From contig NC_013790.1 of NCBI RefSeq assembly GCF_000024185.1, positions 829,501-893,500 on the forward strand: a stretch of DNA of 64,000 bases, given 5' to 3'. Source of the DNA: Methanobrevibacter ruminantium M1. Its GTDB lineage: Archaea; Methanobacteriota; Methanobacteria; Methanobacteriales; Methanobacteriaceae. This document shows, in pieces, positions 1 to 64,000 of this stretch; position 1 is the first letter of the stretch, and every line of letters begins with the position of its first letter. The translations under genes were made by a program, and so were the position numbers. The notes below the pieces were generated by a model. That model did not search any database, had not been told where the DNA came from, and saw nothing but the letters and a program-made list of their open reading frames with translations.

Positions 1-2
1 AT

Positions 3-695
3 GATGTAGTTATTAAGGAAATTAGTCCAAGATTGGATGTAGTTCGTGAAATCTGTGGTACAGCACCTGAAAAATGCTGTGAAGTGCTTCCTAAGATTTC
101 TTATGAACCAAAAGCTAAAGTTGTCTTTGTTGGTGGAACTTCCCAAGAGTGTGGAAAGAGGACAACTACCAAGTCTCTTGGTATTGAAGCCGAAAAGAGA
201 GGCATGAAGGCTGCTGTCATTTCCACTGATGAGATGGGATTGGAAAAGCCTACTGTATTTAACTTTAGGGCAGGAAGCTTGTCAGCTATGGATATTCCTT
301 CTGCAATTCTCTCATCCATGAAATATGTGGAAGAAAGGGACAGTCCGGACATCATATTCATTGAAGGTCAATCCAGCTTGACTGAAGATGGAAACCCTCA
401 TCCAAGAGGATTGTCTGCTTGCATATTGATTGGAGCAAATCCTGATGCAGTCATTGTCGGACACAGGCCAAACCACCCATATCGTGAGCCAAGAGGAATC
501 GATTATGAGGTTAAGGCTATTGAAGCTGTTGTTCCTACAACAAAAGTCGTTGGATTATCTATAAACCTTAGAAATAAGGATGAAGGCATGACTGTGGAAG
601 ACTTTGAAAAAGAGTATGGATTGCCTGCAGCAGATATGTATGATGGCGGAGCATCTAAGTTATTAGATGCTATTTTAGATTATTTAGATGAATAA
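3..695 (+). CDS. DUF1611 family P-loop protein (5' end outside window)
   Basis: The reading frame is open to the left edge (visible start [10 protein letters not shown]), so this is the C-terminal part of a longer protein. It matches the DUF1611 family, whose bacterial members include DgcN, linked to D-glutamate metabolism. A Walker-A-like loop [16 protein letters not shown] lies just after the linker, followed by a DEMG segment and FIEGQSSL, and [19 protein letters not shown] is typical of the family's nucleotide-binding core. The family is usually about 330-350 residues, so roughly a third is missing. The TTG at 33 is only an internal codon. No partner gene is visible. The family call is firm; the reaction in methanogens is not known to me. 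Confidence 0.8.
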
Positions 696-1073
696 TTTTA
701 TTATTCTACTTTTTTTAAGAAATAACTTGTTTATTTCTTTTACTTTTTTTTAGTTTTTTTTAAGCTTTTTTTTATTTTTCTTTTTATTTACTTTTTTTAA
801 GCTTTTTTATTATATTCTAACGTTTTTTCTATTTTTTTTAAAATAATTAATTTTAGTAATTTATTTTATCACTTGAGAAGTATAAATTCTTTTTTTGGAA
901 ATATTTAAGTTATTCAAAAAAAGGGTATTGGCTGATAAAAAAGGGGTGTGTCAATATAAAGTCATTGTTCAATAAAAAAGAGAAAATAATAAAGTTTAAG
1001 GAGTTTATTTGCATCCTTAAACTGTGTTTTGATAAAGATTGTTAAAATAGAAAAACATTTATAAAAAGAAAAA
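696..1073. other. AT-rich intergenic gap with a terminator hairpin
   Basis: I see no coding region here. The first 300 bases are mostly T-rich low-complexity DNA after the DUF1611 stop. A 9-bp perfect inverted repeat lies near the right end and is listed separately. Confidence 0.6.
994..1022 (-). terminator. Hairpin terminator for the 1074-1358 gene
   Basis: GTTTAAGGA (994-1002) and TCCTTAAAC (1014-1022) form a perfect 9-bp stem with an 11-nt loop. Read on the minus strand the stem is followed by a T-rich stretch ending in TCTTTTTT, as expected downstream of the minus-strand gene that stops at 1074. Confidence 0.5.
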
Positions 1074-1358
1074 TTAGAGTTTAAAGAAGTCATTAGCCCA
1101 GCTTATGTGGGATTTATAATCTTCAATTGCTATATCATATGTTTTTACAGTTAATTGAGTTTGCTCTGCTTTGGCTTCTTCTGTATTTGGAGTATCGTCT
1201 TCTAGATCTTTTTCATCTATATCATCTATGATGGATATAACCCTATCTCTGGCTTCAAAAAGCATGTCTATAGCATCACCGACACTTATGTCATGTGATT
1301 CTAGTATTTTTACTTTTTCAAGTTGTTCATCATTTAATTCAATTTCCATTTTAGTCAT
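1074..1358 (-). CDS. Small acidic hypothetical protein (94 aa)
   Basis: I do not recognise a family. The start at 1358 (MTKMEIELNDEQ) is chosen because GAGG lies seven bases upstream; a longer frame to 1385 has no such site. The first 40 residues look helical (NDEQLEKVKILESHDIS), followed by an acidic linker (DIDEKDLEDD) and a C-terminal aromatic segment ending WANDFFKL. No signal peptide or membrane segment is seen, so it is probably cytosolic. It may sit in one transcription direction with the coiled-coil gene at 1532-1876 and the Rpn gene behind it, but the gaps are wide enough for separate transcription. Confidence 0.6.
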   Translation of the reverse strand: MTKMEIELNDEQLEKVKILESHDISVGDAIDMLFEARDRVISIIDDIDEKDLEDDTPNTEEAKAEQTQLTVKTYDIAIEDYKSHISWANDFFKL

Positions 1359-1531
1359 AATATTGCCTCTAAAATCATTAAACAAGAATAGTATTTTTTT
1401 ATTTACATAAGTACTTTTCTATATGATCGTTATTTTGAAGATTAAATGTTAATTCACTTAAGAATGGAAATGTTTATGCTATTTTGCTTTGAAGAAGGGG
1501 TGTGGAACTATTTTTCTTCTAGGGGATTAAA

Positions 1532-1876
1532 TTAATGCATTATCTTGAAATAAATGTTTATTAATATAGTAATTGCAGTTAGAGCTATTCCCATTCGTGC
1601 AATTCTTCTTTGGGATTCTAATTTTTGATTTTGAATATCGGTTTCTATCTTTGTTAGCCTAATTTCCATTTTTTTGTTTTCCTGGGAATTTCTCAATAAA
1701 AAATTATTTATATTGTTATTTAGAACATCTAATTTTTCTTCAATCTTATCGATTTTGCGGTATAATTCATCCATTCTTTTGTCTTTGAAATCGGCATCTG
1801 ATTCAAGAGATTTTAATTGGAGACTATGCTCTTGGATTTTCTCTTCATTTATGCAGATATGTTCTTGAACAACCAT
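1532..1876 (-). CDS. Coiled-coil protein with C-terminal membrane anchor (114 aa)
   Basis: Residues from about 10 to 85 form a long charged heptad-like helix (for example KIEEKLDVLNNNINNFLL and KMEIRLTKIETDIQNQKL), then ARMGIALTAITILINIYF makes one C-terminal transmembrane segment. This layout resembles XhlA/holin-associated proteins of phages, but the sequence alone does not prove that. The start is supported by AAGGTGGTGAAATA directly upstream of the ATG. The neighbour at 1973-2941 is an Rpn-type nuclease, so this is an accessory region. Function unknown; tail-anchored topology is an inference. Confidence 0.6.
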   Translation of the reverse strand: MVVQEHICINEEKIQEHSLQLKSLESDADFKDKRMDELYRKIDKIEEKLDVLNNNINNFLLRNSQENKKMEIRLTKIETDIQNQKLESQRRIARMGIALTAITILINIYFKIMH

Positions 1877-1972
1877 TATTTCACCACCTTCTAACTTAAG
1901 GGGTTTTCATTTGTTTAATTCTTTTTGCAAGAAACTGGTTGAAAATATTTTAAAAGTGCTAAATCATTTTTT

Positions 1973-2941
1973 TTAGATTATTGTTGTTGTGAGTGTTGCT
2001 ATTTCTGCTTTGCTCATTTTTGTTGCTTTTGCTATGATGTCTGGTGATACATCTAGTTCGGCTAGGCTTTTTACGATTTCTTCTCTTTCTTCTTCTCTTC
2101 CTTCTTCATAGGTTTGTTTTCGTTCTTCTTTTGTTAGGTATCCTTGGAAGACTTCTTCTTTTCCTTCTGATTGCATGCTTATCACCTTGGCTATTTTGGC
2201 TTTTTCGTTGTCGTTTAGGAGTTCTGTTGCAAGTACGAATTGTATGGATTTGATTTCAATCAACTTTTCCCTGCTTATTCTCCCATCCAACTTATTTGTC
2301 ATCTCAGCTACTCTTTTTAATAACTGTCTCTGCTTTTTCTTTTTTCGAGTCATTAAAGGACTAATTTCAAGATAAACAAAATCCTCCTCTGTAAACTCTT
2401 CCTCTTCATTCTCTATTTTATTATTTGTCCTATTTAAAGCTTTATTATAATCCATATCGGTTAACGATTTGACATGTATAGTAAACCAGTAGTCTCCATA
2501 CTTATTTTCAATTTTATCCCTCTTTATCGGCTCTTTTGAAACAACATAAAGATGTATGTCCTTTTTTTCTTGATGAGCTATGCTGGCCCTATAAAGCCCA
2601 AACCTTAAAATATCCTCTAGCTTTAATCTGCTGCTTTGAAATTCAATAATATAGATTCTCTTCTTATAAACTCTTATAATAATATCAGAATGCAATTCCC
2701 TAAAAAAAGCATTTATAATTTCACTATCCACAAACTCTTCAAATATTGCTCCCTTTTCCAATATCTCCAAAAACCCATTGGGATTTTTCTTAAATGAGGT
2801 TTTAAGGATCTTATCATAGGGCTTATGGACTTTTATCCTCTTGATTTTCTCTTCAAAAGAGTTGAATCCTTTATGGTTTAATATACTGTAGTCTAAAATT
2901 TTTTCACCTCCTTTATCTTTATTCATTGGGGCGATTTTCAT
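1973..2941 (-). CDS. Rpn-family PD-(D/E)XK nuclease (recombination-promoting nuclease/putative transposase)
   Basis: The N-terminal half carries the family core: SDIIIRVYKKRIYIIEFQSS gives the conserved D and the ExQ signature (EFQ) of the Rpn branch of PD-(D/E)XK nucleases. The C-terminus (LAELDVSPDIIAKATKMSK) is the helical tail usual for the family, preceded by a charged stretch rich in E, K and R. Rpn nucleases cleave DNA and raise RecA-independent recombination in E. coli; here the role is inferred. Candidate starts are ATG at 2941 and 2926, neither with a ribosome binding site. A perfect GGAGGTG lies inside the frame at 2911-2905, eight bases (counted from GGAG) before an in-frame ATT at 2899, which may be the real start. 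Confidence 0.8.
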   Translation of the reverse strand: MKIAPMNKDKGGEKILDYSILNHKGFNSFEEKIKRIKVHKPYDKILKTSFKKNPNGFLEILEKGAIFEEFVDSEIINAFFRELHSDIIIRVYKKRIYIIEFQSSRLKLEDILRFGLYRASIAHQEKKDIHLYVVSKEPIKRDKIENKYGDYWFTIHVKSLTDMDYNKALNRTNNKIENEEEEFTEEDFVYLEISPLMTRKKKKQRQLLKRVAEMTNKLDGRISREKLIEIKSIQFVLATELLNDNEKAKIAKVISMQSEGKEEVFQGYLTKEERKQTYEEGREEEREEIVKSLAELDVSPDIIAKATKMSKAEIATLTTTII

Positions 2942-3573
2942 TTGTAAATAATTATTTGGTTCTCATTATATTTAAATCTTTTTCTAAACCATTATTTTTA
3001 AATAAAACTCATTTATTGACATCAAAATTGCTTTTAAGTTGTTAAAAAATTGATTTCAAAATGTGAAATTGTTTTAATTTCGTAACAATATTGACTTGAA
3101 AATGTGAAATTGTTTTGATTTCGTAACAATATTGATGTGAAATTGTTAAAGTTATAGGTGCGGTTAAAACCATTTTATTCAGTTAAATAAGGGTGTTTTT
3201 TTAAAATATCTATTTAAATCATTTAAATGTTGAAAAAATTAGTTTTAATATCTGTATTTTTGTTGATATGGTTTATTAGAATTTTTAAAAAAATAGAAAA
3301 AATAGTTTAAATCATGAAAATATGATAATTTGGATTAAATGCTGTCTAATTTGAAAACACTGAAATTGATTTAAGTTTGATAATCTTTAAATGAATTTTT
3401 AATCTTAATTTCATTGGATTTTTTAGCTTTTCACTTCGTTAATATTACTTTAGGCAACTGAAAAGATTTAATAATGTATTAGAACCATAAAATATAATTA
3501 GATGTCTATTCCCCATTCTTTTTTTCTAGAGTATGGTTTAGAATAGATGGGCTTGTGAACTTGAGGTGAGATT
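2942..3573. other. AT-rich gap upstream of the Rpn gene with repeated units
   Basis: No protein gene is seen. Near 3050-3150 there are repeated phrases of the type TGTGAAATTGTTTT..TTTCGTAACAATATTGA. The rest is AT-rich spacer leading to the small ORF at 3574. Confidence 0.6.
3058..3140. repeat. 41-bp tandem repeat, two copies
   Basis: Copies start at 3058 and 3099 (AAAATGTGAAATTGTTTT then TTTCGTAACAATATTGA), 41 bases apart with few changes. A third partial unit follows near 3133 (ATTGATGTGAAATTGTT). The phrase ATTGACTT.AAAATGT.AAATTGTT recurs at about 44201, so this is a dispersed as well as tandem repeat. Confidence 0.75.
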
Positions 3574-3666
3574 ATGGATTTAAAAACAACAGATATAATT
3601 TATATTATTTGCGGTTTGGCCTTATTTATTATAGGAATGTATAAAATCATAACTGGATTATTTTAG
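3574..3666 (+). CDS. 30-residue small membrane protein
   Basis: A 30-codon ORF starts MDLKTTDIIYII and ends IITGLF. GAGGTG lies five bases upstream of the ATG, a textbook Shine-Dalgarno spacing for this genome. Residues about 8-29 form one hydrophobic segment (IIYIICGLALFIIGMYKII) after a short polar start, so it is predicted to be a single-pass membrane protein. It is too short for most gene callers. The downstream 200 bases hold no clear gene before the acetyltransferase. Function unknown. Confidence 0.55.
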   Translation: MDLKTTDIIYIICGLALFIIGMYKIITGLF

Positions 3667-3864
3667 ATTCTTTTTTTTTTTAATGGATTTTTCTTCTCCA
3701 TATCATTAAGGAATCAAAAGATTTTATTATTAAATATGATGGAGAACAATATGCTGTTTAACTAGGAAGAGAACTTTTGCAGGAATTAGGTGCATAATTA
3801 TAGAATATCTCTAATTAGTGATTATTAGGTCTATTTAAACATATGTCTGGCTTTGGAGGATAAG

Positions 3865-4374
3865 ATGGAGTATAGATTGCCAAGGATGGAAGATGAGGAT
3901 GACATAAGGGACTTCATAAGGGAGTGCTGTTATGTTGAGGAATGCTATGTCATGCTCAAGCAGGAGCTCCTTCTTTCAGATTACAGCAAATGGGTTTCTC
4001 TAATACACAGATATGCATCTTTAGGCAATGGAAAATGGGGAAGATCCTTGCTTCTTCTTGCTTATGATGGTTCTCGATTAGTCGGAATACTGCCTATCAG
4101 ATATGAAATATCCGAGGACTATGCTTTTCTATATGGCAATATTGGCTATCATGTAAGACCTTCCTTAAGGAATATGGGCTATGCTACCAAGATGCTTAAG
4201 CATGGATTGGAAATCTGCAAGGAAAAAGGAATGGCTCGGGTAATCGTTGGGTGTGATAGGGATAATCTGGCATCTTCTGCTGTGATAAAGAAATGTGGCG
4301 GTGTTCGTCTTAGGACATTCAATGACTCCTATGGCGTTAACGATTATTATGGAATTTATCTCTCAAGCGAATAA
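3865..4374 (+). CDS. GNAT family N-acetyltransferase
   Basis: This is a 169-residue GNAT-fold acetyltransferase. Motif A is visible as VRPSLRNMGYATKMLKHGLE (R/Q-x-x-G-x-A/G acetyl-CoA loop RNMGYA), preceded by the beta4 strand YGNIGYHV and followed by ARVIVGCDRDNLASSAVIKKCGG, the usual N-x-x-S-x-x-x-x-x-x-x-G ending. The start at 3865 is chosen because GGAGG at 3855-3859 is five bases upstream; the frame extends to a TTG at 3853 that overlaps that site. The substrate cannot be told. A six-codon mini-ORF (3843-3863) overlaps the ribosome binding site and ends two bases before the ATG. Confidence 0.85.
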   Translation: MEYRLPRMEDEDDIRDFIRECCYVEECYVMLKQELLLSDYSKWVSLIHRYASLGNGKWGRSLLLLAYDGSRLVGILPIRYEISEDYAFLYGNIGYHVRPSLRNMGYATKMLKHGLEICKEKGMARVIVGCDRDNLASSAVIKKCGGVRLRTFNDSYGVNDYYGIYLSSE

Positions 4375-4396
4375 GGGAGACACTCTTGCCCTTTAT
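4371..4396 (+). terminator. Terminator hairpin after the acetyltransferase
   Basis: ATAAGGG pairs with CCCTTTAT across an 11-nt loop (one bulged T), starting within the stop codon. It is followed by TATTCTGTTTTTATT. Confidence 0.4.
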
Positions 4397-4505
4397 TATT
4401 CTGTTTTTATTAATATTTCTTATTTTAAAAGCTTATTTGAATTTTAATATTTCTATTTTTAAAAATACTGCTTATCTTTTCTTATTTTATAATTTAAAGA
4501 TGCAA

Positions 4506-4538
4506 GTAAGCACTTACATTCGAAAAACTATTTATATG
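4506..4538 (+). promoter_or_regulatory. Archaeal promoter with adjacent dyad
   Basis: CGAAAAACTATTTATATG (4521-4538) fits a BRE followed by a TATA box. Directly upstream is the small palindrome GTAAGCACTTAC (4506-4517), a possible factor-binding site. Transcription would begin near 4560-4565 and read toward the small ORF at 4688. Confidence 0.55.
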
Positions 4539-4582
4539 TTCTTGAATAAAATAAATATTGTGTTTGTGTTTTATTGAATTGG

Positions 4583-4605
4583 TAGATGGTCATTTTTACC
4601 ATCTA
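4583..4605 (+). other. 8-bp hairpin in the putative leader
   Basis: TAGATGGT (4583-4590) and ACCATCTA (4598-4605) are perfect complements with a 7-nt loop. It lies about 20 bases after the expected transcription start and 80 bases before the small ORF, so it would be at the 5' end of that RNA. Confidence 0.5.
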
Positions 4606-4687
4606 TTGATTCTTAACCATGTATGCCTATATTTTATTTGATTAGATCATATATTGTTTGTTGATTAAATTATTTGGAGGTGAAATG

Positions 4688-4759
4688 ATGCTTTTTTTAG
4701 GAGATATGGGTATGTTTTTTCAAAAATTTGATGATTTTATAGCTGATTTATATTTTTAA
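4688..4759 (+). CDS. 23-residue small protein
   Basis: The ORF encodes MLFLGDMGMFFQKFDDFIAD plus LYF. GGAGGTG (4676-4682) stands at the spacing seen before most starts in this window; an ATG at 4685 is a second possibility but is too close. The peptide is hydrophobic and aromatic with two aspartate pairs, and could be an amphipathic helix. A promoter lies upstream and a perfect 10-bp hairpin lies downstream, so it looks like an independent small transcription unit. I do not recognise a family. Confidence 0.5.
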   Translation: MLFLGDMGMFFQKFDDFIADLYF

Positions 4760-4826
4760 ATGACTTATTAAAAAATTCGCAAAGATTTTTTTGTGTGATT
4801 ATGGGAATTAATTTCCTATTTGATTG

Positions 4827-4853
4827 CCTGTTTAGATTTGAATTCTAAACAGG
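4827..4853 (+). terminator. 10-bp hairpin ending the small-ORF transcript
   Basis: CCTGTTTAGA (4827-4836) and TCTAAACAGG (4844-4853) pair perfectly around a 7-nt loop, followed by AAGTTTTATGCTTTTTTT. It would close the transcript carrying the 23-residue ORF. Confidence 0.55.
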
Positions 4854-4967
4854 AAGTTTTATGCTTTTTTTGACTATTTTTACTAGTTTTTGTACTATTT
4901 TAGAATTATTTTCGATTAATCGTTCGGATAATTCAATTATAATCTTTTTTTAAATTATTATAATCTT

Positions 4968-5741
4968 TTAATTGCTTGTATCCTCGAGGGCTGTCTCTTG
5001 ATTTATCTTCTGTTTATATCCTCTATAAATATTTCCAATTCCACGATATTCCACTGTAAATGCCAAAATATCAGTCAATACTCCTATTATAATGCTTATC
5101 CAACCATAAGAGTGGAAATATCCATTGATAAATACTAAAATAACAACAGCCGCTACAATCTTTGTATAGTCTTCAGCATATTCCTTCCAACCGATTGTTT
5201 CAACTGTTCTTTTGATTCTTTTAAAGTCAAATGCTGCTTTTAGTGTTTCCCCATCTGCTAGTATTGCAAGAGCGATTTCCATAAAGAATATTGTTCCATA
5301 GACAATGAGAAGTCCTAATATGATAAATAGTATGAAGCTGATAGGATCATGCTCAAAAAACAATTCTATGGTCTCGTGAAGATTTAGAATCATCTCTTCC
5401 AATTCAAATTCAGGGAAATTCATTGCTAGGGAAATCAAACCTAAAAGGGAAGCTTGTATGGTCAGATAGAATGTATATACGATGGTTCCTTTCACTCCGA
5501 AATTGAGCAATTCCTTAAGGCTTATCTTAGGCAGACTGGTGCCTCCATTGATTACGTCTTGAGTAACCTTTAATCCATAGCCTAAAATAACTAAAAGGAC
5601 TATCACTGAGGTGGTTTTCATTATTCCACCCACTTTATTTGTTATGCATTCAAATATTAAAAATTGGATGAATACGATTAAAAATAAGGTTTTATTTTCA
5701 GTACAATATCTGACTGAACCTTTAAGCATTTGATTTGGCAT
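4968..5741 (-). CDS. DUF4013-like multi-pass membrane protein
   Basis: A 257-residue integral membrane protein. Hydrophobic segments are visible around residues 18-35, 42-58, 92-107 (LLGLISLAMNF), 135-160 (FILFIILGLLIVYGTIFFME) and 195-235. The ILADGETLKAAFDFKRI segment resembles the DUF4013 family common in Methanobacteriales, where a soluble loop follows the third helix. GGAGAACAAT precedes the ATG. No transport motif is seen and the role is unknown. It is transcribed away from the pyk gene, with a shared AT-rich spacer of about 390 bases between them. Confidence 0.65.
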   Translation of the reverse strand: MPNQMLKGSVRYCTENKTLFLIVFIQFLIFECITNKVGGIMKTTSVIVLLVILGYGLKVTQDVINGGTSLPKISLKELLNFGVKGTIVYTFYLTIQASLLGLISLAMNFPEFELEEMILNLHETIELFFEHDPISFILFIILGLLIVYGTIFFMEIALAILADGETLKAAFDFKRIKRTVETIGWKEYAEDYTKIVAAVVILVFINGYFHSYGWISIIIGVLTDILAFTVEYRGIGNIYRGYKQKINQETALEDTSN

Positions 5742-6134
5742 ATTGTTCTCCTAAAATTAATTTATCTCATTATTCTCATCATTAAGATATTTTTCACTAA
5801 TTTTAATTTTATCTGAACTGTCTAATTAAATTTTTGATAATTTCTAGTTTTAATTTATGAAATTCATAATTTCCTATCTAAATGTTTAAAAAAATGAATG
5901 TGGGATTTTGGTTTTGGTGATTTTAAAGATTAAACAATATGATTTATCCAGATTGATTTAATAAGAATTATATAATGAGTATTAACATAATATTTATATG
6001 AATTAATTCTTAATATTCAAAACGCTTATTTTAAGAATTATTTAAGAGGGATTTAATAATTTTTCTTTATTAAGGTTTATTTATTATTTAATGCCTATTT
6101 GCTTATTTCAGATTAAGTTCTATGGAGAGTTTTT
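5742..6134. other. Divergent promoter region of the membrane protein and pyk
   Basis: No gene is seen. A TATA-like CATAATATTTATATGAA near 5987-6003 may drive pyk, which would give a leader of about 110 bases. The rest is AT-rich. Confidence 0.4.
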
Positions 6135-7541
6135 ATGAAGAAGACAAAAATTATAGCTAGTGTAGGTCCTGCATCTGATTCAGTTGAAGTTATGAGTGAT
6201 ATGGTTGAGATGGGGATGGATTGTGCCAGGATCAATCTCTCTCATGCTAATCAAGAGGATATTTTAAAGATAATAGATGTGGTTAATGAGGTGCGTAAGA
6301 TATGCAATGTGCCTTTGGCAATTATGTATGACACAAAAGGGCCTGAGTTTAGGACTTCTGAATTTAAGCATGGAGGTGTGCTGCTTAATGAAGGGGACAC
6401 CATTAAGATGAGCAAGACTTGCATACAAGGTAATAAAGAGGAATTTGGAGTCAATCATAAAGAAGCAATCGACTTTATAAACGTGGGCGACAAGGTTCTA
6501 ATCGACAATGCTCTCTTGGAATTTGAAGTCATTGACAAGAAAGAGGATTATGTGCTATTGAAGGCTTTAGGAGATGGAAAGATTCTAAATCATAAGACCA
6601 TCAATGTCCCTGGTGTTGACTTGAAGCTTGATTTTATAAGTGATGTGGATAAGGAGGACATATCCTTTGCAGCAGGGCATTCCTGTGATTATTTGGCCCT
6701 TTCTTTTGTAAATTCAGGGGAAGATGTAATTGCAGCTCGTAAAATTGTGGAGGACGCCGGAGGAGATGCCCTTATCATTTCAAAGATTGAAAGTCGCATG
6801 GGCCTTATGAATCTTGATGAGATAATTGATGAATCTGACGGAATCATGGTGGCTCGAGGGGACTTGGGGGTTGAGGTACCAATGGAACATTTGCCTATAA
6901 TTCAAAAGGACATCATCAGAAAATGTCGTGAAAAGGGCAAGTTTGCCATTGTTGCAACAGAGATGCTTGCTTCAATGTATGAAAGCCCTAGACCTACCCG
7001 TGCTGAGGTTTCAGATGTTGCAAATGCCGTTTTGGATGGAACCGATTGTGTAATGCTCTCTGGAGAGACAACTATCGGTAAGCATCCGGTCCATGCAGTT
7101 GAAATGATGGATCGTATATGCAATTATGTGGAATCGACCATTGACTATAGTAAGCATACCTTTTACAAGGGAAAGGTGGCTATCAGCGATACAATCGCCA
7201 AGCTTGTCATAGGAGCTAGCGAATATTCAGACATTAAGCTAATAGTCACACCTACTTTGACTGGATTTACAGCCCGCAAAATCAGCAATTTGAGATCAAG
7301 CTCTGCAATTTTAGCTTGCTGTCCATCTAATGACATTGCAAGGAAGCTTGTTTTAAATTTTGGAGTAAAGGCTGTAATAACTGACATTTATGAGAATACT
7401 GATGAAATGATTGATAATGTGGTGGATATTGCTAAAATGGAATTTGATTTAAACAAAGGCGATCTTATAGTGGTCACAGGAGGATTCCCATTAGGTAAGA
7501 CTAGAAATACTAATTCCTTAAGGATATTGGAAATCGATTGA
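6135..7541 (+). CDS. pyk: Pyruvate kinase
   Basis: Transfers phosphate from phosphoenolpyruvate to ADP, giving pyruvate and ATP, in the cytosol. The 468-residue length fits the family. KTKIIASVGPAS and MDCARINLSHA open the barrel, YDTKGPEFR is the loop after beta2, LALSFVNS and ISKIES carry the catalytic lysine, and DGIMVARGDLGVEVP and ATEMLASM with PTRAEVSDVANAVLDG are the classical signature regions. LSGETTIGKHP follows, then the C-terminal domain. GGAG precedes the ATG. A hairpin with six Ts follows the stop, so it appears monocistronic. In a methanogen it works at the lower end of central carbon metabolism. Confidence 0.96.
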   Translation: MKKTKIIASVGPASDSVEVMSDMVEMGMDCARINLSHANQEDILKIIDVVNEVRKICNVPLAIMYDTKGPEFRTSEFKHGGVLLNEGDTIKMSKTCIQGNKEEFGVNHKEAIDFINVGDKVLIDNALLEFEVIDKKEDYVLLKALGDGKILNHKTINVPGVDLKLDFISDVDKEDISFAAGHSCDYLALSFVNSGEDVIAARKIVEDAGGDALIISKIESRMGLMNLDEIIDESDGIMVARGDLGVEVPMEHLPIIQKDIIRKCREKGKFAIVATEMLASMYESPRPTRAEVSDVANAVLDGTDCVMLSGETTIGKHPVHAVEMMDRICNYVESTIDYSKHTFYKGKVAISDTIAKLVIGASEYSDIKLIVTPTLTGFTARKISNLRSSSAILACCPSNDIARKLVLNFGVKAVITDIYENTDEMIDNVVDIAKMEFDLNKGDLIVVTGGFPLGKTRNTNSLRILEID

Positions 7542-7543
7542 TT

Positions 7544-7567
7544 GCATAATGAGTATTATGCTTTTTT
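7544..7567 (+). terminator. Intrinsic-type terminator after pyk
   Basis: GCATAAT (7544-7550), loop GAGT, ATTATGC (7555-7561), then six Ts. It starts two bases after the pyk stop codon. Confidence 0.7.
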
Positions 7568-7633
7568 AGACTTTAATTTGCTATAATCACTTAGAATTCT
7601 TTTTTTCCTTTTTTTAATCAATGGAATGATAAT

Positions 7634-9124
7634 ATGGCTAATGAAAATGAATGGGGCAGCAATCTTGCATTTGTACTTGCAATGATTGGTTCTGCAGTTG
7701 GATTGGGAAATATCTGGAGATATCCATATGTGCTTTATTCAAATGGAGGCGGAGCCTTTTACATTCCTTATCTAATTGCAATTTTAGTTTTAGCCATTCC
7801 TCTCATCATTCTAGAATATGGGGTCGTCTATAACTATAAGTCCTCATTTACAAAGGCTATCGTAAAAATAAAGCCTAAATTGGAATTTTATGGTTGGATT
7901 CTTCCTGTTGTCACTTTTATTATGACAATTTACTATTCAACCATATTGGGCTGGGATGGAATCTATTTCATCCTAAGCTTCTTTAAGGGCTGGGGATCAG
8001 ATCCAAATACATTTTTAACAGTTTCCCTATTGCAGTCTGCAGATTCAATAAGTGGCATTTTAAACTTCATTCCAGTCATTGCCATTTCAATGATTTTCAT
8101 ATGGCTCATAATATGGTTCATTTCCCATAGGAACTTGGATGAAGGCTTAGGCCGTGTTGCCCGATACTTTGTTCCAATGCTTTTTGTTATAATGATAGTG
8201 ATTGTTGCTTTTTCATTGACCCTGCCTGGAGCATCCATTGGTCTTGCTGAGTTGTTTGATCCTGATTGGTCCCTTTTATACAATTATAGCATATGGATGG
8301 CTGCATTCGGTCAGATATTCTTCTCATTGAGCTTGGGAATGGGGGCTGGATTTACATTTGCAAGCTATACCAAAAGGGACATAGACTTGATTTCAAGTGG
8401 ATTATGTGTTGTTTTGGCTAATAGTCTTTTTGAAAACTTTGCAGCATTAGGGGTTTTCTCAATTCTAGGATATATGTCCCTTGAGTCTGGAGTTGCTGTT
8501 TCAAAGCTTGTATCACAAGGCACAACACTGATTTTTGTTGCATATCCTAAAGTGTTTAATATTTTAGGAGGTGTCGCTTTGATTTTAGGGCCACTATTCT
8601 TTTTTACAGTTTATGTTGCAGGAGTCACAAGCATATTGTCCTCCTTTGAAGTGCTTTCAATTTCCATTCAGGACAAGTTCGCTTTTTCAAGGAAAAAGGC
8701 TACAACCGCTTTATGCATTGTTGGAGGGCTGGCTTCAATGGTCTTTGCCACTTCAGCTGGAGGTTATTTGCTTAGCATTGCAGACATATTTGTAAATAAT
8801 ATTATGGTTTTGTTTTCAGTGATTGTTCAAACCATCCTTTTTGCATGGGTATTCAAGGCTGAAAGGCTGGTGGACTTTTTCAATGCTAAAAGCCGATTTT
8901 TAAAACTTGGAAGATGGTGGTTAATCCTTGTTAAATATATTTGCCCAATCCTTTTAACTGTAATCTGGATTGGAGAATTATATAATCTTATAAAAATGGG
9001 TTCAACTGAATTTGTAGTGATTTTAGGAGTATTGCTTGCAATATTATTGATATTTGCATTTATATTTACAATCAGGCCAGCAAAAACTGATGAATGGTTT
9101 AAAACCGAAGAGAGGATTAAGTAA
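7634..9124 (+). CDS. Sodium-dependent transporter, neurotransmitter:sodium symporter (SNF) family
   Basis: A 496-residue symporter with about 11-12 membrane helices. The N-terminus NEWGSNLAFVLAMIGSAVGLGNIWRYPYV is the family signature: the unwound first helix that binds sodium and the amino substrate (AVGLGNIWR). Later helices show ILEYGVVYNYKSS, ILGWDGIYFILSF, SIWMAAFGQIFFSLSLGMG (helix 6, substrate site) and LFENFAALGVFSI. Prokaryotic members (LeuT, TnaT, MhsT) import amino acids with sodium, so amino acid uptake is the likely role; the exact substrate cannot be told. The start is the first ATG before WGSN, with GGAATGATA upstream. Confidence 0.92.
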   Translation: MANENEWGSNLAFVLAMIGSAVGLGNIWRYPYVLYSNGGGAFYIPYLIAILVLAIPLIILEYGVVYNYKSSFTKAIVKIKPKLEFYGWILPVVTFIMTIYYSTILGWDGIYFILSFFKGWGSDPNTFLTVSLLQSADSISGILNFIPVIAISMIFIWLIIWFISHRNLDEGLGRVARYFVPMLFVIMIVIVAFSLTLPGASIGLAELFDPDWSLLYNYSIWMAAFGQIFFSLSLGMGAGFTFASYTKRDIDLISSGLCVVLANSLFENFAALGVFSILGYMSLESGVAVSKLVSQGTTLIFVAYPKVFNILGGVALILGPLFFFTVYVAGVTSILSSFEVLSISIQDKFAFSRKKATTALCIVGGLASMVFATSAGGYLLSIADIFVNNIMVLFSVIVQTILFAWVFKAERLVDFFNAKSRFLKLGRWWLILVKYICPILLTVIWIGELYNLIKMGSTEFVVILGVLLAILLIFAFIFTIRPAKTDEWFKTEERIK

Positions 9125-9172
9125 ATTGGGTTAATGTATTAAATTATTTATTTCTTAATTTTAATTATTTGT

Positions 9173-9320
9173 CTTCTTATTTTTTTATAATATTAATTCT
9201 AATTCTTTATCTTCTTATTTTTTTATAATATTAATTCTAATTCTTTATCTTCTTATTTTTTTATAATATTAATTCTAATTCTTTATCTTCTTATTTTTTT
9301 ATAATATTAATTCTAATTCT
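9173..9320. repeat. 38-bp tandem repeat, 3.9 copies
   Basis: Units start at 9173, 9211, 9249 and 9287. Each reads CTTCTTATTTTTTTATAATA followed by TTAATTCTAATTCTTTAT, and the copies are identical as far as I can see, the last being cut short. It fills most of the 308-base gap between the transporter and the methyltransferase; no gene is seen in this gap. Confidence 0.9.
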
Positions 9321-9432
9321 TATTCTCTATTTTAATCTATTCTATTGCTTATTTTTACTAAATCTGCTTTCTAAAGGCTTTAAACAAATCAAGTAGTAAT
9401 AATTATATATAAAAAATTATTAATTATTTAAT

Positions 9433-10050
9433 ATGGGTGAAGAAGAATTAATAGACCAATATATGAAACCTCATGGCGAGGAAGGAATTAAGATAATTGA
9501 AAGCATGAACGAAGAGCATCAAAATATCTCTGAATTTGCATTTGAATGTGTCAATCTCGGTGCATATGATGATATAATTGATATTGGCTGCGGGGGCGGC
9601 GTAAACATAGAAAAATTCCTAAATGTGACTAACGGACATGTGGATGGCCTTGATTACTCTGATGTGTCTGTTAGCGAATCAATCAAAAGAAATCAGACTT
9701 CAGTAGATGGTGGAAGATGCAATGTAATCCTAGGGGATGTTACTGACATGCCAATTGGGGATGAGTCCTACGATTTGGCTACAGCATTTTCTACAATCTT
9801 TTTCTGGCCTAATCTTGTTGAAACATTTAAGGAAGTTAAAAGAATCATAAAGCCAAATGGACAATTTATGATAGCCCAAGGAACCGATGGAACAAATCCC
9901 GAAGATCAGGAATGGATTGATACCATTGCTGGAATAAATGTCTATACTGCTAATGAGCTTGAAGAATATTTGCTTGATGCGGGATTTAAAAGAGTTGATG
10001 TATTTACCAAGGAAAATACTTATCTTTTAGTTGTTATTGGGAAAAAATAG
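9433..10050 (+). CDS. Class I SAM-dependent methyltransferase
   Basis: A 205-residue protein of the Methyltransf_11 type. Motif I is DIIDIGCGGGVN (about residues 47-58), the acidic residue after beta2 lies in VDGLDYSDVSV, motif II is NVILGDVTDMPI and motif III is KEVKRIIKPNGQFMIAQG. The substrate is unknown; small-molecule methylation is as likely as any. The leader is very short: TATA-like ATTATATATAAAAA ends about 20 bases before the ATG and there is no Shine-Dalgarno site, so the transcript is probably leaderless or nearly so. The next gene starts about 100 bases downstream in the same direction. Confidence 0.88.
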   Translation: MGEEELIDQYMKPHGEEGIKIIESMNEEHQNISEFAFECVNLGAYDDIIDIGCGGGVNIEKFLNVTNGHVDGLDYSDVSVSESIKRNQTSVDGGRCNVILGDVTDMPIGDESYDLATAFSTIFFWPNLVETFKEVKRIIKPNGQFMIAQGTDGTNPEDQEWIDTIAGINVYTANELEEYLLDAGFKRVDVFTKENTYLLVVIGKK

Positions 10051-10146
10051 TTGTAATTAATATTGAAATAATGGATAATTTATTAGGTTTGTTTCATAGT
10101 TAGTTTTAATTAATTAATTGCACATATTAATTAAATAGGGGATAAA

Positions 10147-10644
10147 ATGGATTTCAATAAGGAAAAATTCAAGATGGTCTTGCAGTACATCATTTACAAA
10201 TGCGGAATTAAAAATACTGTTGGAAGGACAGTTCTTCATAAATTGCTATATTTTTCAGACTTTAATTATTTTGAGCTTTATAATAAGTCTTTAACCAATG
10301 AATGCTATAGAAAATTAGCTAGAGGTCCTGTGCCAGTTCATTTTGAATCTGTTGTTGAGGAATTGATTGATGAAAAGAAGATCTCTTTAAAGAACAGGAG
10401 ATTGCCTTGCGGCAAGCTTATGAACAGGTATTTCTCATTGGAAAAGCCTGAGATAGACTTAAAAGAAGATGAATTAGCTGTCATTGATGAAGTCATTAAG
10501 GATTTAAGCCATATGAATGGAAAGATGATTGGAGAATACTCTCTTAAGGATATGCCTGTAAAGCAGGCTCATGATAATGGGAGTATTGACTATAATCTTG
10601 TTTTTAGCCGCAGTTTACAATATTCAAAGAGAACTGACGATTAG
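10147..10644 (+). CDS. Panacea (DUF4065/SocA-like) domain protein
   Basis: A 165-residue protein with the Panacea signature: TVLHKLLYFSDFNYFELYNK followed by NECYRKLARGPVPVHF, then a variable C-terminal half with the YSLKDMPVKQAHDNG segment that resembles the family's ending. Panacea domains act as antitoxins for many unrelated toxins and also occur as prophage and SocA-type adaptor proteins. No obvious toxin gene is adjacent: upstream is a methyltransferase, downstream a convergent unknown membrane protein. AGGGGATAAA precedes the ATG. The family call is good; an antitoxin role here is only a possibility. Confidence 0.8.
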   Translation: MDFNKEKFKMVLQYIIYKCGIKNTVGRTVLHKLLYFSDFNYFELYNKSLTNECYRKLARGPVPVHFESVVEELIDEKKISLKNRRLPCGKLMNRYFSLEKPEIDLKEDELAVIDEVIKDLSHMNGKMIGEYSLKDMPVKQAHDNGSIDYNLVFSRSLQYSKRTDD

Positions 10645-10739
10645 TTAAATAAATCCTTTAATTCCTATCTATTCATTTTATCTGATTTTAAAGGAACAGG
10701 TCTATTTTTATTTTTGTTAATTTTTTATTTTTTTTTTAT

Positions 10740-11096
10740 TTACCCTCCTTTAAAAACTCCCCAAAGAATTGCTATTGCAAAGATTATTATCAATGGGCCT
10801 AAAACACTCATATAACATTTTAAATCATCCCATTTGCTGGACTGTCTTTTATTTGAACTGGACCCTGATGATGAATTGGACCCTGATAAGTAATGATGTT
10901 CTTTAGGAGGATGTCTTAAATTATAAAAGTCCCTATAATCTCCTTCTCTTTGATTGAATCCGAAATATTCCCAATCTCGCTCATCGATATAGTCTGCTCC
11001 AACTTCTTCTAAAGCTTTTTCATAACTGTATCCCTCTTCTTTAACTAGTTTAATGAATCTTCTAACTTGAGGGTCTTCTTTTGGTATGTCTAACAT
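10740..11096 (-). CDS. Hypothetical protein with serine-rich linker and C-terminal membrane segment
   Basis: A 118-residue protein I do not recognise. The first 60 residues are charged and aromatic (DPQVRRFIKLVKEEGYSY, DERDWEYFGFNQREGDYRDF), a low-complexity SGSNSSSGSSSNKRQSS linker follows near residues 71-87, and MSVLGPLIIIFAIAILWGVF makes one transmembrane segment ending KGG. GGAGATTTA precedes the ATG. The layout suggests a cytosolic N-domain tethered to the membrane. It is convergent with the Panacea gene. Confidence 0.6.
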   Translation of the reverse strand: MLDIPKEDPQVRRFIKLVKEEGYSYEKALEEVGADYIDERDWEYFGFNQREGDYRDFYNLRHPPKEHHYLSGSNSSSGSSSNKRQSSKWDDLKCYMSVLGPLIIIFAIAILWGVFKGG

Positions 11097-11438
11097 TTAA
11101 ATCTCCTATTTTTAGTTCTTATTTTAATTATCTTATTGATTCTGCTTATATAATTAGTTATTTTTTCTTTTATACTTCATTAATCCTATTCTTTATTTAA
11201 TTATATGATAATTTATTTTTAGGATTTATAAGTGAAATAAATATTTTGTTTTAATCAAGGTTTTATCAAGGTTTTATCATTCCTTTTGTAAAAGGATTTT
11301 CAAATTTTAAGATTTAAAAAAAATTTAGAAAAACATAAAACCAATAAAGTAAATATAAAAATTAACGAATTAACTAAATTGGTTCTTTTTTTATATTGCG
11401 CAATTAGTTTAATTCTTAAAAATTTATTAGGTGATCTT
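11097..11438. other. AT-rich divergent spacer
   Basis: No gene is seen. It separates the minus-strand gene at 10740 from the secreted protein at 11439, so it holds both promoters. A short direct repeat AAGGTTTTATC occurs twice near 11258-11280. Confidence 0.5.
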
Positions 11439-11924
11439 ATGGATTCTAAAAAAATATTAGTTATTTTAGGTTTAACTGTTTTAGCTATTTTTTTAGCTAG
11501 TTCAGTTAGTGCTGGTGACTTGATTTCTACTGGGGGTTATAATCCAGATTCACTTATTATACTTGAAGGAGCCGATTTTAACATTCCAGATGGATTTGAA
11601 AGAATTGAGGATAAATCCATTGCAAATCAGACAAGAAATTCAGGAGTCTTTTCATCCATTTTAAATAGGGAAGTTTATGGGAATCCTAAAGGTGAGGAGA
11701 TAGTAATTTCTGTTGTGGATTTTGATAATTTTGATGCAAATCTGCCAATTCTTAGCATGATTTGCAAAGGCTGCCAAAAGAAGGAATTGCTTGGCTATCC
11801 AGGTTTTATTGGCTCTGATGGAAACTCCACTAAGTTTTCTTATGTATTTGATAATAAGGTGGTGTCTATATCCGCTCCAAATGAGGATTTGATTAATCAG
11901 GTTCTAGTGGTTGAGGATGCATAG
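11439..11924 (+). CDS. Secreted hypothetical protein
   Basis: A 161-residue protein with an N-terminal signal peptide: MDSKKILVILGLTVLAIFLA then SSVSA followed by GDLIS, which fits signal peptidase I cleavage after ASA-type residues. The start at 11439 is preferred over the upstream frame because AGGTGATCTT precedes it and the signal peptide then starts correctly. The mature part (FNIPDGFERIED, a single C-x-x-C motif CKGC, and SAPNEDLINQVLVVEDA) resembles small extracytoplasmic proteins found in several copies in Methanobrevibacter genomes; function unknown. Confidence 0.7.
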   Translation: MDSKKILVILGLTVLAIFLASSVSAGDLISTGGYNPDSLIILEGADFNIPDGFERIEDKSIANQTRNSGVFSSILNREVYGNPKGEEIVISVVDFDNFDANLPILSMICKGCQKKELLGYPGFIGSDGNSTKFSYVFDNKVVSISAPNEDLINQVLVVEDA

Positions 11925-12294
11925 TTAATTTGGTTTTTTTATTTTTTAATTCATTTTATATATTTTTAAAATTTTAAACTATTTTTTTTATTCTACTTAG
12001 ATTATATCATGTGTATTTCATTTATTAATTTTATCAAATTTTCATACATCTATTAAAATATTCATTTCTGGTTTAATTAAACAATTGTTTTGATGATTGA
12101 TGGTATAAATAATTATGGCTAAAATTAATTATTCTTATAGTAAAAAGTATTGCATAATTGTTTTCATTATGATGTTTTTTATGAAAAGAAATTATTCCAA
12201 AAAGAATTATAAAATAGGAAAAACAGATATTTTATAATGTAATTCCTGAAAAAGGATTAAGAATATTTTTTAAATAATCTAGGAGGGTGGGAAT
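11925..12294. other. Spacer upstream of the DUF3795 gene
   Basis: A TATA-like GGTATAAATAA near 12103 could start a transcript about 165 bases before the next gene. A 40-codon ATG frame at 12115-12237 exists but begins inside that promoter and has no ribosome binding site, so I do not call it. Confidence 0.4.
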
Positions 12295-12633
12295 ATGAAA
12301 GACCTTATTGGATTTTGTGGTTTGGATTGTGAGCTATGTCAAGCTTATATTGCAACAATTAATGATGATGATGAACTCCGTGAGGAAGTTGCTAAGCACT
12401 GGAGTGAGCTCAATAATGTTGAAATCAGTCCTGAAATGATTAATTGTATGGGATGTAGAGTTGAAGGGGTAAAGACTCCATTTTGTGATTTTATGTGTCC
12501 TATACGCCAATGTGCTTTGGAGAATAATTATGATACCTGTGCAGACTGTGATAAAATGGAGGGCTGTGAAAAACTAGTGATGATCTTTGAAAACAATGAT
12601 AATGCTTATAAAAATTTAAAACATCATTATTAG
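12295..12633 (+). CDS. DUF3795 cysteine-rich protein
   Basis: A 112-residue cysteine-rich protein. The opening LIGFCGLDCELCQAYIAT is the DUF3795 signature; further cysteines lie in INCMGCRVEG, PFCDFMCPIRQCAL, DTCADCDKMEGCEKL. The spacing suggests two metal sites, zinc or Fe-S, but the metal is not known for the family. GGAGGGTGGGAAT precedes the ATG. It stands alone between AT-rich gaps. Function unknown beyond the family assignment. Confidence 0.85.
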   Translation: MKDLIGFCGLDCELCQAYIATINDDDELREEVAKHWSELNNVEISPEMINCMGCRVEGVKTPFCDFMCPIRQCALENNYDTCADCDKMEGCEKLVMIFENNDNAYKNLKHHY

Positions 12634-12651
12634 CTAATTTATTATCAAATT

Positions 12652-12736
12652 GGTATTATTTTCAAATAAGTTTTTATTTAAGAGGTATTATTTTCAAATA
12701 ACTTTTTATTCAAAGGAGTATTATTTTCAAATAATT
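12652..12736. repeat. 32-33 bp tandem repeat, about 2.7 copies
   Basis: GGTATTATTTTCAAATAA followed by a T-rich tail occurs from 12652, 12684 and (as GAGTATTATTTTCAAATAA) 12716. The copies differ at a few positions. It lies in the gap after the DUF3795 gene. Confidence 0.75.
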
Positions 12737-12831
12737 ATTTTTTTTTTTTATTAAAATGGATTTTTTAAATAAGTATTTTTATTAATCACTAAATCAAAAT
12801 AACTATTATTAGAATTATTAAGGGGTTTTTA

Positions 12832-13380
12832 ATGTCTAGGAGATTTGCAGTTATCGACACTGAAACAAATTGGAATGATGAAGTAATGTCTATCGGTGTT
12901 TTAATCGCCAGATGCAAGAATTTTAAAAGAACAGACTCTCGCCATTACATATTGCCTAAGGCAGAGGCAGTAGGGGGCATGTATTCAAAATCAATGAGAG
13001 TTACAAGTCATGAGATTCTGACAAAGCATAGGAATGATGCCATTGACGATTTAAGGTATTTGCTTGATTCCAATGGTGTTGATGATTTGTTTGCATATAA
13101 TGCTTCTTTTGATAATCGTCATTTGCCTGAGCTTTCTGACTTTTGTTGGCGTGATATAATGAAGGTTGCAGCTTATAAACAGCATAATCCATCCATTCCA
13201 AATCATATGCCCTGCTTCAAGACTGGAAGATTGAGAAGAGGTTATGGAGTTGAGCCAATGCTTCAGATTTTGGGAATTGAGGACTACTGTGAAAGCCATA
13301 ATGCGATTATTGATGCTAGAGACGAGCTGAAGATCATGGAGCTTTTAGGATATGATATAGATTTCTATCCTGAAATCTGA
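12832..13380 (+). CDS. DEDDh 3'-5' exonuclease (DnaQ/RNase T-like)
   Basis: A 182-residue exonuclease fold. Exo I is FAVIDTETNW (D and E ligands), Exo II is FAYNASFDNRHL (D), and Exo III is ESHNAIIDARDE with the catalytic H and final D five residues apart, so all four acidic residues and the histidine of a DEDDh enzyme are present. It would remove nucleotides from 3' ends using two metal ions; DNA or RNA substrate is not resolved. The protein is a single domain, so it is not a polymerase subunit by itself. The start is the first ATG, with AAGGGG upstream. Confidence 0.85.
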   Translation: MSRRFAVIDTETNWNDEVMSIGVLIARCKNFKRTDSRHYILPKAEAVGGMYSKSMRVTSHEILTKHRNDAIDDLRYLLDSNGVDDLFAYNASFDNRHLPELSDFCWRDIMKVAAYKQHNPSIPNHMPCFKTGRLRRGYGVEPMLQILGIEDYCESHNAIIDARDELKIMELLGYDIDFYPEI

Positions 13381-13518
13381 TTGATTATTTTATAGTCTTT
13401 TTTTTATTGTCTAAATTTCTTTTGATGGGTAAATTGATTCTTTTTCTTTTTAAGTAAAAATAGTTGTTTTTTTTTTTAAAAAAGATGGTTAAATATTCAA
13501 TTGAAAAAAAAGAGAATT

Positions 13519-13540
13519 GATTCCATTTTTTAATGGAATC
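13519..13540. terminator. Bidirectional terminator hairpin
   Basis: GATTCCATT (13519-13527), loop TTTT, AATGGAATC (13532-13540). T-rich sequence follows on the plus strand (TTTGAATTTTTATTTTTT) and, read on the minus strand, AATTCTCTTTTTTTT. It sits between two convergent genes. Confidence 0.7.
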
Positions 13541-13614
13541 TTTGAATTTTTATTTTTTATATCTTATTTTGATTTTAAGGATTTTCCTTCTTCTTTGCTG
13601 CTTTTAATTTAGAA

Positions 13615-14280
13615 CTATCCATAAAGGCTTATCACAGTTCCAATGGTGTATCTGGCACTGTCCTTTTCTTTAGATTTTTTGATTTGGAATTGATTTATAT
13701 TATTCAAAAGAGTATCTTCAAAAGAAACAGTCTCGTATTCTTCAATCAATTCATCAAACATCTCCCCACGTCTCATCAAATCAGATTTCATGAGCATTAA
13801 AGTGTCCTTATCTGCCCATTCTTTATGTTTTTCAATATTGCTAAGAATGGTTTCAAGCAATTGGCATGCAATTCTTCTAAGTTTTCTAGCGTTTTCACAA
13901 TCTTCGGAATCATCACAAGACCAAATGGAATGCATTAAAAAATTAAGTTCATTTTGGGTGTTTTCTTCTTTTCTATTAATCAGATAAGCTTTGTAGAATG
14001 GCTTTGAACGTTCTGATTTAAATTCGATTCCCTCACAGCTTTGATACTCTTCTGACTCAAGATATTCTCTTTTGATTTTAGGTTCTCTTGAGAAGTCAAA
14101 TTCAGCATATCCGCAATTAGGGCATTCGTTTATGGAAATGTACATTGTGCTTCTTTGCATTTCAGCAGGTCTTAAATCCAAATCTGCATAGCCCATGGTG
14201 TTAGTGCTCATGATCACAGTCATATTGAACTCCTCTTTACAGACGGGGCATTTGATTGGTATTTCATTTATAGTGGTCAA
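13615..14280 (-). CDS. DUF2225-like zinc-ribbon protein
   Basis: A 221-residue protein. Two CxxC knuckles, IKCPVCKEEF near the N-terminus and NECPNCGYAEFDF around residue 53, form a probable zinc ribbon as in DUF2225/CpXC-type proteins. The remainder is helical (RKLRRIACQLLETILSNIEK, LMLMKSDLMRRGEMFDELIEEY), like the TPR-type tail of DUF2225. The start is a TTG at 14280, supported by AAGGAGAG seven bases upstream. Function unknown; cytosolic. Confidence 0.65.
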   Translation of the reverse strand: MTTINEIPIKCPVCKEEFNMTVIMSTNTMGYADLDLRPAEMQRSTMYISINECPNCGYAEFDFSREPKIKREYLESEEYQSCEGIEFKSERSKPFYKAYLINRKEENTQNELNFLMHSIWSCDDSEDCENARKLRRIACQLLETILSNIEKHKEWADKDTLMLMKSDLMRRGEMFDELIEEYETVSFEDTLLNNINQFQIKKSKEKDSARYTIGTVISLYG

Positions 14281-14412
14281 TTTATCTCTCCTTTAAGTGG
14301 TTTTTAAATATGTACCTTGATTATAGACATGCTTGCTTATAAAGTTTTCTTAATTTGATTTTTTATTATAATTAAATTAAGTTTTTATGATTTTTATGGA
14401 TTAAATTTATAT

Positions 14413-14592
14413 GGTGTGGCTTTTATTTTTTTGGGCATTATATGTAGTGGTTTTTAACTATTTTGGCTATTATAGGTGTGGCTTTTATTTTTTTGGGCAT
14501 TATATGTTGTGGTTTTTAACTATTTTGGCTATTATAGGTGTGGCTTTTATTTTTTTGGGCATTATATGTTGTGGCTTTTAACTATTTGATAC
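14413..14592. repeat. 62-bp tandem repeat, 2.9 copies
   Basis: Units start at 14413, 14475 and 14537 and begin GGTGTGGCTTTTATTTTTTT. The copies are nearly identical (one A/T and one T/C difference). The array ends about 25 bases before the TATA box of the TetR gene, in a gap of 369 bases with no gene. Confidence 0.9.
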
Positions 14593-14612
14593 AATAATTT
14601 TATATACTAGGA

Positions 14613-14642
14613 CTTATAAAATATACCTAACGAACGGTAGGT
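14613..14642 (+). promoter_or_regulatory. TATA box and TetR-type operator
   Basis: CTTATAAAA (14613-14621) is a TATA box. The 18-bp imperfect palindrome ACCTAACGAACGGTAGGT (14625-14642) follows at once, matching its own reverse complement at 14 of 18 positions with identical outer ACCTA/TAGGT arms. It overlaps the expected transcription start and abuts the AGGTAGGT ribosome site of the TetR gene at 14650, so self-repression is likely. Confidence 0.7.
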
Positions 14643-14649
14643 AGGTAAC

Positions 14650-15276
14650 ATGAACACTAAGGAAAAGATATTTGATGTGTCTTTAGATCTGTTTTCAAAA
14701 AGAGGATACGACTCTGTCTCACTTAGAGAAATTGCAGAAGAGGTGGGAATTAAAAAAAGCTCAATATATAGTCATTATTCCTCTAAAGAAGCAATATTAA
14801 TGGATATATTTGAATATTTTACAGATCTTTTCGAATATGATGATTTAATCAACAGTAAAGAGCTTGTCTTAAGCGAAGATAATGATGTATTGATTGAAAA
14901 CCCTGAATTGTTTTATCATATGGGCTCTGAAGCCATAAGGGGGATGTTTAAAGAGGAAAGAAACCTTAAGATTTGGAAGCTGATTTTTATACAAATGCAT
15001 TATAATGAAAAGATAAGGAATTTCTTCCAAAAGGAAATGCTTCTTAAGCCATTGATATTTTGGGAGAACTTTTTTGCTATTCTAAAAGAAAAAGGGATAA
15101 TTCGTGCAGATTCCAATCCGCAGTTACTTGCTAAGGAGTATTATAGCTTTCCAATCTTTTTGCTTTTAGAAATCTGTGCAAAGTATGATGACATTCCAGA
15201 GAGCTGTTTGGATGACTTCTTTAAGCAAGCTGAAGAGCATGCAAGGTTTCTTTTGGATTGTGTGAAGGTGAAATAA
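14650..15276 (+). CDS. TetR/AcrR family transcriptional regulator
   Basis: A 208-residue repressor. Residues about 1-48 are the TetR DNA-binding domain: KEKIFDVSLDLFSKRGYDSV, SLREIAEEVGIKKSSIYSHY and SSKEAILMDIFEYF, with the helix-turn-helix in the centre. The helical C-terminal ligand domain is typical in size, and its ligand is unknown. A palindromic operator directly upstream argues for autoregulation. The stop codon overlaps the ATG of a 16-codon ORF (TAATG), which links it to the radical SAM gene 87 bases downstream, so the repressor probably controls that enzyme as well. Confidence 0.92.
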   Translation: MNTKEKIFDVSLDLFSKRGYDSVSLREIAEEVGIKKSSIYSHYSSKEAILMDIFEYFTDLFEYDDLINSKELVLSEDNDVLIENPELFYHMGSEAIRGMFKEERNLKIWKLIFIQMHYNEKIRNFFQKEMLLKPLIFWENFFAILKEKGIIRADSNPQLLAKEYYSFPIFLLLEICAKYDDIPESCLDDFFKQAEEHARFLLDCVKVK

Positions 15277-15326
15277 TGTCTAATAAATTTATAATGAAAT
15301 TGATATGTTCTCTCGAGGTGAAATAA
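15276..15326 (+). CDS. 16-residue TAATG-coupled small ORF
   Basis: The ATG overlaps the TetR stop (TAATG) and GAAGGTGAAATA lies just upstream. It encodes MSNKFIMKLICSLEVK and its own stop again overlaps the next ATG. Its last 13 bases, AGGTGAAATAATG, repeat those at the end of tetR. It may be a true peptide, a coupling device, or the trace of a small duplication of the tetR 3' end. Confidence 0.35.
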   Translation: MSNKFIMKLICSLEVK

Positions 15327-15373
15327 TGGAGGGCATTTTTAAAATAATTTGGAGGGAAGTTTATGGATTCTAA
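15326..15373 (+). CDS. 15-residue small ORF overlapping the radical SAM start
   Basis: Encodes MEGIFKIIWREVYGF. CGAGGTGAAATA precedes the ATG at ideal spacing and the ATG overlaps the stop of the preceding ORF. Its 3' end carries the GGAGGG site of the radical SAM gene and runs eleven bases into that gene in another frame, so translation of the two is likely coupled. Confidence 0.4.
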   Translation: MEGIFKIIWREVYGF

Positions 15374-16454
15374 GTTTAACATTCAAGAATATTTGGCTAA
15401 TGGGGTTGAAGTCATCTTAAAGGATGCCTTTAAAGCCACATTAAAGAATCCAAAGGAAGGCTTATATTTGGCCAAGTTTGCAAAGCACGCTAGAAAGGCC
15501 AGTGAAATCAGAAGGGAATATAGCAAAAAGGGCCAGAATATTCCAGTTTTCCTTATAGCAAGCATAACAAGTTCCTGCAATCTCCATTGTGTAGGATGTT
15601 ATTCTAGAGCAAATAATTCCTGTAGTGATGAGGCTCCCTTAAATCAGCTTTCAGCTGATGATTGGGAAGATATATTTAAACAGGCAAGAGATATTGGAAT
15701 AAGTTTCATAGTTCTTGCAGGTGGAGAGCCAATGATTAGGGAGGATGTTATAAAAAAAGCAAGTAAATTTCCTGAAATTTTATTTCCAATATTTACAAAC
15801 GGAACCATGTTAAATGAGGATTATTTGAAATTATTGGATAAAAACAGAAACCTTGTTCCTATATTGTCTATTGAGGGGGATGAGAAGCTTACTGATTCAA
15901 GAAGGGGCTCTGGAGTCTATAAACAGTTGATGGATTCTATGGAGACAATGAAGAAAAAGAATATTGTATTTGGAGCGTCCCTTACCTTTACAAAAGGAAA
16001 TATCTCTTCCCTACTTTCAAGGGACTATATTGAAAAGCTGCATGATTTGGGATGCAAGGTGGTCTTTTTCATTGAATATGTTCCAGTTAATGAGGAAACA
16101 GTTGATTTGGCTCCAAGCGACAGTGAAAGGGAATTATTGCTAAGTGAGCTTGATGAATTGCGCAGTGATTATTCAGATATGCTATTTTTATCATTCCCTG
16201 GAGATGAAAAGGAATCTGGAGGTTGCCTTGCAGCTGGAAGAGGATTTTTCCATATTAATTCCCATGGAGGGGCTGAACCTTGTCCCGCTTCACCTTATTC
16301 AGATATAAATGTGTGTGAGACTTCTCTTTTGGAAGCTTTGGAATCAAACTTGTTTAGATCCCTTAGGGATGGTGGTCTTTTGCTGGATGATCATGAAGGG
16401 GGATGCGTTCTATTTGAACATAAAGAAGAAGTAGAAAGTTTATTTGATAATTGA
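15363..16454 (+). CDS. Radical SAM enzyme with SPASM-like C-terminal cysteines
   Basis: A 363-residue radical SAM protein. C72-x3-C76-x2-C79 in CNLHCVGCYSR binds the SAM-cleaving 4Fe-4S cluster; FIVLAGGEPMI is the GGE motif and LSIEGDE a later barrel strand. The C-terminus has four more cysteines in ESGGCLAAGRG, AEPCPASPYS, INVCE and EGGCVLFEH, as in SPASM/twitch-type auxiliary cluster domains used for peptide or protein modification. GGAGGG precedes the ATG. It is co-directional with a TetR repressor and two tiny ORFs, and a secreted 39-residue peptide gene converges on its 3' end. The substrate cannot be assigned. Confidence 0.88.
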   Translation: MDSKFNIQEYLANGVEVILKDAFKATLKNPKEGLYLAKFAKHARKASEIRREYSKKGQNIPVFLIASITSSCNLHCVGCYSRANNSCSDEAPLNQLSADDWEDIFKQARDIGISFIVLAGGEPMIREDVIKKASKFPEILFPIFTNGTMLNEDYLKLLDKNRNLVPILSIEGDEKLTDSRRGSGVYKQLMDSMETMKKKNIVFGASLTFTKGNISSLLSRDYIEKLHDLGCKVVFFIEYVPVNEETVDLAPSDSERELLLSELDELRSDYSDMLFLSFPGDEKESGGCLAAGRGFFHINSHGGAEPCPASPYSDINVCETSLLEALESNLFRSLRDGGLLLDDHEGGCVLFEHKEEVESLFDN

Positions 16455-16498
16455 TTAGTTTAAATTATAGTAATAAAGAAAATTTTATAAAAAAAGAT

Positions 16499-16618
16499 TT
16501 AAGGGGAGGAGAATTTAAAACTTAAATTAAGTTTAAATTCACTTAAATCTACTGCATAAACCATTCCTGCAGTGAAGATTAGAATCATTAATAATACAAT
16601 TATTCTTGAGATTTTCAT
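16499..16618 (-). CDS. 39-residue secreted peptide
   Basis: The ORF starts MKISRIIVLLMILIFTAG, continues MVYA and ends in a mature part of 17 residues, VDLSEFKLNLSFKFSSP. The N-terminus is a clear signal peptide with an AxA-like site (VYA). GGTG lies six bases before the ATG; a second in-frame ATG at 16630 has no such site. It is convergent with the radical SAM gene, whose stop is 45 bases away. No homologue is known to me. The function of a 17-residue exported peptide could be signalling, antimicrobial or structural. Confidence 0.5.
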   Translation of the reverse strand: MKISRIIVLLMILIFTAGMVYAVDLSEFKLNLSFKFSSP

Positions 16619-16946
16619 AAGAAACACCATATTATAATATATTTTGTAAATATTTAAGTTAACTAAATATAATTGATTATATAAAAATAAAATGGTTTTT
16701 TTATAATTTTTGTAAGTTTTTTATATGATTAACTACATAGTCTTAATATAAACTTTAATTAATGAAAAATTTTATATTAGTTGAATTTCATAATTATTAA
16801 TAATATCGTTAAAAGATTTAACTTAATTTTTTAATATTTGACAATTTAAATTTCTATTATTATTAATTTCGTTAATTCTAATTTTATTTTTAAGATTTGA
16901 TATTTAAATTTATAATTTTATTTTATTAAACAAGGGAAGAGTTAAA
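16619..16946. other. Divergent AT-rich promoter gap
   Basis: No gene is seen. It lies between the minus-strand peptide and sepF, so both promoters must be here. TATA-like runs (for example ATTATATAAAAAT near 16676) are too many to choose between. Confidence 0.4.
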
Positions 16947-17360
16947 ATGAGTTTTACAGACAATTTAAAGAAAAGTTTAGGCTTTGAAGAAGGAGAATAT
17001 GGTAGTGGATATACTTTTGATGAAGGTTATAATGGTGAACCGGACCCATTTTTTGAAGGAATTTTGATTCCCTATAAATTTCCAGAAACAAAGGCTTTTA
17101 TGGAAATCATCTTAATTAAACCTAAATCTGTTGATGATATGGATTATATTTTTGATCAAGTTGTAGAAGAGAACAATCCTGTGATTATGGATTTAAGTTT
17201 CATGGAAAAGAAAGGTGCAGCTGAATTTAAACAAGCAGGAGAAAAATTAAAAGTTTTAAGACAACAATATAATGCTGAAGCTATCTTGCTTTCTAAATCT
17301 GATGATAAAAATTTAATTATTGTGACTCCTGCAAGAGTTAAATTGATTAGAAAAGAGTAA
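16947..17360 (+). CDS. sepF: Archaeal cell division protein SepF
   Basis: SepF anchors FtsZ to the membrane at the division site; in Methanobrevibacter smithii it has been shown to do so. The 137-residue protein has the expected order: an N-terminal amphipathic helix (MSFTDNLKKSLGF), a glycine-rich acidic linker, then the SepF core from about residue 50 with FMEIILIKPKSVDDMDYIFD, NPVIMDLSFMEKKGAAEFKQ and AEAILLSKSDDKNLIIVTP. GGGAAGAG precedes the ATG. It is monocistronic. A PRC-barrel protein, a partner class of SepF in haloarchaea, is encoded at 49091. Confidence 0.88.
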   Translation: MSFTDNLKKSLGFEEGEYGSGYTFDEGYNGEPDPFFEGILIPYKFPETKAFMEIILIKPKSVDDMDYIFDQVVEENNPVIMDLSFMEKKGAAEFKQAGEKLKVLRQQYNAEAILLSKSDDKNLIIVTPARVKLIRKE

Positions 17361-17433
17361 TTGAGTTGTACTCATATTTTTTATTCTTTTCTCTTTTTTT
17401 CATTTTTTTAATAATTTTTATTGTTTTAGTTTA

Positions 17434-17526
17434 TTTGCTGTTTTTTTATAGTTTTTATTCTTTTTAGACAATTTGCTGTTTTTTTATAGTTTTTATTCTT
17501 TTTAGACAATTTGCTGTTTTTTTATA
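17434..17526. repeat. 38-bp tandem repeat, 2.4 copies
   Basis: Units start at 17434, 17472 and 17510 and begin TTTGCTGTTTTTTTATAG. The first two are identical. The array lies between the convergent sepF and TatD-like genes. Confidence 0.85.
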
Positions 17527-17626
17527 GAATTTAGTTAATAACCAACTTTTTTTTATGAGTATTTACTCATTTTCAATAATGGGCTGCTTTTCACAAGACT
17601 ATTCTTATCTTTATGGCTTTAATAAA

Positions 17627-18382
17627 TTACAAGTTAAAAAAGCTTTCTGCATTTTTAAAAGCCACTTTATCAATTTTATCTTGTTTATATCCAAGTCTTT
17701 TCAATGTTCTTACTGTCTTTGGAACAGATAAAGGATCTGATGGTTTATTGCTTATATCACTATTTAATAAAAACTTATCAAAGTCATATTTGTCCAAAAT
17801 CTCAATGGCCTCTTCAACTTCCATCTTTTGCGGTTGGACGGTTAATCCTATGGTGAAATCATCATCAATTATCTCTTCAATGGTGTTAAGGTTTATGTGG
17901 TCAATTACAACAAGCTTAGGATTGATATTTTCAAGTGCAATCTCTTTAATGTCTTTTAAAACTTCTAATTTGTTTTTTCTTGGTGTGTGGACAATTACCT
18001 TTGATTTTGTCTCTTCAGCAAGTTCTAATTGTTTTTTAAAGACTTCCTTTTCAAGCTCTGTGTTTTCATCAAGACCAATTTCTCCAATTGCTATTATGTC
18101 TTTGTTGTCTATCCATTCTTTTAATGAGTCGAATATTATTTCATTGTCTTTAATTGAGTTTGCCGGATGAATTCCTAAGGCAATCTTTAATTCAAGGCCA
18201 TATTCCATGGCTCTTTTAGGTTCAAAGTTCAATATTCTATTTAAATGGTTTAAGAGTATTTCGGCATTATTTACTTTGTATGGGTAGTATGAGCAGCTTA
18301 TTGCTGTATCAATTCCGCCAATAAACATTTTTTCAAAGTCTTCACTGCTTCTTGCGTCTGCATGCATATGTGTATCTATCAT
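17627..18382 (-). CDS. TatD-like metal-dependent hydrolase
   Basis: A 251-residue amidohydrolase-fold protein. The first metal-binding motif is IDTHMHAD (H-x-H), GIHPA and AIGEIGLDE supply the conserved histidine and glutamate, VIVHTPR and VIDHIN two further histidines, and LLNSDIS the aspartate. This is the archaeal TatD-like branch rather than canonical bacterial TatD, which is a DNase. GGGATACC precedes the ATG. The long opposite-strand frame is a shadow of this gene. Nuclease activity is only inferred. Confidence 0.82.
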   Translation of the reverse strand: MIDTHMHADARSSEDFEKMFIGGIDTAISCSYYPYKVNNAEILLNHLNRILNFEPKRAMEYGLELKIALGIHPANSIKDNEIIFDSLKEWIDNKDIIAIGEIGLDENTELEKEVFKKQLELAEETKSKVIVHTPRKNKLEVLKDIKEIALENINPKLVVIDHINLNTIEEIIDDDFTIGLTVQPQKMEVEEAIEILDKYDFDKFLLNSDISNKPSDPLSVPKTVRTLKRLGYKQDKIDKVAFKNAESFFNL

Positions 18383-19322
18383 GGTATCCCTTTTTTTAAA
18401 CTTTAATCTTAATTATTATTTTGTTTTTTATTTCTCTTAATTTTTACTGATATGTTTATTTTCTTATAGGGGATTAGTTAAATTATTTGTCATATGGCAA
18501 TATTGCCTTTATTTTAGTAAATTTTGCTATCTTCACATCAATACTGAATTCATTTTAGTAAATTTTGCTATCTTTACATCAATACTGAATTCATTTTAGT
18601 AAATTTTACCATCTTTACATCAATATTAATTTAGATATGTAAAAAGTTATTACTTTCACATCAAAATTCTTTCACTTTTGTAGCAATTTTGACTCAATTA
18701 GAAAGTTTTTTATATAACTTAATGAAAATTATTAATTATGTATTTGTTTTGGAATTTTTTTTTAAAACAGTACTTTCGAACATTTGTTTTTCATCAAGTA
18801 ATTTGATTTTTTATCAAACTTTAATTTTCTTAATTATTTAAAAAATTCATATTTTCACTCGCTTATATTATTAACTAAGTTAATTATTATGAGGATTTAT
18901 ACTTGATTAAATTTAGTTTTTGTAGGTATCTTGATTTATTTAGTATAATTTTTAATAATTTAATAAATTTAATTTAGATTATATGGATTTTATTCAATAA
19001 TTTTAGATGATTCGTAATCTTAATTGTTCTAAGGCATAATAGAGGCTTTATGGCTTTTATGTGATTTTTTAGATGATTTATGATGAAGGCATTTTAATAG
19101 TTTTTGAGTTTGAAATCTTTGATTTGTTAATTTTTAGCTATCTTTTTAGTTAGGGATTTATTTAAACTTGGGTATTTTTTATATGGAGATTATTTTACTG
19201 CAAGTATTTTCTTTATTTTTTAGGAATTTATTTTATTTCTTAAAACTGTTGGCCTTTTAAAGTTTGATAAATTTTCAGATTATTTTTTGTTTTTTTTTAA
19301 AAAATTAGGGAGAAGAATTAAG
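18383..19322. other. Long AT-rich gap with tandem repeats
   Basis: No convincing gene is seen in 940 bases. It contains the 41-bp array at 18511 and, at 18640-18690, phrases such as TTACTTTCACATCAAAATTC that look like inverted relatives of the repeats at 3058 and 44161. A 24-codon TTG frame at 18903 behind GAGGATTTATAC is possible but weak. Confidence 0.5.
18511..18624. repeat. 41-bp tandem repeat, 2.8 copies
   Basis: ATTTTAGTAAATTTTGCTAT starts at 18511, 18552 and 18593, each followed by a CTT(C/T)ACATCAATA segment. Only a few bases differ between copies. Confidence 0.85.
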
Positions 19323-20135
19323 ATGTATTATCACGATTATGTAAAAGAGCAATTGCGATTTTTGAATAATTCAGAGATTCGATTGAGAATATTGGCTTAT
19401 TTGTCTAAAAAGCCATTCAGTTTAGCAGACTTTAAAAATAGTTCCTTTGTAAGCTATAGCTCTATTTCCTCTAATGTTTATAAGCTTACGGATGAAGGAT
19501 TTGTAGAGAAGATTGATAAAAATAACTTCAGATTGACAAATATTGGTAAAATTTACCTGATTTCCTTAATGGAGTTTCATGATACAATAAATACGGTAAA
19601 TAATTTCTCAGACTTCTGGTTGGATCATGATGTTCGGGCATTATCCAGCAAATATTTAAAGAGGATTTCACAGCTGGAAGGTTCTAAGCTTATTCAAAGC
19701 AGACCTACAGATATCTATAAGACTCATGAGGAGTTTAGAAATCTATTTAAGGATTCAGATATTCTAAAGGTCATTTTCCCTTATTTGCATCCTGAATATC
19801 CTAGATTGATTAGAACATTGCTTTCCAATGGTTCAAAAATAGAGATATTGGTTCCAAGAGTAATCTGTCGACGATTTATCAAGAGTGTGGGAGAATCCTT
19901 GGTTAGAAGCTCGATTAAGCAGAATGCTCTTTCGATAAAGTTCATTGACGATGAGGTTAAGCTTGCTTTGGCTATTTCTAATAAATGGGTTTCTATTGGT
20001 CTCTTTAAACGAGATGGAAGCTATGACCAAAGCAGATTATTGGTTTCAGATAAAAAGGATGCCATTAAATGGGCATATAATATTTTCAAATCATATGATA
20101 AAAAAGCAGAACTTGTGGACCTTAGAAGTTTATAA
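19323..20135 (+). CDS. Winged-helix regulator with FilR1 domain (first of a tandem pair)
   Basis: A 270-residue archaeal regulator. Residues about 15-85 are a winged helix (SEIRLRILAYLSKKPFSLAD, SISSNVYKLTDEGFVEKI, FRLTNIGKIYL). The remainder matches the FilR1/DUF1724 domain: FSDFWLDHDVRAL, LKVIFPYLHPEYPRL, GSKIEILVP and KWVSIGLFKRDGSYD. FilR1-type regulators control filament and methanogenesis genes in Methanosaeta. The start at 19323 is chosen because GGGAGAAG lies upstream; the frame runs further left only to a TTG. A related regulator follows in the same direction. Confidence 0.82.
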   Translation: MYYHDYVKEQLRFLNNSEIRLRILAYLSKKPFSLADFKNSSFVSYSSISSNVYKLTDEGFVEKIDKNNFRLTNIGKIYLISLMEFHDTINTVNNFSDFWLDHDVRALSSKYLKRISQLEGSKLIQSRPTDIYKTHEEFRNLFKDSDILKVIFPYLHPEYPRLIRTLLSNGSKIEILVPRVICRRFIKSVGESLVRSSIKQNALSIKFIDDEVKLALAISNKWVSIGLFKRDGSYDQSRLLVSDKKDAIKWAYNIFKSYDKKAELVDLRSL

Positions 20136-20171
20136 AAAATCTCTTTATTCTTTTTTGGGTTTTTTTTGAGC

Positions 20172-20354
20172 TACTATGGTTTGGTAGTTTCTGGTTCTTT
20201 TCGGTGGTTTGGTAGTTTTTGGCACTTTTTGGCACTTTTTGGCACTTTTTGGTGGTTTGGTAGTTTTTGGCACTTTTTGGCTACTTTTTGGTTATTTTGG
20301 TGTTTTGATATTTTTTGGCACTTTTTGGTGGTTTGGTAGTTTTTGGTCTTTTAC
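20172..20354. repeat. G/T-rich simple repeats between two regulators
   Basis: The plus strand is made almost only of G and T, with repeated CACTTTTTGG (11-bp steps at 20220-20260) and GGTGGTTTGGTAGTTTTTGG phrases (three or more). It fills the whole spacer between the two FilR1 genes and contains the GGTGGT ribosome site of the second. Confidence 0.75.
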
Positions 20355-20366
20355 GGTGGTATGATA

Positions 20367-21185
20367 ATGATTGGTGATATTAATTTTGAATTGGATAGTG
20401 AAAATTTTAGAATCATGCGTTTCTTATTAAGCTCTTTTATGAGAACAGATCTTTTGTTGACTTTAGTGAATTCTTCTTCTCGCTTGTGTTCCTTGAGATC
20501 GAATTTAGGAAAGAGTTCTGCTACAATCTTGCATGGAGTTAGTGAGTTGGAAGCCTTTAATTTAATTTCAAAGGATTCCAAATATTATTGTCTCTCTTCG
20601 AAAGGTTTTATTTATGGCTTGGCATTGGATAAGCTGTGTAAGAATCTATATATTTTTCAGTCAAATCCAGAATTCTGGCAGAATCATTTTATAGACGGTC
20701 TTCCAAGCGAATTTGTAGAAAATGCATATCTCATTAAGGATTCCGTTTATATATGCAGTGATAAGCTTGATATGGAAAAGCCGATTAGGGATTATTTTAA
20801 GAATATAAAGAATTCCAAAAGCATTAAGATTATTTTGCCTATATTTTCTGAATTATATTTGGAGATGATTTTAAAAACTGTTGGAAGCGATCATGACTTG
20901 GAATTGATAGTGGATGAGGAAGTTTTCACTTCAATTAAGAAATCCAGATATTATAGGAGGATTATACGTCTATCCAAAGGTGGAAAAATTATTTTGAGAA
21001 AATATATTGGGGATTTAAATTTATTTTTAACATTTAGCGATGAATTCATGTCTTTGAATCTATTTGATAAGGATGGATTCTTTGATGATTCTGAAACTAT
21101 TTTCAATAATACTCCAGATGGTGTTAAATGGGCAGAAATAATGTTTGATTACTTTTTGGACAATTCTAATGTGGTTGTTTTGTAA
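20367..21185 (+). CDS. Winged-helix regulator with FilR1 domain (second of a tandem pair)
   Basis: A 272-residue relative of the upstream gene. The winged helix is LRSNLGKSSATILHGVSELE and FNLISKDSKYYCLSSKGFIY; the FilR1 part shows EFWQNHFIDGLPSEF, KSIKIILPIFSELYLEMI, HDLELIVDEEVF, FLTFSDEFMSLNLFDKDG and GVKWAEIMFDYF. The start at 20367 is preferred because GGTGGT is six bases upstream. The two proteins share layout but not close sequence, so this is an old duplication or two independent family members. Their targets are unknown. Confidence 0.8.
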   Translation: MIGDINFELDSENFRIMRFLLSSFMRTDLLLTLVNSSSRLCSLRSNLGKSSATILHGVSELEAFNLISKDSKYYCLSSKGFIYGLALDKLCKNLYIFQSNPEFWQNHFIDGLPSEFVENAYLIKDSVYICSDKLDMEKPIRDYFKNIKNSKSIKIILPIFSELYLEMILKTVGSDHDLELIVDEEVFTSIKKSRYYRRIIRLSKGGKIILRKYIGDLNLFLTFSDEFMSLNLFDKDGFFDDSETIFNNTPDGVKWAEIMFDYFLDNSNVVVL

Positions 21186-21349
21186 AAATTTAAATGGCTT
21201 AGACTTGTTCAAATTCTTTAATTTCTTAAAAAGATAGTTTAAATTCTTTTAATTCTTTATTTTTCAAAAGAATAGTTCAATTGTTTTAATCGTTTATTTG
21301 CAAAAATAGTAGTTTTAAATTGTTATGGGTTAAAAAATAAAAAAAGTAT

Positions 21350-21376
21350 AAAGTTATTGAATTTATCAATAACTTT
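21350..21376. terminator. 11-bp hairpin between convergent genes
   Basis: AAAGTTATTGA, loop ATTTA, TCAATAACTTT, perfect over 11 bp and extendable by a G-T and two A-T pairs. On the minus strand it is followed by TATACTTTTTTTATTTTTT, so it ends glyS; it may also stop the regulator transcript. Confidence 0.65.
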
Positions 21377-21475
21377 GTATTTGTCTTATGCCTGTTTAAA
21401 CTTAATTAAAGTTTTAAATTATCATAAAAACTTATAATTAAAGTTTTATAAAGTTCTTATTTAAAGACCCTAATT

Positions 21476-23188
21476 TTAAAGGTATTTGGTTTCAATGACT
21501 TCTTTTAAGTCTTCAATTTTTACTCTTTCTTGTTCTTCAGTGTCCCTATTTCTCACGGTAACTGTATCGTCTTCTTTTGTATCGTAGTCAACAGTTATGG
21601 CTATAGGAACACCTACTTCATCTGCACGAGCGTATCTTTTTCCAATGGTTCCTGAAGTGTCATTATCTACTGTAAATCCAGCTTCACGTAAGTTATGTGT
21701 AATTTCTGTTGCTATTTCTCCAAGGCCATCTCTATTCATCAATGGGAATACGCTGACTTGTATTGGAGCAATCTCATTAGCAAATTTAAAGTATTCCTTA
21801 TCGAAACCATCTTCTTCTGTCTTGAATGAATGTAATAGTGTGCAATAAAGGATACGGTCAATACCAAATGAAGGTTCAATAACGTGAGGGATGATTCTTT
21901 CTCCTTTGACTTCCTCTTCAATGTCCTCAAACAATAGATGCTCTTTGAGGATTTCAAAGCTTTGGTCTAGCTCAAGGGTGAATTTTCCTTTGCTTTCAAT
22001 TTTTTCCTTAAGTTCTATGACCTCTTCATCGCTGAGATTTTCAATATATGTCTTTATTTTAGGAGAGTCTCCCTTAAATGCAGGTCCGAATAATTTTAAA
22101 TTAGGTTTTACAATGGTCTTTTTGACTAATTTTGGTTCATCATATTCAATGTAAATGCTTAACTCTTCATTACTGAACTCTGTATGTGCTTTTAAGTCAT
22201 AATCTCCCCTATCTGCAATACCTATGATTTCAACCCAACCATATTGGTCAGTTAGGCATTCTACATCCCAACAATCAAGTGCATAGTGTGCCATCTCTCC
22301 AGGTAGGTGTTGTCTGAATCTTAATACTTCATCTGGAATGCCTAATTCCTTAAGGAATTTTCTTGCAAGGTATAATTGGTAGATTAATGTTTCAGAGGAT
22401 ACCACTCCTTGATCAAGAGCTTCTTGAGCGGTGATTTCCAAGGTTTCCTTATTGTTTATTTGAACATCTTGAGATGATAGATATAAGATTTCATCAGCAA
22501 TCTGGCTGAATTTAGGATGTGTCTTGTCTCTAGGGTCTAGGAAGATTTCCGCTTCAGCTTGTGTAAATTCTCTAAGGCGGATGACTCCTTGTCTTGGTGA
22601 GATTTCATTTCTATATGCTTTACCAAGTTGGACAGCACCGAATGGAAGCTTATTTTTAAAGAATCTGGACAATCGTTTGAATAGAATGAATATTCCTTGA
22701 GCGGTTTCAGGTCTCATATATCCTACTTTGTCTCCTTTTGCTCCGATTTCGGTTTTAAACATTAAGTTATAATTCCAAATATTTGCAAGCTCTCCGCCAC
22801 AGCTTGGACATTTGATATCATTTTTTCTAACGATTTCATCCATCTCTTCATTTTCAAGGCTTTCTACGTCTTCTCCAATGGCTTCTTCAATAATGTGGTC
22901 TGCTCTAAAGACTTCTCCACAGTCTTTACATTTTGTCATTGGATCTGTAAAGTTATCAACGTGTCCAGAGGCTTTTAATACCTCTTTAGGCATTACGGTA
23001 GGTCCTTCTATTTCGTGGAAGCCTTCTCCTGCAATGTATTGCTTTCTCCATTTTTGCATGATGTTGTTTTTTAGGCTTGCTCCGAGAGGTCCGTAATCGG
23101 TAAATCCAGACACTCCGGAATAGATTTCAAAGGACGGCCATAAAAATCCTCTTTTTCTTGCTATGTTTGACATTTTTTCATGATTCAT
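21476..23188 (-). CDS. glyS: Glycyl-tRNA synthetase, archaeal/eukaryotic class II type
   Basis: Charges tRNA-Gly with glycine using ATP. The 570-residue length and motifs fit the dimeric archaeal type: KRGFLWPSFEIYSGVSGFTD at the N-terminus, a zinc-like insertion with CKDCGEVF and CPSCGGEL, class II motif 2 around AYRNEISPRQG with LREFTQAEAEIF, motif 3 in VIEPSFGIDRILY, and the anticodon-binding domain with IAPIQVSVFPL and TSGTIGKRYARADEVGVP. GGAGATATACTA precedes the ATG. It is followed downstream by a terminator hairpin at 21350. Confidence 0.97.
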   Translation of the reverse strand: MNHEKMSNIARKRGFLWPSFEIYSGVSGFTDYGPLGASLKNNIMQKWRKQYIAGEGFHEIEGPTVMPKEVLKASGHVDNFTDPMTKCKDCGEVFRADHIIEEAIGEDVESLENEEMDEIVRKNDIKCPSCGGELANIWNYNLMFKTEIGAKGDKVGYMRPETAQGIFILFKRLSRFFKNKLPFGAVQLGKAYRNEISPRQGVIRLREFTQAEAEIFLDPRDKTHPKFSQIADEILYLSSQDVQINNKETLEITAQEALDQGVVSSETLIYQLYLARKFLKELGIPDEVLRFRQHLPGEMAHYALDCWDVECLTDQYGWVEIIGIADRGDYDLKAHTEFSNEELSIYIEYDEPKLVKKTIVKPNLKLFGPAFKGDSPKIKTYIENLSDEEVIELKEKIESKGKFTLELDQSFEILKEHLLFEDIEEEVKGERIIPHVIEPSFGIDRILYCTLLHSFKTEEDGFDKEYFKFANEIAPIQVSVFPLMNRDGLGEIATEITHNLREAGFTVDNDTSGTIGKRYARADEVGVPIAITVDYDTKEDDTVTVRNRDTEEQERVKIEDLKEVIETKYL

Positions 23189-23307
23189 TAGTATATCTCC
23201 ATAAATGTGATTTTTTTATTTAATTAATAGATTTTGGCTTTTAAGTATTCTTTTTACGGTTTTTTAAAACGTTTTTTTTTATCTTTATTTTAACGTTTTT
23301 TTTTTAA

Positions 23308-23388
23308 TGATTATTTTTTTCTGAATCTTTACGTTCAGTTGATTTTTTTTATGATTATTTTTTTTCTGAATCTTTACGTTCAGTTGAT
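23308..23388. repeat. 41-bp direct repeat, two copies, with small hairpin
   Basis: ATGATTATTTTTTTCTGAAT followed by CTTTACGTTCAGTTGATTT occurs at 23307 and 23349. Each copy holds CTGAA/TTCAG that could pair. It lies directly after the dcd stop codon, on the way to glyS. Confidence 0.7.
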
Positions 23389-23976
23389 TTATTTTTCATT
23401 TAATTCATAATCAAATTTAATTCTACTGCTTTCTGGTCTTCTTTGACGCATATACTTACTGTTTCTTTCTGGATGGCCGTAAGGCAATTCAGATGGAGAA
23501 GTCATTGTCTCAAATACAAGCTGACATACTCTTTGACCCGGATATAATGCCACTGGCATTGCCCCAATATTAGAGATTTCAAGGGTGATTCTCCCTTCAA
23601 ATCCTGGGTCAATAAAGCCTGCAGTCACATGCATGGTAACTCCCAGTCTTCCCATTGATGAACGCCCTTCAACTCTTGCTACAAGGTCATCTGGGATTTT
23701 TACATATTCATATGTGGTTGCAAGGGCAAATTCGTTTGGATGGATGATGAATGCATCTCCTTCTGGAACTATTGTGGATTCCATATAGGATGCAAGGTCT
23801 TCTGGGTCTTTAGGGTCAATGAAAGGTTTTCTAATAACTTTAAAGACTTTGAATTCATCCCCTAGTCTCATGTCAACAGATGACGGCTGTATTTGCTTTT
23901 CATCTTCTAAAGGGTCAATTGTTATTTTGCCTTCATTTAAGTATTTTTTAATATCTCTGTCACTTAAAATAGCCAT
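23389..23976 (-). CDS. dcd: dCTP deaminase
   Basis: Deaminates dCTP for dTTP synthesis; methanogen members such as MJ0430 are bifunctional and also hydrolyse the product to dUMP. The 195-residue protein has QPSSVDMRLG at the trimer interface, ARVEGRSSMGRLGV, then TAGFIDPGFEGRITLEISN with the catalytic glutamate, and PGQRVCQLVFE. Whether this copy is mono- or bifunctional cannot be settled from the motifs alone. GAGGCTAAAGA precedes the ATG. It is separated from glyS by 200 bases of repeats and runs in the same direction. Confidence 0.93.
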   Translation of the reverse strand: MAILSDRDIKKYLNEGKITIDPLEDEKQIQPSSVDMRLGDEFKVFKVIRKPFIDPKDPEDLASYMESTIVPEGDAFIIHPNEFALATTYEYVKIPDDLVARVEGRSSMGRLGVTMHVTAGFIDPGFEGRITLEISNIGAMPVALYPGQRVCQLVFETMTSPSELPYGHPERNSKYMRQRRPESSRIKFDYELNEK

Positions 23977-24053
23977 TCTTTAGCCTCTATTAATTTTATA
24001 AGAATAATTTATTTAAGATTTTTTAATTAAAGTAAAATAAGTTTAAAAGAGAA

Positions 24054-24929
24054 TTAATGTTTCTTATAATCAACTAATTCTCCAATTCTATTTAAAACAG
24101 AATCAACTGATTTTTGAGTATAATTTAACTCAATAGCATTGAATTTGCAGGTTTGAACACAGTGTCCGCATCCTACACATTTGTTTTGATCTATAGTTAT
24201 CTTGTCGTTTTCCAAGCTGATTGCACCGCCAAAGCAAATGTCATCCCCTAAACATTTTTTGCACATTTTACAGTTGTCGCTTATTGGATGAACTTCAACG
24301 TCTTCAAGTCTCATGATCTTATCGCTAATATCATTGTCCAAGTCTGGAAGTACTTTCCATAGACAGCAGCATGGACAGCAATGGCAGATGGTCAGTAACT
24401 CTTCTTTAGGGCTTACATGCATCCATATGGTATCAATCTTATTTCTTCCAATAACGTGGCTCAATCCTTCTGCATCTGCTTTATCAACATGTGCCAATGC
24501 CTCTTCTACAGTAGCTCTTCTTCCATATTTTGAGGCTATCTTTCTGCTTGCAGGGCCTAAAAATATGCATCCCAAGTCTTGAGGATAGTCTTGACAATCA
24601 TTAGAGCTTCTGCAAAGGCATTTGTTCATTATGACAATGTCTGAAGCTTCTCTAATTGCAATTTTTAATATTTCGCTTGGAACGAATTCGGAATCGTCTT
24701 TCTGGAAGCTTTGGTTGACTTCAATGTTTGCAGAGATTGTGGCAGATTTTGTTTTTTGTACTGTATTTTTGTTTGGAAGAACATAAACTTCGTCACCTTG
24801 GAAAAGAAGTCTATCTATGATTTTTTTAGCAATTTTAGATTTTTTAGTTAATCTTGAAAGGAAAAAACGAGTGTGAAATGTATGTTTCACTAAAAATGTA
24901 CTGATATCTTCGTAAAATCCTTTCCTCAT
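24054..24929 (-). CDS. 4Fe-4S cluster protein with two C-terminal ferredoxin motifs
   Basis: A 291-residue cysteine-rich protein. The middle has MNKCLCRSSNDCQDYP with GCIFLGPASRKIA and later ICHCCPCCCLWKVLP; the C-terminus has two ferredoxin-type motifs, CKMCKKCLGDDIC and CVGCGHCVQTC, the second complete (CxxCxxCxxxC). This arrangement is known in conserved methanogen and anaerobe ferredoxin-like proteins of unknown role, likely in electron transfer or as a cluster-bearing subunit. No membrane segment apart from a weakly hydrophobic N-terminus. GGGGTTAAACA precedes the ATG. Confidence 0.8.
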   Translation of the reverse strand: MRKGFYEDISTFLVKHTFHTRFFLSRLTKKSKIAKKIIDRLLFQGDEVYVLPNKNTVQKTKSATISANIEVNQSFQKDDSEFVPSEILKIAIREASDIVIMNKCLCRSSNDCQDYPQDLGCIFLGPASRKIASKYGRRATVEEALAHVDKADAEGLSHVIGRNKIDTIWMHVSPKEELLTICHCCPCCCLWKVLPDLDNDISDKIMRLEDVEVHPISDNCKMCKKCLGDDICFGGAISLENDKITIDQNKCVGCGHCVQTCKFNAIELNYTQKSVDSVLNRIGELVDYKKH

Positions 24930-25169
24930 TGTTTAACCCCTTATAAATTACCTTGTGTTTATTATATGTCTATTATTTGCTTATATTACATTTATATTAT
25001 TATATTAATTCCATTATTCTTTTTATTTCTTTTGATATATGTTATTAATCTTATTCAATTCAAGTTTTTTATTTTTTTTAATTTTTGCAGTTTTTTTTAT
25101 TCAAATTTTTTATTTATTTTTTTAGTCCAAGTTCATTGCTAAAAGTATTTATTTCTCTTTTTTTAAAAA

Positions 25170-25961
25170 TTAATATTCGTCTCCATGCTTTATTTTTAAA
25201 TTTAAACGTCTTAAAATACCTATTAATGTATGGGCTTCTCTTCCTGTAATGAAAGCCCTATTTACAATGTTCTTGAATACTTTCAATCCATTTTTCTTCT
25301 TATGTTCTGGAATGTTTAAGTTATCGATGAGTTCTTCCATATCCTTGATAAGATATTCCTTCTCGATTGCTGTGCTTTCTTCCAGGCCTTGCACTGGAAA
25401 CTCATTCCTGTTTTTAAAGATTTCATAAAGGATTATTGCAGCTGCATGGGAAATGTTCATAATCGGATAGCTTGGATCGGTTGGAATGCTTACAATCAAA
25501 TCGCACATGTCCACTTCTGCATTGGTCAGTCCATTTCCTTCCCTTCCAAATAGAATCGCTATCTTATCATTGTAATTCATTGATTTTGCTAGCTCTTCAG
25601 GCTTCAATGGAATTCTTGAAATATTATAGCTTCCTCCGGGAGCTCCGGTAGATCCTATTATGAAGTCAATCTTTTTGTCTTTGACAAATTCCCCTACAGT
25701 GTCATAAATCATTGCATTCTCTACAGTGTCCCTTGCATGGGTGGCTTGATAATAAGCTTCTTCCTTAAGTGTGCAGGGATTGATTAGGACTAATTTATTC
25801 AATCCAAAGTTTCCCATGGTTCTTGCTAAAAATCCAACATTTCCAGGAGATTCACATTCTACAAAGACAACATAGATGTTTTCTTTAAGTCTTATAGTTT
25901 CTTCATCTTCAACTATTTCCTTTACTTTTCCTCTCTCTGATTTTTTATCTTTGTATTTCAT
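25170..25961 (-). CDS. SPOUT RNA methyltransferase, TrmJ/TrmH group 1
   Basis: A 263-residue SpoU/TrmH-type 2'-O-methyltransferase. Motif 1 is FVECESPGNVGFLARTMGNF, motif 2 is IAILFGREGNGLTNAEVDMC and motif 3 SIPTDPSYPIMNISHAAAIILYEI; together they form the SAM-binding knot. The C-terminal helical stretch with FITGREAHTLIGILRRL is typical of TrmJ-like enzymes, which methylate position 32 of tRNA; this target is inferred. No strong Shine-Dalgarno site precedes the ATG at 25961, so a later start is not excluded. Confidence 0.88.
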   Translation of the reverse strand: MKYKDKKSERGKVKEIVEDEETIRLKENIYVVFVECESPGNVGFLARTMGNFGLNKLVLINPCTLKEEAYYQATHARDTVENAMIYDTVGEFVKDKKIDFIIGSTGAPGGSYNISRIPLKPEELAKSMNYNDKIAILFGREGNGLTNAEVDMCDLIVSIPTDPSYPIMNISHAAAIILYEIFKNRNEFPVQGLEESTAIEKEYLIKDMEELIDNLNIPEHKKKNGLKVFKNIVNRAFITGREAHTLIGILRRLNLKIKHGDEY

Positions 25962-26092
25962 GTTATCTTTTGGATTTTTTCTTTTGAATAAATGGGTTAT
26001 AATTCTTTATTGAATCGTATCAAGATTTATGATTTGATTTTTATTGTTTTTATTGTTTTTATTGTTTTTTTTTAAAAATTTATTAAAACAGC

Positions 26093-27619
26093 TTATTCAT
26101 CATAAGCCATTTTAAGCAATTGAATAAGATTCAATGTCTTAACATTATCAAGACCAATTGCATTTAAACCATCCTGTAAGTTTATTTGACAGAACGGACA
26201 GATTGTAGTAACATAATCTGCACCGGTAACTCTAACCATCTCTGCCTTGTCTTTAGCAAGTTCCAATGCAATGTCTGGTCTTCCGGACTTGATTCCTCCT
26301 CCTGCACCGCAGCATTGGCAAGGAAGTTCAAGCTCTTCAAACTCGACTCCTGGAATCATTTCGATTATGTCTCTAGGTTGATCTTTAATGTTCTGGCCTC
26401 TGGATAAGTGGCAAGGGTCATGCCAAGTTACTTTAGTGTTCAATGGCTTCATCTTGCTTGTATCGAGCTTATCTACAAGGAATTCGCTTATGTCCTCTAC
26501 ATTGAGATTTGAGCCGTATTTCGGATGGTCGTTTTTAAGTGTGGCTCCGCAGCCTGCACAGATTGTAATTACTTTATCATAATCCTTAAAGACTTCCTTA
26601 TTCTTATCTACAAGCTCTTGGACAGCATCTACTTGTCCTGTTCTAAGAAGAGGTGAGCCGCAGCATACTTGGCCTTCTGGAATGTCTATTTCAATATTGT
26701 TTGCCTTTAGGACATCTATTAAGGCATATCCAACTTCCTGTGCTCTGTAGTCTACCATACAGCCAGTGAATAAGGCCACTTTTTCTTTATTTTTGTTTTC
26801 ATCATTGCTTTCGTCATCAGTATAATATTTGCCTTCTTCATCCCATTTCTTATGGATTGTTTCAATGAATGGCTCTTCAGGTTTGCTTACAGACCTTCCG
26901 CTTGCTACAACATTTTCCCTAAACATTTTATGGGCATCAAGAGGTCCTAAATCCCTAGCATAAGCCATTGCTCTAAGCTTTTCTATTGCATCTCCAAAGC
27001 TGTTAATGCTTTTAGGACAGATTGAACCGCATTTGCCGCAGCTTGTACAGTTGTACATTCCGCTGTCTAATGCTTCAATAAGTCTGTCTGATTCGTCCCT
27101 TGGGTCAAAATCAAATTTAGAGAGGTATCTTAAGTAATATGGTCCGAGGAAGTCTTCCTTAAAGTGCTTTACAACAGGACAGGTTGAAAGACAGGTATAG
27201 CATTCAATGCAACTTCTGACCTTTTTAGTGTCCTTAATATCTTTAGGATTTAATTTCTCATGTGCAGTCTCATCATCGCAATTTAGGCTTAATTGCAATT
27301 GCTTTACCTTTTCATCTGCAGAGCTTCTATCTACAACTAGGTCTTTAATCACTGGGAAATCCAATGGTTCAATTAATCTATTGTCCTTTATTTGGGCCTT
27401 GCAAGCAAGTGCGCCATTTCCGTTAATCTTTACTCCACATGATCCGCATTGTCCTGCTTTGCATGAGCTTCTAAAGCTAATGTCTGCATTATATTTTCTG
27501 TTGATTTCTTCTAATGCATCTAGCACTTTCATTCCTGGGCTTTCTTCAATTTCGTAAGCTTCGATATGAGGCTCCTCATCCTTCTCGCTATCGAATCTCT
27601 TTACATAAACTGTTATCAT
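26093..27619 (-). CDS. tfrB: Thiol:fumarate reductase (CoM/CoB-dependent) subunit B
   Basis: TfrB passes electrons between fumarate and the thiols coenzyme M and B, making succinate and the heterodisulfide. The 508-residue layout is diagnostic: an N-terminal 2Fe-2S domain (FRSSCKAGQCGSCGVKING, later LACKAQ), two 4Fe-4S motifs (CIECYTCLSTCP and CTSCGKCGSICP), then a HdrB-like region with two cysteine-rich CCG domains (QVCCGSPLLRTG, WHDPCHLSRGQ, LPCQCCGAGGGIKSGRP, TICPFCQINL). The start at 27619 (MITVYV) is preferred over 27631 because GGGGAT lies upstream. The catalytic subunit gene tfrA is not in the window, as in other Methanobacteriales where the two are unlinked. Confidence 0.93.
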   Translation of the reverse strand: MITVYVKRFDSEKDEEPHIEAYEIEESPGMKVLDALEEINRKYNADISFRSSCKAGQCGSCGVKINGNGALACKAQIKDNRLIEPLDFPVIKDLVVDRSSADEKVKQLQLSLNCDDETAHEKLNPKDIKDTKKVRSCIECYTCLSTCPVVKHFKEDFLGPYYLRYLSKFDFDPRDESDRLIEALDSGMYNCTSCGKCGSICPKSINSFGDAIEKLRAMAYARDLGPLDAHKMFRENVVASGRSVSKPEEPFIETIHKKWDEEGKYYTDDESNDENKNKEKVALFTGCMVDYRAQEVGYALIDVLKANNIEIDIPEGQVCCGSPLLRTGQVDAVQELVDKNKEVFKDYDKVITICAGCGATLKNDHPKYGSNLNVEDISEFLVDKLDTSKMKPLNTKVTWHDPCHLSRGQNIKDQPRDIIEMIPGVEFEELELPCQCCGAGGGIKSGRPDIALELAKDKAEMVRVTGADYVTTICPFCQINLQDGLNAIGLDNVKTLNLIQLLKMAYDE

Positions 27620-28156
27620 AGCAATCCCCATGTAAATTGTCTTAAAAATTATTTTTATTTGAATCTAATTGTTTATATCACTTAATCTTAGCTATTAAGA
27701 ATTTGATATTTTTTTCAAAACTATCTCTTTTTTATAAAATATAATTTATCCTATATAATATAAAATAACATTATATATATTTCTATTTATTTAATTATAT
27801 AGTTTAGTATTTTTTTAGAAATTTCTAAAAATTTTATTTATTTTAATTTTTTTGGGGTCTGTCTTTTCGTTTAGAATAATTATTTTGTTTTTGTTTAGTT
27901 TTAATTTTGGATTTGACTTTTCTTTTAGAATAATTATCCAAATTTAATTATTTTTCCAAGCAAGTTAAAAAAAATGATATTATTAAATATATTAAGCAAC
28001 TAATATTTTATTATGATAATTTATTAGAAATTTTTAAATTATTATAAATTTTCAGGTTATTAAATCTGAAAATCTCTTTTAAAATAAATTATATTTACAA
28101 ATTATTATATTAAAAAAATGAGTTTAAAATTAGTTTTTTGCTCAATAGGTGATTTT
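27620..28156. other. Divergent spacer between tfrB and iorA
   Basis: No gene is seen. A 27-base phrase beginning CTTTTCTTTTAGAATAATTA appears with changes near 27863 and 27917. Promoters of both genes must lie here, but AT-richness prevents a clear choice. Confidence 0.4.
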
Positions 28157-30148
28157 ATGGCTTATGATCAATTAGTGACTAGTGAAAAAGGAGATAAACT
28201 TTTTCTGCTTGGTAATGAAGCTGCTGTAAGAGGAGCTATAGAAGCTGGCGTATCAGTTGCAGCAACATATCCAGGAACTCCTTCTTCTGAAATTGGAAAC
28301 ATATTGTCAGTAGTTGCTAAAAGCGCAGACATGTATTTTGAATTCTCTGCAAACGAAAAGGTGGCTATGGAGGTTGCTGCAACAGCTGCAGCAAGTGGTC
28401 TTAGATCATTTACCTTTATGAAGCATGTAGGTTTGAATGTGGCTGCCGATTCATTCATGACTACTGCATATTCTGGAGTTAAGGGAGGAATGATTATTCT
28501 TGTAGCAGATGACCCTTCCTTGTTTTCATCTCAAAATGAACAGGATACAAGAAACTACTCCCGTTTATCTTCAATTCCAATACTTGAACCTTCAAACCCT
28601 CAAGAGATAAAGGACATGATGGTTTATGGCTTTGACTTATCCGAACAGTTTGGAATTCCAGTTATTCTCAGGACAAGCACTCGTGTGTCCCATATGAGAG
28701 GAATAGTTGAAATGGGTGAGATAAACAGTCCTAAATCAACTACAAAGGAAGTCAAGTCAGATAAGCATTGGCTTAAAGGATACTTTGTTAAAAATCCAAG
28801 GGAATTTGTCCCTGTTCCAGCAAATGCACTTGCAATGCATGAGAGATTGGTTGAAAAGATAGGAAAAATTGAAGATGAGGCCAATGAAAGCCCTGTAAAT
28901 GAGGTTGTTTCATTTGAATCTGGTGTGCTTCAAGGCAAATATGGAGTAATTTCCTCTGGAGGGGCATTCAATTATGCATATGACATTGTAGCTGGAGAAA
29001 ATCTTGGAATGGACATTTTAAAGATTGCATTATCCTATCCAACTCCAAAGGACTTGATTTATGACTTCTGCAAAAACCTTGAAGGTGTTTTCATCGTAGA
29101 GGAAGTTGATCCTATCCTTGAAAAGGATGTCCTTGCAGTTCTTGGTGAAAAGAATCTTGATTGTCCAGTTTATGGAAAGATCGATGGAACTTTCCCAATG
29201 GTTCATGAATTTAATCCAGATATCGTTAAGGAATCTTTCAATAAGGTAATCTCTGATTTGGCCGATGATGAGGAATTAAAGGCAGAATATAAGGATGAAT
29301 TCGGCAAAGATTTAACTGGCGATTTGATTGAGACAGTCGAAAAAATGGAATTTAGCCAAAGTTTGAATGATTTGGTGGACAATATTCCAACAAGGGCTCC
29401 TACATTATGTGCAGGATGTTCCCATAGATCTGCTTACTTCGCTTCAGTAAAGGCTTATGAAGAATTAGGATACGATAAGGAAGATATGATCTTTGCATCT
29501 GATATAGGTTGCTATACATTGGGAATCAGCCCTCCTTATGAGACTGCTGACTATCTTCTTGCCATGGGCTCATCAGTTGGAGACGGTTGCGGATTTTCAA
29601 TTGCAACAAATCAGCATGTCATGAGCTTTATTGGAGATTCTACATTCTTCCATAGCGGATTATCTCCTCTTGTAAATGCTGTTCACAATAAGAACAAGTT
29701 TGTTTTAACTATTTTGGATAATAGGATCACAGCAATGACTGGAGGTCAGCCAAACCCAGGAATTCCTATTGACGGAATGGGAGATGAGGCTCCTGCAATT
29801 TCCATTGAGGATATAGTTGAGGCAATTGGAGTTAAATTCCTCAAGATTGTAAATCCTCACAATATTAAAAAGACTGTAGATATCTATAAGGAAGCTCTTG
29901 AATACGATGGAGTGGCTGTTGTCATTGCAAGGTATCCATGTACCCTAATCAAGGGTCAAAAGAGAAAGCCAGTGATGGAAATCAAGGACAGTTGTGTAAA
30001 ATGCTTGCATTGTGTTGAAAAGCTTGCATGTCCTGCAATATCCTATCTTGATGATAAGGTGACTGTTGACGAGGCCCTTTGTAAAGGATGTACTGTATGT
30101 ATTCAGATTTGTCCAAACAAGGCAATTGGAGTAAAAAAAGGTGATTAG
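28157..30148 (+). CDS. iorA: Indolepyruvate:ferredoxin oxidoreductase alpha subunit
   Basis: Oxidatively decarboxylates aryl pyruvates to aryl-CoA (or runs the reverse in aromatic amino acid synthesis from aryl acids), using thiamine diphosphate and ferredoxin. In 663 residues it has the pyruvate:ferredoxin oxidoreductase domain (AATYPGTPSSEIGN, FMKHVGLNVAADSFMTTAYS), the TPP-binding domain (TLCAGCSHRSAY, ASDIGCYTLGISPP, FIGDSTFFHSGL, LDNRITAMTGGQPNPG) and two C-terminal 4Fe-4S motifs (SCVKCLHCVEKLACPA and LCKGCTVCIQICP). The start at 28157 has AGGTGATTTT upstream; a frame to 28118 does not. iorB follows one base after the stop. Confidence 0.96.
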   Translation: MAYDQLVTSEKGDKLFLLGNEAAVRGAIEAGVSVAATYPGTPSSEIGNILSVVAKSADMYFEFSANEKVAMEVAATAAASGLRSFTFMKHVGLNVAADSFMTTAYSGVKGGMIILVADDPSLFSSQNEQDTRNYSRLSSIPILEPSNPQEIKDMMVYGFDLSEQFGIPVILRTSTRVSHMRGIVEMGEINSPKSTTKEVKSDKHWLKGYFVKNPREFVPVPANALAMHERLVEKIGKIEDEANESPVNEVVSFESGVLQGKYGVISSGGAFNYAYDIVAGENLGMDILKIALSYPTPKDLIYDFCKNLEGVFIVEEVDPILEKDVLAVLGEKNLDCPVYGKIDGTFPMVHEFNPDIVKESFNKVISDLADDEELKAEYKDEFGKDLTGDLIETVEKMEFSQSLNDLVDNIPTRAPTLCAGCSHRSAYFASVKAYEELGYDKEDMIFASDIGCYTLGISPPYETADYLLAMGSSVGDGCGFSIATNQHVMSFIGDSTFFHSGLSPLVNAVHNKNKFVLTILDNRITAMTGGQPNPGIPIDGMGDEAPAISIEDIVEAIGVKFLKIVNPHNIKKTVDIYKEALEYDGVAVVIARYPCTLIKGQKRKPVMEIKDSCVKCLHCVEKLACPAISYLDDKVTVDEALCKGCTVCIQICPNKAIGVKKGD

Positions 30149-30149
30149 G

Positions 30150-30788
30150 ATGGATAATATTAATAGTTCAAGTTCAAATTCAGATAATTCTGATGTAAAT
30201 TATAGCATTTATATCTCTGGTGTAGGAGGTCAAGGAATTATTAAGACATCTGTAATCATTGGAGAAGCTGCAATGCTTGAAGGATATGATGTGGTAATGA
30301 GTGAAATTCATGGAATGAGTCAAAGAGGAGGCTCTGTGTCAACTGAACTTAAGATAGGCAATTTCAAGTCTTCAATTGTTGAGGAAAATAAGGCAGATTT
30401 GATTCTTGCATTTGAACCTATTGAAGTCTTAAGGGGCTTGGATAAGGCAAATAAGGATACCGCTCTTATATTTAACACTTTCCCGATTGTTCCTTCAACT
30501 CTCACACAGACTGGAGAGACATATCCAGATATTGGTGATATAATTAAAAATCTCAAGGATAATTTTGATTCCGTTTATCCAGTGGAAGGAAACGGCCTTG
30601 CAAAGGATGCAGGAAGCATTTTATCTTTGAACATGGTCTTATTAGGTGCATGTGTGGCAAATGACAGTTTCCCACTTTCAAAAGAAACTGTTGAAACTGC
30701 TATGAAACATAATTTAGCTCCTAAGTTCCATGAGATGAATTTAAAAGCTATTGAAAATGGTTATAATGCGATTAAAGACTCTTTGTAG
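30150..30788 (+). CDS. iorB: Indolepyruvate:ferredoxin oxidoreductase beta subunit
   Basis: The small subunit of the IorAB complex; it completes the pyruvate/ferredoxin oxidoreductase gamma-type domain. The 212-residue protein has the family opening SIYISGVGGQGIIKTSVIIG, then MSEIHGMSQRGGSVSTELKI, DLILAFEPIEVLR and LSLNMVLLGA. An unusual asparagine- and serine-rich N-terminal stretch (NINSSSSNSDNSDVN) precedes the domain. The ATG at 30150 follows the iorA stop by one base with AAAGGTG upstream, so the pair is translationally coupled. A terminator hairpin spans its stop codon. Confidence 0.94.
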   Translation: MDNINSSSSNSDNSDVNYSIYISGVGGQGIIKTSVIIGEAAMLEGYDVVMSEIHGMSQRGGSVSTELKIGNFKSSIVEENKADLILAFEPIEVLRGLDKANKDTALIFNTFPIVPSTLTQTGETYPDIGDIIKNLKDNFDSVYPVEGNGLAKDAGSILSLNMVLLGACVANDSFPLSKETVETAMKHNLAPKFHEMNLKAIENGYNAIKDSL

Positions 30789-30808
30789 TCTTTAATTTAC
30801 TTTTTTTT
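30771..30808 (+). terminator. Intrinsic-type terminator spanning the iorB stop codon
   Basis: ATTAAAGACT (30771-30780), loop CTTTGT, AGTCTTTAAT (30787-30796), a perfect 10-bp stem, then TTACTTTTTTTTTT. The TAG stop (30786-30788) lies at the loop-stem junction. Confidence 0.7.
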
Positions 30809-30920
30809 TTTATTTTATTGGATTATTTGTGGTCTTTTATTTGCTTTTTTTATTAGTTTTTCACTTGATTTTCTAAAAATAGTTATTTCGTTAAATTTTT
30901 AAAAATCCTTTTTTAACCTT

Positions 30921-31511
30921 TTAATCCTTAACTAGCCGTATACCACAAATTTTACAAATGATATCTTCTTCTTTTACTTTGTTACCACAATTTGGACAGT
31001 ATTTATTTAATTTAGGAGTGCTTGCTTTAATTTTCTGATTAAGAAATATGTCTTCTCTGATTCTCTTGTTTTGAATGAGGCAAGCTTTGTCCCAATCGTT
31101 TTCCATAAGGATTTTCTTCACATAATAGGCTTCAACCATTGTATTATACTTTCCAAAATGTTCCTCTCCCCTTATTACACAGAACTTTCTCTCCTTATGG
31201 TCAAAGACTATTTCTCCTTCTCTTTCCTTTTTATTGAATTTCAATCCTTTAATCTGTCCTCTTGGACGATGTTCTGGAAAAGGAGGAAGTTCCATATTCT
31301 CATACTTGTTTGGAAGGTCACATTCTACAAGTAGGTCATAGTCGAACTTGCAATAAAATAAGCAGTCCCTTTCATAGAGTGCGTCAGATAATTTGCTGAA
31401 TTCTCCATAATCCTTATTGTTATGTTTTATACGATATTTTTTACCAGACTTGACTATATTTCTATAAAAATATCTTATATCAGTAGATTCTATCTTAACA
31501 CCTCCATTCAA
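30921..31511 (-). CDS. Zinc-ribbon protein with two repeated N-terminal modules
   Basis: A protein of about 190-196 residues. The C-terminus is a zinc ribbon (YCPNCGNKVKEEDIICKICG, two CxxC). Before it are two similar units: KYRIKHNNKDYGEFSKLSDA with LYERDCLFYCKFD, and KFCVIRGEEHFGKYNTMVEA with YYVKKILMENDWD, each reading like an AP2/integrase-type DNA-binding sheet plus helix. DNA binding is therefore possible but unproven. The frame has no ATG near its start: TTG at 31511 lacks a ribosome site, whereas GGAGGTG at 31505-31499 stands before an in-frame ATA at 31493. Confidence 0.65.
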   Translation of the reverse strand: MNGGVKIESTDIRYFYRNIVKSGKKYRIKHNNKDYGEFSKLSDALYERDCLFYCKFDYDLLVECDLPNKYENMELPPFPEHRPRGQIKGLKFNKKEREGEIVFDHKERKFCVIRGEEHFGKYNTMVEAYYVKKILMENDWDKACLIQNKRIREDIFLNQKIKASTPKLNKYCPNCGNKVKEEDIICKICGIRLVKD

Positions 31512-31932
31512 GGGGTTTTGAAAATAAATTGAATAAATATGATTTTGTTTGAAAATTGAATTTTTTAAACAATGGTTTTCATAATATTTTTAATTATTTT
31601 TATCTTTTTAAATTACTAAATTATGACTAACATTAAGATATAGATAATTTATTCTAACTAATATTTATAATTAAAAATTCTTTTATATCACGAAATTTTT
31701 TTATACCCTAATCTTAATAATCTTAAGGATTCTTATTAAATAACCTTCTATTATCTTTAAATATCAAATAAGATTATATACCTTAAAATAAATAATATTA
31801 ATTAATTTCTATTAATTTTATAGTTAAAATTAATTAAATTAATAAAATTCTATAAAATTATAGGTTAAAAAATTAATATAATTAATAATTGCTTATTTAG
31901 TCTTGTGCAATTTTAAGCTTGGAGATTAGAAG
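31512..31932. other. Divergent AT-rich gap
   Basis: No gene is seen. The stretch is almost pure A and T with repeated TTAATT and AATTAAT words and must hold the promoters of the zinc-ribbon and YhgE-like genes. Confidence 0.5.
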
Positions 31933-33771
31933 ATGAAAGGGAATATTCTTAAGAATATTGATGAAATAATTAAATCGGATTTTAAATCAGCATTTTCAAA
32001 TCCAATTGTAGTTATTGTTCTAATAGGCATAATTATCCTTCCTTCCCTTTATGCGGTTTTAAACATTTATGCATGTTGGGATCCTTACGGAAATACTGAT
32101 GAGGTAGTATTTGCCATTGCCAATTTGGATAACGGCTCCACTTTTAAGGGAGACTATATTAACATAGGAAATGAACTTGTCACTGAATTTAAAAATAATA
32201 ACGATTTCAAATGGACATTTGTTTCCGAAGAGAATCTGCGGACGGGAGTTTTTAATGGAACATATTATGCAGGGATAGTCATTCCTAAAAACTTGTCGGA
32301 AAATGTGGTTTCAATTGCGACTGACAATCCTAAGCAGGCAAAATTGGAATATGTTGTGAATGTCAAGACAAATCCTGTAGCTTCTAAACTAACAGATTCT
32401 GCTGCAAACAGAATTTACATGGCATTGAATGCAAAGATAGTTAAAATAATCGATTTGGCAGCTTATGAAAAGTTGGGGGAATTGCAGAAAGGTCTTGCAT
32501 CAGGTTCCCAGCAACTCTCTAGCGGAGGCTATCAGCTTCAATCAGGGTCTGCCCAAATATCTTCAGGTTCCCACCAAGTCTCATCTGGAGCTAAGCAAGT
32601 TAAGGACGGTAAACAGCAGGTTAGCACTGGAGCTGAAACAGTTAAAAGCAAGGCTTCTGATTTGGATGAAGGTGCACAAACTGTTCAAGAGGGCTCAAAT
32701 TATATAAACCAGAAATCTGAAGAACTTCAGCAGGGTTCCGATGAAGTGCAGGCTGCCGCAGACCCATCGCTAATGCCTGATGGCCCTGTAAAAGACTATG
32801 TAGATGCCAGTGTTGAACTTGCAAATGGAAGTGGCGAACTGGCTAAAGGTTCTTCACAGTTAGCAAACGGTTCTGTTCAATTGGCTAACGGTTCTGTTCA
32901 ATTGGCAAATGGTTCTGTTCAATTGGCTGACGGTTCTGTTCAATTGGCGGATGGTTCTGTTCAATTGGCTGACGGTTCAGTAAGTCTTGCAGCTGGAGCT
33001 CAATTGCTTTCAAGTTATGCAGTCCAGGCATTGTTTACTGCATCCTCTTCATTAGGGGCAACAGCAAATGAGCTTGGAAGCGTTACAGGCATTAACAAAA
33101 CACTTCTTGGAAATTATTTGTACGCTCCAATAGCATTGGAAAGGGAAGAAATGTTTTCAGTTCCAGATTATGGTTCTGACATTGCTCCGTTCTATATCGT
33201 ATTGTCAATGTGGGTAGGAGCCATTCTTACCTGTGTAATGCTTAAGACAGGCCTTAGCACCGGTACAAAATATTCCGCTCTTGAGATGTATGGAGGTAAG
33301 CTTGTGATTTTTGTAATCTTAAGCATTTTGCAGGCTTGCGTTACAATAATAGGATGTAATATTTTAGGCATTCATATTGTTAATCTGCCTCTATTCATAT
33401 TCTCTTGCATCTTGGTATCGGTGGTATTTATGATATTGGTCTATTCCATCATATCTGCACTTGGACAAGTTGGAAAAGCTATTGCAGTTGTTCTTTTAGT
33501 GCTTCAGATATCTGCAACCGGGGGAATTTATCCTATTCAGATCATGCATGGATTTTTCCAAACATTATATTCATATATGCCAATGACTTATGGAATTACA
33601 TTGGTTCGTGAAGCCCAATTAGGTACAGTTTGGTCTAATTATTGGCCTGCTTTAGCCATACTTTTTGCAATAGGTATTATTACAGTTATAGTTGCATTGT
33701 TGATTAAGGTAAAAGCGGATAAGGCTTCTCATTACTTTGAAAAACGTTTAGAAGAAAGTGGATTGTTCTAG
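31933..33771 (+). CDS. YhgE/Pip-family membrane protein with ABC-2-type C-terminus
   Basis: A 612-residue membrane protein. One helix near residues 24-42 (NPIVVIVLIGIIILPSLYAV) precedes ACWDPYGNTDEVVFAIANLD, the YhgE/Pip signature. An extracellular domain follows, containing a long repeat region from about 195 to 360 with heptads such as NGSVQLA and DGSVQLA. The C-terminus has about five membrane helices (ILTCVMLKTGL to IITVIVALLIKV) in an ABC-2-like arrangement. Family members include phage infection protein Pip and ESX-type secretion accessory EsaA. No ATPase is adjacent. GGAGATTAGAAG precedes the ATG. Export or cell-surface role is inferred. Confidence 0.85.
   Translation: MKGNILKNIDEIIKSDFKSAFSNPIVVIVLIGIIILPSLYAVLNIYACWDPYGNTDEVVFAIANLDNGSTFKGDYINIGNELVTEFKNNNDFKWTFVSEENLRTGVFNGTYYAGIVIPKNLSENVVSIATDNPKQAKLEYVVNVKTNPVASKLTDSAANRIYMALNAKIVKIIDLAAYEKLGELQKGLASGSQQLSSGGYQLQSGSAQISSGSHQVSSGAKQVKDGKQQVSTGAETVKSKASDLDEGAQTVQEGSNYINQKSEELQQGSDEVQAAADPSLMPDGPVKDYVDASVELANGSGELAKGSSQLANGSVQLANGSVQLANGSVQLADGSVQLADGSVQLADGSVSLAAGAQLLSSYAVQALFTASSSLGATANELGSVTGINKTLLGNYLYAPIALEREEMFSVPDYGSDIAPFYIVLSMWVGAILTCVMLKTGLSTGTKYSALEMYGGKLVIFVILSILQACVTIIGCNILGIHIVNLPLFIFSCILVSVVFMILVYSIISALGQVGKAIAVVLLVLQISATGGIYPIQIMHGFFQTLYSYMPMTYGITLVREAQLGTVWSNYWPALAILFAIGIITVIVALLIKVKADKASHYFEKRLEESGLF
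32868..32985 (+). repeat. 21-bp tandem repeat coding for NGSVQLA heptads
   Basis: GGTTCTGTTCAATTGGC recurs every 21 bases at least five times inside the YhgE-like gene, with only small changes. The near-identity at DNA level suggests recent expansion of the protein repeat rather than old divergence. Confidence 0.85.
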
Positions 33772-34120
33772 TATTTGAATGATTAATCTCTTTCTTTTAC
33801 TTTATTCTTTTTTTCAAGTTCTATTTTTTTAATAAGGTAGGATTTTTATTTATTTTATTATATGAATTCTATTTTTTTTAGTTATTTCATTTCTGAATTT
33901 CAATTTCAGTATCTGTTTTTTGCATTTTAGTATATTTATTCTGCTTCTTGTTTTTCTCTAATTCATTTCAGTATCTAATTTATGCATTTCATCAATCAAA
34001 TCATACCTCTTGTTAATTTGGATAACTATGCATTTATATAGTATTCAACTAAGTAATATTATCTAAAAACAAATGGAATTTCATTATACTTTTAGTAAAA
34101 AATTATTTTGGTGTTAAAAG
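33772..34120. other. AT-rich gap with a TATA box
   Basis: No gene is seen. TTTATATA at 34033-34040 is a good TATA box about 80 bases before the 2TM gene. Further left, ATTTCAGTATCT phrases repeat loosely near 33890-33975. Confidence 0.45.
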
Positions 34121-34396
34121 ATGTATGAAGATAAATTGTATGACAAAGCAGAAAGAAGAGTAGATGAAAAAATTAAGTTTTACCGTCATTTGTACAGCTA
34201 TATTGCTGTTAATGTGATCCTTGCAGTTATTAACCTTATTTTCTTTAAAGGTGACTGGTGGTTCTTATGGGTAAGCCTATTCTGGGGAATCGGTTTAGTC
34301 TCCCATTTTATTAAGACATTTGTAATCTTTAATTATTTTGATGACCATCACAGAGATTCAATGATTGAAAATGAAATGGCAAAAATGAGAAAATAG
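34121..34396 (+). CDS. 2TM domain protein
   Basis: A 91-residue protein of the 2TM family: a charged N-terminus (YDKAERRVDEKIKFYRHLYS), first helix YIAVNVILAVINLIFF, a short loop KGDWWFLW, second helix VSLFWGIGLVSHFIKTFVIF, then a charged tail. In bacteria such domains are often fused to or near LytTR regulators; a LytTR gene lies about 800 bases downstream. GGTGTTAAAAG precedes the ATG. Molecular role unknown. Confidence 0.85.
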   Translation: MYEDKLYDKAERRVDEKIKFYRHLYSYIAVNVILAVINLIFFKGDWWFLWVSLFWGIGLVSHFIKTFVIFNYFDDHHRDSMIENEMAKMRK

Positions 34397-34675
34397 ATTT
34401 TTTAATTTGTTAAATATTTCTTTTATTGTTTTAATGATTATTTTGCAGTTAAATATTTTATTAAATTGATAATTTTGCTTCGATTTTATATATTATTGTT
34501 TTTATATGATCTATTAAAAGTTTTATTTCATTGGCAAGTGCTATAAATTTCAATATTGGACAATCATTCCGATAATTTTTTAAACAATCAAGATAAAAAT
34601 ATCTTTACTTATTTAATATAAGATAAATTTAAGATAAGTTAAAAAATATTAAATAAATGTAAAGAGGTTTTAAAA

Positions 34676-35122
34676 ATGGATAAGAAAATGATTGTTTCAG
34701 TGGCTTTTCTTTTATTGATTTTGGCAGTGGCTTTAGTCTCTGTATTTGATGAAAGCAATAGCTCTGAAAGTAAAGTAAACTTAATCGTTTATTCTGAAGG
34801 CCCAAAGTCCTTATCTGAACTTGTCAATGAAATTAAGACCCAAGACTATTATGAAGGATATGACAATGAGACAGTTGCCTGGATGGAGTCCTTAGGAAAT
34901 AAGAAATTTTATTATGGTGACGGAATAATAGTTATTATGAGCGCAACTGATGCAAGCAAGCTTCCTTCCTTATATGTCACCGATGTAGAGCTTTTTGAGC
35001 ATTTTGAATGTAACGTTTTGGAAAAACGTTCTTTAGGAAATGTAGAGTATCCTAAGGATGTCCTGTATGTCAAGAATGTAAAATACATCGGCGAGGAATA
35101 TGGTAACTTTTCAGGGGCTTAA
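34676..35122 (+). CDS. Membrane-anchored or secreted hypothetical protein
   Basis: A 148-residue protein with an N-terminal hydrophobic segment (MIVSVAFLLLILAVALVSVF) that acts as signal anchor; there is no lipobox cysteine. The outer domain (VNLIVYSEGPKSLSELVNEI, FYYGDGIIVIMSATDASKLP, NVKYIGEEYGN) is not recognised. AGAGGTTTTAAAA precedes the ATG. It is followed in the same direction by the LytTR and DUF3021 genes but with a gap of 90 bases, so co-transcription is uncertain. Confidence 0.55.
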   Translation: MDKKMIVSVAFLLLILAVALVSVFDESNSSESKVNLIVYSEGPKSLSELVNEIKTQDYYEGYDNETVAWMESLGNKKFYYGDGIIVIMSATDASKLPSLYVTDVELFEHFECNVLEKRSLGNVEYPKDVLYVKNVKYIGEEYGNFSGA

Positions 35123-35211
35123 TACAATGATAGTTTATAATTCTAATTGCTAAGCAAAATGGTTCATAATCCTTTAATCTTTTATTTTTTAATTTAAATT
35201 GTGGTATTGAT

Positions 35212-35673
35212 ATGAAAGTACAGTTATTCGTTTCGAAAGATCTTGAAGAGCCCTATGCTGAGATTTATACTGATAACTTAACAGATAATATTCAAAAGGC
35301 TATGGTTCTTTTGGAAAATGATGAATCAGATGATGATGTGGATGAGGGCAATTCAATCCTTGCAGTTAAGAAGGGGTCCGACATTGTCCTTTTAGACTTT
35401 GAAGACATTTTCATGATAAAGGTTGAAGACAAGCAGACTAAGGTCTTCTCTCAAAATGCAGAATACTCAATCAAGAAGCCCCTTTATCAGATTGAAGAAA
35501 GCCTTGATTCTGATTTTGTTCGCATTTCAAAATCCACAATTGTCAATTTAAGAAAGATAAAGAGAGTGGCTCCTTCATTAAGAGGAATGATGTTTATAGA
35601 ATTGAAGAATGGCTTGAAGGACAATATTTCCAGAAAATATTTAACAGATTTCAAAAAGGCTTTAGACCTATGA
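35212..35673 (+). CDS. LytTR-domain transcriptional regulator
   Basis: A 153-residue regulator without a receiver domain. The LytTR DNA-binding domain covers about residues 55-150: ILAVKKGSDIVLLDFEDIFM, TKVFSQNAEYSIKKPLYQIE, FVRISKSTIVNLRKIKRVAP, and MFIELKNGLKDNISRKYLTD, the last being the family's closing motif. Such LytTR-only proteins are usually encoded with a DUF3021 membrane protein, as here (35687), and are thought to work together in autoregulation. GGTATTGAT precedes the ATG. Confidence 0.9.
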   Translation: MKVQLFVSKDLEEPYAEIYTDNLTDNIQKAMVLLENDESDDDVDEGNSILAVKKGSDIVLLDFEDIFMIKVEDKQTKVFSQNAEYSIKKPLYQIEESLDSDFVRISKSTIVNLRKIKRVAPSLRGMMFIELKNGLKDNISRKYLTDFKKALDL

Positions 35674-35686
35674 TAATGGTGATTTT

Positions 35687-36124
35687 ATGAAAATGGAGAT
35701 TATTAAAAGGATTGGGATTGGAGCATTTGTAGGATGTTTTGTAGTGATGCTTGTCATGGTGCTTGGAACATATAGCCTTGGTCCGCAGAACGTCAGCTTT
35801 TCCGGAACTGAAATCATTAATGCATTCTTCGGATCAATAGTTGTAGGATGGGCATTTGCCTTCAGCGGACTCATTTATGAAAAAGAGGACATTCCATTAC
35901 CTATTCAAGTCATTTTCCAAATGGTAATCGGATTGGGAACCCTATTTGCTGTAGCAGTCTATTTAGGCTGGATGCCTATTAGCTTAGGCATAGGGCCTAT
36001 AATTACTTGGATAGTTATTGCAATTGCCTTTGCTGCAGTCTTCTGGCTAGGATTTTACTTATATTACACATTCCTAGCAAGGGACATTAATAAAAAGATA
36101 GAATTATCTAATGATTTTGATTAA
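35687..36124 (+). CDS. DUF3021 family membrane protein
   Basis: A 145-residue protein with four membrane helices: IGIGAFVGCFVVMLVMVLGT, ITNAFFGSIVVGWAFAFSGL-like second helix, VIFQMVIGLGTLFAVAVYLG and IITWIVIAIAFAAVFWLGFY. The order and the LytTR partner 13 bases upstream identify DUF3021. The pair resembles the litR-type LytTR/membrane inhibitor systems of bacteria, in which the membrane protein holds the regulator inactive; this mechanism is inferred here. GGTGATTTT precedes the ATG. Confidence 0.85.
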   Translation: MKMEIIKRIGIGAFVGCFVVMLVMVLGTYSLGPQNVSFSGTEIINAFFGSIVVGWAFAFSGLIYEKEDIPLPIQVIFQMVIGLGTLFAVAVYLGWMPISLGIGPIITWIVIAIAFAAVFWLGFYLYYTFLARDINKKIELSNDFD

Positions 36125-36149
36125 TTCTATTTATTCTTTCTTTTTTTTT

Positions 36150-36172
36150 AAAGGGAGTTTTTTAACTCTTTA
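36150..36172 (+). terminator. Weak terminator hairpin after the LytTR-DUF3021 pair
   Basis: GGGAGTT and AACTCTT pair (with G-T pairs) around TTTT and are followed by TATTTCTTTTATTTTTA. Confidence 0.35.
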
Positions 36173-36376
36173 TTTCTTTTATTTTTATTATTTTTTTATT
36201 TATTTTCTATTTTTATTTCATTGTTTTATTTTAATCATTGTTTTTTCTTTATTTTTGATTATTGCTTTATAATAGGATATTGGGAATGTTTTCATCATTC
36301 TTTTTGTTTCGATAATTATGACTGCTTTTTAAGAATTTAAATAAAAATATATAAAACTTAATTTAAATTAAATAGT

Positions 36377-37516
36377 ATGAAGACTATAGTAAATGGTTTA
36401 ATTCTAAAAGGATTAGAATTAGAAGCAAAAAAGGAAAACATCCTCATTGATGACGATGGAACTATCTTAGAAATATCTAAAGAGGTTAAAGAAGGAGAAA
36501 TTATCGATGCAGATAATAAGATAGTCTGTCCTAGGTTCTTAAATGCCCATACTCATATTGGAGATAGTATAATCAAGGATGAAGGGGAAGGATTATCCCT
36601 TGATGAAGTGGTAAAGCCACCTCATGGAATCAAGCATGTCGCCCTTGAATCAGCTGATGACGATGTTTTGATTGAAGCCATGAGAGAGTCCATGTGGGAT
36701 ATGTACAATATGGGAGTAAGCCATTTTATCGACTACCGTGAAGGTGGATTGGATGGAGTAAAGCTTCTAAAGGAAGCTGCTAAGGACATTCCAATCACTC
36801 CAATAATACTTGCCCGAGACAGCTCCTTCTATGGGGAGGATGCAAATTATCATATGGTTAAGATGGCCCTTAAGAAATTGCTAAAGGAATCCGACGGCAT
36901 AGGATTAAGCGGCTTTGGTGAAATCAGCACAACTGTTGCTGAGATTATCTGTGAAAGGTGTGAAAGGGAGGATAAGATATCTTCTATCCATGTAGCTGAA
37001 AATGAGCTCAATCAGATTGCCTCTCTTGAAAAGACTGGAAAGAGCGAGCCTCAAAGGGCATTTGAAGCTGGATTCAATCAGATAGTACATATGACCAATC
37101 CTAAAAATGATGATGTCGAATTGCTAGCAAGGTCTGATTCATCACTTACTGTATGTCCTCGCTCAAATGGAGCATTGGCTGTTGGGGTTGTTCCTCTTTA
37201 TGAAATCTTAAATAAAGGAGTTCGTCCCCTCATTGGAACAGACAATATAATGATAAATTCACCAAATATGTTTAGGGAGTTGGAATTTACATTAAAGATA
37301 ATGAAAGGAGTTTCTAGAAATCACATAGATGCTAGAGAAATATTAAAAATGGCTACCACTAATGCAGATTCAAGCATTTCTAATCTGCCTATTGATAAGT
37401 CATATATTGGAGAAGGCCAAAAGGCCGAACTCATGATTGTAAATAAGAAGTCAAATAACCCTTATTTGAGTTTGATCAATCGAACAGAAGCTAATGACAT
37501 TGTTAAAATAATCTAA
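36377..37516 (+). CDS. Amidohydrolase family protein
   Basis: A 379-residue metal-dependent hydrolase of the cytosine/adenosine deaminase superfamily. FLNAHTHIGDSI carries the H-x-H metal site, ISSIHVAENELNQ a third histidine, FNQIVHMTN a fourth and GTDNIMINSPNMF the metal-binding aspartate. The sequence VTVCPRSN-like segment LTVCPRSNGALAVG is typical of the ATZ/TRZ group. The substrate is unknown; methanogen relatives are annotated only as amidohydrolases. The ATG has no Shine-Dalgarno site and lies close behind a TATA-like AAATATATAAAA, so the transcript is probably leaderless. Confidence 0.85.
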   Translation: MKTIVNGLILKGLELEAKKENILIDDDGTILEISKEVKEGEIIDADNKIVCPRFLNAHTHIGDSIIKDEGEGLSLDEVVKPPHGIKHVALESADDDVLIEAMRESMWDMYNMGVSHFIDYREGGLDGVKLLKEAAKDIPITPIILARDSSFYGEDANYHMVKMALKKLLKESDGIGLSGFGEISTTVAEIICERCEREDKISSIHVAENELNQIASLEKTGKSEPQRAFEAGFNQIVHMTNPKNDDVELLARSDSSLTVCPRSNGALAVGVVPLYEILNKGVRPLIGTDNIMINSPNMFRELEFTLKIMKGVSRNHIDAREILKMATTNADSSISNLPIDKSYIGEGQKAELMIVNKKSNNPYLSLINRTEANDIVKII

Positions 37517-38108
37517 TTGGCTTATTGCAATTATTTCTTTCTTATTCTCTTTTTATTTTTCTATTTTTGGGTATTTTTTTTTCTTTTCTCTCTTTTTTAT
37601 TTTTCTATTTTTGGTTATTTTTTTCTTTTTTCTCTTTTTATTTAACAGTTTCAAATCAATTTTTACTTTTCCAAGTTATCATTTTGTAATATTTTTTAAA
37701 AAAATAAAACAATATTGTAAATTATTTTTTTATTTTTTTATTAAGACAATCAAAATTCCTAGTTTTTTAGAGAAATTTCAACAAAAATTTTTAAAAAAAT
37801 ACTAAATTATTTAAATAATGATTTATAAATTATTAATTGTTATTAATTTTATAGAAATTTTCAGATTTTTAAAACAATCTTCGTTTTATGATTTTTATAA
37901 AATTAACTATCTATTGATGAATGGCAATGAAGATTATAATAATCCTTAAAGATTATTAGTGTGGCAGGAATAAATTCATTAAGAGATTTAAATTTTCATT
38001 ATTTGTAATAAAAAAAGTATTTCATTAAAAGATTTAAATTTTCATTGATAGAGATTATTAATTAATATTCAAGATTATTAAATGATTTTAACCTTAGAGG
38101 TGTTTTAG
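37517..38108. other. AT-rich gap with imperfect repeats
   Basis: No gene is supported. TATTTTTCTATTTTTGG recurs at 37555 and 37598, and AGATTTAAATTTTCATT occurs at 37985 and 38030. An open phenylalanine-rich frame near 37611 reflects base composition. Confidence 0.5.
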
Positions 38109-38984
38109 ATGATTGTAAAAGATGTTGCATCTACAGATGTTATTCATGTTACAGTTCCTGGAAGCCGTGATGAAGCATTACGTATCATGAAAAAAGAAGA
38201 TGTGTCTGTAGTGCCTGTTATTAAGAAAGAGACTGGAAAATTAGTCGGTATATTAACTCGTTCTGATATGATTACCAATCCAGATGAAGAGCAAATCGCT
38301 ATGTTGATGACTAGAAATTTGATTACTGCAAAAATGGATGACGAATTGTCCACTGTTGCTGAAAAGATGGTAACAAACGATATCAGAAGAGTCCCTGTAA
38401 TTAATGATGATGATGAATTGGTTGGAATTGTAACCAGCTTTGATATAGTTTCCCTTGCTATTGCAGATATGGGAATCAAGGACCCTGTTGAAAATTATAT
38501 GATCAAGACCATTCCTTCAACATGGGATGAGACTCCTTTGAATGTCGCTTTTGAAGTCATGAAGTTCTTTGGATTAAAATCCGTCATAGGATTAAACTCC
38601 AACAACAAGATGACCGGTATCCTAACTGAAACAGATTTCATTGCAGAAAGCGAAATCATATCTGAAAGAACTGAGCACAGCTCTTCTGTAGGTACCGAAG
38701 GGGACAAATGGTCCTGGGACAGTACCAGCGTTTTATACATTGAGAAAAACCATCTTAAGTTTACTGACAAGGTATTTAAGGACGTTGCATCCGGTGATGT
38801 TGTAACTGCAAATACCAAGACAAAAGTTTCAGTATGCACTGAAAAGATGAAATCTCTTGATGTGGAACAATTGCCTGTTCTTGGAATAGAAGGAGAACTT
38901 GTCGGTTTAGTAAGGGCAAGTGATTTAATTAAAAGCTTTATTATAGGCTTTAATTTTTCTTTTTCTTTTATTTTTACTTTTTAG
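38109..38984 (+). CDS. Protein with four CBS domains
   Basis: A 291-residue protein of four CBS motifs in tandem: DEALRIMKKEDVSVVPVI with KLVGILTRSDMI, LSTVAEKMVTNDIRRVPVI with ELVGIVTSFDIV, LNVAFEVMKFFGLKSVIGL with KMTGILTETDFI, and VSVCTEKMKSLDVEQLPVL with ELVGLVRASDLI. Such proteins sense adenine nucleotides or SAM and act as regulators in methanogens. The last 15 residues (IIGFNFSFSFIFTF) are not CBS sequence and look like translated AT-rich spacer beyond the usual stop. AGAGGTGTTTTAG precedes the ATG. Confidence 0.9.
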   Translation: MIVKDVASTDVIHVTVPGSRDEALRIMKKEDVSVVPVIKKETGKLVGILTRSDMITNPDEEQIAMLMTRNLITAKMDDELSTVAEKMVTNDIRRVPVINDDDELVGIVTSFDIVSLAIADMGIKDPVENYMIKTIPSTWDETPLNVAFEVMKFFGLKSVIGLNSNNKMTGILTETDFIAESEIISERTEHSSSVGTEGDKWSWDSTSVLYIEKNHLKFTDKVFKDVASGDVVTANTKTKVSVCTEKMKSLDVEQLPVLGIEGELVGLVRASDLIKSFIIGFNFSFSFIFTF

Positions 38985-39133
38985 TTTTTTATCTTTATTT
39001 TGGTTATTTTTCAGTTAATTTTTATGGAATGCTTATTTTATTTGATTTTCATAATTGTTTTATATCTTACAAACGGTTAATCAAATTATTTATATTCTTT
39101 TTTTGTCTTAGAAACAGTTGTTCTAATTATTAA

Positions 39134-40213
39134 TTAAAATGGTTTTGCTCTCCTTATTAAAGGCAAGATCTTAACTAAAGACTCTTTAGCATCTTCCTTG
39201 TTTTTATTATTCTCAATGCTAATCTTACCATCTCTAAATATTTTAGACTCTTTTTTATCTATTTTTAATTTTATGTATCCTATCTCTTCAATTGTTTGAA
39301 TATCTGATATAAATTCATTATCTGCTTCATTGATTACTTTTCCTGTTTTGGAAATTTCAATGTCAAATGGCAGTTTCTTTCTAAGAATTAGATTTTCCTT
39401 TCCCTTTTGAAGCTCTGAATCTAAAATAAGCTCTTCCTCATCTTCAGTGAAATCAATGTTTAATAATATCTTATCATACTGTGCTTCTTTTAGCTCATTG
39501 AATATGATCTCTAGTTTTTCTTTATCCAATATCTTCTTTGAATCATTATTTCCTAATTCAATGGTGGCTATGTTCTTTTCTTCCCTAAGCTTTACTACAT
39601 CAGCACCTATAGTACTTTTAATAAACCCTTCACAGTAGTCAATCCTGTTTACCTTGTCCTCTGTAACTGTTTCATTTGCCTTCACCCTAGTTGCAAGACA
39701 GGTTGTTGACTTTGAATATTCAATATCATTCTCTTCAAGGAAATCATGAATTTCATAGCTTTCAAGATTGGCATCTATGAGGGGACTTTCAATCCCATTT
39801 GCATATTTCATTAGGATGCCTGGTCTGTCGTGGATAAGGTCTGTTATATTATTTCCATCTATGATAATATCGTATCCTCTTTCATTAGCCACTTGTTTAA
39901 TTGAACCATACATCAATCTTCTGCATGTTAGACATCTTTGTGGAGTATTATGTGCCACATCATATATCATTAAGAAACTATTTTCTATAATTTCGTGTTT
40001 TATTCCAAGTTCATCTGCACGTCTTTTAGCAAATTCCAAAAATCCCTCTGGAAAGATCTGGTTGTCATATGTGATTGCAAGCACATCACAGTCTGACTCT
40101 TTTGCAAGGTATGCAAGGAGGGTGCTGTCTGCACCTGCTGAGAATGCTAAGGCTATCTTTTTGTAATCTTTTAGGATCTGTTTTACTTTTTCTATTTTTG
40201 GATTGGCTTTCAT
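39134..40213 (-). CDS. LarE-like ATP-dependent sulfur transferase with C-terminal extension
   Basis: A 359-residue PP-loop ATP pyrophosphatase. LAFSAGADSTLLAY is the PP-loop, with alanine in place of the usual first glycine of SGGxDS. PQRCLTCRRLMY and STTCLATRV match LarE, and C172 aligns with the sacrificial cysteine that donates sulfur in Lactobacillus LarE. About 100 extra C-terminal residues (KLPFDIEISKTGKVINEADN onward) are not in LarE. GAGGAAAACT precedes the ATG at 40213. It lies downstream of ycaO-tfuA on the same strand, 172 bases after tfuA, which suggests a sulfur-delivery role; no larA, larB or larC is in the window. Confidence 0.8.
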   Translation of the reverse strand: MKANPKIEKVKQILKDYKKIALAFSAGADSTLLAYLAKESDCDVLAITYDNQIFPEGFLEFAKRRADELGIKHEIIENSFLMIYDVAHNTPQRCLTCRRLMYGSIKQVANERGYDIIIDGNNITDLIHDRPGILMKYANGIESPLIDANLESYEIHDFLEENDIEYSKSTTCLATRVKANETVTEDKVNRIDYCEGFIKSTIGADVVKLREEKNIATIELGNNDSKKILDKEKLEIIFNELKEAQYDKILLNIDFTEDEEELILDSELQKGKENLILRKKLPFDIEISKTGKVINEADNEFISDIQTIEEIGYIKLKIDKKESKIFRDGKISIENNKNKEDAKESLVKILPLIRRAKPF

Positions 40214-40385
40214 AGTTTTCCTCAAATTGATTTATAAAAAAATTTTATTATTCATTTTTCCTAATCAATTTTTCTCACTGTCTTTCTTATTAATTTCTAT
40301 GGGTAAATAATAAATTAACAATTGTTATATAATTTATATTATTTAAATTTTTCTATGAATTTTAAAAATTGAATATAAAAATAAT

Positions 40386-41027
40386 CTATTCTTCTTCAGA
40401 AATGGATTTAATGTACTCTAGAGCTTCTATTGCATCCAGATATTTGATGTCCTTTTCCTTTAGGATAAAATCAATAAGCTTGGTTTTCTTTTCATCTTCC
40501 ATTTCCACTTTAGAGAATATGTATTGGTATGACCTTTTTGGATAATAGATGTCCTTAGCAATATTATGGATGTATTCTTTATCCTCTTCGCTTATTATTT
40601 CCTCTTTCACAGCCAAATCAAGCTTGTAGTCAATGTTTACAAGGGCTTCGGAGATTGGCACATTTCTCTCGGGGTCAAAGCTGAGGGCCACATCATCATC
40701 TGATGTGATTTTTCCGCTTCTGTATGCTTTATAGACATATCCTATTCCAATCATTCCAAGGTCATCCAGTTCGGAAGCTCTAAGGGCACCCATACTGCTT
40801 GCTCCAACTACAGTGATTCCCATTTTCAAGGCTTTCATGATCTCCTTATGGGCAACTGCAGGGGTGTGGTGGAAGACTCCATCTATAATTCCTATTATGT
40901 CTGGCTTTTCGCTGATTGCCTTTAATATGTCTCCCCTTTTAACTGGAGTTCTATAATCCGCATCTAAGATGGTTTTAGCTTCTTCCTCTTGAATGGATAA
41001 TCCTAAATAAACTATGATCTTTGTCAT
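40386..41027 (-). CDS. tfuA: TfuA-like protein, partner of YcaO
   Basis: With YcaO it makes the peptide thioamide (thioglycine) in the active-site region of methyl-coenzyme M reductase McrA in methanogens. The 213-residue protein has the TfuA core: KIIVYLGLSIQEEEAKTILD, RGDILKAISEKPDIIGIIDG, VFHHTPAVAHKEIMKALKMG and VVGASSMGALRASELDDLGM. TfuA is thought to deliver or activate sulfide for YcaO. The ATG overlaps the ycaO stop (TAATG), so the two are translationally coupled. Confidence 0.93.
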   Translation of the reverse strand: MTKIIVYLGLSIQEEEAKTILDADYRTPVKRGDILKAISEKPDIIGIIDGVFHHTPAVAHKEIMKALKMGITVVGASSMGALRASELDDLGMIGIGYVYKAYRSGKITSDDDVALSFDPERNVPISEALVNIDYKLDLAVKEEIISEEDKEYIHNIAKDIYYPKRSYQYIFSKVEMEDEKKTKLIDFILKEKDIKYLDAIEALEYIKSISEEE

Positions 41028-42286
41028 TAGACCAGTCCTCTACGTGCTTTTCTATCATATTCCAAGGCTCTAGTTCCTAATCTTTCCTCGTCCAATGAGT
41101 AGAGTTCTGCCTTTGGAATGATTACTCTAGCCACATTTATTCCAATCTCCTCTCTTGTAAGGTCTGTGTATAGGACCTTATCGAATCCGACCTTCTGAAC
41201 CTCTTCAATGCTTGTTTCAATGTCCTTTTTGATTGAGTGTGAGCTCTTGTCTTCAATGTCTGAAAGGTCAATTGTATCTTCTTCCTTTTGGAAATAGTGT
41301 TTGTTCATCCTTTTCATGCCTTCATAGCTTGACTTTCTCATGAAATCTGCTCTTATTGTGTCTTCACGGGTTCCGTGGATTTGGGTTGCTCTGCTTTGAG
41401 CCACCTCTGTTAAGGCTCTTATCACTGCTATATTAGGGTCAAGATGGGTGCCTACACCTAATGTGAGGAGTGCCGGGTCCTTCAGTACTGTATCATCAGC
41501 GCTTGCAGCTACAGTTGTTATCTTAAGGTCTGCTGTTATGTCCATAAGCTTTATATTTATTCCTTCATTGTTGAACTTGGCTAAAAGCTCATTTATGATG
41601 TCGTTTTCTATTGTATCCTGATTTATTTCCTTCTTGTTTCTTTTTGTAAGTTCAAAAAGGCTCCATGCATCCCTTTCAACCACTTCAAAGATTCCATGGA
41701 GAACAGATTCCTCTATTATGTTTCCAGATGCCAAACCATTAGTGTTTCCTTTAAAAATAGCTAGTGGACTAGGAATTACTTCTCTGGTAGGAATATATGG
41801 GTGAAACACTGCATTTGAGGGAACATAGATTGTTTCTTCGCTAATTATGTCCTTTGATTCAATCCATTCGAGCCTTGAGTTTTCCACATTCTGTGTGGTG
41901 AAATTCTTTGGCAATAGAAGGTCTCTAGGGTCGAGGGCCTTTAGTTCTTGGCTTGATTTTATATTGTTGTAGGTGTCAACAAAGGTTCTTTCGTTGTCTA
42001 TATCCTGGCGCTCTGCAGAATATCTTTCAAAGCCTTCCATCATCGCTGATGCCTTTGCTTGTTCCTTTGTTGCTCCCTTTCCAGCATATACGCTGACTCC
42101 GCCTTCCTGTGCAGTTGGACGAATTGCAGAGAACACTGGGATTTTTATTCTGTCTAAGTCTGTTATTTCAGTTAGACGGGTGATTCCTGCAGTTCTTAGC
42201 TTATTTTCATTTATTTCGATTGTTTCCTTTGGATCTCTTACTCTGTGAGTTCCTTTAAAGAATTGTATTTCAACATCTTCAAACAT
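41027..42286 (-). CDS. ycaO: YcaO-type thioamidase/cyclodehydratase for McrA thioglycine
   Basis: YcaO phosphorylates a peptide backbone amide with ATP so that sulfide can replace the oxygen. The 419-residue protein shows SVYAGKGATKEQAKASAMME followed by GFERYSAERQ (the nucleotide-binding E-x-x-ER region), SGNIIEESVLHGIFEVVERD and IAVIRALTEVAQSRATQIHG, all conserved in YcaO. It is 5' to tfuA in a coupled pair, the arrangement shown to be needed for McrA thioglycine in Methanosarcina. AGGAATAAAATC precedes the ATG. No mcr gene is in the window. Confidence 0.93.
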   Translation of the reverse strand: MFEDVEIQFFKGTHRVRDPKETIEINENKLRTAGITRLTEITDLDRIKIPVFSAIRPTAQEGGVSVYAGKGATKEQAKASAMMEGFERYSAERQDIDNERTFVDTYNNIKSSQELKALDPRDLLLPKNFTTQNVENSRLEWIESKDIISEETIYVPSNAVFHPYIPTREVIPSPLAIFKGNTNGLASGNIIEESVLHGIFEVVERDAWSLFELTKRNKKEINQDTIENDIINELLAKFNNEGINIKLMDITADLKITTVAASADDTVLKDPALLTLGVGTHLDPNIAVIRALTEVAQSRATQIHGTREDTIRADFMRKSSYEGMKRMNKHYFQKEEDTIDLSDIEDKSSHSIKKDIETSIEEVQKVGFDKVLYTDLTREEIGINVARVIIPKAELYSLDEERLGTRALEYDRKARRGLV

Positions 42287-42546
42287 GATTTTATTCCTAG
42301 CTATTTTTTTATATCTTTATTTTTGATTATTATAATATTTATTTATATCATAATTTGGAGGGCTTCATTGGTTTTTTATGAATTTTTAAATTTCAATTTT
42401 TGGTAAAATAATTTAGATTAGTTTTTAAATAATAAAAATTAATATTTATTTGTTTATGTTTTATTTTACCTGGAATTCTAAAAGATGTTTAGTATATTTA
42501 AGAATTCCATATTTGTCATTTCAATAAATGATTAAGGGGCTTTTTT

Positions 42547-43590
42547 ATGGTTTCAAGTGAAAATAAAGTTCATGATTTTCATATAAAGAATATTTTAAAG
42601 AGATTGGAAGAAAAAGACTTGGATGCAATGATGGTGGCTAATTTCAACAATATCTATTATCTTTCTGGCTACTTATCTACAAGCTTTGCATTTATGATAG
42701 TCAAGGAAAATCCTATCATATTTGTATCTGGGATGGATTTGGAAAATGCAAACAACAATTCTTCTATTGATATAATCAAATATGAGTCTGCAGATCAGAT
42801 GGTTGAATATTTGAATGAAGAGGAGATTAAGGACCTTGCCATCGAGTCTGATTTGACTGCAAATGCCTACCAAAAGTTTAAGGACTTTAATCTAACTATT
42901 TCTCCAGCTATTTCCATAGAAAGGATGATAAAGACCGATGATGAAATCGATAAAATATTCAAGGCTGGCGAAATTGCACATAAGTCATTGTTGGAGCTTG
43001 ATGTAAGGTCAAAGCAGGAAAAGGGTGCTGAAGAATGGGAATGTGCATATGAGTTAGGCTATCTCATGAGGAAGAATGGAGCAAGCACAGAATCATTCGA
43101 TACAATTTTCGCTTCAGGTCCTGTTTCTTCACTTCCCCATTCCACACCAAGGCATCACAAGTTGGATACTCCGGTATTGGTTGATTATGGTTGTAAGTTT
43201 GAAGGATATTGCTCAGACACCACCAGAACATTTGTCTATAATGAAAAGCAGGAAGAGATTTCCAAGATTGTGCTTGAGGCTCATGACAAGGCAATAAAAG
43301 CAGTTAAGGAAGGAGTAAAATCCTGTGAAGTGGATAAGGTGGCAAGGGATATAATTACAGAATATGGCTATGGGGATAAGTTCATTCATAGCACAGGGCA
43401 TAGCTTTGGATTGGATATTCATGAAAGCCCGTCACTGTCCTTAAAGGATGAGACCATTCTTGAGAAGAATATGTTTGTTACAATTGAGCCTGGAATCTAT
43501 CTTGAAGGGGAATTTGGTGTCAGGATAGAAGATATGGTCTTAGTTGATAAGAAGGCTAAAATAGTTGGCAATCTGCCTCCTATCCTATAA
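42547..43590 (+). CDS. M24 family metallopeptidase (Xaa-Pro aminopeptidase/dipeptidase type)
   Basis: A 347-residue peptidase that removes residues before proline. The N-terminal creatinase-type domain begins IKNILKRLEEKDLDAMMVAN. The M24 domain has all five dinuclear metal ligands: LVDYGCKF (D), YCSDTTRTF (D), IHSTGHSFGLDIHE (H), VTIEPGIYL (E) and FGVRIEDMV (E). The length fits archaeal PepQ-like enzymes. AAGGGGCTTTTTT precedes the ATG. It is transcribed away from ycaO. Peptide turnover in the cytosol is the likely role. Confidence 0.92.
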   Translation: MVSSENKVHDFHIKNILKRLEEKDLDAMMVANFNNIYYLSGYLSTSFAFMIVKENPIIFVSGMDLENANNNSSIDIIKYESADQMVEYLNEEEIKDLAIESDLTANAYQKFKDFNLTISPAISIERMIKTDDEIDKIFKAGEIAHKSLLELDVRSKQEKGAEEWECAYELGYLMRKNGASTESFDTIFASGPVSSLPHSTPRHHKLDTPVLVDYGCKFEGYCSDTTRTFVYNEKQEEISKIVLEAHDKAIKAVKEGVKSCEVDKVARDIITEYGYGDKFIHSTGHSFGLDIHESPSLSLKDETILEKNMFVTIEPGIYLEGEFGVRIEDMVLVDKKAKIVGNLPPIL

Positions 43591-43734
43591 TTTTATATTT
43601 TTTTAGCCTATTAATTTGTTTTATAACATTCGAACTATTTTTATATTTGATTGAAGTGCTAATATTTGTTTAATAGATTTAAAAAGAGAGTATTTCTAAA
43701 AATAGTAATTTTGAGTTAAAAATAGCTTAAAACT

Positions 43735-43772
43735 TAAAGTTTAAGAATTCAAAAAATGAATTCTTAACTTTA
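43735..43772. terminator. Long hairpin between convergent units
   Basis: TTAAGAATTC (43741-43750), loop AAAAAAT, GAATTCTTAA (43758-43767) pair perfectly, and AAAG/CTTT extends the stem with one bulged T. T-rich sequence follows on the plus strand (TAAATTTTTCTC). Confidence 0.55.
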
Positions 43773-43787
43773 AATTTTTCTCATCAT

Positions 43788-43811
43788 AAAAAAACGGAGT
43801 TGAAATAACTC
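43788..43811 (-). terminator. Minus-strand terminator for the 39-residue ORF
   Basis: On the minus strand GAGTT-ATTTC-AACTC is followed by CG and seven Ts. It is about 115 bases beyond the stop codon of the small ORF at 43926-44045. Confidence 0.5.
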
Positions 43812-43925
43812 TTATGTAATATTATATTCTTAAGATATATAATGTTTACTTTTTTGAAGGAAAGAGTTACCCTATAAAAAATATTAAAACAATTATCCTT
43901 TTTAATTCAACAGCCGGGTTCTTGG

Positions 43926-44045
43926 TTATTTCAGGACCATTATGAAAATTTTTAAGATCTCTAATGAATATCCTAATATATCTTCATAATGGTTTTTAAA
44001 GATATCAAATAAATATTTGAAGAAATCTTTTAGTTGACATTTCAT
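43926..44045 (-). CDS. 39-residue small protein
   Basis: The ORF begins MKCQLKDFFKYLFDIFKNHY and ends LEILKIFIMVLK. GGAGG (44057-44053 on the minus strand) is seven bases upstream of the ATG. Aromatic and lysine residues alternate in an amphipathic helical pattern (DFFKYLFDIFKNHYEDIL), followed by a more hydrophobic end, so membrane association is likely. A terminator follows. No family is recognised. It is too short for most gene callers. Confidence 0.5.
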   Translation of the reverse strand: MKCQLKDFFKYLFDIFKNHYEDILGYSLEILKIFIMVLK

Positions 44046-44483
44046 TTCTATGCCTCCATTTTTTTATTTTTTTGATGAGAATATTTTTTTGCAGGCACAA
44101 AAACCTTCAAATATTATTTTATTTTAATATTAAATAAATATTTTGGTTTATTTCGCATTAAAATTGATTTTAAAGTGTTAAATTGTTGTCATCTCGTAAA
44201 ATTGACTTCAAAATGTAAAATTGTTGTCATTTTGTTAAATTGTTGTGGGAATGTGAAATTGATTTGAAAGTGTTAAATTGTTGTCATCTCGTAAAATTGT
44301 AGTGGGGGTGTGAAATTGATTTTAAAGTGTTAAATTGTTGTCATCTCGTAAAATTGTAGTGGGGGTGTGAAATTGATTTTAAAGTGTTAAATTGTTGTCA
44401 TTTTGCTAAATTGATATGAAATGGCTAAATTGATGTGAAAAAAACTATGCCATTTATTAATAAGTAAATCTAGATATTCAACA
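44046..44483. other. Gap dominated by a 57-bp tandem array
   Basis: Apart from the repeat array at 44161-44425 I see only AT-rich spacer. The promoter of the 44484 gene probably lies after the array; TATTAATAAGTAA near 44454 is TATA-like. Confidence 0.5.
44161..44425. repeat. 57-bp tandem repeat, about 4.5 copies
   Basis: AAATTGATTTTAAAGTGTTA with AATTGTTGTCATCTCGTAAA recurs; unit starts are 44199, 44256, 44313 and 44370, with a partial unit from 44161. Two central copies also share TTGTAGTGGGGGTGTG. The unit is made of smaller ATTG(A/T)T...AAATTGTTG phrases and resembles the repeat at 3058. Confidence 0.85.
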
Positions 44484-45413
44484 ATGTTTGTTGAAGATTT
44501 AATAAATAATTTATCAAATTTTATAGAAAGCAGATTAAGCGATAAAATATTAATTTTCTTACAGGAATATTTCTTAAAGGCAGGAATATTCACTTTGGCC
44601 TCTCAAATCATTGCTATATTGTTCATTTCAATTGTTTTTACATTGATATTGGCTTTGATGATTGCATTGTTATTTTCATTTGATATTCTTATGGCAATTC
44701 TATTGGCTATTTTCATTCCTCTTTTGTCTTTTATTCTATTTGTTTTTATAAAATCCGAGCGAAGAAGGGAAGAGCTTGAAAACTCAATTCCGGACTTTTT
44801 AAGACAATTGGCTTCAATGCTGCGGGTTGGAATGAGTCTTGAGAATGCTCTTGTTGATTTGTCAGAGCATGGAAACGGCCCATTATATGATGAGCTGCGC
44901 CGTGTGGTTGTTGAGATAAGGATGGGAAAGTCTTTTGATGAATCCTTTAGGAATATGGCGAAAAGGCTTGACTCAAAGGATCTTGAACGTAGTTTTAAGA
45001 TTATCTTAAATGCTCATAAGAGTGGGGGAGGTCTTGCTGATGTTATTAGTGATGTCAGTGATGATTTAAGGGCTATGCTGATTTTAAAAAGGGAAAGAAA
45101 GTCGTCTGTAATGATGTCAATCATGTTTTTGGTTTTGGCATCTGTTGTAGCTGCTCCCTTTGCTTTGGGAATGGTTGGAGTCTATTCTTCCTTTATGATT
45201 GAATTGAACAGATCAAGTGCCATCTGTCAACTTGCCCCAACGGTTGCTCTGATCTATCTGATCATTCATTCGATTTTGGCAGGATTTCTCATAGCTCTTA
45301 TTATGTATGGGGATATTAAGAAAGGTGTAAAGTTTTCTATTCCAATAACCGCATTAGCATTTTTCTTATTTTATCTTATTAATGTGTTTGGACTATCCTT
45401 TTTCGGATTCTGA
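44484..45413 (+). CDS. Type II/IV secretion platform protein (T2SSF, TadC-like)
   Basis: A 309-residue membrane protein of the pilus/secretion platform family. Two helices near residues 40-90 precede the cytosolic T2SSF domain ([80 protein letters not shown]), then three to four helices close the protein. It would form the inner-membrane base for assembling prepilins; a class III prepilin gene follows 47 bases downstream. No motor ATPase gene is in the window, so it must be elsewhere. The ATG has no ribosome site. Confidence 0.88.
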
Positions 45414-45460
45414 CTAAAGTCTAGAGAAATATTTTTAAGTTTCTTTAAATTTTCAAGGAG

Positions 45461-45685
45461 ATGTTTAGCATTTATTTAAAAAATGATTTTAATAGATTAT
45501 TCAAGGAAGATAAAGCACAGGGGTCTGTAGAATTAATTTTACTTATCGGAGGCATAATTGTAATTGTTTTGGTTTGCATGTTTGTTTATAAGTCCTATAT
45601 GGGGGGATTAGGTGATGAATTGGAATCTAATGAATTAGAATCATTAAATAACTCTTTTGAAGAATTATCCTCTAAATTTGAGTGA
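45461..45685 (+). CDS. Class III signal peptide prepilin
   Basis: A small prepilin of 71-74 residues. KEDKAQGSVELILLIGG is the class III signature (QxSxExxxL), cut by EppA between A and Q, followed by a hydrophobic stretch IIVIVLVCMFVYKSYM that packs in the pilus core. The short C-terminus is acidic (ELESNELESLNNSFEELS). The ATG at 45461 touches AAGGAG with no spacer; an in-frame ATT at 45470 sits at the usual distance from AGGAGATG. It is encoded right after the platform protein, so both serve the same pilus. Confidence 0.85.
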   Translation: MFSIYLKNDFNRLFKEDKAQGSVELILLIGGIIVIVLVCMFVYKSYMGGLGDELESNELESLNNSFEELSSKFE

Positions 45686-45710
45686 TTATCTTTAATTTAT
45701 TCTCTTATAA

Positions 45711-45808
45711 TTTTTCTAGTTGAACGGTCCTTTGATAATTGGATTAATCATTTTTTCTAGTTGAATGGTCATTTGATTATTGGATTAATCATTTTTTTCT
45801 AGTTGGAC
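45711..45808. repeat. 41-42 bp tandem repeat, 2.4 copies
   Basis: TTTTTCTAGTTGAA(C/T)GGTC starts at 45711, 45752 and 45794, each continuing into GAT.ATTGGATTAATCA. It lies just after the prepilin gene. Confidence 0.8.
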
Positions 45809-45963
45809 TGATATTCGATTTTTGGATAAAAAATATTAATTATAAAATTAAAAATTAATTTAAACAAAACTTTAAAAGAACTAATTATAAGAATTCTTTA
45901 TTAATTAAGATAATCAGTTAAAATTAGTTAAATTAATCAAAATCAATTTTAAGGAGAGTTATG

Positions 45964-47379
45964 ATGAAAGTATTGATTGATGGAGAGGATTTTGACAGCG
46001 GCGACCATTATGAAGTAAAAAACCCATATGATGGTGAGCTTGTAGATACTGTTCCAATTTGTTTTAGGCAAGATGTAGATAGGGCCATAGATGCAGCAAA
46101 TAGGGCTAAAAAGGAATTGCAGGATATGTCTGCAAAGGAAGTGTCCAATAATCTTTATTCTGCTTATGAAGAGCTCGAATCAAGAAGCGAAGAATTGGCA
46201 AAGCTTATAGTCTTGGAGGCTGGAAAGCCAATTAAGCAGGCTATTGGAGAGCTTAACAGGTCTTGTGAGACATTGAAGTTTGCAGCAGAGGAAGCCAAAA
46301 GAATCTATGGAGAATCTGTCCCTATAGATGCTACAGGTTCTGTAGATGAGCGTTTTTTGGCATTTACAAAGAAAGTACCTTTAGGTGTCGTTGGAGCAAT
46401 AACTCCATTCAATTATCCGGTTAATCTTGCATTGCATAAGATAGCTCCAGCCATTGCAGCAAAGAATGCTGTTGTGGTAAAGCCTTCCACTGAAGCTCCA
46501 TTAGCTGCACTTAAATTGGTTGAAATTATTGATAATCATTTCCCAAATGGGGTGATAAACTCTGTAACTGGCTATGGAAGTGAAGTTGGAGATGCATTGG
46601 TTGTTTCAGAGGGCATTGATAAGATATCATTTACTGGAAGCATTGCCACTGGATTGTTTATCTCTTCTCGAGCAGGAATGAAGAAATTGACTTTGGAGCT
46701 TGGTGGAAACGATCCATTGGTCGTTCTTGAAGATGCAGATATTGAAAAGGCAGTTAGTGCTGCGGTGTCCGGCGCATTTCTATTCTCCGGACAGGTTTGC
46801 ATAGGTGTTAAAAGAATAATATTGGATAATAAGATTGCAGATGAGTTCATTGACTTATTTGTTAAAGAGGCAAGTAAATTGAAGATGGGCAATCCTATGG
46901 ATGAGTCTACAGATATCGGTCCGCTTATAAATGAAAATGCTTCAATCAATGTTGAAACTGCAGTAAACAATGCTATAAAAGATGGGGCAGAACTTATTTT
47001 GGGTGGAAACCGTAAGGACTGCTTCTATGAGCCAACAATATTGGATGGTGTCAATATGTCTATGGACCTTGTTGCAAATGAAACATTCGGACCAGTTGCA
47101 CCTATCATAAGGGTAGATAGAATAGATGAGGCAATAAAAGTGGCAAATGACACCAGATACGGTCTTCAAGCAGGTGTTTTCACTGAAAATGTTCATAGTG
47201 CATTAAGATGTGCAAATGAGATAGATGCAGGTTCAGTCTTAATCAATAAGGAATCCACTTTCAGAACAGATGCCATGCCATTTGGGGGATTCAAATCAAG
47301 TGGAATGGGTAAGGAAGGAATTAAATATGCAGTTGAGGATATGTGCAAGTTTAAATTGATTGCTTTTAATTGTAGGTGA
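45964..47379 (+). CDS. cofA: Lactaldehyde dehydrogenase-type aldehyde dehydrogenase (coenzyme F420 pathway)
   Basis: Oxidises lactaldehyde to lactate, the precursor of the phospholactate part of coenzyme F420 (CofA, MJ1411 type). The 471-residue NAD-dependent aldehyde dehydrogenase has GAITPFNYPVNLALHKIAPA, VVVKPSTEAPLAAL, the turn ISFTGSIATG, LTLELGGNDP with the catalytic glutamate, and FSGQVCIGVKR with the nucleophile cysteine. ETFGPVAPI and GGFKSSGMGKEG close the fold. Of two adjacent ATGs the second (45964) is better spaced from GGAG. Substrate specificity is inferred from close resemblance to archaeal CofA; other non-phosphorylating aldehyde dehydrogenases remain possible. Confidence 0.82.
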   Translation: MKVLIDGEDFDSGDHYEVKNPYDGELVDTVPICFRQDVDRAIDAANRAKKELQDMSAKEVSNNLYSAYEELESRSEELAKLIVLEAGKPIKQAIGELNRSCETLKFAAEEAKRIYGESVPIDATGSVDERFLAFTKKVPLGVVGAITPFNYPVNLALHKIAPAIAAKNAVVVKPSTEAPLAALKLVEIIDNHFPNGVINSVTGYGSEVGDALVVSEGIDKISFTGSIATGLFISSRAGMKKLTLELGGNDPLVVLEDADIEKAVSAAVSGAFLFSGQVCIGVKRIILDNKIADEFIDLFVKEASKLKMGNPMDESTDIGPLINENASINVETAVNNAIKDGAELILGGNRKDCFYEPTILDGVNMSMDLVANETFGPVAPIIRVDRIDEAIKVANDTRYGLQAGVFTENVHSALRCANEIDAGSVLINKESTFRTDAMPFGGFKSSGMGKEGIKYAVEDMCKFKLIAFNCR

Positions 47380-47556
47380 TTCTTTAAACTTTTTTTAAAT
47401 TTTATTTTCTTCATTTAATTCTGATTTTAAAAAACTATTAATTTAATGAAAAATAAATAAAGAAATAGTTAGGAAAAATATTTGATTTCAAAAAGTTAAT
47501 TTTAATAAAATCATTATTTTTTAAAAATAAATTATCATATTCATGGAGAGATTAAT

Positions 47557-48282
47557 TTGTGGGATACAGCTAAAGATTATAGAATTTTAGTAGCTATGCA
47601 TGCTCGTGAGTTATTTTTAAGAACTGTTCAAACTGGAAGTTTTAGAGGTAACTGGAATAAGAAGGCTACAATAGAAGAAACCAAAAAGATGGAAGCTGAC
47701 TTAAAATCATTGCTTTACTGTTATCTTGAAGGGGATGCTCTTGCTAATTGTGAAGATGTTCAAAAGCTTGAAGATAAGGCTGGAAGAATTATAGAGTTCC
47801 TTGGCGGTGAAGATTGGAACCATAAATTCATGCAAGGGGCTCCTAAAGACGAAAGGGAAAAGACAGAAGAGAACATTGCAAAAGTAAGATTTTTCCTAGA
47901 CACTATCTTAGGCCTTAGAAACAGGTTTAAGTTCGGCCCTATTGATGATCCTATCATGGGAATCGATGTAAAGGTTGGAGAGATAATGAGTGTCAGCAAG
48001 CATCCTAAAGCCGATTCCTTAATGATATGTAATGTAAATATTGGCAAAAGGGCCTTAAAGGTCGTTACCAATGATTTAACTGTTAAGGAAGGCAATAGGG
48101 TAGGGGTTTCCCTGCTTCCTCCGGCAACATTCATGGATGTTGTGTCTGAAGGAATGTTTTTAGGAATGAATGGTAGCATATTAAAAGAAGTTCAAGGTGA
48201 TTTGGGTAATATGCCTAATGGAATACCTATGGAATCTTTAAATGAGACTAAAAATATGATAACTGCCTTTTTAGACAGTTAA
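47557..48282 (+). CDS. tRNA-binding domain protein (MetRS C-terminal/EMAP-like)
   Basis: A 241-residue protein. The first 130 residues are a helical domain (DYRILVAMHARELFLRTVQT, EDWNHKFMQGAPKDEREKTE); from about 150 follows a tRNA-binding OB fold: DVKVGEIMSVSKHPKADSLM with ICNVNIGKRALKVVTNDL, like the C-terminal domain of methionyl-tRNA synthetase, Arc1p and EMAP II. It probably binds tRNA or acts as a synthetase cofactor. The start is a TTG at 47557, with GGAG eight bases upstream. It is not an operon partner of the aldehyde dehydrogenase by spacing (177 bases). Confidence 0.78.
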   Translation: MWDTAKDYRILVAMHARELFLRTVQTGSFRGNWNKKATIEETKKMEADLKSLLYCYLEGDALANCEDVQKLEDKAGRIIEFLGGEDWNHKFMQGAPKDEREKTEENIAKVRFFLDTILGLRNRFKFGPIDDPIMGIDVKVGEIMSVSKHPKADSLMICNVNIGKRALKVVTNDLTVKEGNRVGVSLLPPATFMDVVSEGMFLGMNGSILKEVQGDLGNMPNGIPMESLNETKNMITAFLDS

Positions 48283-49090
48283 TCTGCCTTATTTTTTTAT
48301 TTAATCTTTTTTTACTTTTTCTCTTTTCTTATTTTTTTTTTACGTTATTTCTTTTTTTCATTTTTCTTTTTTCACTGTTTTTAGTTTATTCCTTTTTTAA
48401 TATTCGTTCTAATCATTACGAATCATTTCATTTTTCTTTTTATTTTTATATTCGTTTCATTATTTGCGAATAATTATTCTAGTTTTTAAAAATTAACCTT
48501 GTTATTATCAATGTTATTGTCAGATTCTCCACTATTTTTTTATGGCTTTTTAGATATTACATTGATATTATCAATTTTTCAAATATTTTTTGCTGTAAAA
48601 TTTTAAAATTTTTCCATTACCTCATATTTTTGGCCTTATTTATTGAATTTTCCCATATTTTCAAATGATATTATCATGTTATTATCATTTTTGAAAATTT
48701 TGATTTTTTTTATTATCTATTTTTCTTATTTTCTATTTTTCCTATATGATTTCACTTATTTTTTAATTTATTCATATGGTTTAATTTTATTTCTTTATTT
48801 TCTTTTAATTTTATTATCAAATTTTAATTTTATAAGATTATTTTTAGTTAAAAAACAATAAAGTATTTATATTAGCAAATAGACATATAATATATAATAG
48901 GCTTAATTAATGTCAATTTGTTTACTTGAAATGAAATTTTCCCTAATCTCAAGTACATAAATTCATTTTCCAAGTTAATAATTCATTAGTGTATAGGCTA
49001 TGTAGATATCAAATTAAAGGATTTTTATATTGTTTTCTAGACAAGCAAAACAATTCTGTTTCGATTTATTAATGTTTAATGGTGAAAAAA
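48283..49090. other. Long AT-rich gap upstream of the PRC-barrel gene
   Basis: About 800 bases without a supported gene. The plus strand is very T-rich and produces a phenylalanine-rich open frame near 48643-48861 that I reject. ATTATCA words recur around 48500-48700. AGTATTTATATTAGC near 48861 is TATA-like and would give the next gene a leader of about 200 bases. Confidence 0.5.
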
Positions 49091-49507
49091 ATGGTGGAAG
49101 TTACCCAATTATATGATTTAGATATATATACTTTAGCTGGACAATACGTAGGTCAAGTTCATGATGTAGTTCTCAATATCAGATACGGAACCATCTCTAG
49201 ACTTCAAGTAAAAGCTTTAGAACCTGAAAAAAAGAGTGCAGGTTTTAGAGACATCTTCAGAGGCGGATTCCAATTTGTACCTGAAGAAGAAGTAGGAAGA
49301 ACTTATCAAGAAGGTTTGCTTAACATTGAATTTGACAGAGTAACTGCTATCGGGGACATTATGTTAATTGATCCTCAAGATTTAAAAAGACCAAAACCTC
49401 CTGTAGCAGGAGAAGAAATGTCAATTCGCCCAAGACCTGAAGCTCCAAAACAAGTTCCTCAAGAAGTTCCTCAAGAAGTCGCTCCAAAACCAAAAGAAGT
49501 AATTTAA
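49091..49507 (+). CDS. PRC-barrel domain protein (CdpB-like)
   Basis: A 138-residue protein with one PRC barrel in the first 90 residues (LYDLDIYTLAGQYVGQVHDV, ISRLQVKAL, GLLNIEFDRVTAIGDIMLID) and a proline-rich tail (PRPEAPKQVPQEVPQEVAPK). PRC-barrel proteins CdpB1 and CdpB2 take part in haloarchaeal cell division and contact SepF; a SepF gene lies at 16947. A cell division role here is inferred. Start at 49091 has GGTG six bases upstream; the ATG at 49079 does not. Known alternatives are rRNA maturation RimM-like folds, which this is not. Confidence 0.78.
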   Translation: MVEVTQLYDLDIYTLAGQYVGQVHDVVLNIRYGTISRLQVKALEPEKKSAGFRDIFRGGFQFVPEEEVGRTYQEGLLNIEFDRVTAIGDIMLIDPQDLKRPKPPVAGEEMSIRPRPEAPKQVPQEVPQEVAPKPKEVI

Positions 49508-49992
49508 TTCAATTGCTTCTTAAAATATGTTTTTAATTATTGATTATTTTTACCATATCCTTTGATTATAGTCTATATAATAAACGTATTTCTTTGTGGA
49601 AACATATTTTAAAGTAACTTCTTTAGAACTTTTATTATTATTTTTTTATATACTATTTTTTAACAATTTTTCATTCAACTATTTTTATTTTTATAATCTT
49701 CTTAGGCTATTTTTTTCCATGATTTTTAATTTTTAAAGTTTCTTTTTCTATCTATTTTTTCAGATTTTCTATCTATTTTTTCAGATATTATTTTTAAATA
49801 AGGATAGTTATTTATTAAATAAAGATTAATAAATTATATAGATAAAAAATTTAATAATATTTTATATTTCAAGATTAAAAAAATATTATAATATATTTTT
49901 TTTAAGATTAAAAAAGTAAACTTATCTTTTAAATATATTTTTAAACTTCTAATTTGATTTAAATTTAAAAACCTTTAATCTATGGTGAGAAT
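49508..49992. other. AT-rich gap
   Basis: No gene or clear structure is seen. TTTCTATCTATTTTTTCAGA is repeated at 49744 and 49764. Confidence 0.5.
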
Positions 49993-50754
49993 ATGATTGT
50001 TGGAATATTAGGTTGTGGCGCAATAGCCAATACAATAGTTAACGAGTTTCTATCTGATGATGGAATAGATATTAAATATTTCTATGATACAGACATTGAA
50101 AGGGCTGAGAATCTTGCCCAGATTTCTAATGGTATAGCTGTTTTAGAGATGGATGAGATGTTGGACAATGTGGATTTGGTTTTAGAGTCTGCATCCCCTA
50201 TTGCTTTAAAGGTTCATGCCTTAAACATCATTGAAAACGGAAAGGACCTAATGGTTATGAGTGTTGGAGCATTGATGGATAAGGAATTTAGACAAAAGAT
50301 TCATAAGGCTGCTCAAGCAAACAATGCAAAGGTCTATGCCCCATCTGGAGCCATTGTCGGTTTGGATGGAATTAAGGCGGCATCCATTGGAAAGATTAAA
50401 AAGGCTTCCCTTACTACTAGAAAATCACCTAAGTCTCTAGGTCGTGAAGTTGAAGAGGAAGAAATATTATTTGAAGGAAAGGCCTCTGAAGCTGTAGAGA
50501 GGTTTCCGGTAAACATTAATGTGGCTGCTTCCTTAAGCATTGCCTGCAATATGGATATTGACGTTAAGATAATTGTAGATCCTAAGGTAGATAGGAATGT
50601 TCACGAGGTTCTTGTTCAAGGGGACTTTGGTGAATTTAGATCAAGTTCTGAGAATGTTCCATTTGCTGCAAACCCAAAGACCAGTATGCTAGCAGCATTT
50701 TCAGCAATTAAATTATTAAAAAGCTTTAGTGAGTGTTTCTCTGTTGGTACATAG
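49993..50754 (+). CDS. L-aspartate dehydrogenase
   Basis: Oxidises aspartate with NAD(P) to iminoaspartate or the reverse amination of oxaloacetate; in archaea it can feed NAD synthesis (NadX-type). The 253-residue protein opens with the Rossmann motif [15 protein letters not shown] and [25 protein letters not shown] and [12 protein letters not shown] follow, [20 protein letters not shown] is the catalytic-domain signature, and [11 protein letters not shown] lies in the C-terminal part. GGTGAGAAT precedes the ATG. Thg1 follows 67 bases downstream in the same direction. Confidence 0.9.
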
Positions 50755-50760
50755 ACCACT

Positions 50761-50804
50761 TTTTATGGTACATAGATTAAGTTTTTATGGTGCATAGATT
50801 AAGT
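50761..50804. repeat. 22-bp direct repeat, two copies
   Basis: TTTTTATGGTACATAGATTA and TTTTTATGGTGCATAGATTA, each followed by AG, stand in tandem between the aspartate dehydrogenase and Thg1 genes. The phrase GGTACATAGA also spans the stop of the upstream gene. Confidence 0.75.
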
Positions 50805-50821
50805 TATTATTAGGTGAAAAG

Positions 50822-51580
50822 ATGAAAGATTATGAAATTTATTCAAATTTAAAGGTTCCAAAGAATTCTAATATTATTTTACGTTTGGATGGCCGTAAAT
50901 TTCATAGCCTAGCTAAATATTTGGCTTTAAAAAAGCCATATGACAATAATTTTGCTAAATTGATGTCTGAGGTGTCCTTAGACATTTTTAATCAGTTTTC
51001 ACCTAAATTCATTTATACATTTTCAGATGAAATCAGCATATTATTGGATGAAATTCCTTTCCTTGGCCGTGTAGAAAAGTTAAATTCAGTATTCTCATCA
51101 ATAGCCTCAAGTTCATTCACCTATCACTTATTAAATGATTTTAAAGATGATTTCAATATGGATAAATTGGATGAAGATGATAGGAATGTCATTTTTCCAG
51201 TTTCATTCGATTCCAGAGTAATTCCAATTGTAAATGAAGACATTTATGATTATTTCAAATGGAGGCAGGATGAGGCATGGAGAAACTGCGTTAATGCCTA
51301 TGGGATTTGGGCCTTAAAGAAGGAATTCTCACCTCAAATCGCAAATGAAAAGATTAAAGGTTTAAAATCAAGCGAAATCCATGAATTATTATTTAAAAAA
51401 GGAATCAATCTTAATGACGTTGACACTTGGAAAAAGAGAGGAATTGGTATTTATAAAATAGAAAATCAAATAGAAGGATTTAATCCGGTTAAAGAAGAAA
51501 AAACAGTTTCTTATCGCAGTGAAGTTTTTGTTGATTATGAATTGGAATTGTTTAATAAGGAATATTTTTATAGGTTTTAA
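50822..51580 (+). CDS. tRNA(His) guanylyltransferase, archaeal Thg1 type
   Basis: Thg1-family enzymes add nucleotides in the 3'-5' direction at tRNA 5' ends (G-1 of tRNA-His, or repair of truncated tRNAs for archaeal members). In 252 residues the catalytic motifs are ILRLDGRKFHSL (D23, G24) and YTFSDEISILL (D69, E70). Other conserved parts are VFPVSFDSRVIPI, RQDEAWRNCVNAYG with the HINNLYN-region equivalent RNCVNAYG, and the C-terminal RGIGIYK. AGGTGAAAAG precedes the ATG. Confidence 0.9.
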   Translation: MKDYEIYSNLKVPKNSNIILRLDGRKFHSLAKYLALKKPYDNNFAKLMSEVSLDIFNQFSPKFIYTFSDEISILLDEIPFLGRVEKLNSVFSSIASSSFTYHLLNDFKDDFNMDKLDEDDRNVIFPVSFDSRVIPIVNEDIYDYFKWRQDEAWRNCVNAYGIWALKKEFSPQIANEKIKGLKSSEIHELLFKKGINLNDVDTWKKRGIGIYKIENQIEGFNPVKEEKTVSYRSEVFVDYELELFNKEYFYRF

Positions 51581-51600
51581 AACTAATTTAGATGGAATTT

Positions 51601-51722
51601 ATTAAATTATTTAAATTTTAATTGTTTATTGAATTGTATTTATTTAAATTTTTTAAATTTTTATCGTTTATTGACATATTTATTAAATTATTTAAATTTT
51701 TATCCTTTATTGGATTGTATTT
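51601..51722. repeat. 40-41 bp imperfect tandem repeat, three copies
   Basis: Units start at 51601, 51642 and 51682 and read ATTAAATTATTTAAATTTT, then A- and T-rich sequence with GTTTATTG and GTATTT. Copies differ at several places. Confidence 0.6.
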
Positions 51723-51766
51723 ATTAAGAGTTTATTAAACAGATCTTTATCTTTAGAGGAATTATT

Positions 51767-52687
51767 ATGGGATTTAAAGATTTAATCTCAAAATTGAATG
51801 AAAAAAATCATTTTGAAAAGGTTTGCATAGATCAAACTGTAATTGATTCAATCATTTATTATTCAAAGAAATCATATCCTGATGAGTTTTTAGCCATGTT
51901 TGACGGTTTTGTTAAGAACGAAGTTCTTTATATCAGTGGCTTAATCTTTTTAGGAGGTGAACGTTCTCATACAAGCGCTAGCTTTAATGATTGGCTGCTT
52001 CCACCTGATCAAAAGAAATGGGGAACTGTACATTCACACCCTGGTTTAAATGCAAGGCCTTCTGGCGCTGATTTGACAACATTCTCAAAATATGGTTCTT
52101 TTCATATTATTCTTTGTGAGCCTTATTCTCTTGAAACTATGATGGCTTATGATTCTTATGGGAATATGAGAGGCTTTGAAGTTGGCAATTTTGTTGATGG
52201 TAAGGATGATGAAATCTATAAAGACCTTGAGGAATTAAGAAAAGAAATAGAAGAAGAGGACGGAGAGCTCACTCCATCTATATTTGACCTAGATCAAGAC
52301 TTGTCCTTTTTTGATAGCGAAGAGGTAAAAACCAATAAGTATTCTCATGAATTAGAGGATGAATTTGGGAATTTAGCCTTAGATAATGATGGCTCTAATG
52401 ATTTCGATTCAAATAATTTTTCTGAGGATATCAATTCAAATAATCCAAATTCAAATGACTTCACTTCAAACCGCTTTTATCCATCAAGAAATGTCTCAGA
52501 TGAAGATTTAGGTTCTATTGACTTAAATCCGCAGGTTATTAGAATAGGTGGAGAAAAAGTAAATGGTCAAAGCCCTAAATTAGGCATTATCATTGAATTT
52601 AGGGACGGGAAACCTATTTTAAAAAGTTATACTGTGGATTCTCAAGAAAATGAAGATTCTCAAGAAAAAGAGGATTCTGATAAATAA
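51767..52687 (+). CDS. JAB/MPN (JAMM) metalloprotease domain protein with acidic tail
   Basis: A 306-residue protein. The JAMM zinc site is complete: E40 in SYPDEFLAMF, then H89 and H91 in TVHSHPGLNARPSGADLTTF with S99 and D102. This is the catalytic core of deubiquitinase-like and SAMP-cleaving proteases of archaea. From about residue 150 the chain is acidic and low-complexity (DLEELRKEIEEEDGEL, SNDFDSNNFSEDINSNNPNS), and a short conserved end (KLGIIIEFRDGKPILKSYTV) follows. AGAGGAATTATT precedes the ATG. Substrates are unknown. Confidence 0.85.
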   Translation: MGFKDLISKLNEKNHFEKVCIDQTVIDSIIYYSKKSYPDEFLAMFDGFVKNEVLYISGLIFLGGERSHTSASFNDWLLPPDQKKWGTVHSHPGLNARPSGADLTTFSKYGSFHIILCEPYSLETMMAYDSYGNMRGFEVGNFVDGKDDEIYKDLEELRKEIEEEDGELTPSIFDLDQDLSFFDSEEVKTNKYSHELEDEFGNLALDNDGSNDFDSNNFSEDINSNNPNSNDFTSNRFYPSRNVSDEDLGSIDLNPQVIRIGGEKVNGQSPKLGIIIEFRDGKPILKSYTVDSQENEDSQEKEDSDK

Positions 52688-52875
52688 TAATTCTTTGATG
52701 GGTTTAAAATTAGACTCAATAATTTTTAAAAAGAATTATTTTCTTTAATTTTGCTTATTTTTTAAAAAAAGAAAAGAAGATTAAAACTCTTGATTATATC
52801 AAGAATTTTAATAATTAATTTTTAATTGCTTATTTTTAATTTTATTTTATTTTATTTATTTTATTTACAATCTGT

Positions 52876-54450
52876 CTATAATTTAAGACAGGTTGCATCA
52901 CTAACATTGTCTAAGTCTTTGATTTTCTTAACAGCTTCTTTAGAAGGTCTTTCATCTAATGTAAGAATCATGATGGCTTCTCCACCAGTTGAATCTCTTC
53001 CTACTTGCATGATACCAATGTTAATGTTTTCTTCACCGAATTTAGTTCCTATTGCACCAATGCTTCCAGGAATGTCTTTGTATTTGGCAATGAACATGTT
53101 TCCTTCAGGTTTTACATCTACCCAGTATCCATTTACCTTTATGATTTTAGCTTCGTGGAGGTAGGTACCTTCAGCAGACATTTGTCCTTCCTTGGTTTTT
53201 GCTGCAACTTTAATTAAGGTGTCATATCCTTCGCTGTCATCACTTACTGCTTCTGTAATGCTGATTCCTCTTGCTTTAGCAACGGTGGTAGCGTTTACTG
53301 CATTCACTGCAGTTTCAGTGACAGGGTTTAAAATTCCTTGCAAGATGGTTCTAGTGAATAGGTCTTTGCTAGGGAGCTTGTTGATTTCACCTTTGTAGGT
53401 GATTTCCAATTTGTTGATTGGGCTGCTTGTAGCTTGGGTGATAAAGCTTCCTAATTTTTCACAGAGTTCTAAGTAATCATTGGTTTCTTCAAATTCGCTG
53501 TTGTTCATGCGAGGCATATTTATGATGTTTTTAGGCATGCCTCCTTTAAATAAGGTGATTACTTCATTTGCTACAATGATTGCTGCATCCCTTTGAGCTT
53601 CTTTGGTTGATGCTGCAATGTGAGGGGTACAGACGATATTGTCCAATTCGAATAATTTATTGTTGGTTGCAGGTTCCTTTTCATATACGTCTAAACCTGC
53701 TCCAAGGATTTCTCCGTTAACTAAAGCTTCGTATAATGCATCTTCATCAATGACTCCGCCACGTGCACAGTTGAATATGAGTGCGGTGTCTTTCATCATC
53801 TTGAACTGTTCTGTGGAGATTGAGTGTTCGGTTTCTGGAGTGAGTGGAACGTGGATGGTAATTATGTCTGCTCTGGTTAATACGTCTTCAATGTCTTCGT
53901 ATAATTCCACTCCCATGTTTTTAGCAACTTCAGGAGGTAAATAAGGGTCGTATGCAATTGCATCCATTTCAAATGCCTTGCATCTGTTAACCACTTGAGA
54001 ACCGATTCTTCCCATACCGATTACACCAAGAGTCTTGTTTCTAAGTTCCATACCCATAAATGCTTTTTTCTCCCATTTTCCAGCTTTAGTGGATTTATCA
54101 GCGATTGCTATCTTACGGATGGTGCTTAAGATCAATCCCATTGTGTGTTCAGCTACAGTGATTGAAGTGGATTCAGGTGCATTTACAACCATGATACCTT
54201 TTTTGGTAGCTGCATTTACATCTACATTGTCTACACCTACTCCTGCTCTTGCAATGATTTTAAGATTGTCTGCCTTTTCTATTACTTCAGCAGGCAATTT
54301 TGTTCTGCTTCTAATGAGGATAGCGTCATATTCTCCAATGGTTTCTAGTAATTCTTCAGGAGTGATGCTAGTATCTACAACAACATCACATACTTCTTTT
54401 AAATTTTCTATTCCTTTTTCGTTAATTGCATCTGCGACTAATGCTTTCAT
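52876..54450 (-). CDS. serA: D-3-phosphoglycerate dehydrogenase
   Basis: First step of serine synthesis: NAD-dependent oxidation of 3-phosphoglycerate. The 524-residue long form is complete: substrate-binding N-domain ([40 protein letters not shown]), Rossmann motif [20 protein letters not shown], catalytic R in [15 protein letters not shown] in [12 protein letters not shown] and H in [14 protein letters not shown], then the intervening domain ([20 protein letters not shown]) and a C-terminal ACT domain ([20 protein letters not shown]) for serine feedback. GGTGAAATA precedes the ATG. Confidence 0.97.
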
Positions 54451-55016
54451 TATTTCACCATTCTTTAATTGAAATAAGTTTTTAAGTAAATTTAATTGTT
54501 AATCATTTTTTGATTCTTATCAAAACTATGATTCATAGTTTAATCTATATTTCAGATTCTTATCTACATTGGTTCATAGTTTGATAATTTGTAAAAATGT
54601 TTAAATGACATATGATATGATATGGCATTGACATATGATAAAAAATATGATTATGCATTATAAGGAACTTGGATGAAATTAAAATTGTATTTTTTCGGAT
54701 TTGATTAAAACCAAGCACCTTATAATATATTAATTATATCTAACATTATATTTAAATAATTTGTAAACTAGCCTTTTTTTAATCAATTTTTTATTATAAT
54801 TTTTAACTTTCATTTATTTAATAAATACCTTTTTAAGGGCCTAATTGTCCATATTTTGATTTTTTATTTTTTCTAATTAGAGAATTTTCCCATTGCTTTG
54901 TTTTTAATATTCAAATTAATTTAAAAAGATTTATATACTATATGCTTCCAATTATAAAAATAGTTATTATTCATAAAAGCCGAAATAATAATTAAAAAAA
55001 TTGTGAGGTATTTAAA
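54451..55016. other. Divergent promoter region of serA and ybjQ
   Basis: No gene is supported in 566 bases. The strong promoter at 54921 belongs to the YbjQ gene. ATATGATA words repeat near 54605-54650. A possible 11-codon ATG frame behind AAGGAACTTGG at 54674 is too short to call. Confidence 0.45.
54921..54938 (+). promoter_or_regulatory. BRE and TATA box of the YbjQ gene
   Basis: TTAAAAAGATTTATATAC combines an A-rich BRE with TTTATATA (54930-54937), close to the methanogen consensus. Transcription should begin near 54960, giving a leader of about 55 bases with GAGGTATTTAAA before the ATG. Confidence 0.65.
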
Positions 55017-55355
55017 ATGGTAAAATTTGAAGAATTCCCTATTTCCAGTGCAAATTATATTCCAGGTTATAAGGTAGTTGAAGAAAAAGGATTTGTATAC
55101 GGTTTAACCGTACGTGCCCGTGGCCTTGGTGGAGACATTGGTGCAGGACTAAAAGGTATATTAGGTGGAGAAATTAAGCAATATGTTAAAATGATGGAAG
55201 AGTCCAGAGAAGAATCCATTGGCCGTTGCATTGAACATGCTAAGGAATTAGGTGCAAATGCAATCATTTCAGTTAGATTGGATTCAGACAGCATCTCCCA
55301 AAACATGCAAGAAGTTTTAGCATATGGAACTGCTGTTGTTATTGAAAAGGAATAA
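55017..55355 (+). CDS. YbjQ/UPF0145 family protein
   Basis: A 112-residue member of the YbjQ (DUF74) family, which forms pentameric rings of unknown function, sometimes called heavy-metal-binding. Features are VYGLTVRARGLGGDIGAGLK, GGEIKQYVKMMEESREESIG, and LGANAIISVRLDSDSISQNM with AYGTAVVIE. It has a strong promoter, a GAGGTA site and a structured element directly behind its stop codon, so it is probably well expressed. Confidence 0.9.
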   Translation: MVKFEEFPISSANYIPGYKVVEEKGFVYGLTVRARGLGGDIGAGLKGILGGEIKQYVKMMEESREESIGRCIEHAKELGANAIISVRLDSDSISQNMQEVLAYGTAVVIEKE

Positions 55356-55468
55356 ACTCAAGCTTTTTTGGCCTTCGGCCAAAAAACCTTGACCAAAATT
55401 CCACCTTTTACTGGCCTTCGGCCAGCAAAAGCTGGACCAAAATTTTTATCTCATTTTGCTTGAGATTT
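55355..55468 (+). other. Structured element 1 (UUC-loop hairpins inside a CTCAAGC/GCTTGAG stem)
   Basis: The element starts at the last base of the ybjQ stop codon. Outer arms are CTCAAGC (55357-55363) and GCTTGAG (55459-55465). Inside are TTTTTTGGCC-TTC-GGCCAAAAAA, extended below a C-C mismatch by CAAG/CTTG, a second hairpin CTGGCC-TTC-GGCCAG, and ATCTCA/TGAGAT. The second hairpin with its trailing GACCAAAATT looks like a duplicated module. A related element follows the fdhD-like gene. It may be a terminator, an RNA-stability element or a dispersed repeat. Confidence 0.8.
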
Positions 55469-55666
55469 ACTTTTTTTACTTCTCTTTTAACTCATTATTT
55501 TTTCTATTTTTTTGAATTTTTAGACATTTTTTTTATTTTTCATCAGTCTTTTATTTTTACTATTTTTCGATAAATTTAATAATTAATTCAATTAAATTCT
55601 TATTTAGGTTTAAGAATTTATCTTTGTAATTTTATTCATAATTTAATTAATCATTAAGTTTAGGTC
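55469..55666. other. AT-rich spacer after structured element 1
   Basis: T-rich DNA without a gene up to the TIM-barrel-like gene. Confidence 0.5.
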
Positions 55667-56494
55667 GTGTTTATTATTTTTAATGAAGATTTGGAATTTA
55701 AAGGAAAAAATATATCTCGTGTGGTTTTAGGAAATGCTCCTTTTCTTGCAGATGCATATTTTGGTCATAGGACTCGTTTATATAATTTAGATCTTTTAAG
55801 AAATCCAAATAATGTAAGCAAAATCATAGAAAAGTCCTATGATTGTGGAGTGAGATCCATTAATCTTGCAAATAAGGAAAACCTACTTAAGGCATTTGGG
55901 ATGGCTTGTGACAATGGAGTCGAGATGCAGGCAGTTTCCACCATTGGAAAGACAGAGATGGATTATGTAATCCCTGATTATGATGAGGCAAGGCGAGAGG
56001 CCACCTGGAAGGAGGACATTGAAAACTTGGCTCAGTTCGACAATTCCATAATGCTTGTAGATGAGTTTCTTATCGACTCCTATGATTGGGATTTTATCAC
56101 TGATATATTGGATGCAATCAACGATACAGGTATTCCATCTGGAATAATCACTTCTTTTCCTTTTAAAACTTCTCTAGAGCTTATTGATTCACCATTACTT
56201 GAGGATAAAAACTTATTTGACTTTTATATGATTCCGGTAAACAAGTTAGGTTATATGATGGATGTTCCTCATTTTAAGTCTGACAAGCAGGAAGAGTTGA
56301 AGTTGATGCTTGATAAGATAGACAAAAAGATAATAATCAATAAGATATTGGCTGTTGGCATTCAAAGGCCTGAGGAAGCTTTCAATTTCCTTAATACCTT
56401 GGATTTTGCAGATATGGTTTCAGTTGGCATTGCATCAGAGAGGGAAGCTGAAGAGACCTTTGGTATTTTTAAGCAAAATTTAGATTTTTTTTAA
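55667..56494 (+). CDS. Hypothetical TIM-barrel-like protein
   Basis: A protein of about 275 residues. ISRVVLGNAPFLADAYFGHR at the start, CGVRSINLANKENLLKAFGM, IMLVDEFLIDSYDWDFITDI and ADMVSVGIASEREAEETFGI near the end give a strand-helix pattern that resembles aldo/keto reductase barrels, but the catalytic tetrad is not evident. The start is uncertain: GTG at 55667 is only one base from AGGT, while an ATT at 55673 is seven bases from it. Conserved in methanogens to my memory but without known function. Confidence 0.6.
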   Translation: MFIIFNEDLEFKGKNISRVVLGNAPFLADAYFGHRTRLYNLDLLRNPNNVSKIIEKSYDCGVRSINLANKENLLKAFGMACDNGVEMQAVSTIGKTEMDYVIPDYDEARREATWKEDIENLAQFDNSIMLVDEFLIDSYDWDFITDILDAINDTGIPSGIITSFPFKTSLELIDSPLLEDKNLFDFYMIPVNKLGYMMDVPHFKSDKQEELKLMLDKIDKKIIINKILAVGIQRPEEAFNFLNTLDFADMVSVGIASEREAEETFGIFKQNLDFF

Positions 56495-56652
56495 AGAACA
56501 TTTATGGAAAGTGTTTTAAATATCCTATTGTTATATTATATATTGTAGATATTTTTTAAATATTAAATTCAATATCATTTTAATTATCAATTTTTTAATT
56601 TTCAATTAAAATCTATTTTGTATTTATTTTTTTATTTTTTTAAGGTGAAAAT

Positions 56653-57462
56653 ATGGACTATTTAAAGAAGATTCCCGCTATTCGTTGGAAAGATGGAAAA
56701 TACGAAGAAGTGGAAGAGAAAACAGTTAGCGATGAGAATATCTATTTTTATATTGATTTATTGCCTCCTCGTAAGTTTTCCACATATCCTGCAGATTTGG
56801 AGGACTTTGGTGTAGGGTATTGCTTAGGTGATGGTCTGGTAAACTCATACGATGATATTCTAAGCATTGATATTGACGGCAAGCATATAACAATCAAAAC
56901 CAAGTTCAATCATGGCGCAGATGAGGATAATAAGGAAGCAGATGAAGAAAAGCCAGATGTGGATGCTGATGTTTTAGGCTATCAAAGCGTAATGTCTGAC
57001 AGTGCAGGAGGATGGAGAAGCGAGCTTAAAAAGATTGAGCCAATCGAATCCGATCTAGTTGTAAATGCAAGTGAAATAATAGAGAATATGAAAAGGCTTA
57101 CAGCTAAAGCAGAGATTTGGCAAGCCACTGGAAGTGTTCATGTTGCCCAATTGGTTTATGGTGACAAATTCATTACTCGTGAGGATGTAAGCAGACACGT
57201 TGCTGTTGATAAGGTAATTGGTGCAGCAGCTAAGGCAGGATTTGACCTATCAAAGTGTTATGTGACTTATAGTGGCAGAATGCCTGCAGATATGGTTATA
57301 AAGATGGTTAGAGTAGGTGTTCCTATTTTGGTTTCCAATGCTGCTCCTGCAGGTTCCGGCTATGAGGTTGCAGTGAAAGGAAACATTACTTTAGTTGGCT
57401 TTGTGCGCAGCAATAGGTTTAATGTTTATGCTTCTACTAGTAGGATAGATTTGGATAAATAA
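56653..57462 (+). CDS. FdhD-like protein lacking the CxxC motif
   Basis: FdhD passes sulfur from IscS to the molybdenum or tungsten cofactor of formate dehydrogenase. The 269-residue protein keeps the fold: PRKFSTYPADLEDFGVGYCL, SVHVAQLVYGDKFITREDVS, RHVAVDKVIGAAAKAGFDLS, TYSGRMPADMVIKMVRVGVP, VSNAAPAGSGYEVA and LVGFVRSNRFNVY. The loop that holds the two catalytic cysteines in E. coli (CxxC) here reads SVMSDSAGG (about 112-120), and EDVGRHNAVDK is changed to EDVSRHVAVDK. It may be an FdhD paralogue with another role or a cofactor-binding-only variant. AGGTGAAAAT precedes the ATG. A structured element follows. Confidence 0.8.
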   Translation: MDYLKKIPAIRWKDGKYEEVEEKTVSDENIYFYIDLLPPRKFSTYPADLEDFGVGYCLGDGLVNSYDDILSIDIDGKHITIKTKFNHGADEDNKEADEEKPDVDADVLGYQSVMSDSAGGWRSELKKIEPIESDLVVNASEIIENMKRLTAKAEIWQATGSVHVAQLVYGDKFITREDVSRHVAVDKVIGAAAKAGFDLSKCYVTYSGRMPADMVIKMVRVGVPILVSNAAPAGSGYEVAVKGNITLVGFVRSNRFNVYASTSRIDLDK

Positions 57463-57533
57463 CTCAAGCTTTTTTGAGCCTTCGGCTCAAAAAACCTTGA
57501 CCAAAATTTTTATCTCATTTTGCTTGAGATTTG
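57461..57533 (+). other. Structured element 2 (UUC-loop hairpin inside a CTCAAGC/GCTTGAG stem)
   Basis: The element follows the stop codon of the fdhD-like gene at once. Outer arms are CTCAAGC (57463-57469) and GCTTGAG (57522-57528). The central hairpin TTTTTTGAGCC-TTC-GGCTCAAAAAA differs from that of element 1 by compensating changes in both arms, and CCTTGACCAAAATT and TTTATCTCATTTTGCTTGAG are identical to element 1. It lacks the second hairpin module. Confidence 0.8.
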
Positions 57534-57757
57534 CTATTTTTTGCTAGTTTATTTTTTAATGCTCTTAATTTTTTCATTGCTTAATCTTATTTTTTTAGTT
57601 CCTTGCACAATTTATTTTTTAATTCTCTTTTTTGACTTTAGTTAATTTTAAATATTTTAAACAAATAAAATTTATATAACTATTGTTATAATTTTTTATA
57701 AATTATTATGCTTATTTTAATTTTTCTTAAATTTAGTCAAAAAAGAGTGGTGATTAA

Positions 57758-58189
57758 ATGTCAGATGAGAATAAAGATAATAGAGTTTATAATCTTCTAA
57801 TAACTAAAGGAACAGACCCAGAAGGCCAATATGAATTTTATAAGGAGAGAATTGATAGTCAAAAGGATTTTTTATATGCTGAATATAACACTCAAGATAA
57901 CGAGCTAAATGATGATTTGTTTGAAGAAGTAGATGTTATAGTATTGCTTTATGGTCTTTATCATGATAATACGGAGATTTGCGATGAGTTAATAAAAAAA
58001 TCAAAAGAATTGAGCATTCCTTTTCTTTTGGTTCGCTCTTTTGGTGTTGAATGGATATTGCAGGATTTGGAAAGTAAGGCTGATGCAGTGGTTGGATGGA
58101 ATGGGCATTGCATTGTTGATGCAATTAAAACCCTTGTTGATGGTGGTGGCGAGTGGATCAAACCATGTGATATTGAAGAGGAATATTAA
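57758..58189 (+). CDS. MTH538/TIR-like domain protein (DUF1863 type)
   Basis: A 143-residue protein with the alternating strand-helix pattern of MTH538 TIR-like domains (the group that includes Thoeris ThsB): VYNLLITKGTDPEGQYEFYK, EEVDVIVLLYGLYHDNTEIC, DELIKKSKELSIPFLLVRSF and ADAVVGWNGHCIVDAIKTLV, the last resembling the closing motif of that family. NAD-processing or signalling activity is not shown by the sequence. No ThsA or other effector gene is beside it. GGTGATTAA precedes the ATG. Confidence 0.6.
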   Translation: MSDENKDNRVYNLLITKGTDPEGQYEFYKERIDSQKDFLYAEYNTQDNELNDDLFEEVDVIVLLYGLYHDNTEICDELIKKSKELSIPFLLVRSFGVEWILQDLESKADAVVGWNGHCIVDAIKTLVDGGGEWIKPCDIEEEY

Positions 58190-58231
58190 AATATTTCCAT
58201 CTATCAATATTTTATGGTTCTCTCATTATTT

Positions 58232-58399
58232 CTATTTTTTAAGCTTAGTAAGGTATAAATTAGCTAGAATTACAATTATGGCAAGTATGCAAAGTCCAAT
58301 AATGATTGGGTTTTTTATTCCAGTCATATAGGTCATAATAACTGCAATTATTATTGCTATGATTAAAATAATTGTGTAATGTTTTGAATTAAGTTCCAT
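58232..58399 (-). CDS. 55-residue membrane protein with two helices
   Basis: Begins MELNSKHYTIILIIAIIIAV, then IMTYMTG, a proline turn, and IIIGLCILAIIVILANLYL with a KLKK end. AAAGGAGAATTGAT precedes the ATG at 58399; a frame running to 58450 has no site. Two short membrane helices with the positively charged end inside the cell are predicted. No family recognised. It is convergent with the TIR-like gene. Confidence 0.6.
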   Translation of the reverse strand: MELNSKHYTIILIIAIIIAVIMTYMTGIKNPIIIGLCILAIIVILANLYLTKLKK

Positions 58400-58606
58400 A
58401 TCAATTCTCCTTTCTTTAAATTCTTTACGTGAAATTGCATGATTTTTCATGAAATCGCATGTGATGTATAATTTTGTACATTTTATTCTATTGTTTGTAC
58501 ATAATAAAACAACTTTTTTTCATTGGATTTTTCTATATTTATTTTTGTTTTTCTATATTTTTTCTAAGGTCATTTTTTTTTTTTTTTTTATTGTGGATTA
58601 AAGAAT

Positions 58607-59587
58607 TCAATTATTTCTTCTTTCCTTAATCAACTTTAAAAACTCCTTGGAATTTTCAAATTCTTTCATCTCCCAAGACTTTATTACTGGAATTCCATCA
58701 ATGGAATCCTTAATCTTATCGTCTGCAAGGACAAAGAACGGATCTGAAGAGGTTACAAGGGAAAGATCCTTTAAGCTTATTGCCATTTTCTTCAATGTCT
58801 TTGTATTCTGCTCATCTTGAACATTTAAATTTGCAATCAAAGGGTTGTCTTTCTTTTTGGTAGCTATTTCAGCTTTTGCAAGTGCATCAAATGGGCTCTT
58901 GTTTGTGGAAACCACACCAAATCCTAATTTAGCAAGATTTTGAGCGTTTGTTCCTTGTGTCTGATTTAGATTGCTTGTATCTGCCTTTAGCTTAATGTCT
59001 TCTTGATAAGGCTCAAAAAGGTCAATGTCAAGAGTGATCTTTGTGTTTAGAATCTCTTCAAGAAGCATTGCAGTTTCTGTATTTGCCCTCACCATGCCAT
59101 TTTCGTATTTGTACATGGTAGCCCTTGAAACGTGAGCAAGGTCAGCCAAATCCTTTAATGATAGGTTATATTCCTCTCTGTATTCCTTTAGGACATTTCC
59201 ATTGATTTGAACATAATATCCTCCACGGTCTGCTAGAATTTCCGGATATTCGTCATAGATAATCATATTTTTAAGAGTCTGAAGCCCAATGGCTGGAAGA
59301 CCATGCCTTTCATAGACAACATCCTCTTCAAGGATGTGATTTTTGGATTTTAGCCCTACTATGATTGGGCTTGCTAGGAAAACATTGGAAATCTGCCTTA
59401 TTTCTTCAACGTGAGATTCGTTAATGCTATCAATATTTACGAGGATTTTTAAAAGTAGAATGAGCAGTTTCTTTCGAGCAACTATATCAAAGCAGCTTTG
59501 ATCATATATATTGGATGTTTCAAAGCCCTCCTTGTTTAGCAATTGATAAACTTCTCTTATTAATTGATTCCTATTAGTTACAGCCAT
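58607..59587 (-). CDS. Archaeal HTH transcriptional regulator (MTH967-like)
   Basis: A 326-residue member of the archaeal putative HTH-type regulatory protein family. Residues about 1-110 form the conserved N-domain (LIREVYQLLNKEGFETSNIY, SCFDIVARKKLLILLLKILV); residues about 130-185 are a Cro/C1-type helix-turn-helix (LKEYREEYNLSLKDLADLAH, VSRATMYKYENGMVRANTET); the C-terminus is a further conserved domain (DPFFVLADDKIKDSIDGIPV). GAGGTAATCC precedes the ATG. Targets are unknown. It is divergent from tiaS. Confidence 0.85.
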   Translation of the reverse strand: MAVTNRNQLIREVYQLLNKEGFETSNIYDQSCFDIVARKKLLILLLKILVNIDSINESHVEEIRQISNVFLASPIIVGLKSKNHILEEDVVYERHGLPAIGLQTLKNMIIYDEYPEILADRGGYYVQINGNVLKEYREEYNLSLKDLADLAHVSRATMYKYENGMVRANTETAMLLEEILNTKITLDIDLFEPYQEDIKLKADTSNLNQTQGTNAQNLAKLGFGVVSTNKSPFDALAKAEIATKKKDNPLIANLNVQDEQNTKTLKKMAISLKDLSLVTSSDPFFVLADDKIKDSIDGIPVIKSWEMKEFENSKEFLKLIKERRNN

Positions 59588-59877
59588 AGGATTACCTCGT
59601 TTTTTTGATAGTCATTACTAATTTTTCAGATAATAATTTTTAGATAATAATAATTATTTTTTTATTTTTATACATAAACTTATTAATTTCCATAAACTTA
59701 TAATTTTTAAATTAAGATAATTTTTATTAATTAGTTTAAATAAATTTTAATAATATTATTATCTTTTTAGAATAATATAAAATTGACTATTTTATCTTAG
59801 CAATATTTAAAAAATTTATTAATTTCCAATTGGAAGATATGGAAATTTTATATTTTTATTCAAGTTCAGTGATTATT

Positions 59878-61131
59878 ATGGATTATTTTTACATAGGAAT
59901 AGATGATACAGACTCTCCAGATGGAATGTGCACTACATTTTTAGCATCCTCCATTTTAAATGAGTTTGAGAGGAGCAATATTAAAATTATTGATTATCCT
60001 AGGCTTATTCGATTAAATCCTTTTGCAAGGTTTAAGACTCGTGGAAACGGCGGGGTCTCATTCAAGCTAGACATTGATGAGGATACTGATTTGGCAAAGG
60101 AGATTGTGCTAGGTTATGTAAGGGAGCTTTCCATGTTTGACTGTGACAACACAAACCCTGGAGTTGTCTTCTATGAGGGTGAAATCACTGAAGAGATGGT
60201 TGATTATGCATTTAAGGCAATTTATTCCATTATCACTATAGAGGAAGCCGAAGAATTTGCAAACCATATTGGGGCTGAAATTTATAAGTTCAAAAAGGGA
60301 AGGGGAATAATTGGCTCAATTGCAGCTATTTCCTGCCCTTTAGAGGATTACACCTATGAGCTTTTGGCGTATAGGGAACCTTCAAGATATGGGACTCTTA
60401 GAAACATTGATTATGATTCTGTTGTTAGAATGGATAAGGAAACTTACCCTGAAACCTTTGAAAATATCGATGGCAAGTATTTGGCCATAGAGCCTAAGAC
60501 TCCATGTCCTGTTTTATATGGAATTAGATCAAACAGTCCTGAGGTATTGGAAAAGGCAAGGGAAATGGTCATTCCAAATGAAACCATTGCAGACAGTTGC
60601 ATATTTAAGACAAATCAGCATACTGACATGCATATTCAAAATGCAGATAGGATAAGTGACATGAAGCAATATTCCTGCTATAGGATAAGGGGAACCGTCA
60701 AGGAAAGGCCACATATAATCGAAGGAGGCCATATGTTTTTCACTTTATATGATGATTCCGGCGAGATAGAGTGTGGAGCATACGAACCAACCAAGGACTT
60801 TAGAAAGATCGTTGCCAAATTAAGAGAAGGGGACGTTATTGAACTCTATGGGGGAATAGGCGAGCAAAATACATTTAATATAGAAAAATTCCAAGTCATT
60901 AAGCTAAATGAATTTGTATATAGAAACCCTGTTTGCGGATGTGGCAAAAGAATGAGCTCTGCTGGAAGAGGAAAGGGATTCAAGTGCAAAAGCTGTGGAA
61001 AACGTATAGAATCAGATGAAAAGGTGCCTGAAAAGATTGATAGAACTTTAATTAATGGCAAATTCTATGAAACTCCAGTCTCAGCAAGGAGACACTTGTC
61101 TAAACCGTTGATTCGTATGGATTTGGATTAG
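59878..61131 (+). CDS. tiaS: tRNA(Ile2) 2-agmatinylcytidine synthetase
   Basis: TiaS attaches agmatine to C34 of tRNA-Ile(CAU) with ATP so that it reads AUA, an essential archaeal step. The 417-residue protein has IGIDDTDSPDGMCTTFLASS at the start, RGNGGVSFKLDIDEDTDLAK, GRGIIGSIAAISCPLEDYTY, an OB-fold domain (YRIRGTVKERPHIIEGGHMF, GEIECGAYEPTKDF) and a C-terminal zinc ribbon (CGCGKRMSSAG, FKCKSCGKRI). The start at 59878 is chosen because it matches the family N-terminus; the frame is open further left. This enzyme matters for reading AUA codons. Confidence 0.95.
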   Translation: MDYFYIGIDDTDSPDGMCTTFLASSILNEFERSNIKIIDYPRLIRLNPFARFKTRGNGGVSFKLDIDEDTDLAKEIVLGYVRELSMFDCDNTNPGVVFYEGEITEEMVDYAFKAIYSIITIEEAEEFANHIGAEIYKFKKGRGIIGSIAAISCPLEDYTYELLAYREPSRYGTLRNIDYDSVVRMDKETYPETFENIDGKYLAIEPKTPCPVLYGIRSNSPEVLEKAREMVIPNETIADSCIFKTNQHTDMHIQNADRISDMKQYSCYRIRGTVKERPHIIEGGHMFFTLYDDSGEIECGAYEPTKDFRKIVAKLREGDVIELYGGIGEQNTFNIEKFQVIKLNEFVYRNPVCGCGKRMSSAGRGKGFKCKSCGKRIESDEKVPEKIDRTLINGKFYETPVSARRHLSKPLIRMDLD

Positions 61132-61711
61132 TTTTTTTCTAATAGTCTGATTTAATTCTTATTTTTTTTATAGTTTTTGATTATTTTCACGATATCATGG
61201 ATTTTAATTTTTTTCTATAATTTTTAATCCTTTTTAAAACTTTTCCGGAATATTTTTTTCCCCAATTTCTTATTAACTGGGATTAGTTTTTTTCCCTATT
61301 TTTGGAGTAAAATAAATGCCTTTTTAGCTATTTTTTATGGATTTATCTAGAATTTTTATAAAATTTCCTAACGTTTTTTAAAATTTTTAATATTTTTTAT
61401 AAAAATGAATAGTTTTAATAAAGCCATTCAGTGCCACTAATAAATTATCATTATTTATAATTTTTTAGAATAAAATAGATTAATTTATAAATAAGAAACT
61501 TAAAACTTAAATTAAAGAAAGTCTTAGTTAATTTAATATAATCATTTGAATCATGATAATTCGTGATAATTCGTGATAATTCGTGATAGTTCGTGATAAT
61601 TCATTATAGATTCATATTAAATCATTAAATCATTTTTGATTATTATTTTATGAATAACTGCTTTCGATATTTATTTTTATTTAGTTTTTATACAATTATA
61701 GGTGGGATTTT
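61132..61711. other. AT-rich gap with a 10-bp repeat
   Basis: No gene is supported. The tiaS stop is followed by T-rich DNA. GATAATTCGT repeats stand at 61555-61600. The promoter of the DUF3100 gene should lie around 61620-61680. Confidence 0.5.
61555..61604. repeat. 10-bp tandem repeat, five copies
   Basis: GATAATTCGT is repeated five times (one copy GATAGTTCGT), ending in GATAATTCAT. Confidence 0.8.
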
Positions 61712-63079
61712 ATTACTGATCAATCTTCACATCCATTTAGGGAAAAAACGGATAGAGCAATTAAAAAGAGACCTCCATGGAAGGAGTATAACCTCCACAT
61801 TGTTGTCTTCCTTTTGGTTGTTATCTCCATGGCTATCGGTGTAAAGGAGATTAAGATTACCGACACCATCAGTATCCTATTATTACCTTTGATTTATGCC
61901 TTGGTTTTAGGTTTAGCCCTTTATTTGGCAAAGCCTATTAAGTTTATAGGCAGAAAGCAATCTAAGGTAGCTGAAGGGGCTATGGTTCTATTTATTGGTG
62001 TATTAATTACCAAATTGGCTATTTCAAGCGGTCAAGCCATAGCCAGTATTTTCCAAGTGGGGCCTGCTCTTCTCTTGCAGCAGATAGGTAATTTAGGTAC
62101 TCTTATAGCATTGCCTATAGCACTCTTTTTCGGCTTTAGAAGGGAAGTCATCGGTATGACAAGTTCCATTTGCCGTGAACCTAACTTAGGAGTCATTATC
62201 GACAAATACGGTTTTAAATCTCCAGAGACCCGCGGAGTATTGGCTGTTTTTGTTATCGGATCCATTTTAGGTACTCCATTCATCAGCTTCCTATCAAGCA
62301 TAAGCGCTTCACTGATTCCTATGCACCCATATGCCTATGCAATGGCTTCAGGTGTGGGAAGCGCAAGTATGAATGCCGCTGCCCTTGCTCCTTTGATGCA
62401 TATGTTTCCATCAATGGCTACTGATTTGGAGGCTTTTGCCGGATGCAGTAACCTTCTTTCATTCTGTTTCGGTATCTATATGTGTATATTTGTATCATTG
62501 CCTCTTGCAGAGCGTATGTATAAGTGGCTATCCCCTCATATAGGCCATGACAAAGAGGAAACAATTGACGATGAGTATGCAATCGAAGGGGTAAAGCATG
62601 ATAAGTATGCATCTAAGGAAGAGTTAAGTTCAGGAAAGATTAAAAGATGGGCTACATTCCTTCTTATATTCTCATTCACCGTTGCTGTAGGAAATTATAT
62701 AGGATATCACACTTCATTGCTGGATTCATTCATTGGAATGATCATTATTTCACTTATAACCATTCTGGGAATGTCTCTTGAAAGGATAATTCCTTGGAAT
62801 ATTCAATCAATCATTTATATAAGCCTGATTGGTATAATTGTGGCTATTCCAGGCATGCCAACTGCTGATTTCATTGTGCGTTATGTTTCTCAAATTGATC
62901 TGACCACAATATGTACTGCATTCCTGGCTTATGTAGGTATAGCTATAGGAAATGATTGGGAAGAGTTTAAAAAGATTGGTTGGAGAGGAATCATTATCAC
63001 TCTAATTGTAATTTCTGGAACTTATTTATGTTCAGCAGGAATTGCTCATTTGACTTTAGTGGCTACTGGAATGGTATAA
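61712..63079 (+). CDS. DUF3100 membrane protein
   Basis: A multi-pass membrane protein of the DUF3100 family with about ten helices: IVVFLLVVISMAIGVKEIKI, ISILLLPLIYALVLGLALYL, AEGAMVLFIGVLITKLAISS, IGNLGTLIALPIALFFGFRR and AMASGVGSASMNAAALAPL are typical. Conventional starts are TTG at 61814 or ATG at 61829, but both fall inside the first helix. The frame is open further left and codes for a natural N-terminus (REKTDRAIKKRPPWKEYNLH), with AGGTGGG (61700-61706) before an in-frame ATT at 61712. I give that as the likely start. Transport substrate unknown. Confidence 0.75.
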   Translation: MTDQSSHPFREKTDRAIKKRPPWKEYNLHIVVFLLVVISMAIGVKEIKITDTISILLLPLIYALVLGLALYLAKPIKFIGRKQSKVAEGAMVLFIGVLITKLAISSGQAIASIFQVGPALLLQQIGNLGTLIALPIALFFGFRREVIGMTSSICREPNLGVIIDKYGFKSPETRGVLAVFVIGSILGTPFISFLSSISASLIPMHPYAYAMASGVGSASMNAAALAPLMHMFPSMATDLEAFAGCSNLLSFCFGIYMCIFVSLPLAERMYKWLSPHIGHDKEETIDDEYAIEGVKHDKYASKEELSSGKIKRWATFLLIFSFTVAVGNYIGYHTSLLDSFIGMIIISLITILGMSLERIIPWNIQSIIYISLIGIIVAIPGMPTADFIVRYVSQIDLTTICTAFLAYVGIAIGNDWEEFKKIGWRGIIITLIVISGTYLCSAGIAHLTLVATGMV

Positions 63080-63211
63080 TTAGCTTAATGGGGTCTTTAA
63101 AAATAGTTTTTGCTTTAGCTTTTTTTATATATTTTTTTATATTTTTTAATTCCAAAAATTTTTTTAAATTTTTAATTTTGACATTTTAATCTTATTTTAA
63201 AAAAAGTAAAA

Positions 63212-63233
63212 AGATAGAATTAAAATTCTATCT
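63212..63233. terminator. Bidirectional terminator hairpin
   Basis: AGATAGAAT, loop TAAA, ATTCTATCT. On the minus strand TTTTTACTTTTTTT follows, on the plus strand AAAATTGTTTTTC. It lies between the convergent DUF3100 gene and the surface-protein gene. Confidence 0.6.
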
Positions 63234-63287
63234 AAAATTGTTTTTCTTCTTATTTTATTTTTCAGACTTTAACTTATTCTAGTTAAT

Positions 63288-63998
63288 TTAATCGTCCTTA
63301 TTTTTTCTTCTAAATGCAAATAGAACCAATAGGATTAATGCAATTGGTATGATTAATAAAGAATAATTTATATCAAATAATTTGGTCTCATTTTCATCGA
63401 TTTCCTTATTAGAACTCTCATTATTCAAATCAGTTTTTTTATCAGAATAATTCATATCCTTATTATTGGAGTTTGAATCATCATTATTTTCATTATTTTC
63501 TTTTAAATTTAAATAATCATTGTCTAAATTTGAATCAATAGAATTTAAAAGACTATTTTTCATTTTAGAATATCTTAAACCATTTTTATTATAATAATTC
63601 TTATTATTATCATTATTCTTATTGCCATTGCTTTGATGATTGTTTGGATTATTGGACTTATTGGAGTCATCTGAATCATCAGTAACATTATCTGAATTAT
63701 CATTTGAATTATTCGGATTATCTGATTCATCATTGGAGTCATTTGAATCGTCTGAATCCTCGGAATCATCATCCGATTCATTGTTTTCCAAAACATCTAA
63801 GCTGACAATCTCATTATCCAAAATTGCATTTACTGTCTTTGCAAGCTTCATATCAGTTGAAGTGGAAGCTGAACCATTAACAATATTCAAATTGTACTTA
63901 ATTTTACTGTCTTCGCTTACCACTTGAATACTTGATTTTAAAATAGGCAATTTATCTGGATTCTCTAATTTGAAGCTATTGTTGTTTTTATCCTTTCC
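63288..63998 (-). CDS. C-terminal part of a surface protein with D/S/N-rich stalk and membrane anchor (5' end outside window)
   Basis: The frame is open to the right edge, so only the last 237 residues or so are visible. A short folded part (SSIQVVSEDSKIKYNLNIVN, MKLAKTVNAILDNEIVSLDV) is followed by about 120 residues of low-complexity aspartate, serine and asparagine (DDSEDSDDSNDSNDESDNPN, NNHQSNGNKNNDNNKNYYNK), then YSLLIIPIALILLVLFAFRR as membrane anchor and a charged end KNKDD. This is the usual end of large adhesin-like or extracellular repeat proteins in Methanobrevibacter. The TTG at 63950 is internal. Confidence 0.75.
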   Translation of the reverse strand, partial: GKDKNNNSFKLENPDKLPILKSSIQVVSEDSKIKYNLNIVNGSASTSTDMKLAKTVNAILDNEIVSLDVLENNESDDDSEDSDDSNDSNDESDNPNNSNDNSDNVTDDSDDSNKSNNPNNHQSNGNKNNDNNKNYYNKNGLRYSKMKNSLLNSIDSNLDNDYLNLKENNENNDDSNSNNKDMNYSDKKTDLNNESSNKEIDENETKLFDINYSLLIIPIALILLVLFAFRRKNKDD

Positions 63999-64000
63999 AT

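What the first reader, a model, noticed from the sequence alone, without database searches (positions are those of the whole stretch)
4506..4853. Self-contained small transcript with 23-residue ORF
A canonical BRE/TATA with a palindrome in front, an 8-bp hairpin at the RNA 5' end, a 23-codon ORF with perfect GGAGGTG, and a perfect 10-bp hairpin 70 bases after the stop form a complete unit of about 290 bases. The hydrophobic peptide could be a small membrane-acting or toxin-like protein, or the RNA may be the functional product.
Basis: partly seen in the sequence, partly recalled or inferred. Interest (0 to 1): 0.58.

Follow-up and report, generated by a model that had tools for sequence, protein, structure and literature searches.

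The report
Operator-controlled small-peptide transcript in methanogen
A roughly 300-base stretch of a rumen methanogen's genome looks like a small gene for a 23-24 residue peptide, and its promoter carries a palindromic switch that recurs in many Methanobrevibacter genomes, mostly in front of small exported proteins, tiny peptides and apparent small RNAs, usually in genomes that also hold one particular TetR-type regulator.

Summary
The palindrome (4500-4519) and TATA box form a promoter-operator module present 4 times in this genome (Methanobrevibacter ruminantium M1 by size) and 352 times in 61 of 129 family genomes, with no match for the reversed pattern. An exact scan of 84,980 species genomes found it only in Methanobrevibacter. 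A TetR-family gene co-occurs with it (45 of 61 genomes with sites, 1 of 68 without) and has a site just behind it in 17 of 33 TetR loci. Where an ORF of 60 aa or more follows, 90 of 112 have hydrophobic N-termini (background 6 of 45). Other sites precede structured RNA-like transcripts or very short ORFs with strong ribosome-binding sites (18 of 83 units; 2.4 expected). I read 4481-4871 as one unit of this undescribed regulon: a small mRNA for a 23/24-residue amphipathic acidic peptide, with a 5' hairpin and a terminator-like 3' hairpin. The peptide has no orthologue in the genomes held here, so translation is supported by class only. A functional RNA is the main rival. 'Toxin' has no support. 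Regulator binding and expression are inferred.

The parts
4481..4566 (+). conserved promoter-operator module (the only part with close DNA relatives)
   Evidence: best matches in own genome and relatives cover query 1-88 of 4480-4880
4500..4519 (.). 20-bp operator, arms ATGCAAGT / ACTTACAT with 4-bp spacer
   Evidence: recurrence
4520..4537 (+). BRE-like CGAAA stretch and TATA box
   Evidence: spacing operator to TATA-like start 9 bp in 174 and 11 bp in 19 of 199 sites
4560..4560 (+). transcription start, inferred from the TATA position only (about 4560)
   Evidence: inference; archaeal TATA-to-start distance recalled
4576..4612 (+). 5' hairpin, 15 pairs with a 7-nt loop; perfect 8-bp core 4583-4605
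   Evidence: z -3.4
4676..4682 (+). Shine-Dalgarno GGAGGTG
4685..4759 (+). ORF for a 24-aa peptide (23 aa from ATG 4688), amphipathic, charge -3
4827..4853 (+). perfect 10-bp hairpin, terminator-like
4854..4871 (+). T-rich tail after the hairpin (T4 and T7 runs), likely end of the transcript
   Evidence: inference

Best explanation
The unit is one of four members, in this genome, of a regulon defined by a palindromic operator 9-11 bp in front of the TATA box. A TetR-family protein (here G000:C1:264952-265539, minus strand) most likely binds the operator and controls loading of TBP/TFB. When the promoter is active it makes a small mRNA of about 300 nt with a 5' hairpin, ended at the 3' hairpin and T-run, from which a 23/24-residue amphipathic acidic peptide is translated. 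By analogy with the rest of the regulon, mostly small exported proteins, the peptide probably acts at the cell envelope. Shown by sequence: the module, its recurrence and spacing, its linkage to the TetR gene, the classes of products. Inferred: binding, sign of regulation, transcription, translation, envelope action.
For: Module 4 times in own genome, 13 of 19 genus genomes, 61 of 129 family genomes, reversed-pattern control 0; 26 contigs in one genome each of 84,980 species, all Methanobrevibacter. Fixed spacing to TATA in 199 sites. TetR orthologue in 45 of 61 genomes with sites and 1 of 68 without, and a site on the same strand within about 330 bp behind the TetR match in 17 of 33 TetR loci. 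90 of 112 ORFs of 60 aa or more behind sites have hydrophobic N-termini, background 6 of 45. 18 of 83 units without an ORF of 40 aa or more have a strict SD and an ORF of 5-39 aa, 2.4 expected; some such peptides are conserved between species or duplicated. The window ORF has a full GGAGGTG and is amphipathic.
Against: The peptide itself has no orthologue here. 16 of 61 genomes with sites lack the TetR at E<=1e-20, four of them 99% complete (G086, G088, G094, G125), and G091 has TetR without sites. In G093 and G128 the TetR frame has internal stops although sites persist. Several sister units look non-coding. The co-occurrence test is not corrected for phylogeny. No expression or binding data.
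Confidence: 0.6

Rival explanations
1. The RNA is the functional product: a structured small RNA under the same operator, with the ORF incidental or secondary.
For: Folding z -3.3 to -4. The sister unit behind TetR in M1 and its counterparts in other genomes look non-coding, and tandem RNA-like units occur. The ORF has no orthologue.
Against: A full GGAGGTG at correct spacing before an ATG is unlikely by chance, and strict SD-ORFs are enriched in this class. The window RNA has none of the CCTCC/TCTCC-type stretches that I looked for and saw in several RNA-like units. No Rfam match. 5' hairpins are only weakly enriched in the regulon (21% against 14%).
Confidence: 0.22
2. The promoter is real but the unit is a decayed or nascent member: transcribed or not, neither the peptide nor the RNA has a function.
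For: Only the promoter part is conserved; copy number and products turn over fast between genomes. Neighbours of the DUF4013 gene in its 75% relatives show no such unit.
Against: The strong SD, ORF, two hairpins and T-run are all in order.
Confidence: 0.13
3. A type I toxin-antitoxin style toxic peptide.
Against: No TATA-like site on the minus strand of 4500-5000, no transmembrane-grade stretch, and the promoter belongs to a regulon of mostly exported proteins.
Confidence: 0.03
4. The module is a mobile or junk repeat, not an operator.
For: 0 to 61 copies per genome and some tandem copies.
Against: Similarity is confined to about 85 bp ending behind the TATA region; spacing and orientation to TATA are fixed while arms vary; signal-peptide-like genes follow; a TetR gene co-occurs.
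Confidence: 0.02

Closest known systems
FadR of Sulfolobus acidocaldarius, an archaeal TetR-family regulator (PMC6449355; abstract and found passages seen)
   Same: TetR-family protein in an archaeon, a dyad-symmetric site of 16 bp, few genomic sites (four).
   Different: Controls fatty-acid metabolism genes, acts as a repressor; no small peptides or RNAs in the passages seen. Here the regulon is small exported proteins, peptides and RNA-like units, and binding is untested.
Fatty acid metabolism regulator, PDB 3whb (best solved sequence relative of the M1 TetR, E 5e-9)
   Same: Sequence similarity over residues 10-193 of the M1 regulator.
   Different: Ligand and operator of the archaeal protein are unknown.
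Small proteome of Methanosarcina mazei (PMC11456600; search listing only)
   Same: Methanogens translate many unannotated ORFs of 70 codons or fewer.
   Different: Different order of archaea; no shared operator is known to me.
Phenol-soluble modulins of staphylococci (recalled, no call)
   Same: Short leaderless amphipathic peptides under common control.
   Different: No sequence relation, no exporter sought, no activity known; analogy only.

Membership tests
TetR-family-controlled regulon | regulator with a TetR N-terminal DNA-binding domain | tested here: met
   PF00440 1.8e-9, 37.6 bits against a cut-off of 24; TetR structures in PDB
TetR-family-controlled regulon | palindromic operator at a fixed place in several promoters | tested here: met
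   199 sites, spacing to TATA 9 or 11 bp in 193
TetR-family-controlled regulon | regulator gene co-occurs with and lies near the operator | tested here: met
   45 of 61 against 1 of 68 genomes; 17 of 33 TetR loci; exceptions: 16 genomes
TetR-family-controlled regulon | the regulator binds this operator | not testable with these tools
   needs gel shift or ChIP
Translated small peptide gene | ribosome-binding site before the start codon | tested here: met
   GGAGGTG 2 nt before ATG 4685, 5 nt before ATG 4688
Translated small peptide gene | coding conservation between relatives | tested here: inconclusive
   no orthologue of the window ORF in 60 relatives; other peptides of the class are conserved
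Type I toxin-antitoxin | antisense RNA promoter over the toxin mRNA | tested here: not met
   no TATA-like site on the minus strand of 4500-5000 by simple patterns
Type I toxin-antitoxin | hydrophobic transmembrane peptide | tested here: not met
   best 19-aa mean 0.79
Known structured RNA family | match to an Rfam model | tested here: not met
   none in the window or in 10 loci
Phenol-soluble-modulin-like peptide | short leaderless amphipathic helix | tested here: inconclusive
   moment 0.625, shuffle p 0.011, but helix formation unknown
Phenol-soluble-modulin-like peptide | dedicated exporter and secretion | not tested
   no exporter was sought

The most novel reading that the evidence does not exclude
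Methanobrevibacter carries an undescribed envelope regulon in which one TetR-type switch controls small secreted proteins, leaderless tiny peptides (down to 6-7 codons with strong ribosome-binding sites) and tandem small RNAs with anti-ribosome-binding-site stretches. The peptides may be released as signals or antimicrobials in the gut, and the RNAs may tune translation of the same set; the 24-residue peptide here would be M1's version.
Probability: 0.22. Interest if true: 0.75.

Novelty: new variant of a known kind. Interest (0 to 1): 0.56.

Why it matters
Transcription regulation in rumen and gut methanogens is little mapped, and their surface proteins matter for contact with host and bacteria. 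A 27-base motif that is specific to these organisms turns a set of unannotated small genes and RNAs into one testable regulon with a candidate regulator, and shows where peptides of 6-30 codons escape annotation.

Tried and rejected
Synteny: the DUF4013 neighbour (4968-5741, minus) has 75% relatives in G087 and G110, but I saw no operator, small ORF or hairpin unit in the intergenic stretch beside it there, so the ORF could not be tested by orthology. A 36-bp match at 4756-4791 in many genomes proved, at its M1 copy (1873304), to lie at the start of another coding frame; I treat it as chance AT-rich similarity. A 48-49 aa membrane peptide found in 7 of 19 genus genomes is absent from M1, so the window peptide is not its relative. 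5' hairpins as a general mark of the regulon: weak only (z below -2 in 21% of 197 sites, 14% in a control stretch). A looser operator pattern gave the same four sites in M1, and the palindrome alone added three places (185831, 1624228, 2085053) at about control frequency; I did not inspect those three. Literature: the searches listed no paper on this motif or regulon; only open-licence papers are held. An M1 RNA-seq study with lauric acid exists (PMC5816558; parts 1 and 2 of 4 of the text read); supplements could not be read, so these units could not be looked up.

Limits of the counts: the 199 sites come from the sites counted plus contigs, with G004 (61 sites) over-represented. Its class 'no SD-ORF' (55) still holds evident coding units with weaker ribosome-binding sites, so it is no count of RNAs. 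The 30 loci fetched were inspected but are not in those counts. In one search the length cut-offs of test (60 aa) and background (150 aa) differ.

Full report
What is there. The window lies at C1:829501-893500 of a single-contig genome of 2,937,203 bases, the size published for Methanobrevibacter ruminantium M1 (PMC2812497, passage seen). The 5' hairpin is real but starts about 16 nt inside the inferred RNA and has 15 pairs. The 301-nt RNA folds better than 100 of 100 shuffles (z -3.3).

The promoter is a recurring module. Only about window 4481-4566 has close DNA relatives. The pattern ATGYAAGTAAGYACTTRCATTCGAAAA with up to 3 mismatches is found 4 times in this genome, in 13 of 19 genus genomes and in 61 of 129 family genomes (3 of 17 genera), 352 sites in all, with no match of the reversed pattern (sum). 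An exact scan of one genome for each of 84,980 species gave 26 contigs, all titled Methanobrevibacter. In 199 distinct sites the TATA-like start lies 9 bp (174) or 11 bp (19) behind the operator.

The regulator. Just upstream of the M1 copy at 264,719 (minus) lies a TetR-family gene. Its orthologue (E<=1e-40) is present in 45 of 61 family genomes with sites and in 1 of 68 without (Fisher p 6e-20, phylogeny not corrected). In 17 of 33 TetR loci scanned, a site with up to 5 mismatches lies on the same strand within about 330 bp behind the TetR match. Against this, 16 of 61 genomes with sites have no such TetR at E<=1e-20, four of them 99% complete; six of the 16 are in one genus (g3), where G020 and G112 do have it next to a site. 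In G093 and G128 the TetR frame has internal stops although sites persist. The best solved relative is a fatty-acid metabolism regulator, 3whb, E 5e-9.

What the module drives. Of sites with an ATG-ORF of 60 aa or more within 250 nt, 90 of 112 have a hydrophobic N-terminus, against 6 of 45 ORFs of 150 aa or more in the window. Typical products are small proteins with signal-peptide-like starts. In M1 the other three units are a 78-aa and a 121-aa protein with such starts and the RNA-like transcript behind TetR; neither the two proteins nor the window peptide has a Pfam match. Among 83 units without an ORF of 40 aa or more by the rules, 18 have a strict SD with an ORF of 5-39 aa, where shuffles give 2.4. 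Examples: aromatic-rich peptides of 13-24 aa in L066 and of 23 aa in L148, ORFs of 17-19 aa duplicated in one transcript (L164, L222), a 15-aa peptide nearly identical in two species with 3 base differences, all at third positions, and a 29-aa pair with 13 of 23 differences at third positions. A third pair, of 28 aa, shows no such bias (9, 7 and 11). Other units look like structured RNAs, some in tandem (L185, L170), some with CCTCC- or TCTCC-like stretches that could pair with ribosome-binding sites; none of the loci scanned matches Rfam.

The window unit. It has the fullest ribosome-binding site of the window in front of a 24/23-codon ORF. The peptide is amphipathic (moment 0.625, shuffle p 0.011), with charge -3 and no transmembrane-grade stretch. 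It is best read as a small mRNA of the class just described. The RNA reading stays open, because the ORF has no orthologue here and RNA-like sister units exist.

How it would work (inferred). A TetR dimer on 4500-4519, next to the BRE, controls loading of TFB and TBP; the sign is unknown, because an operator upstream of the BRE could serve activation or repression. The peptide, or the RNA, then acts, most likely at the envelope. The resemblance of the regulator to a FadR and the response of cell-surface genes of M1 to lauric acid (PMC5816558) make a membrane or fatty-acid signal a lead, no more: I identified none of the four units in the part of the table that I read.

Novelty. The searches listed no paper on this motif or regulon. 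TetR-type regulation in archaea is known, so this is a new regulon of a known kind with an unusual set of products, and the finding is one small member of it.

Noticed in passing
window 3574-3666 (+): Another mini-ORF, 30 codons, with a GAGGTG ribosome-binding site and a transmembrane-grade stretch (19-aa mean 2.38).
   Followed up: no
window about 3042-3150: Short direct repeats of the type aatgtgaaattgttttRatttcgtaacaatattga in an AT-rich intergenic stretch (by eye).
   Followed up: no
L103 about 2450-2746 (-); L128-L131, L133, L134, L136: An RNA-like transcript under the same module right behind the TetR gene; its 5' part, often a TAGTGTGA..TCACACTA-type hairpin, is recognisable across several genomes.
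   Followed up: partly
L185 (-) 6570-7300; L170 (-) 3300-3800; L171 350-560: Tandem units of about 240-270 bp, each with its own operator-promoter and a structured RNA ending in a TTCTCCC-like stretch.
   Followed up: partly
L222, L164: ORFs of 17-19 codons, each with a ribosome-binding site, repeated twice in one transcript.
   Followed up: no
L194-L200: A conserved 48-49 aa membrane peptide in 7 of 19 genus genomes, often behind the same module, absent from M1.
   Followed up: partly
G004 (3.1 Mb draft): 61 copies of the module in one genome, against 18 or fewer in the other 128 family genomes searched: a lineage-specific expansion.
   Followed up: partly
G093:C1:1232343-1232918; G128:C71:65051-65617: The TetR gene has internal stops although module sites persist in these genomes.
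   Followed up: no
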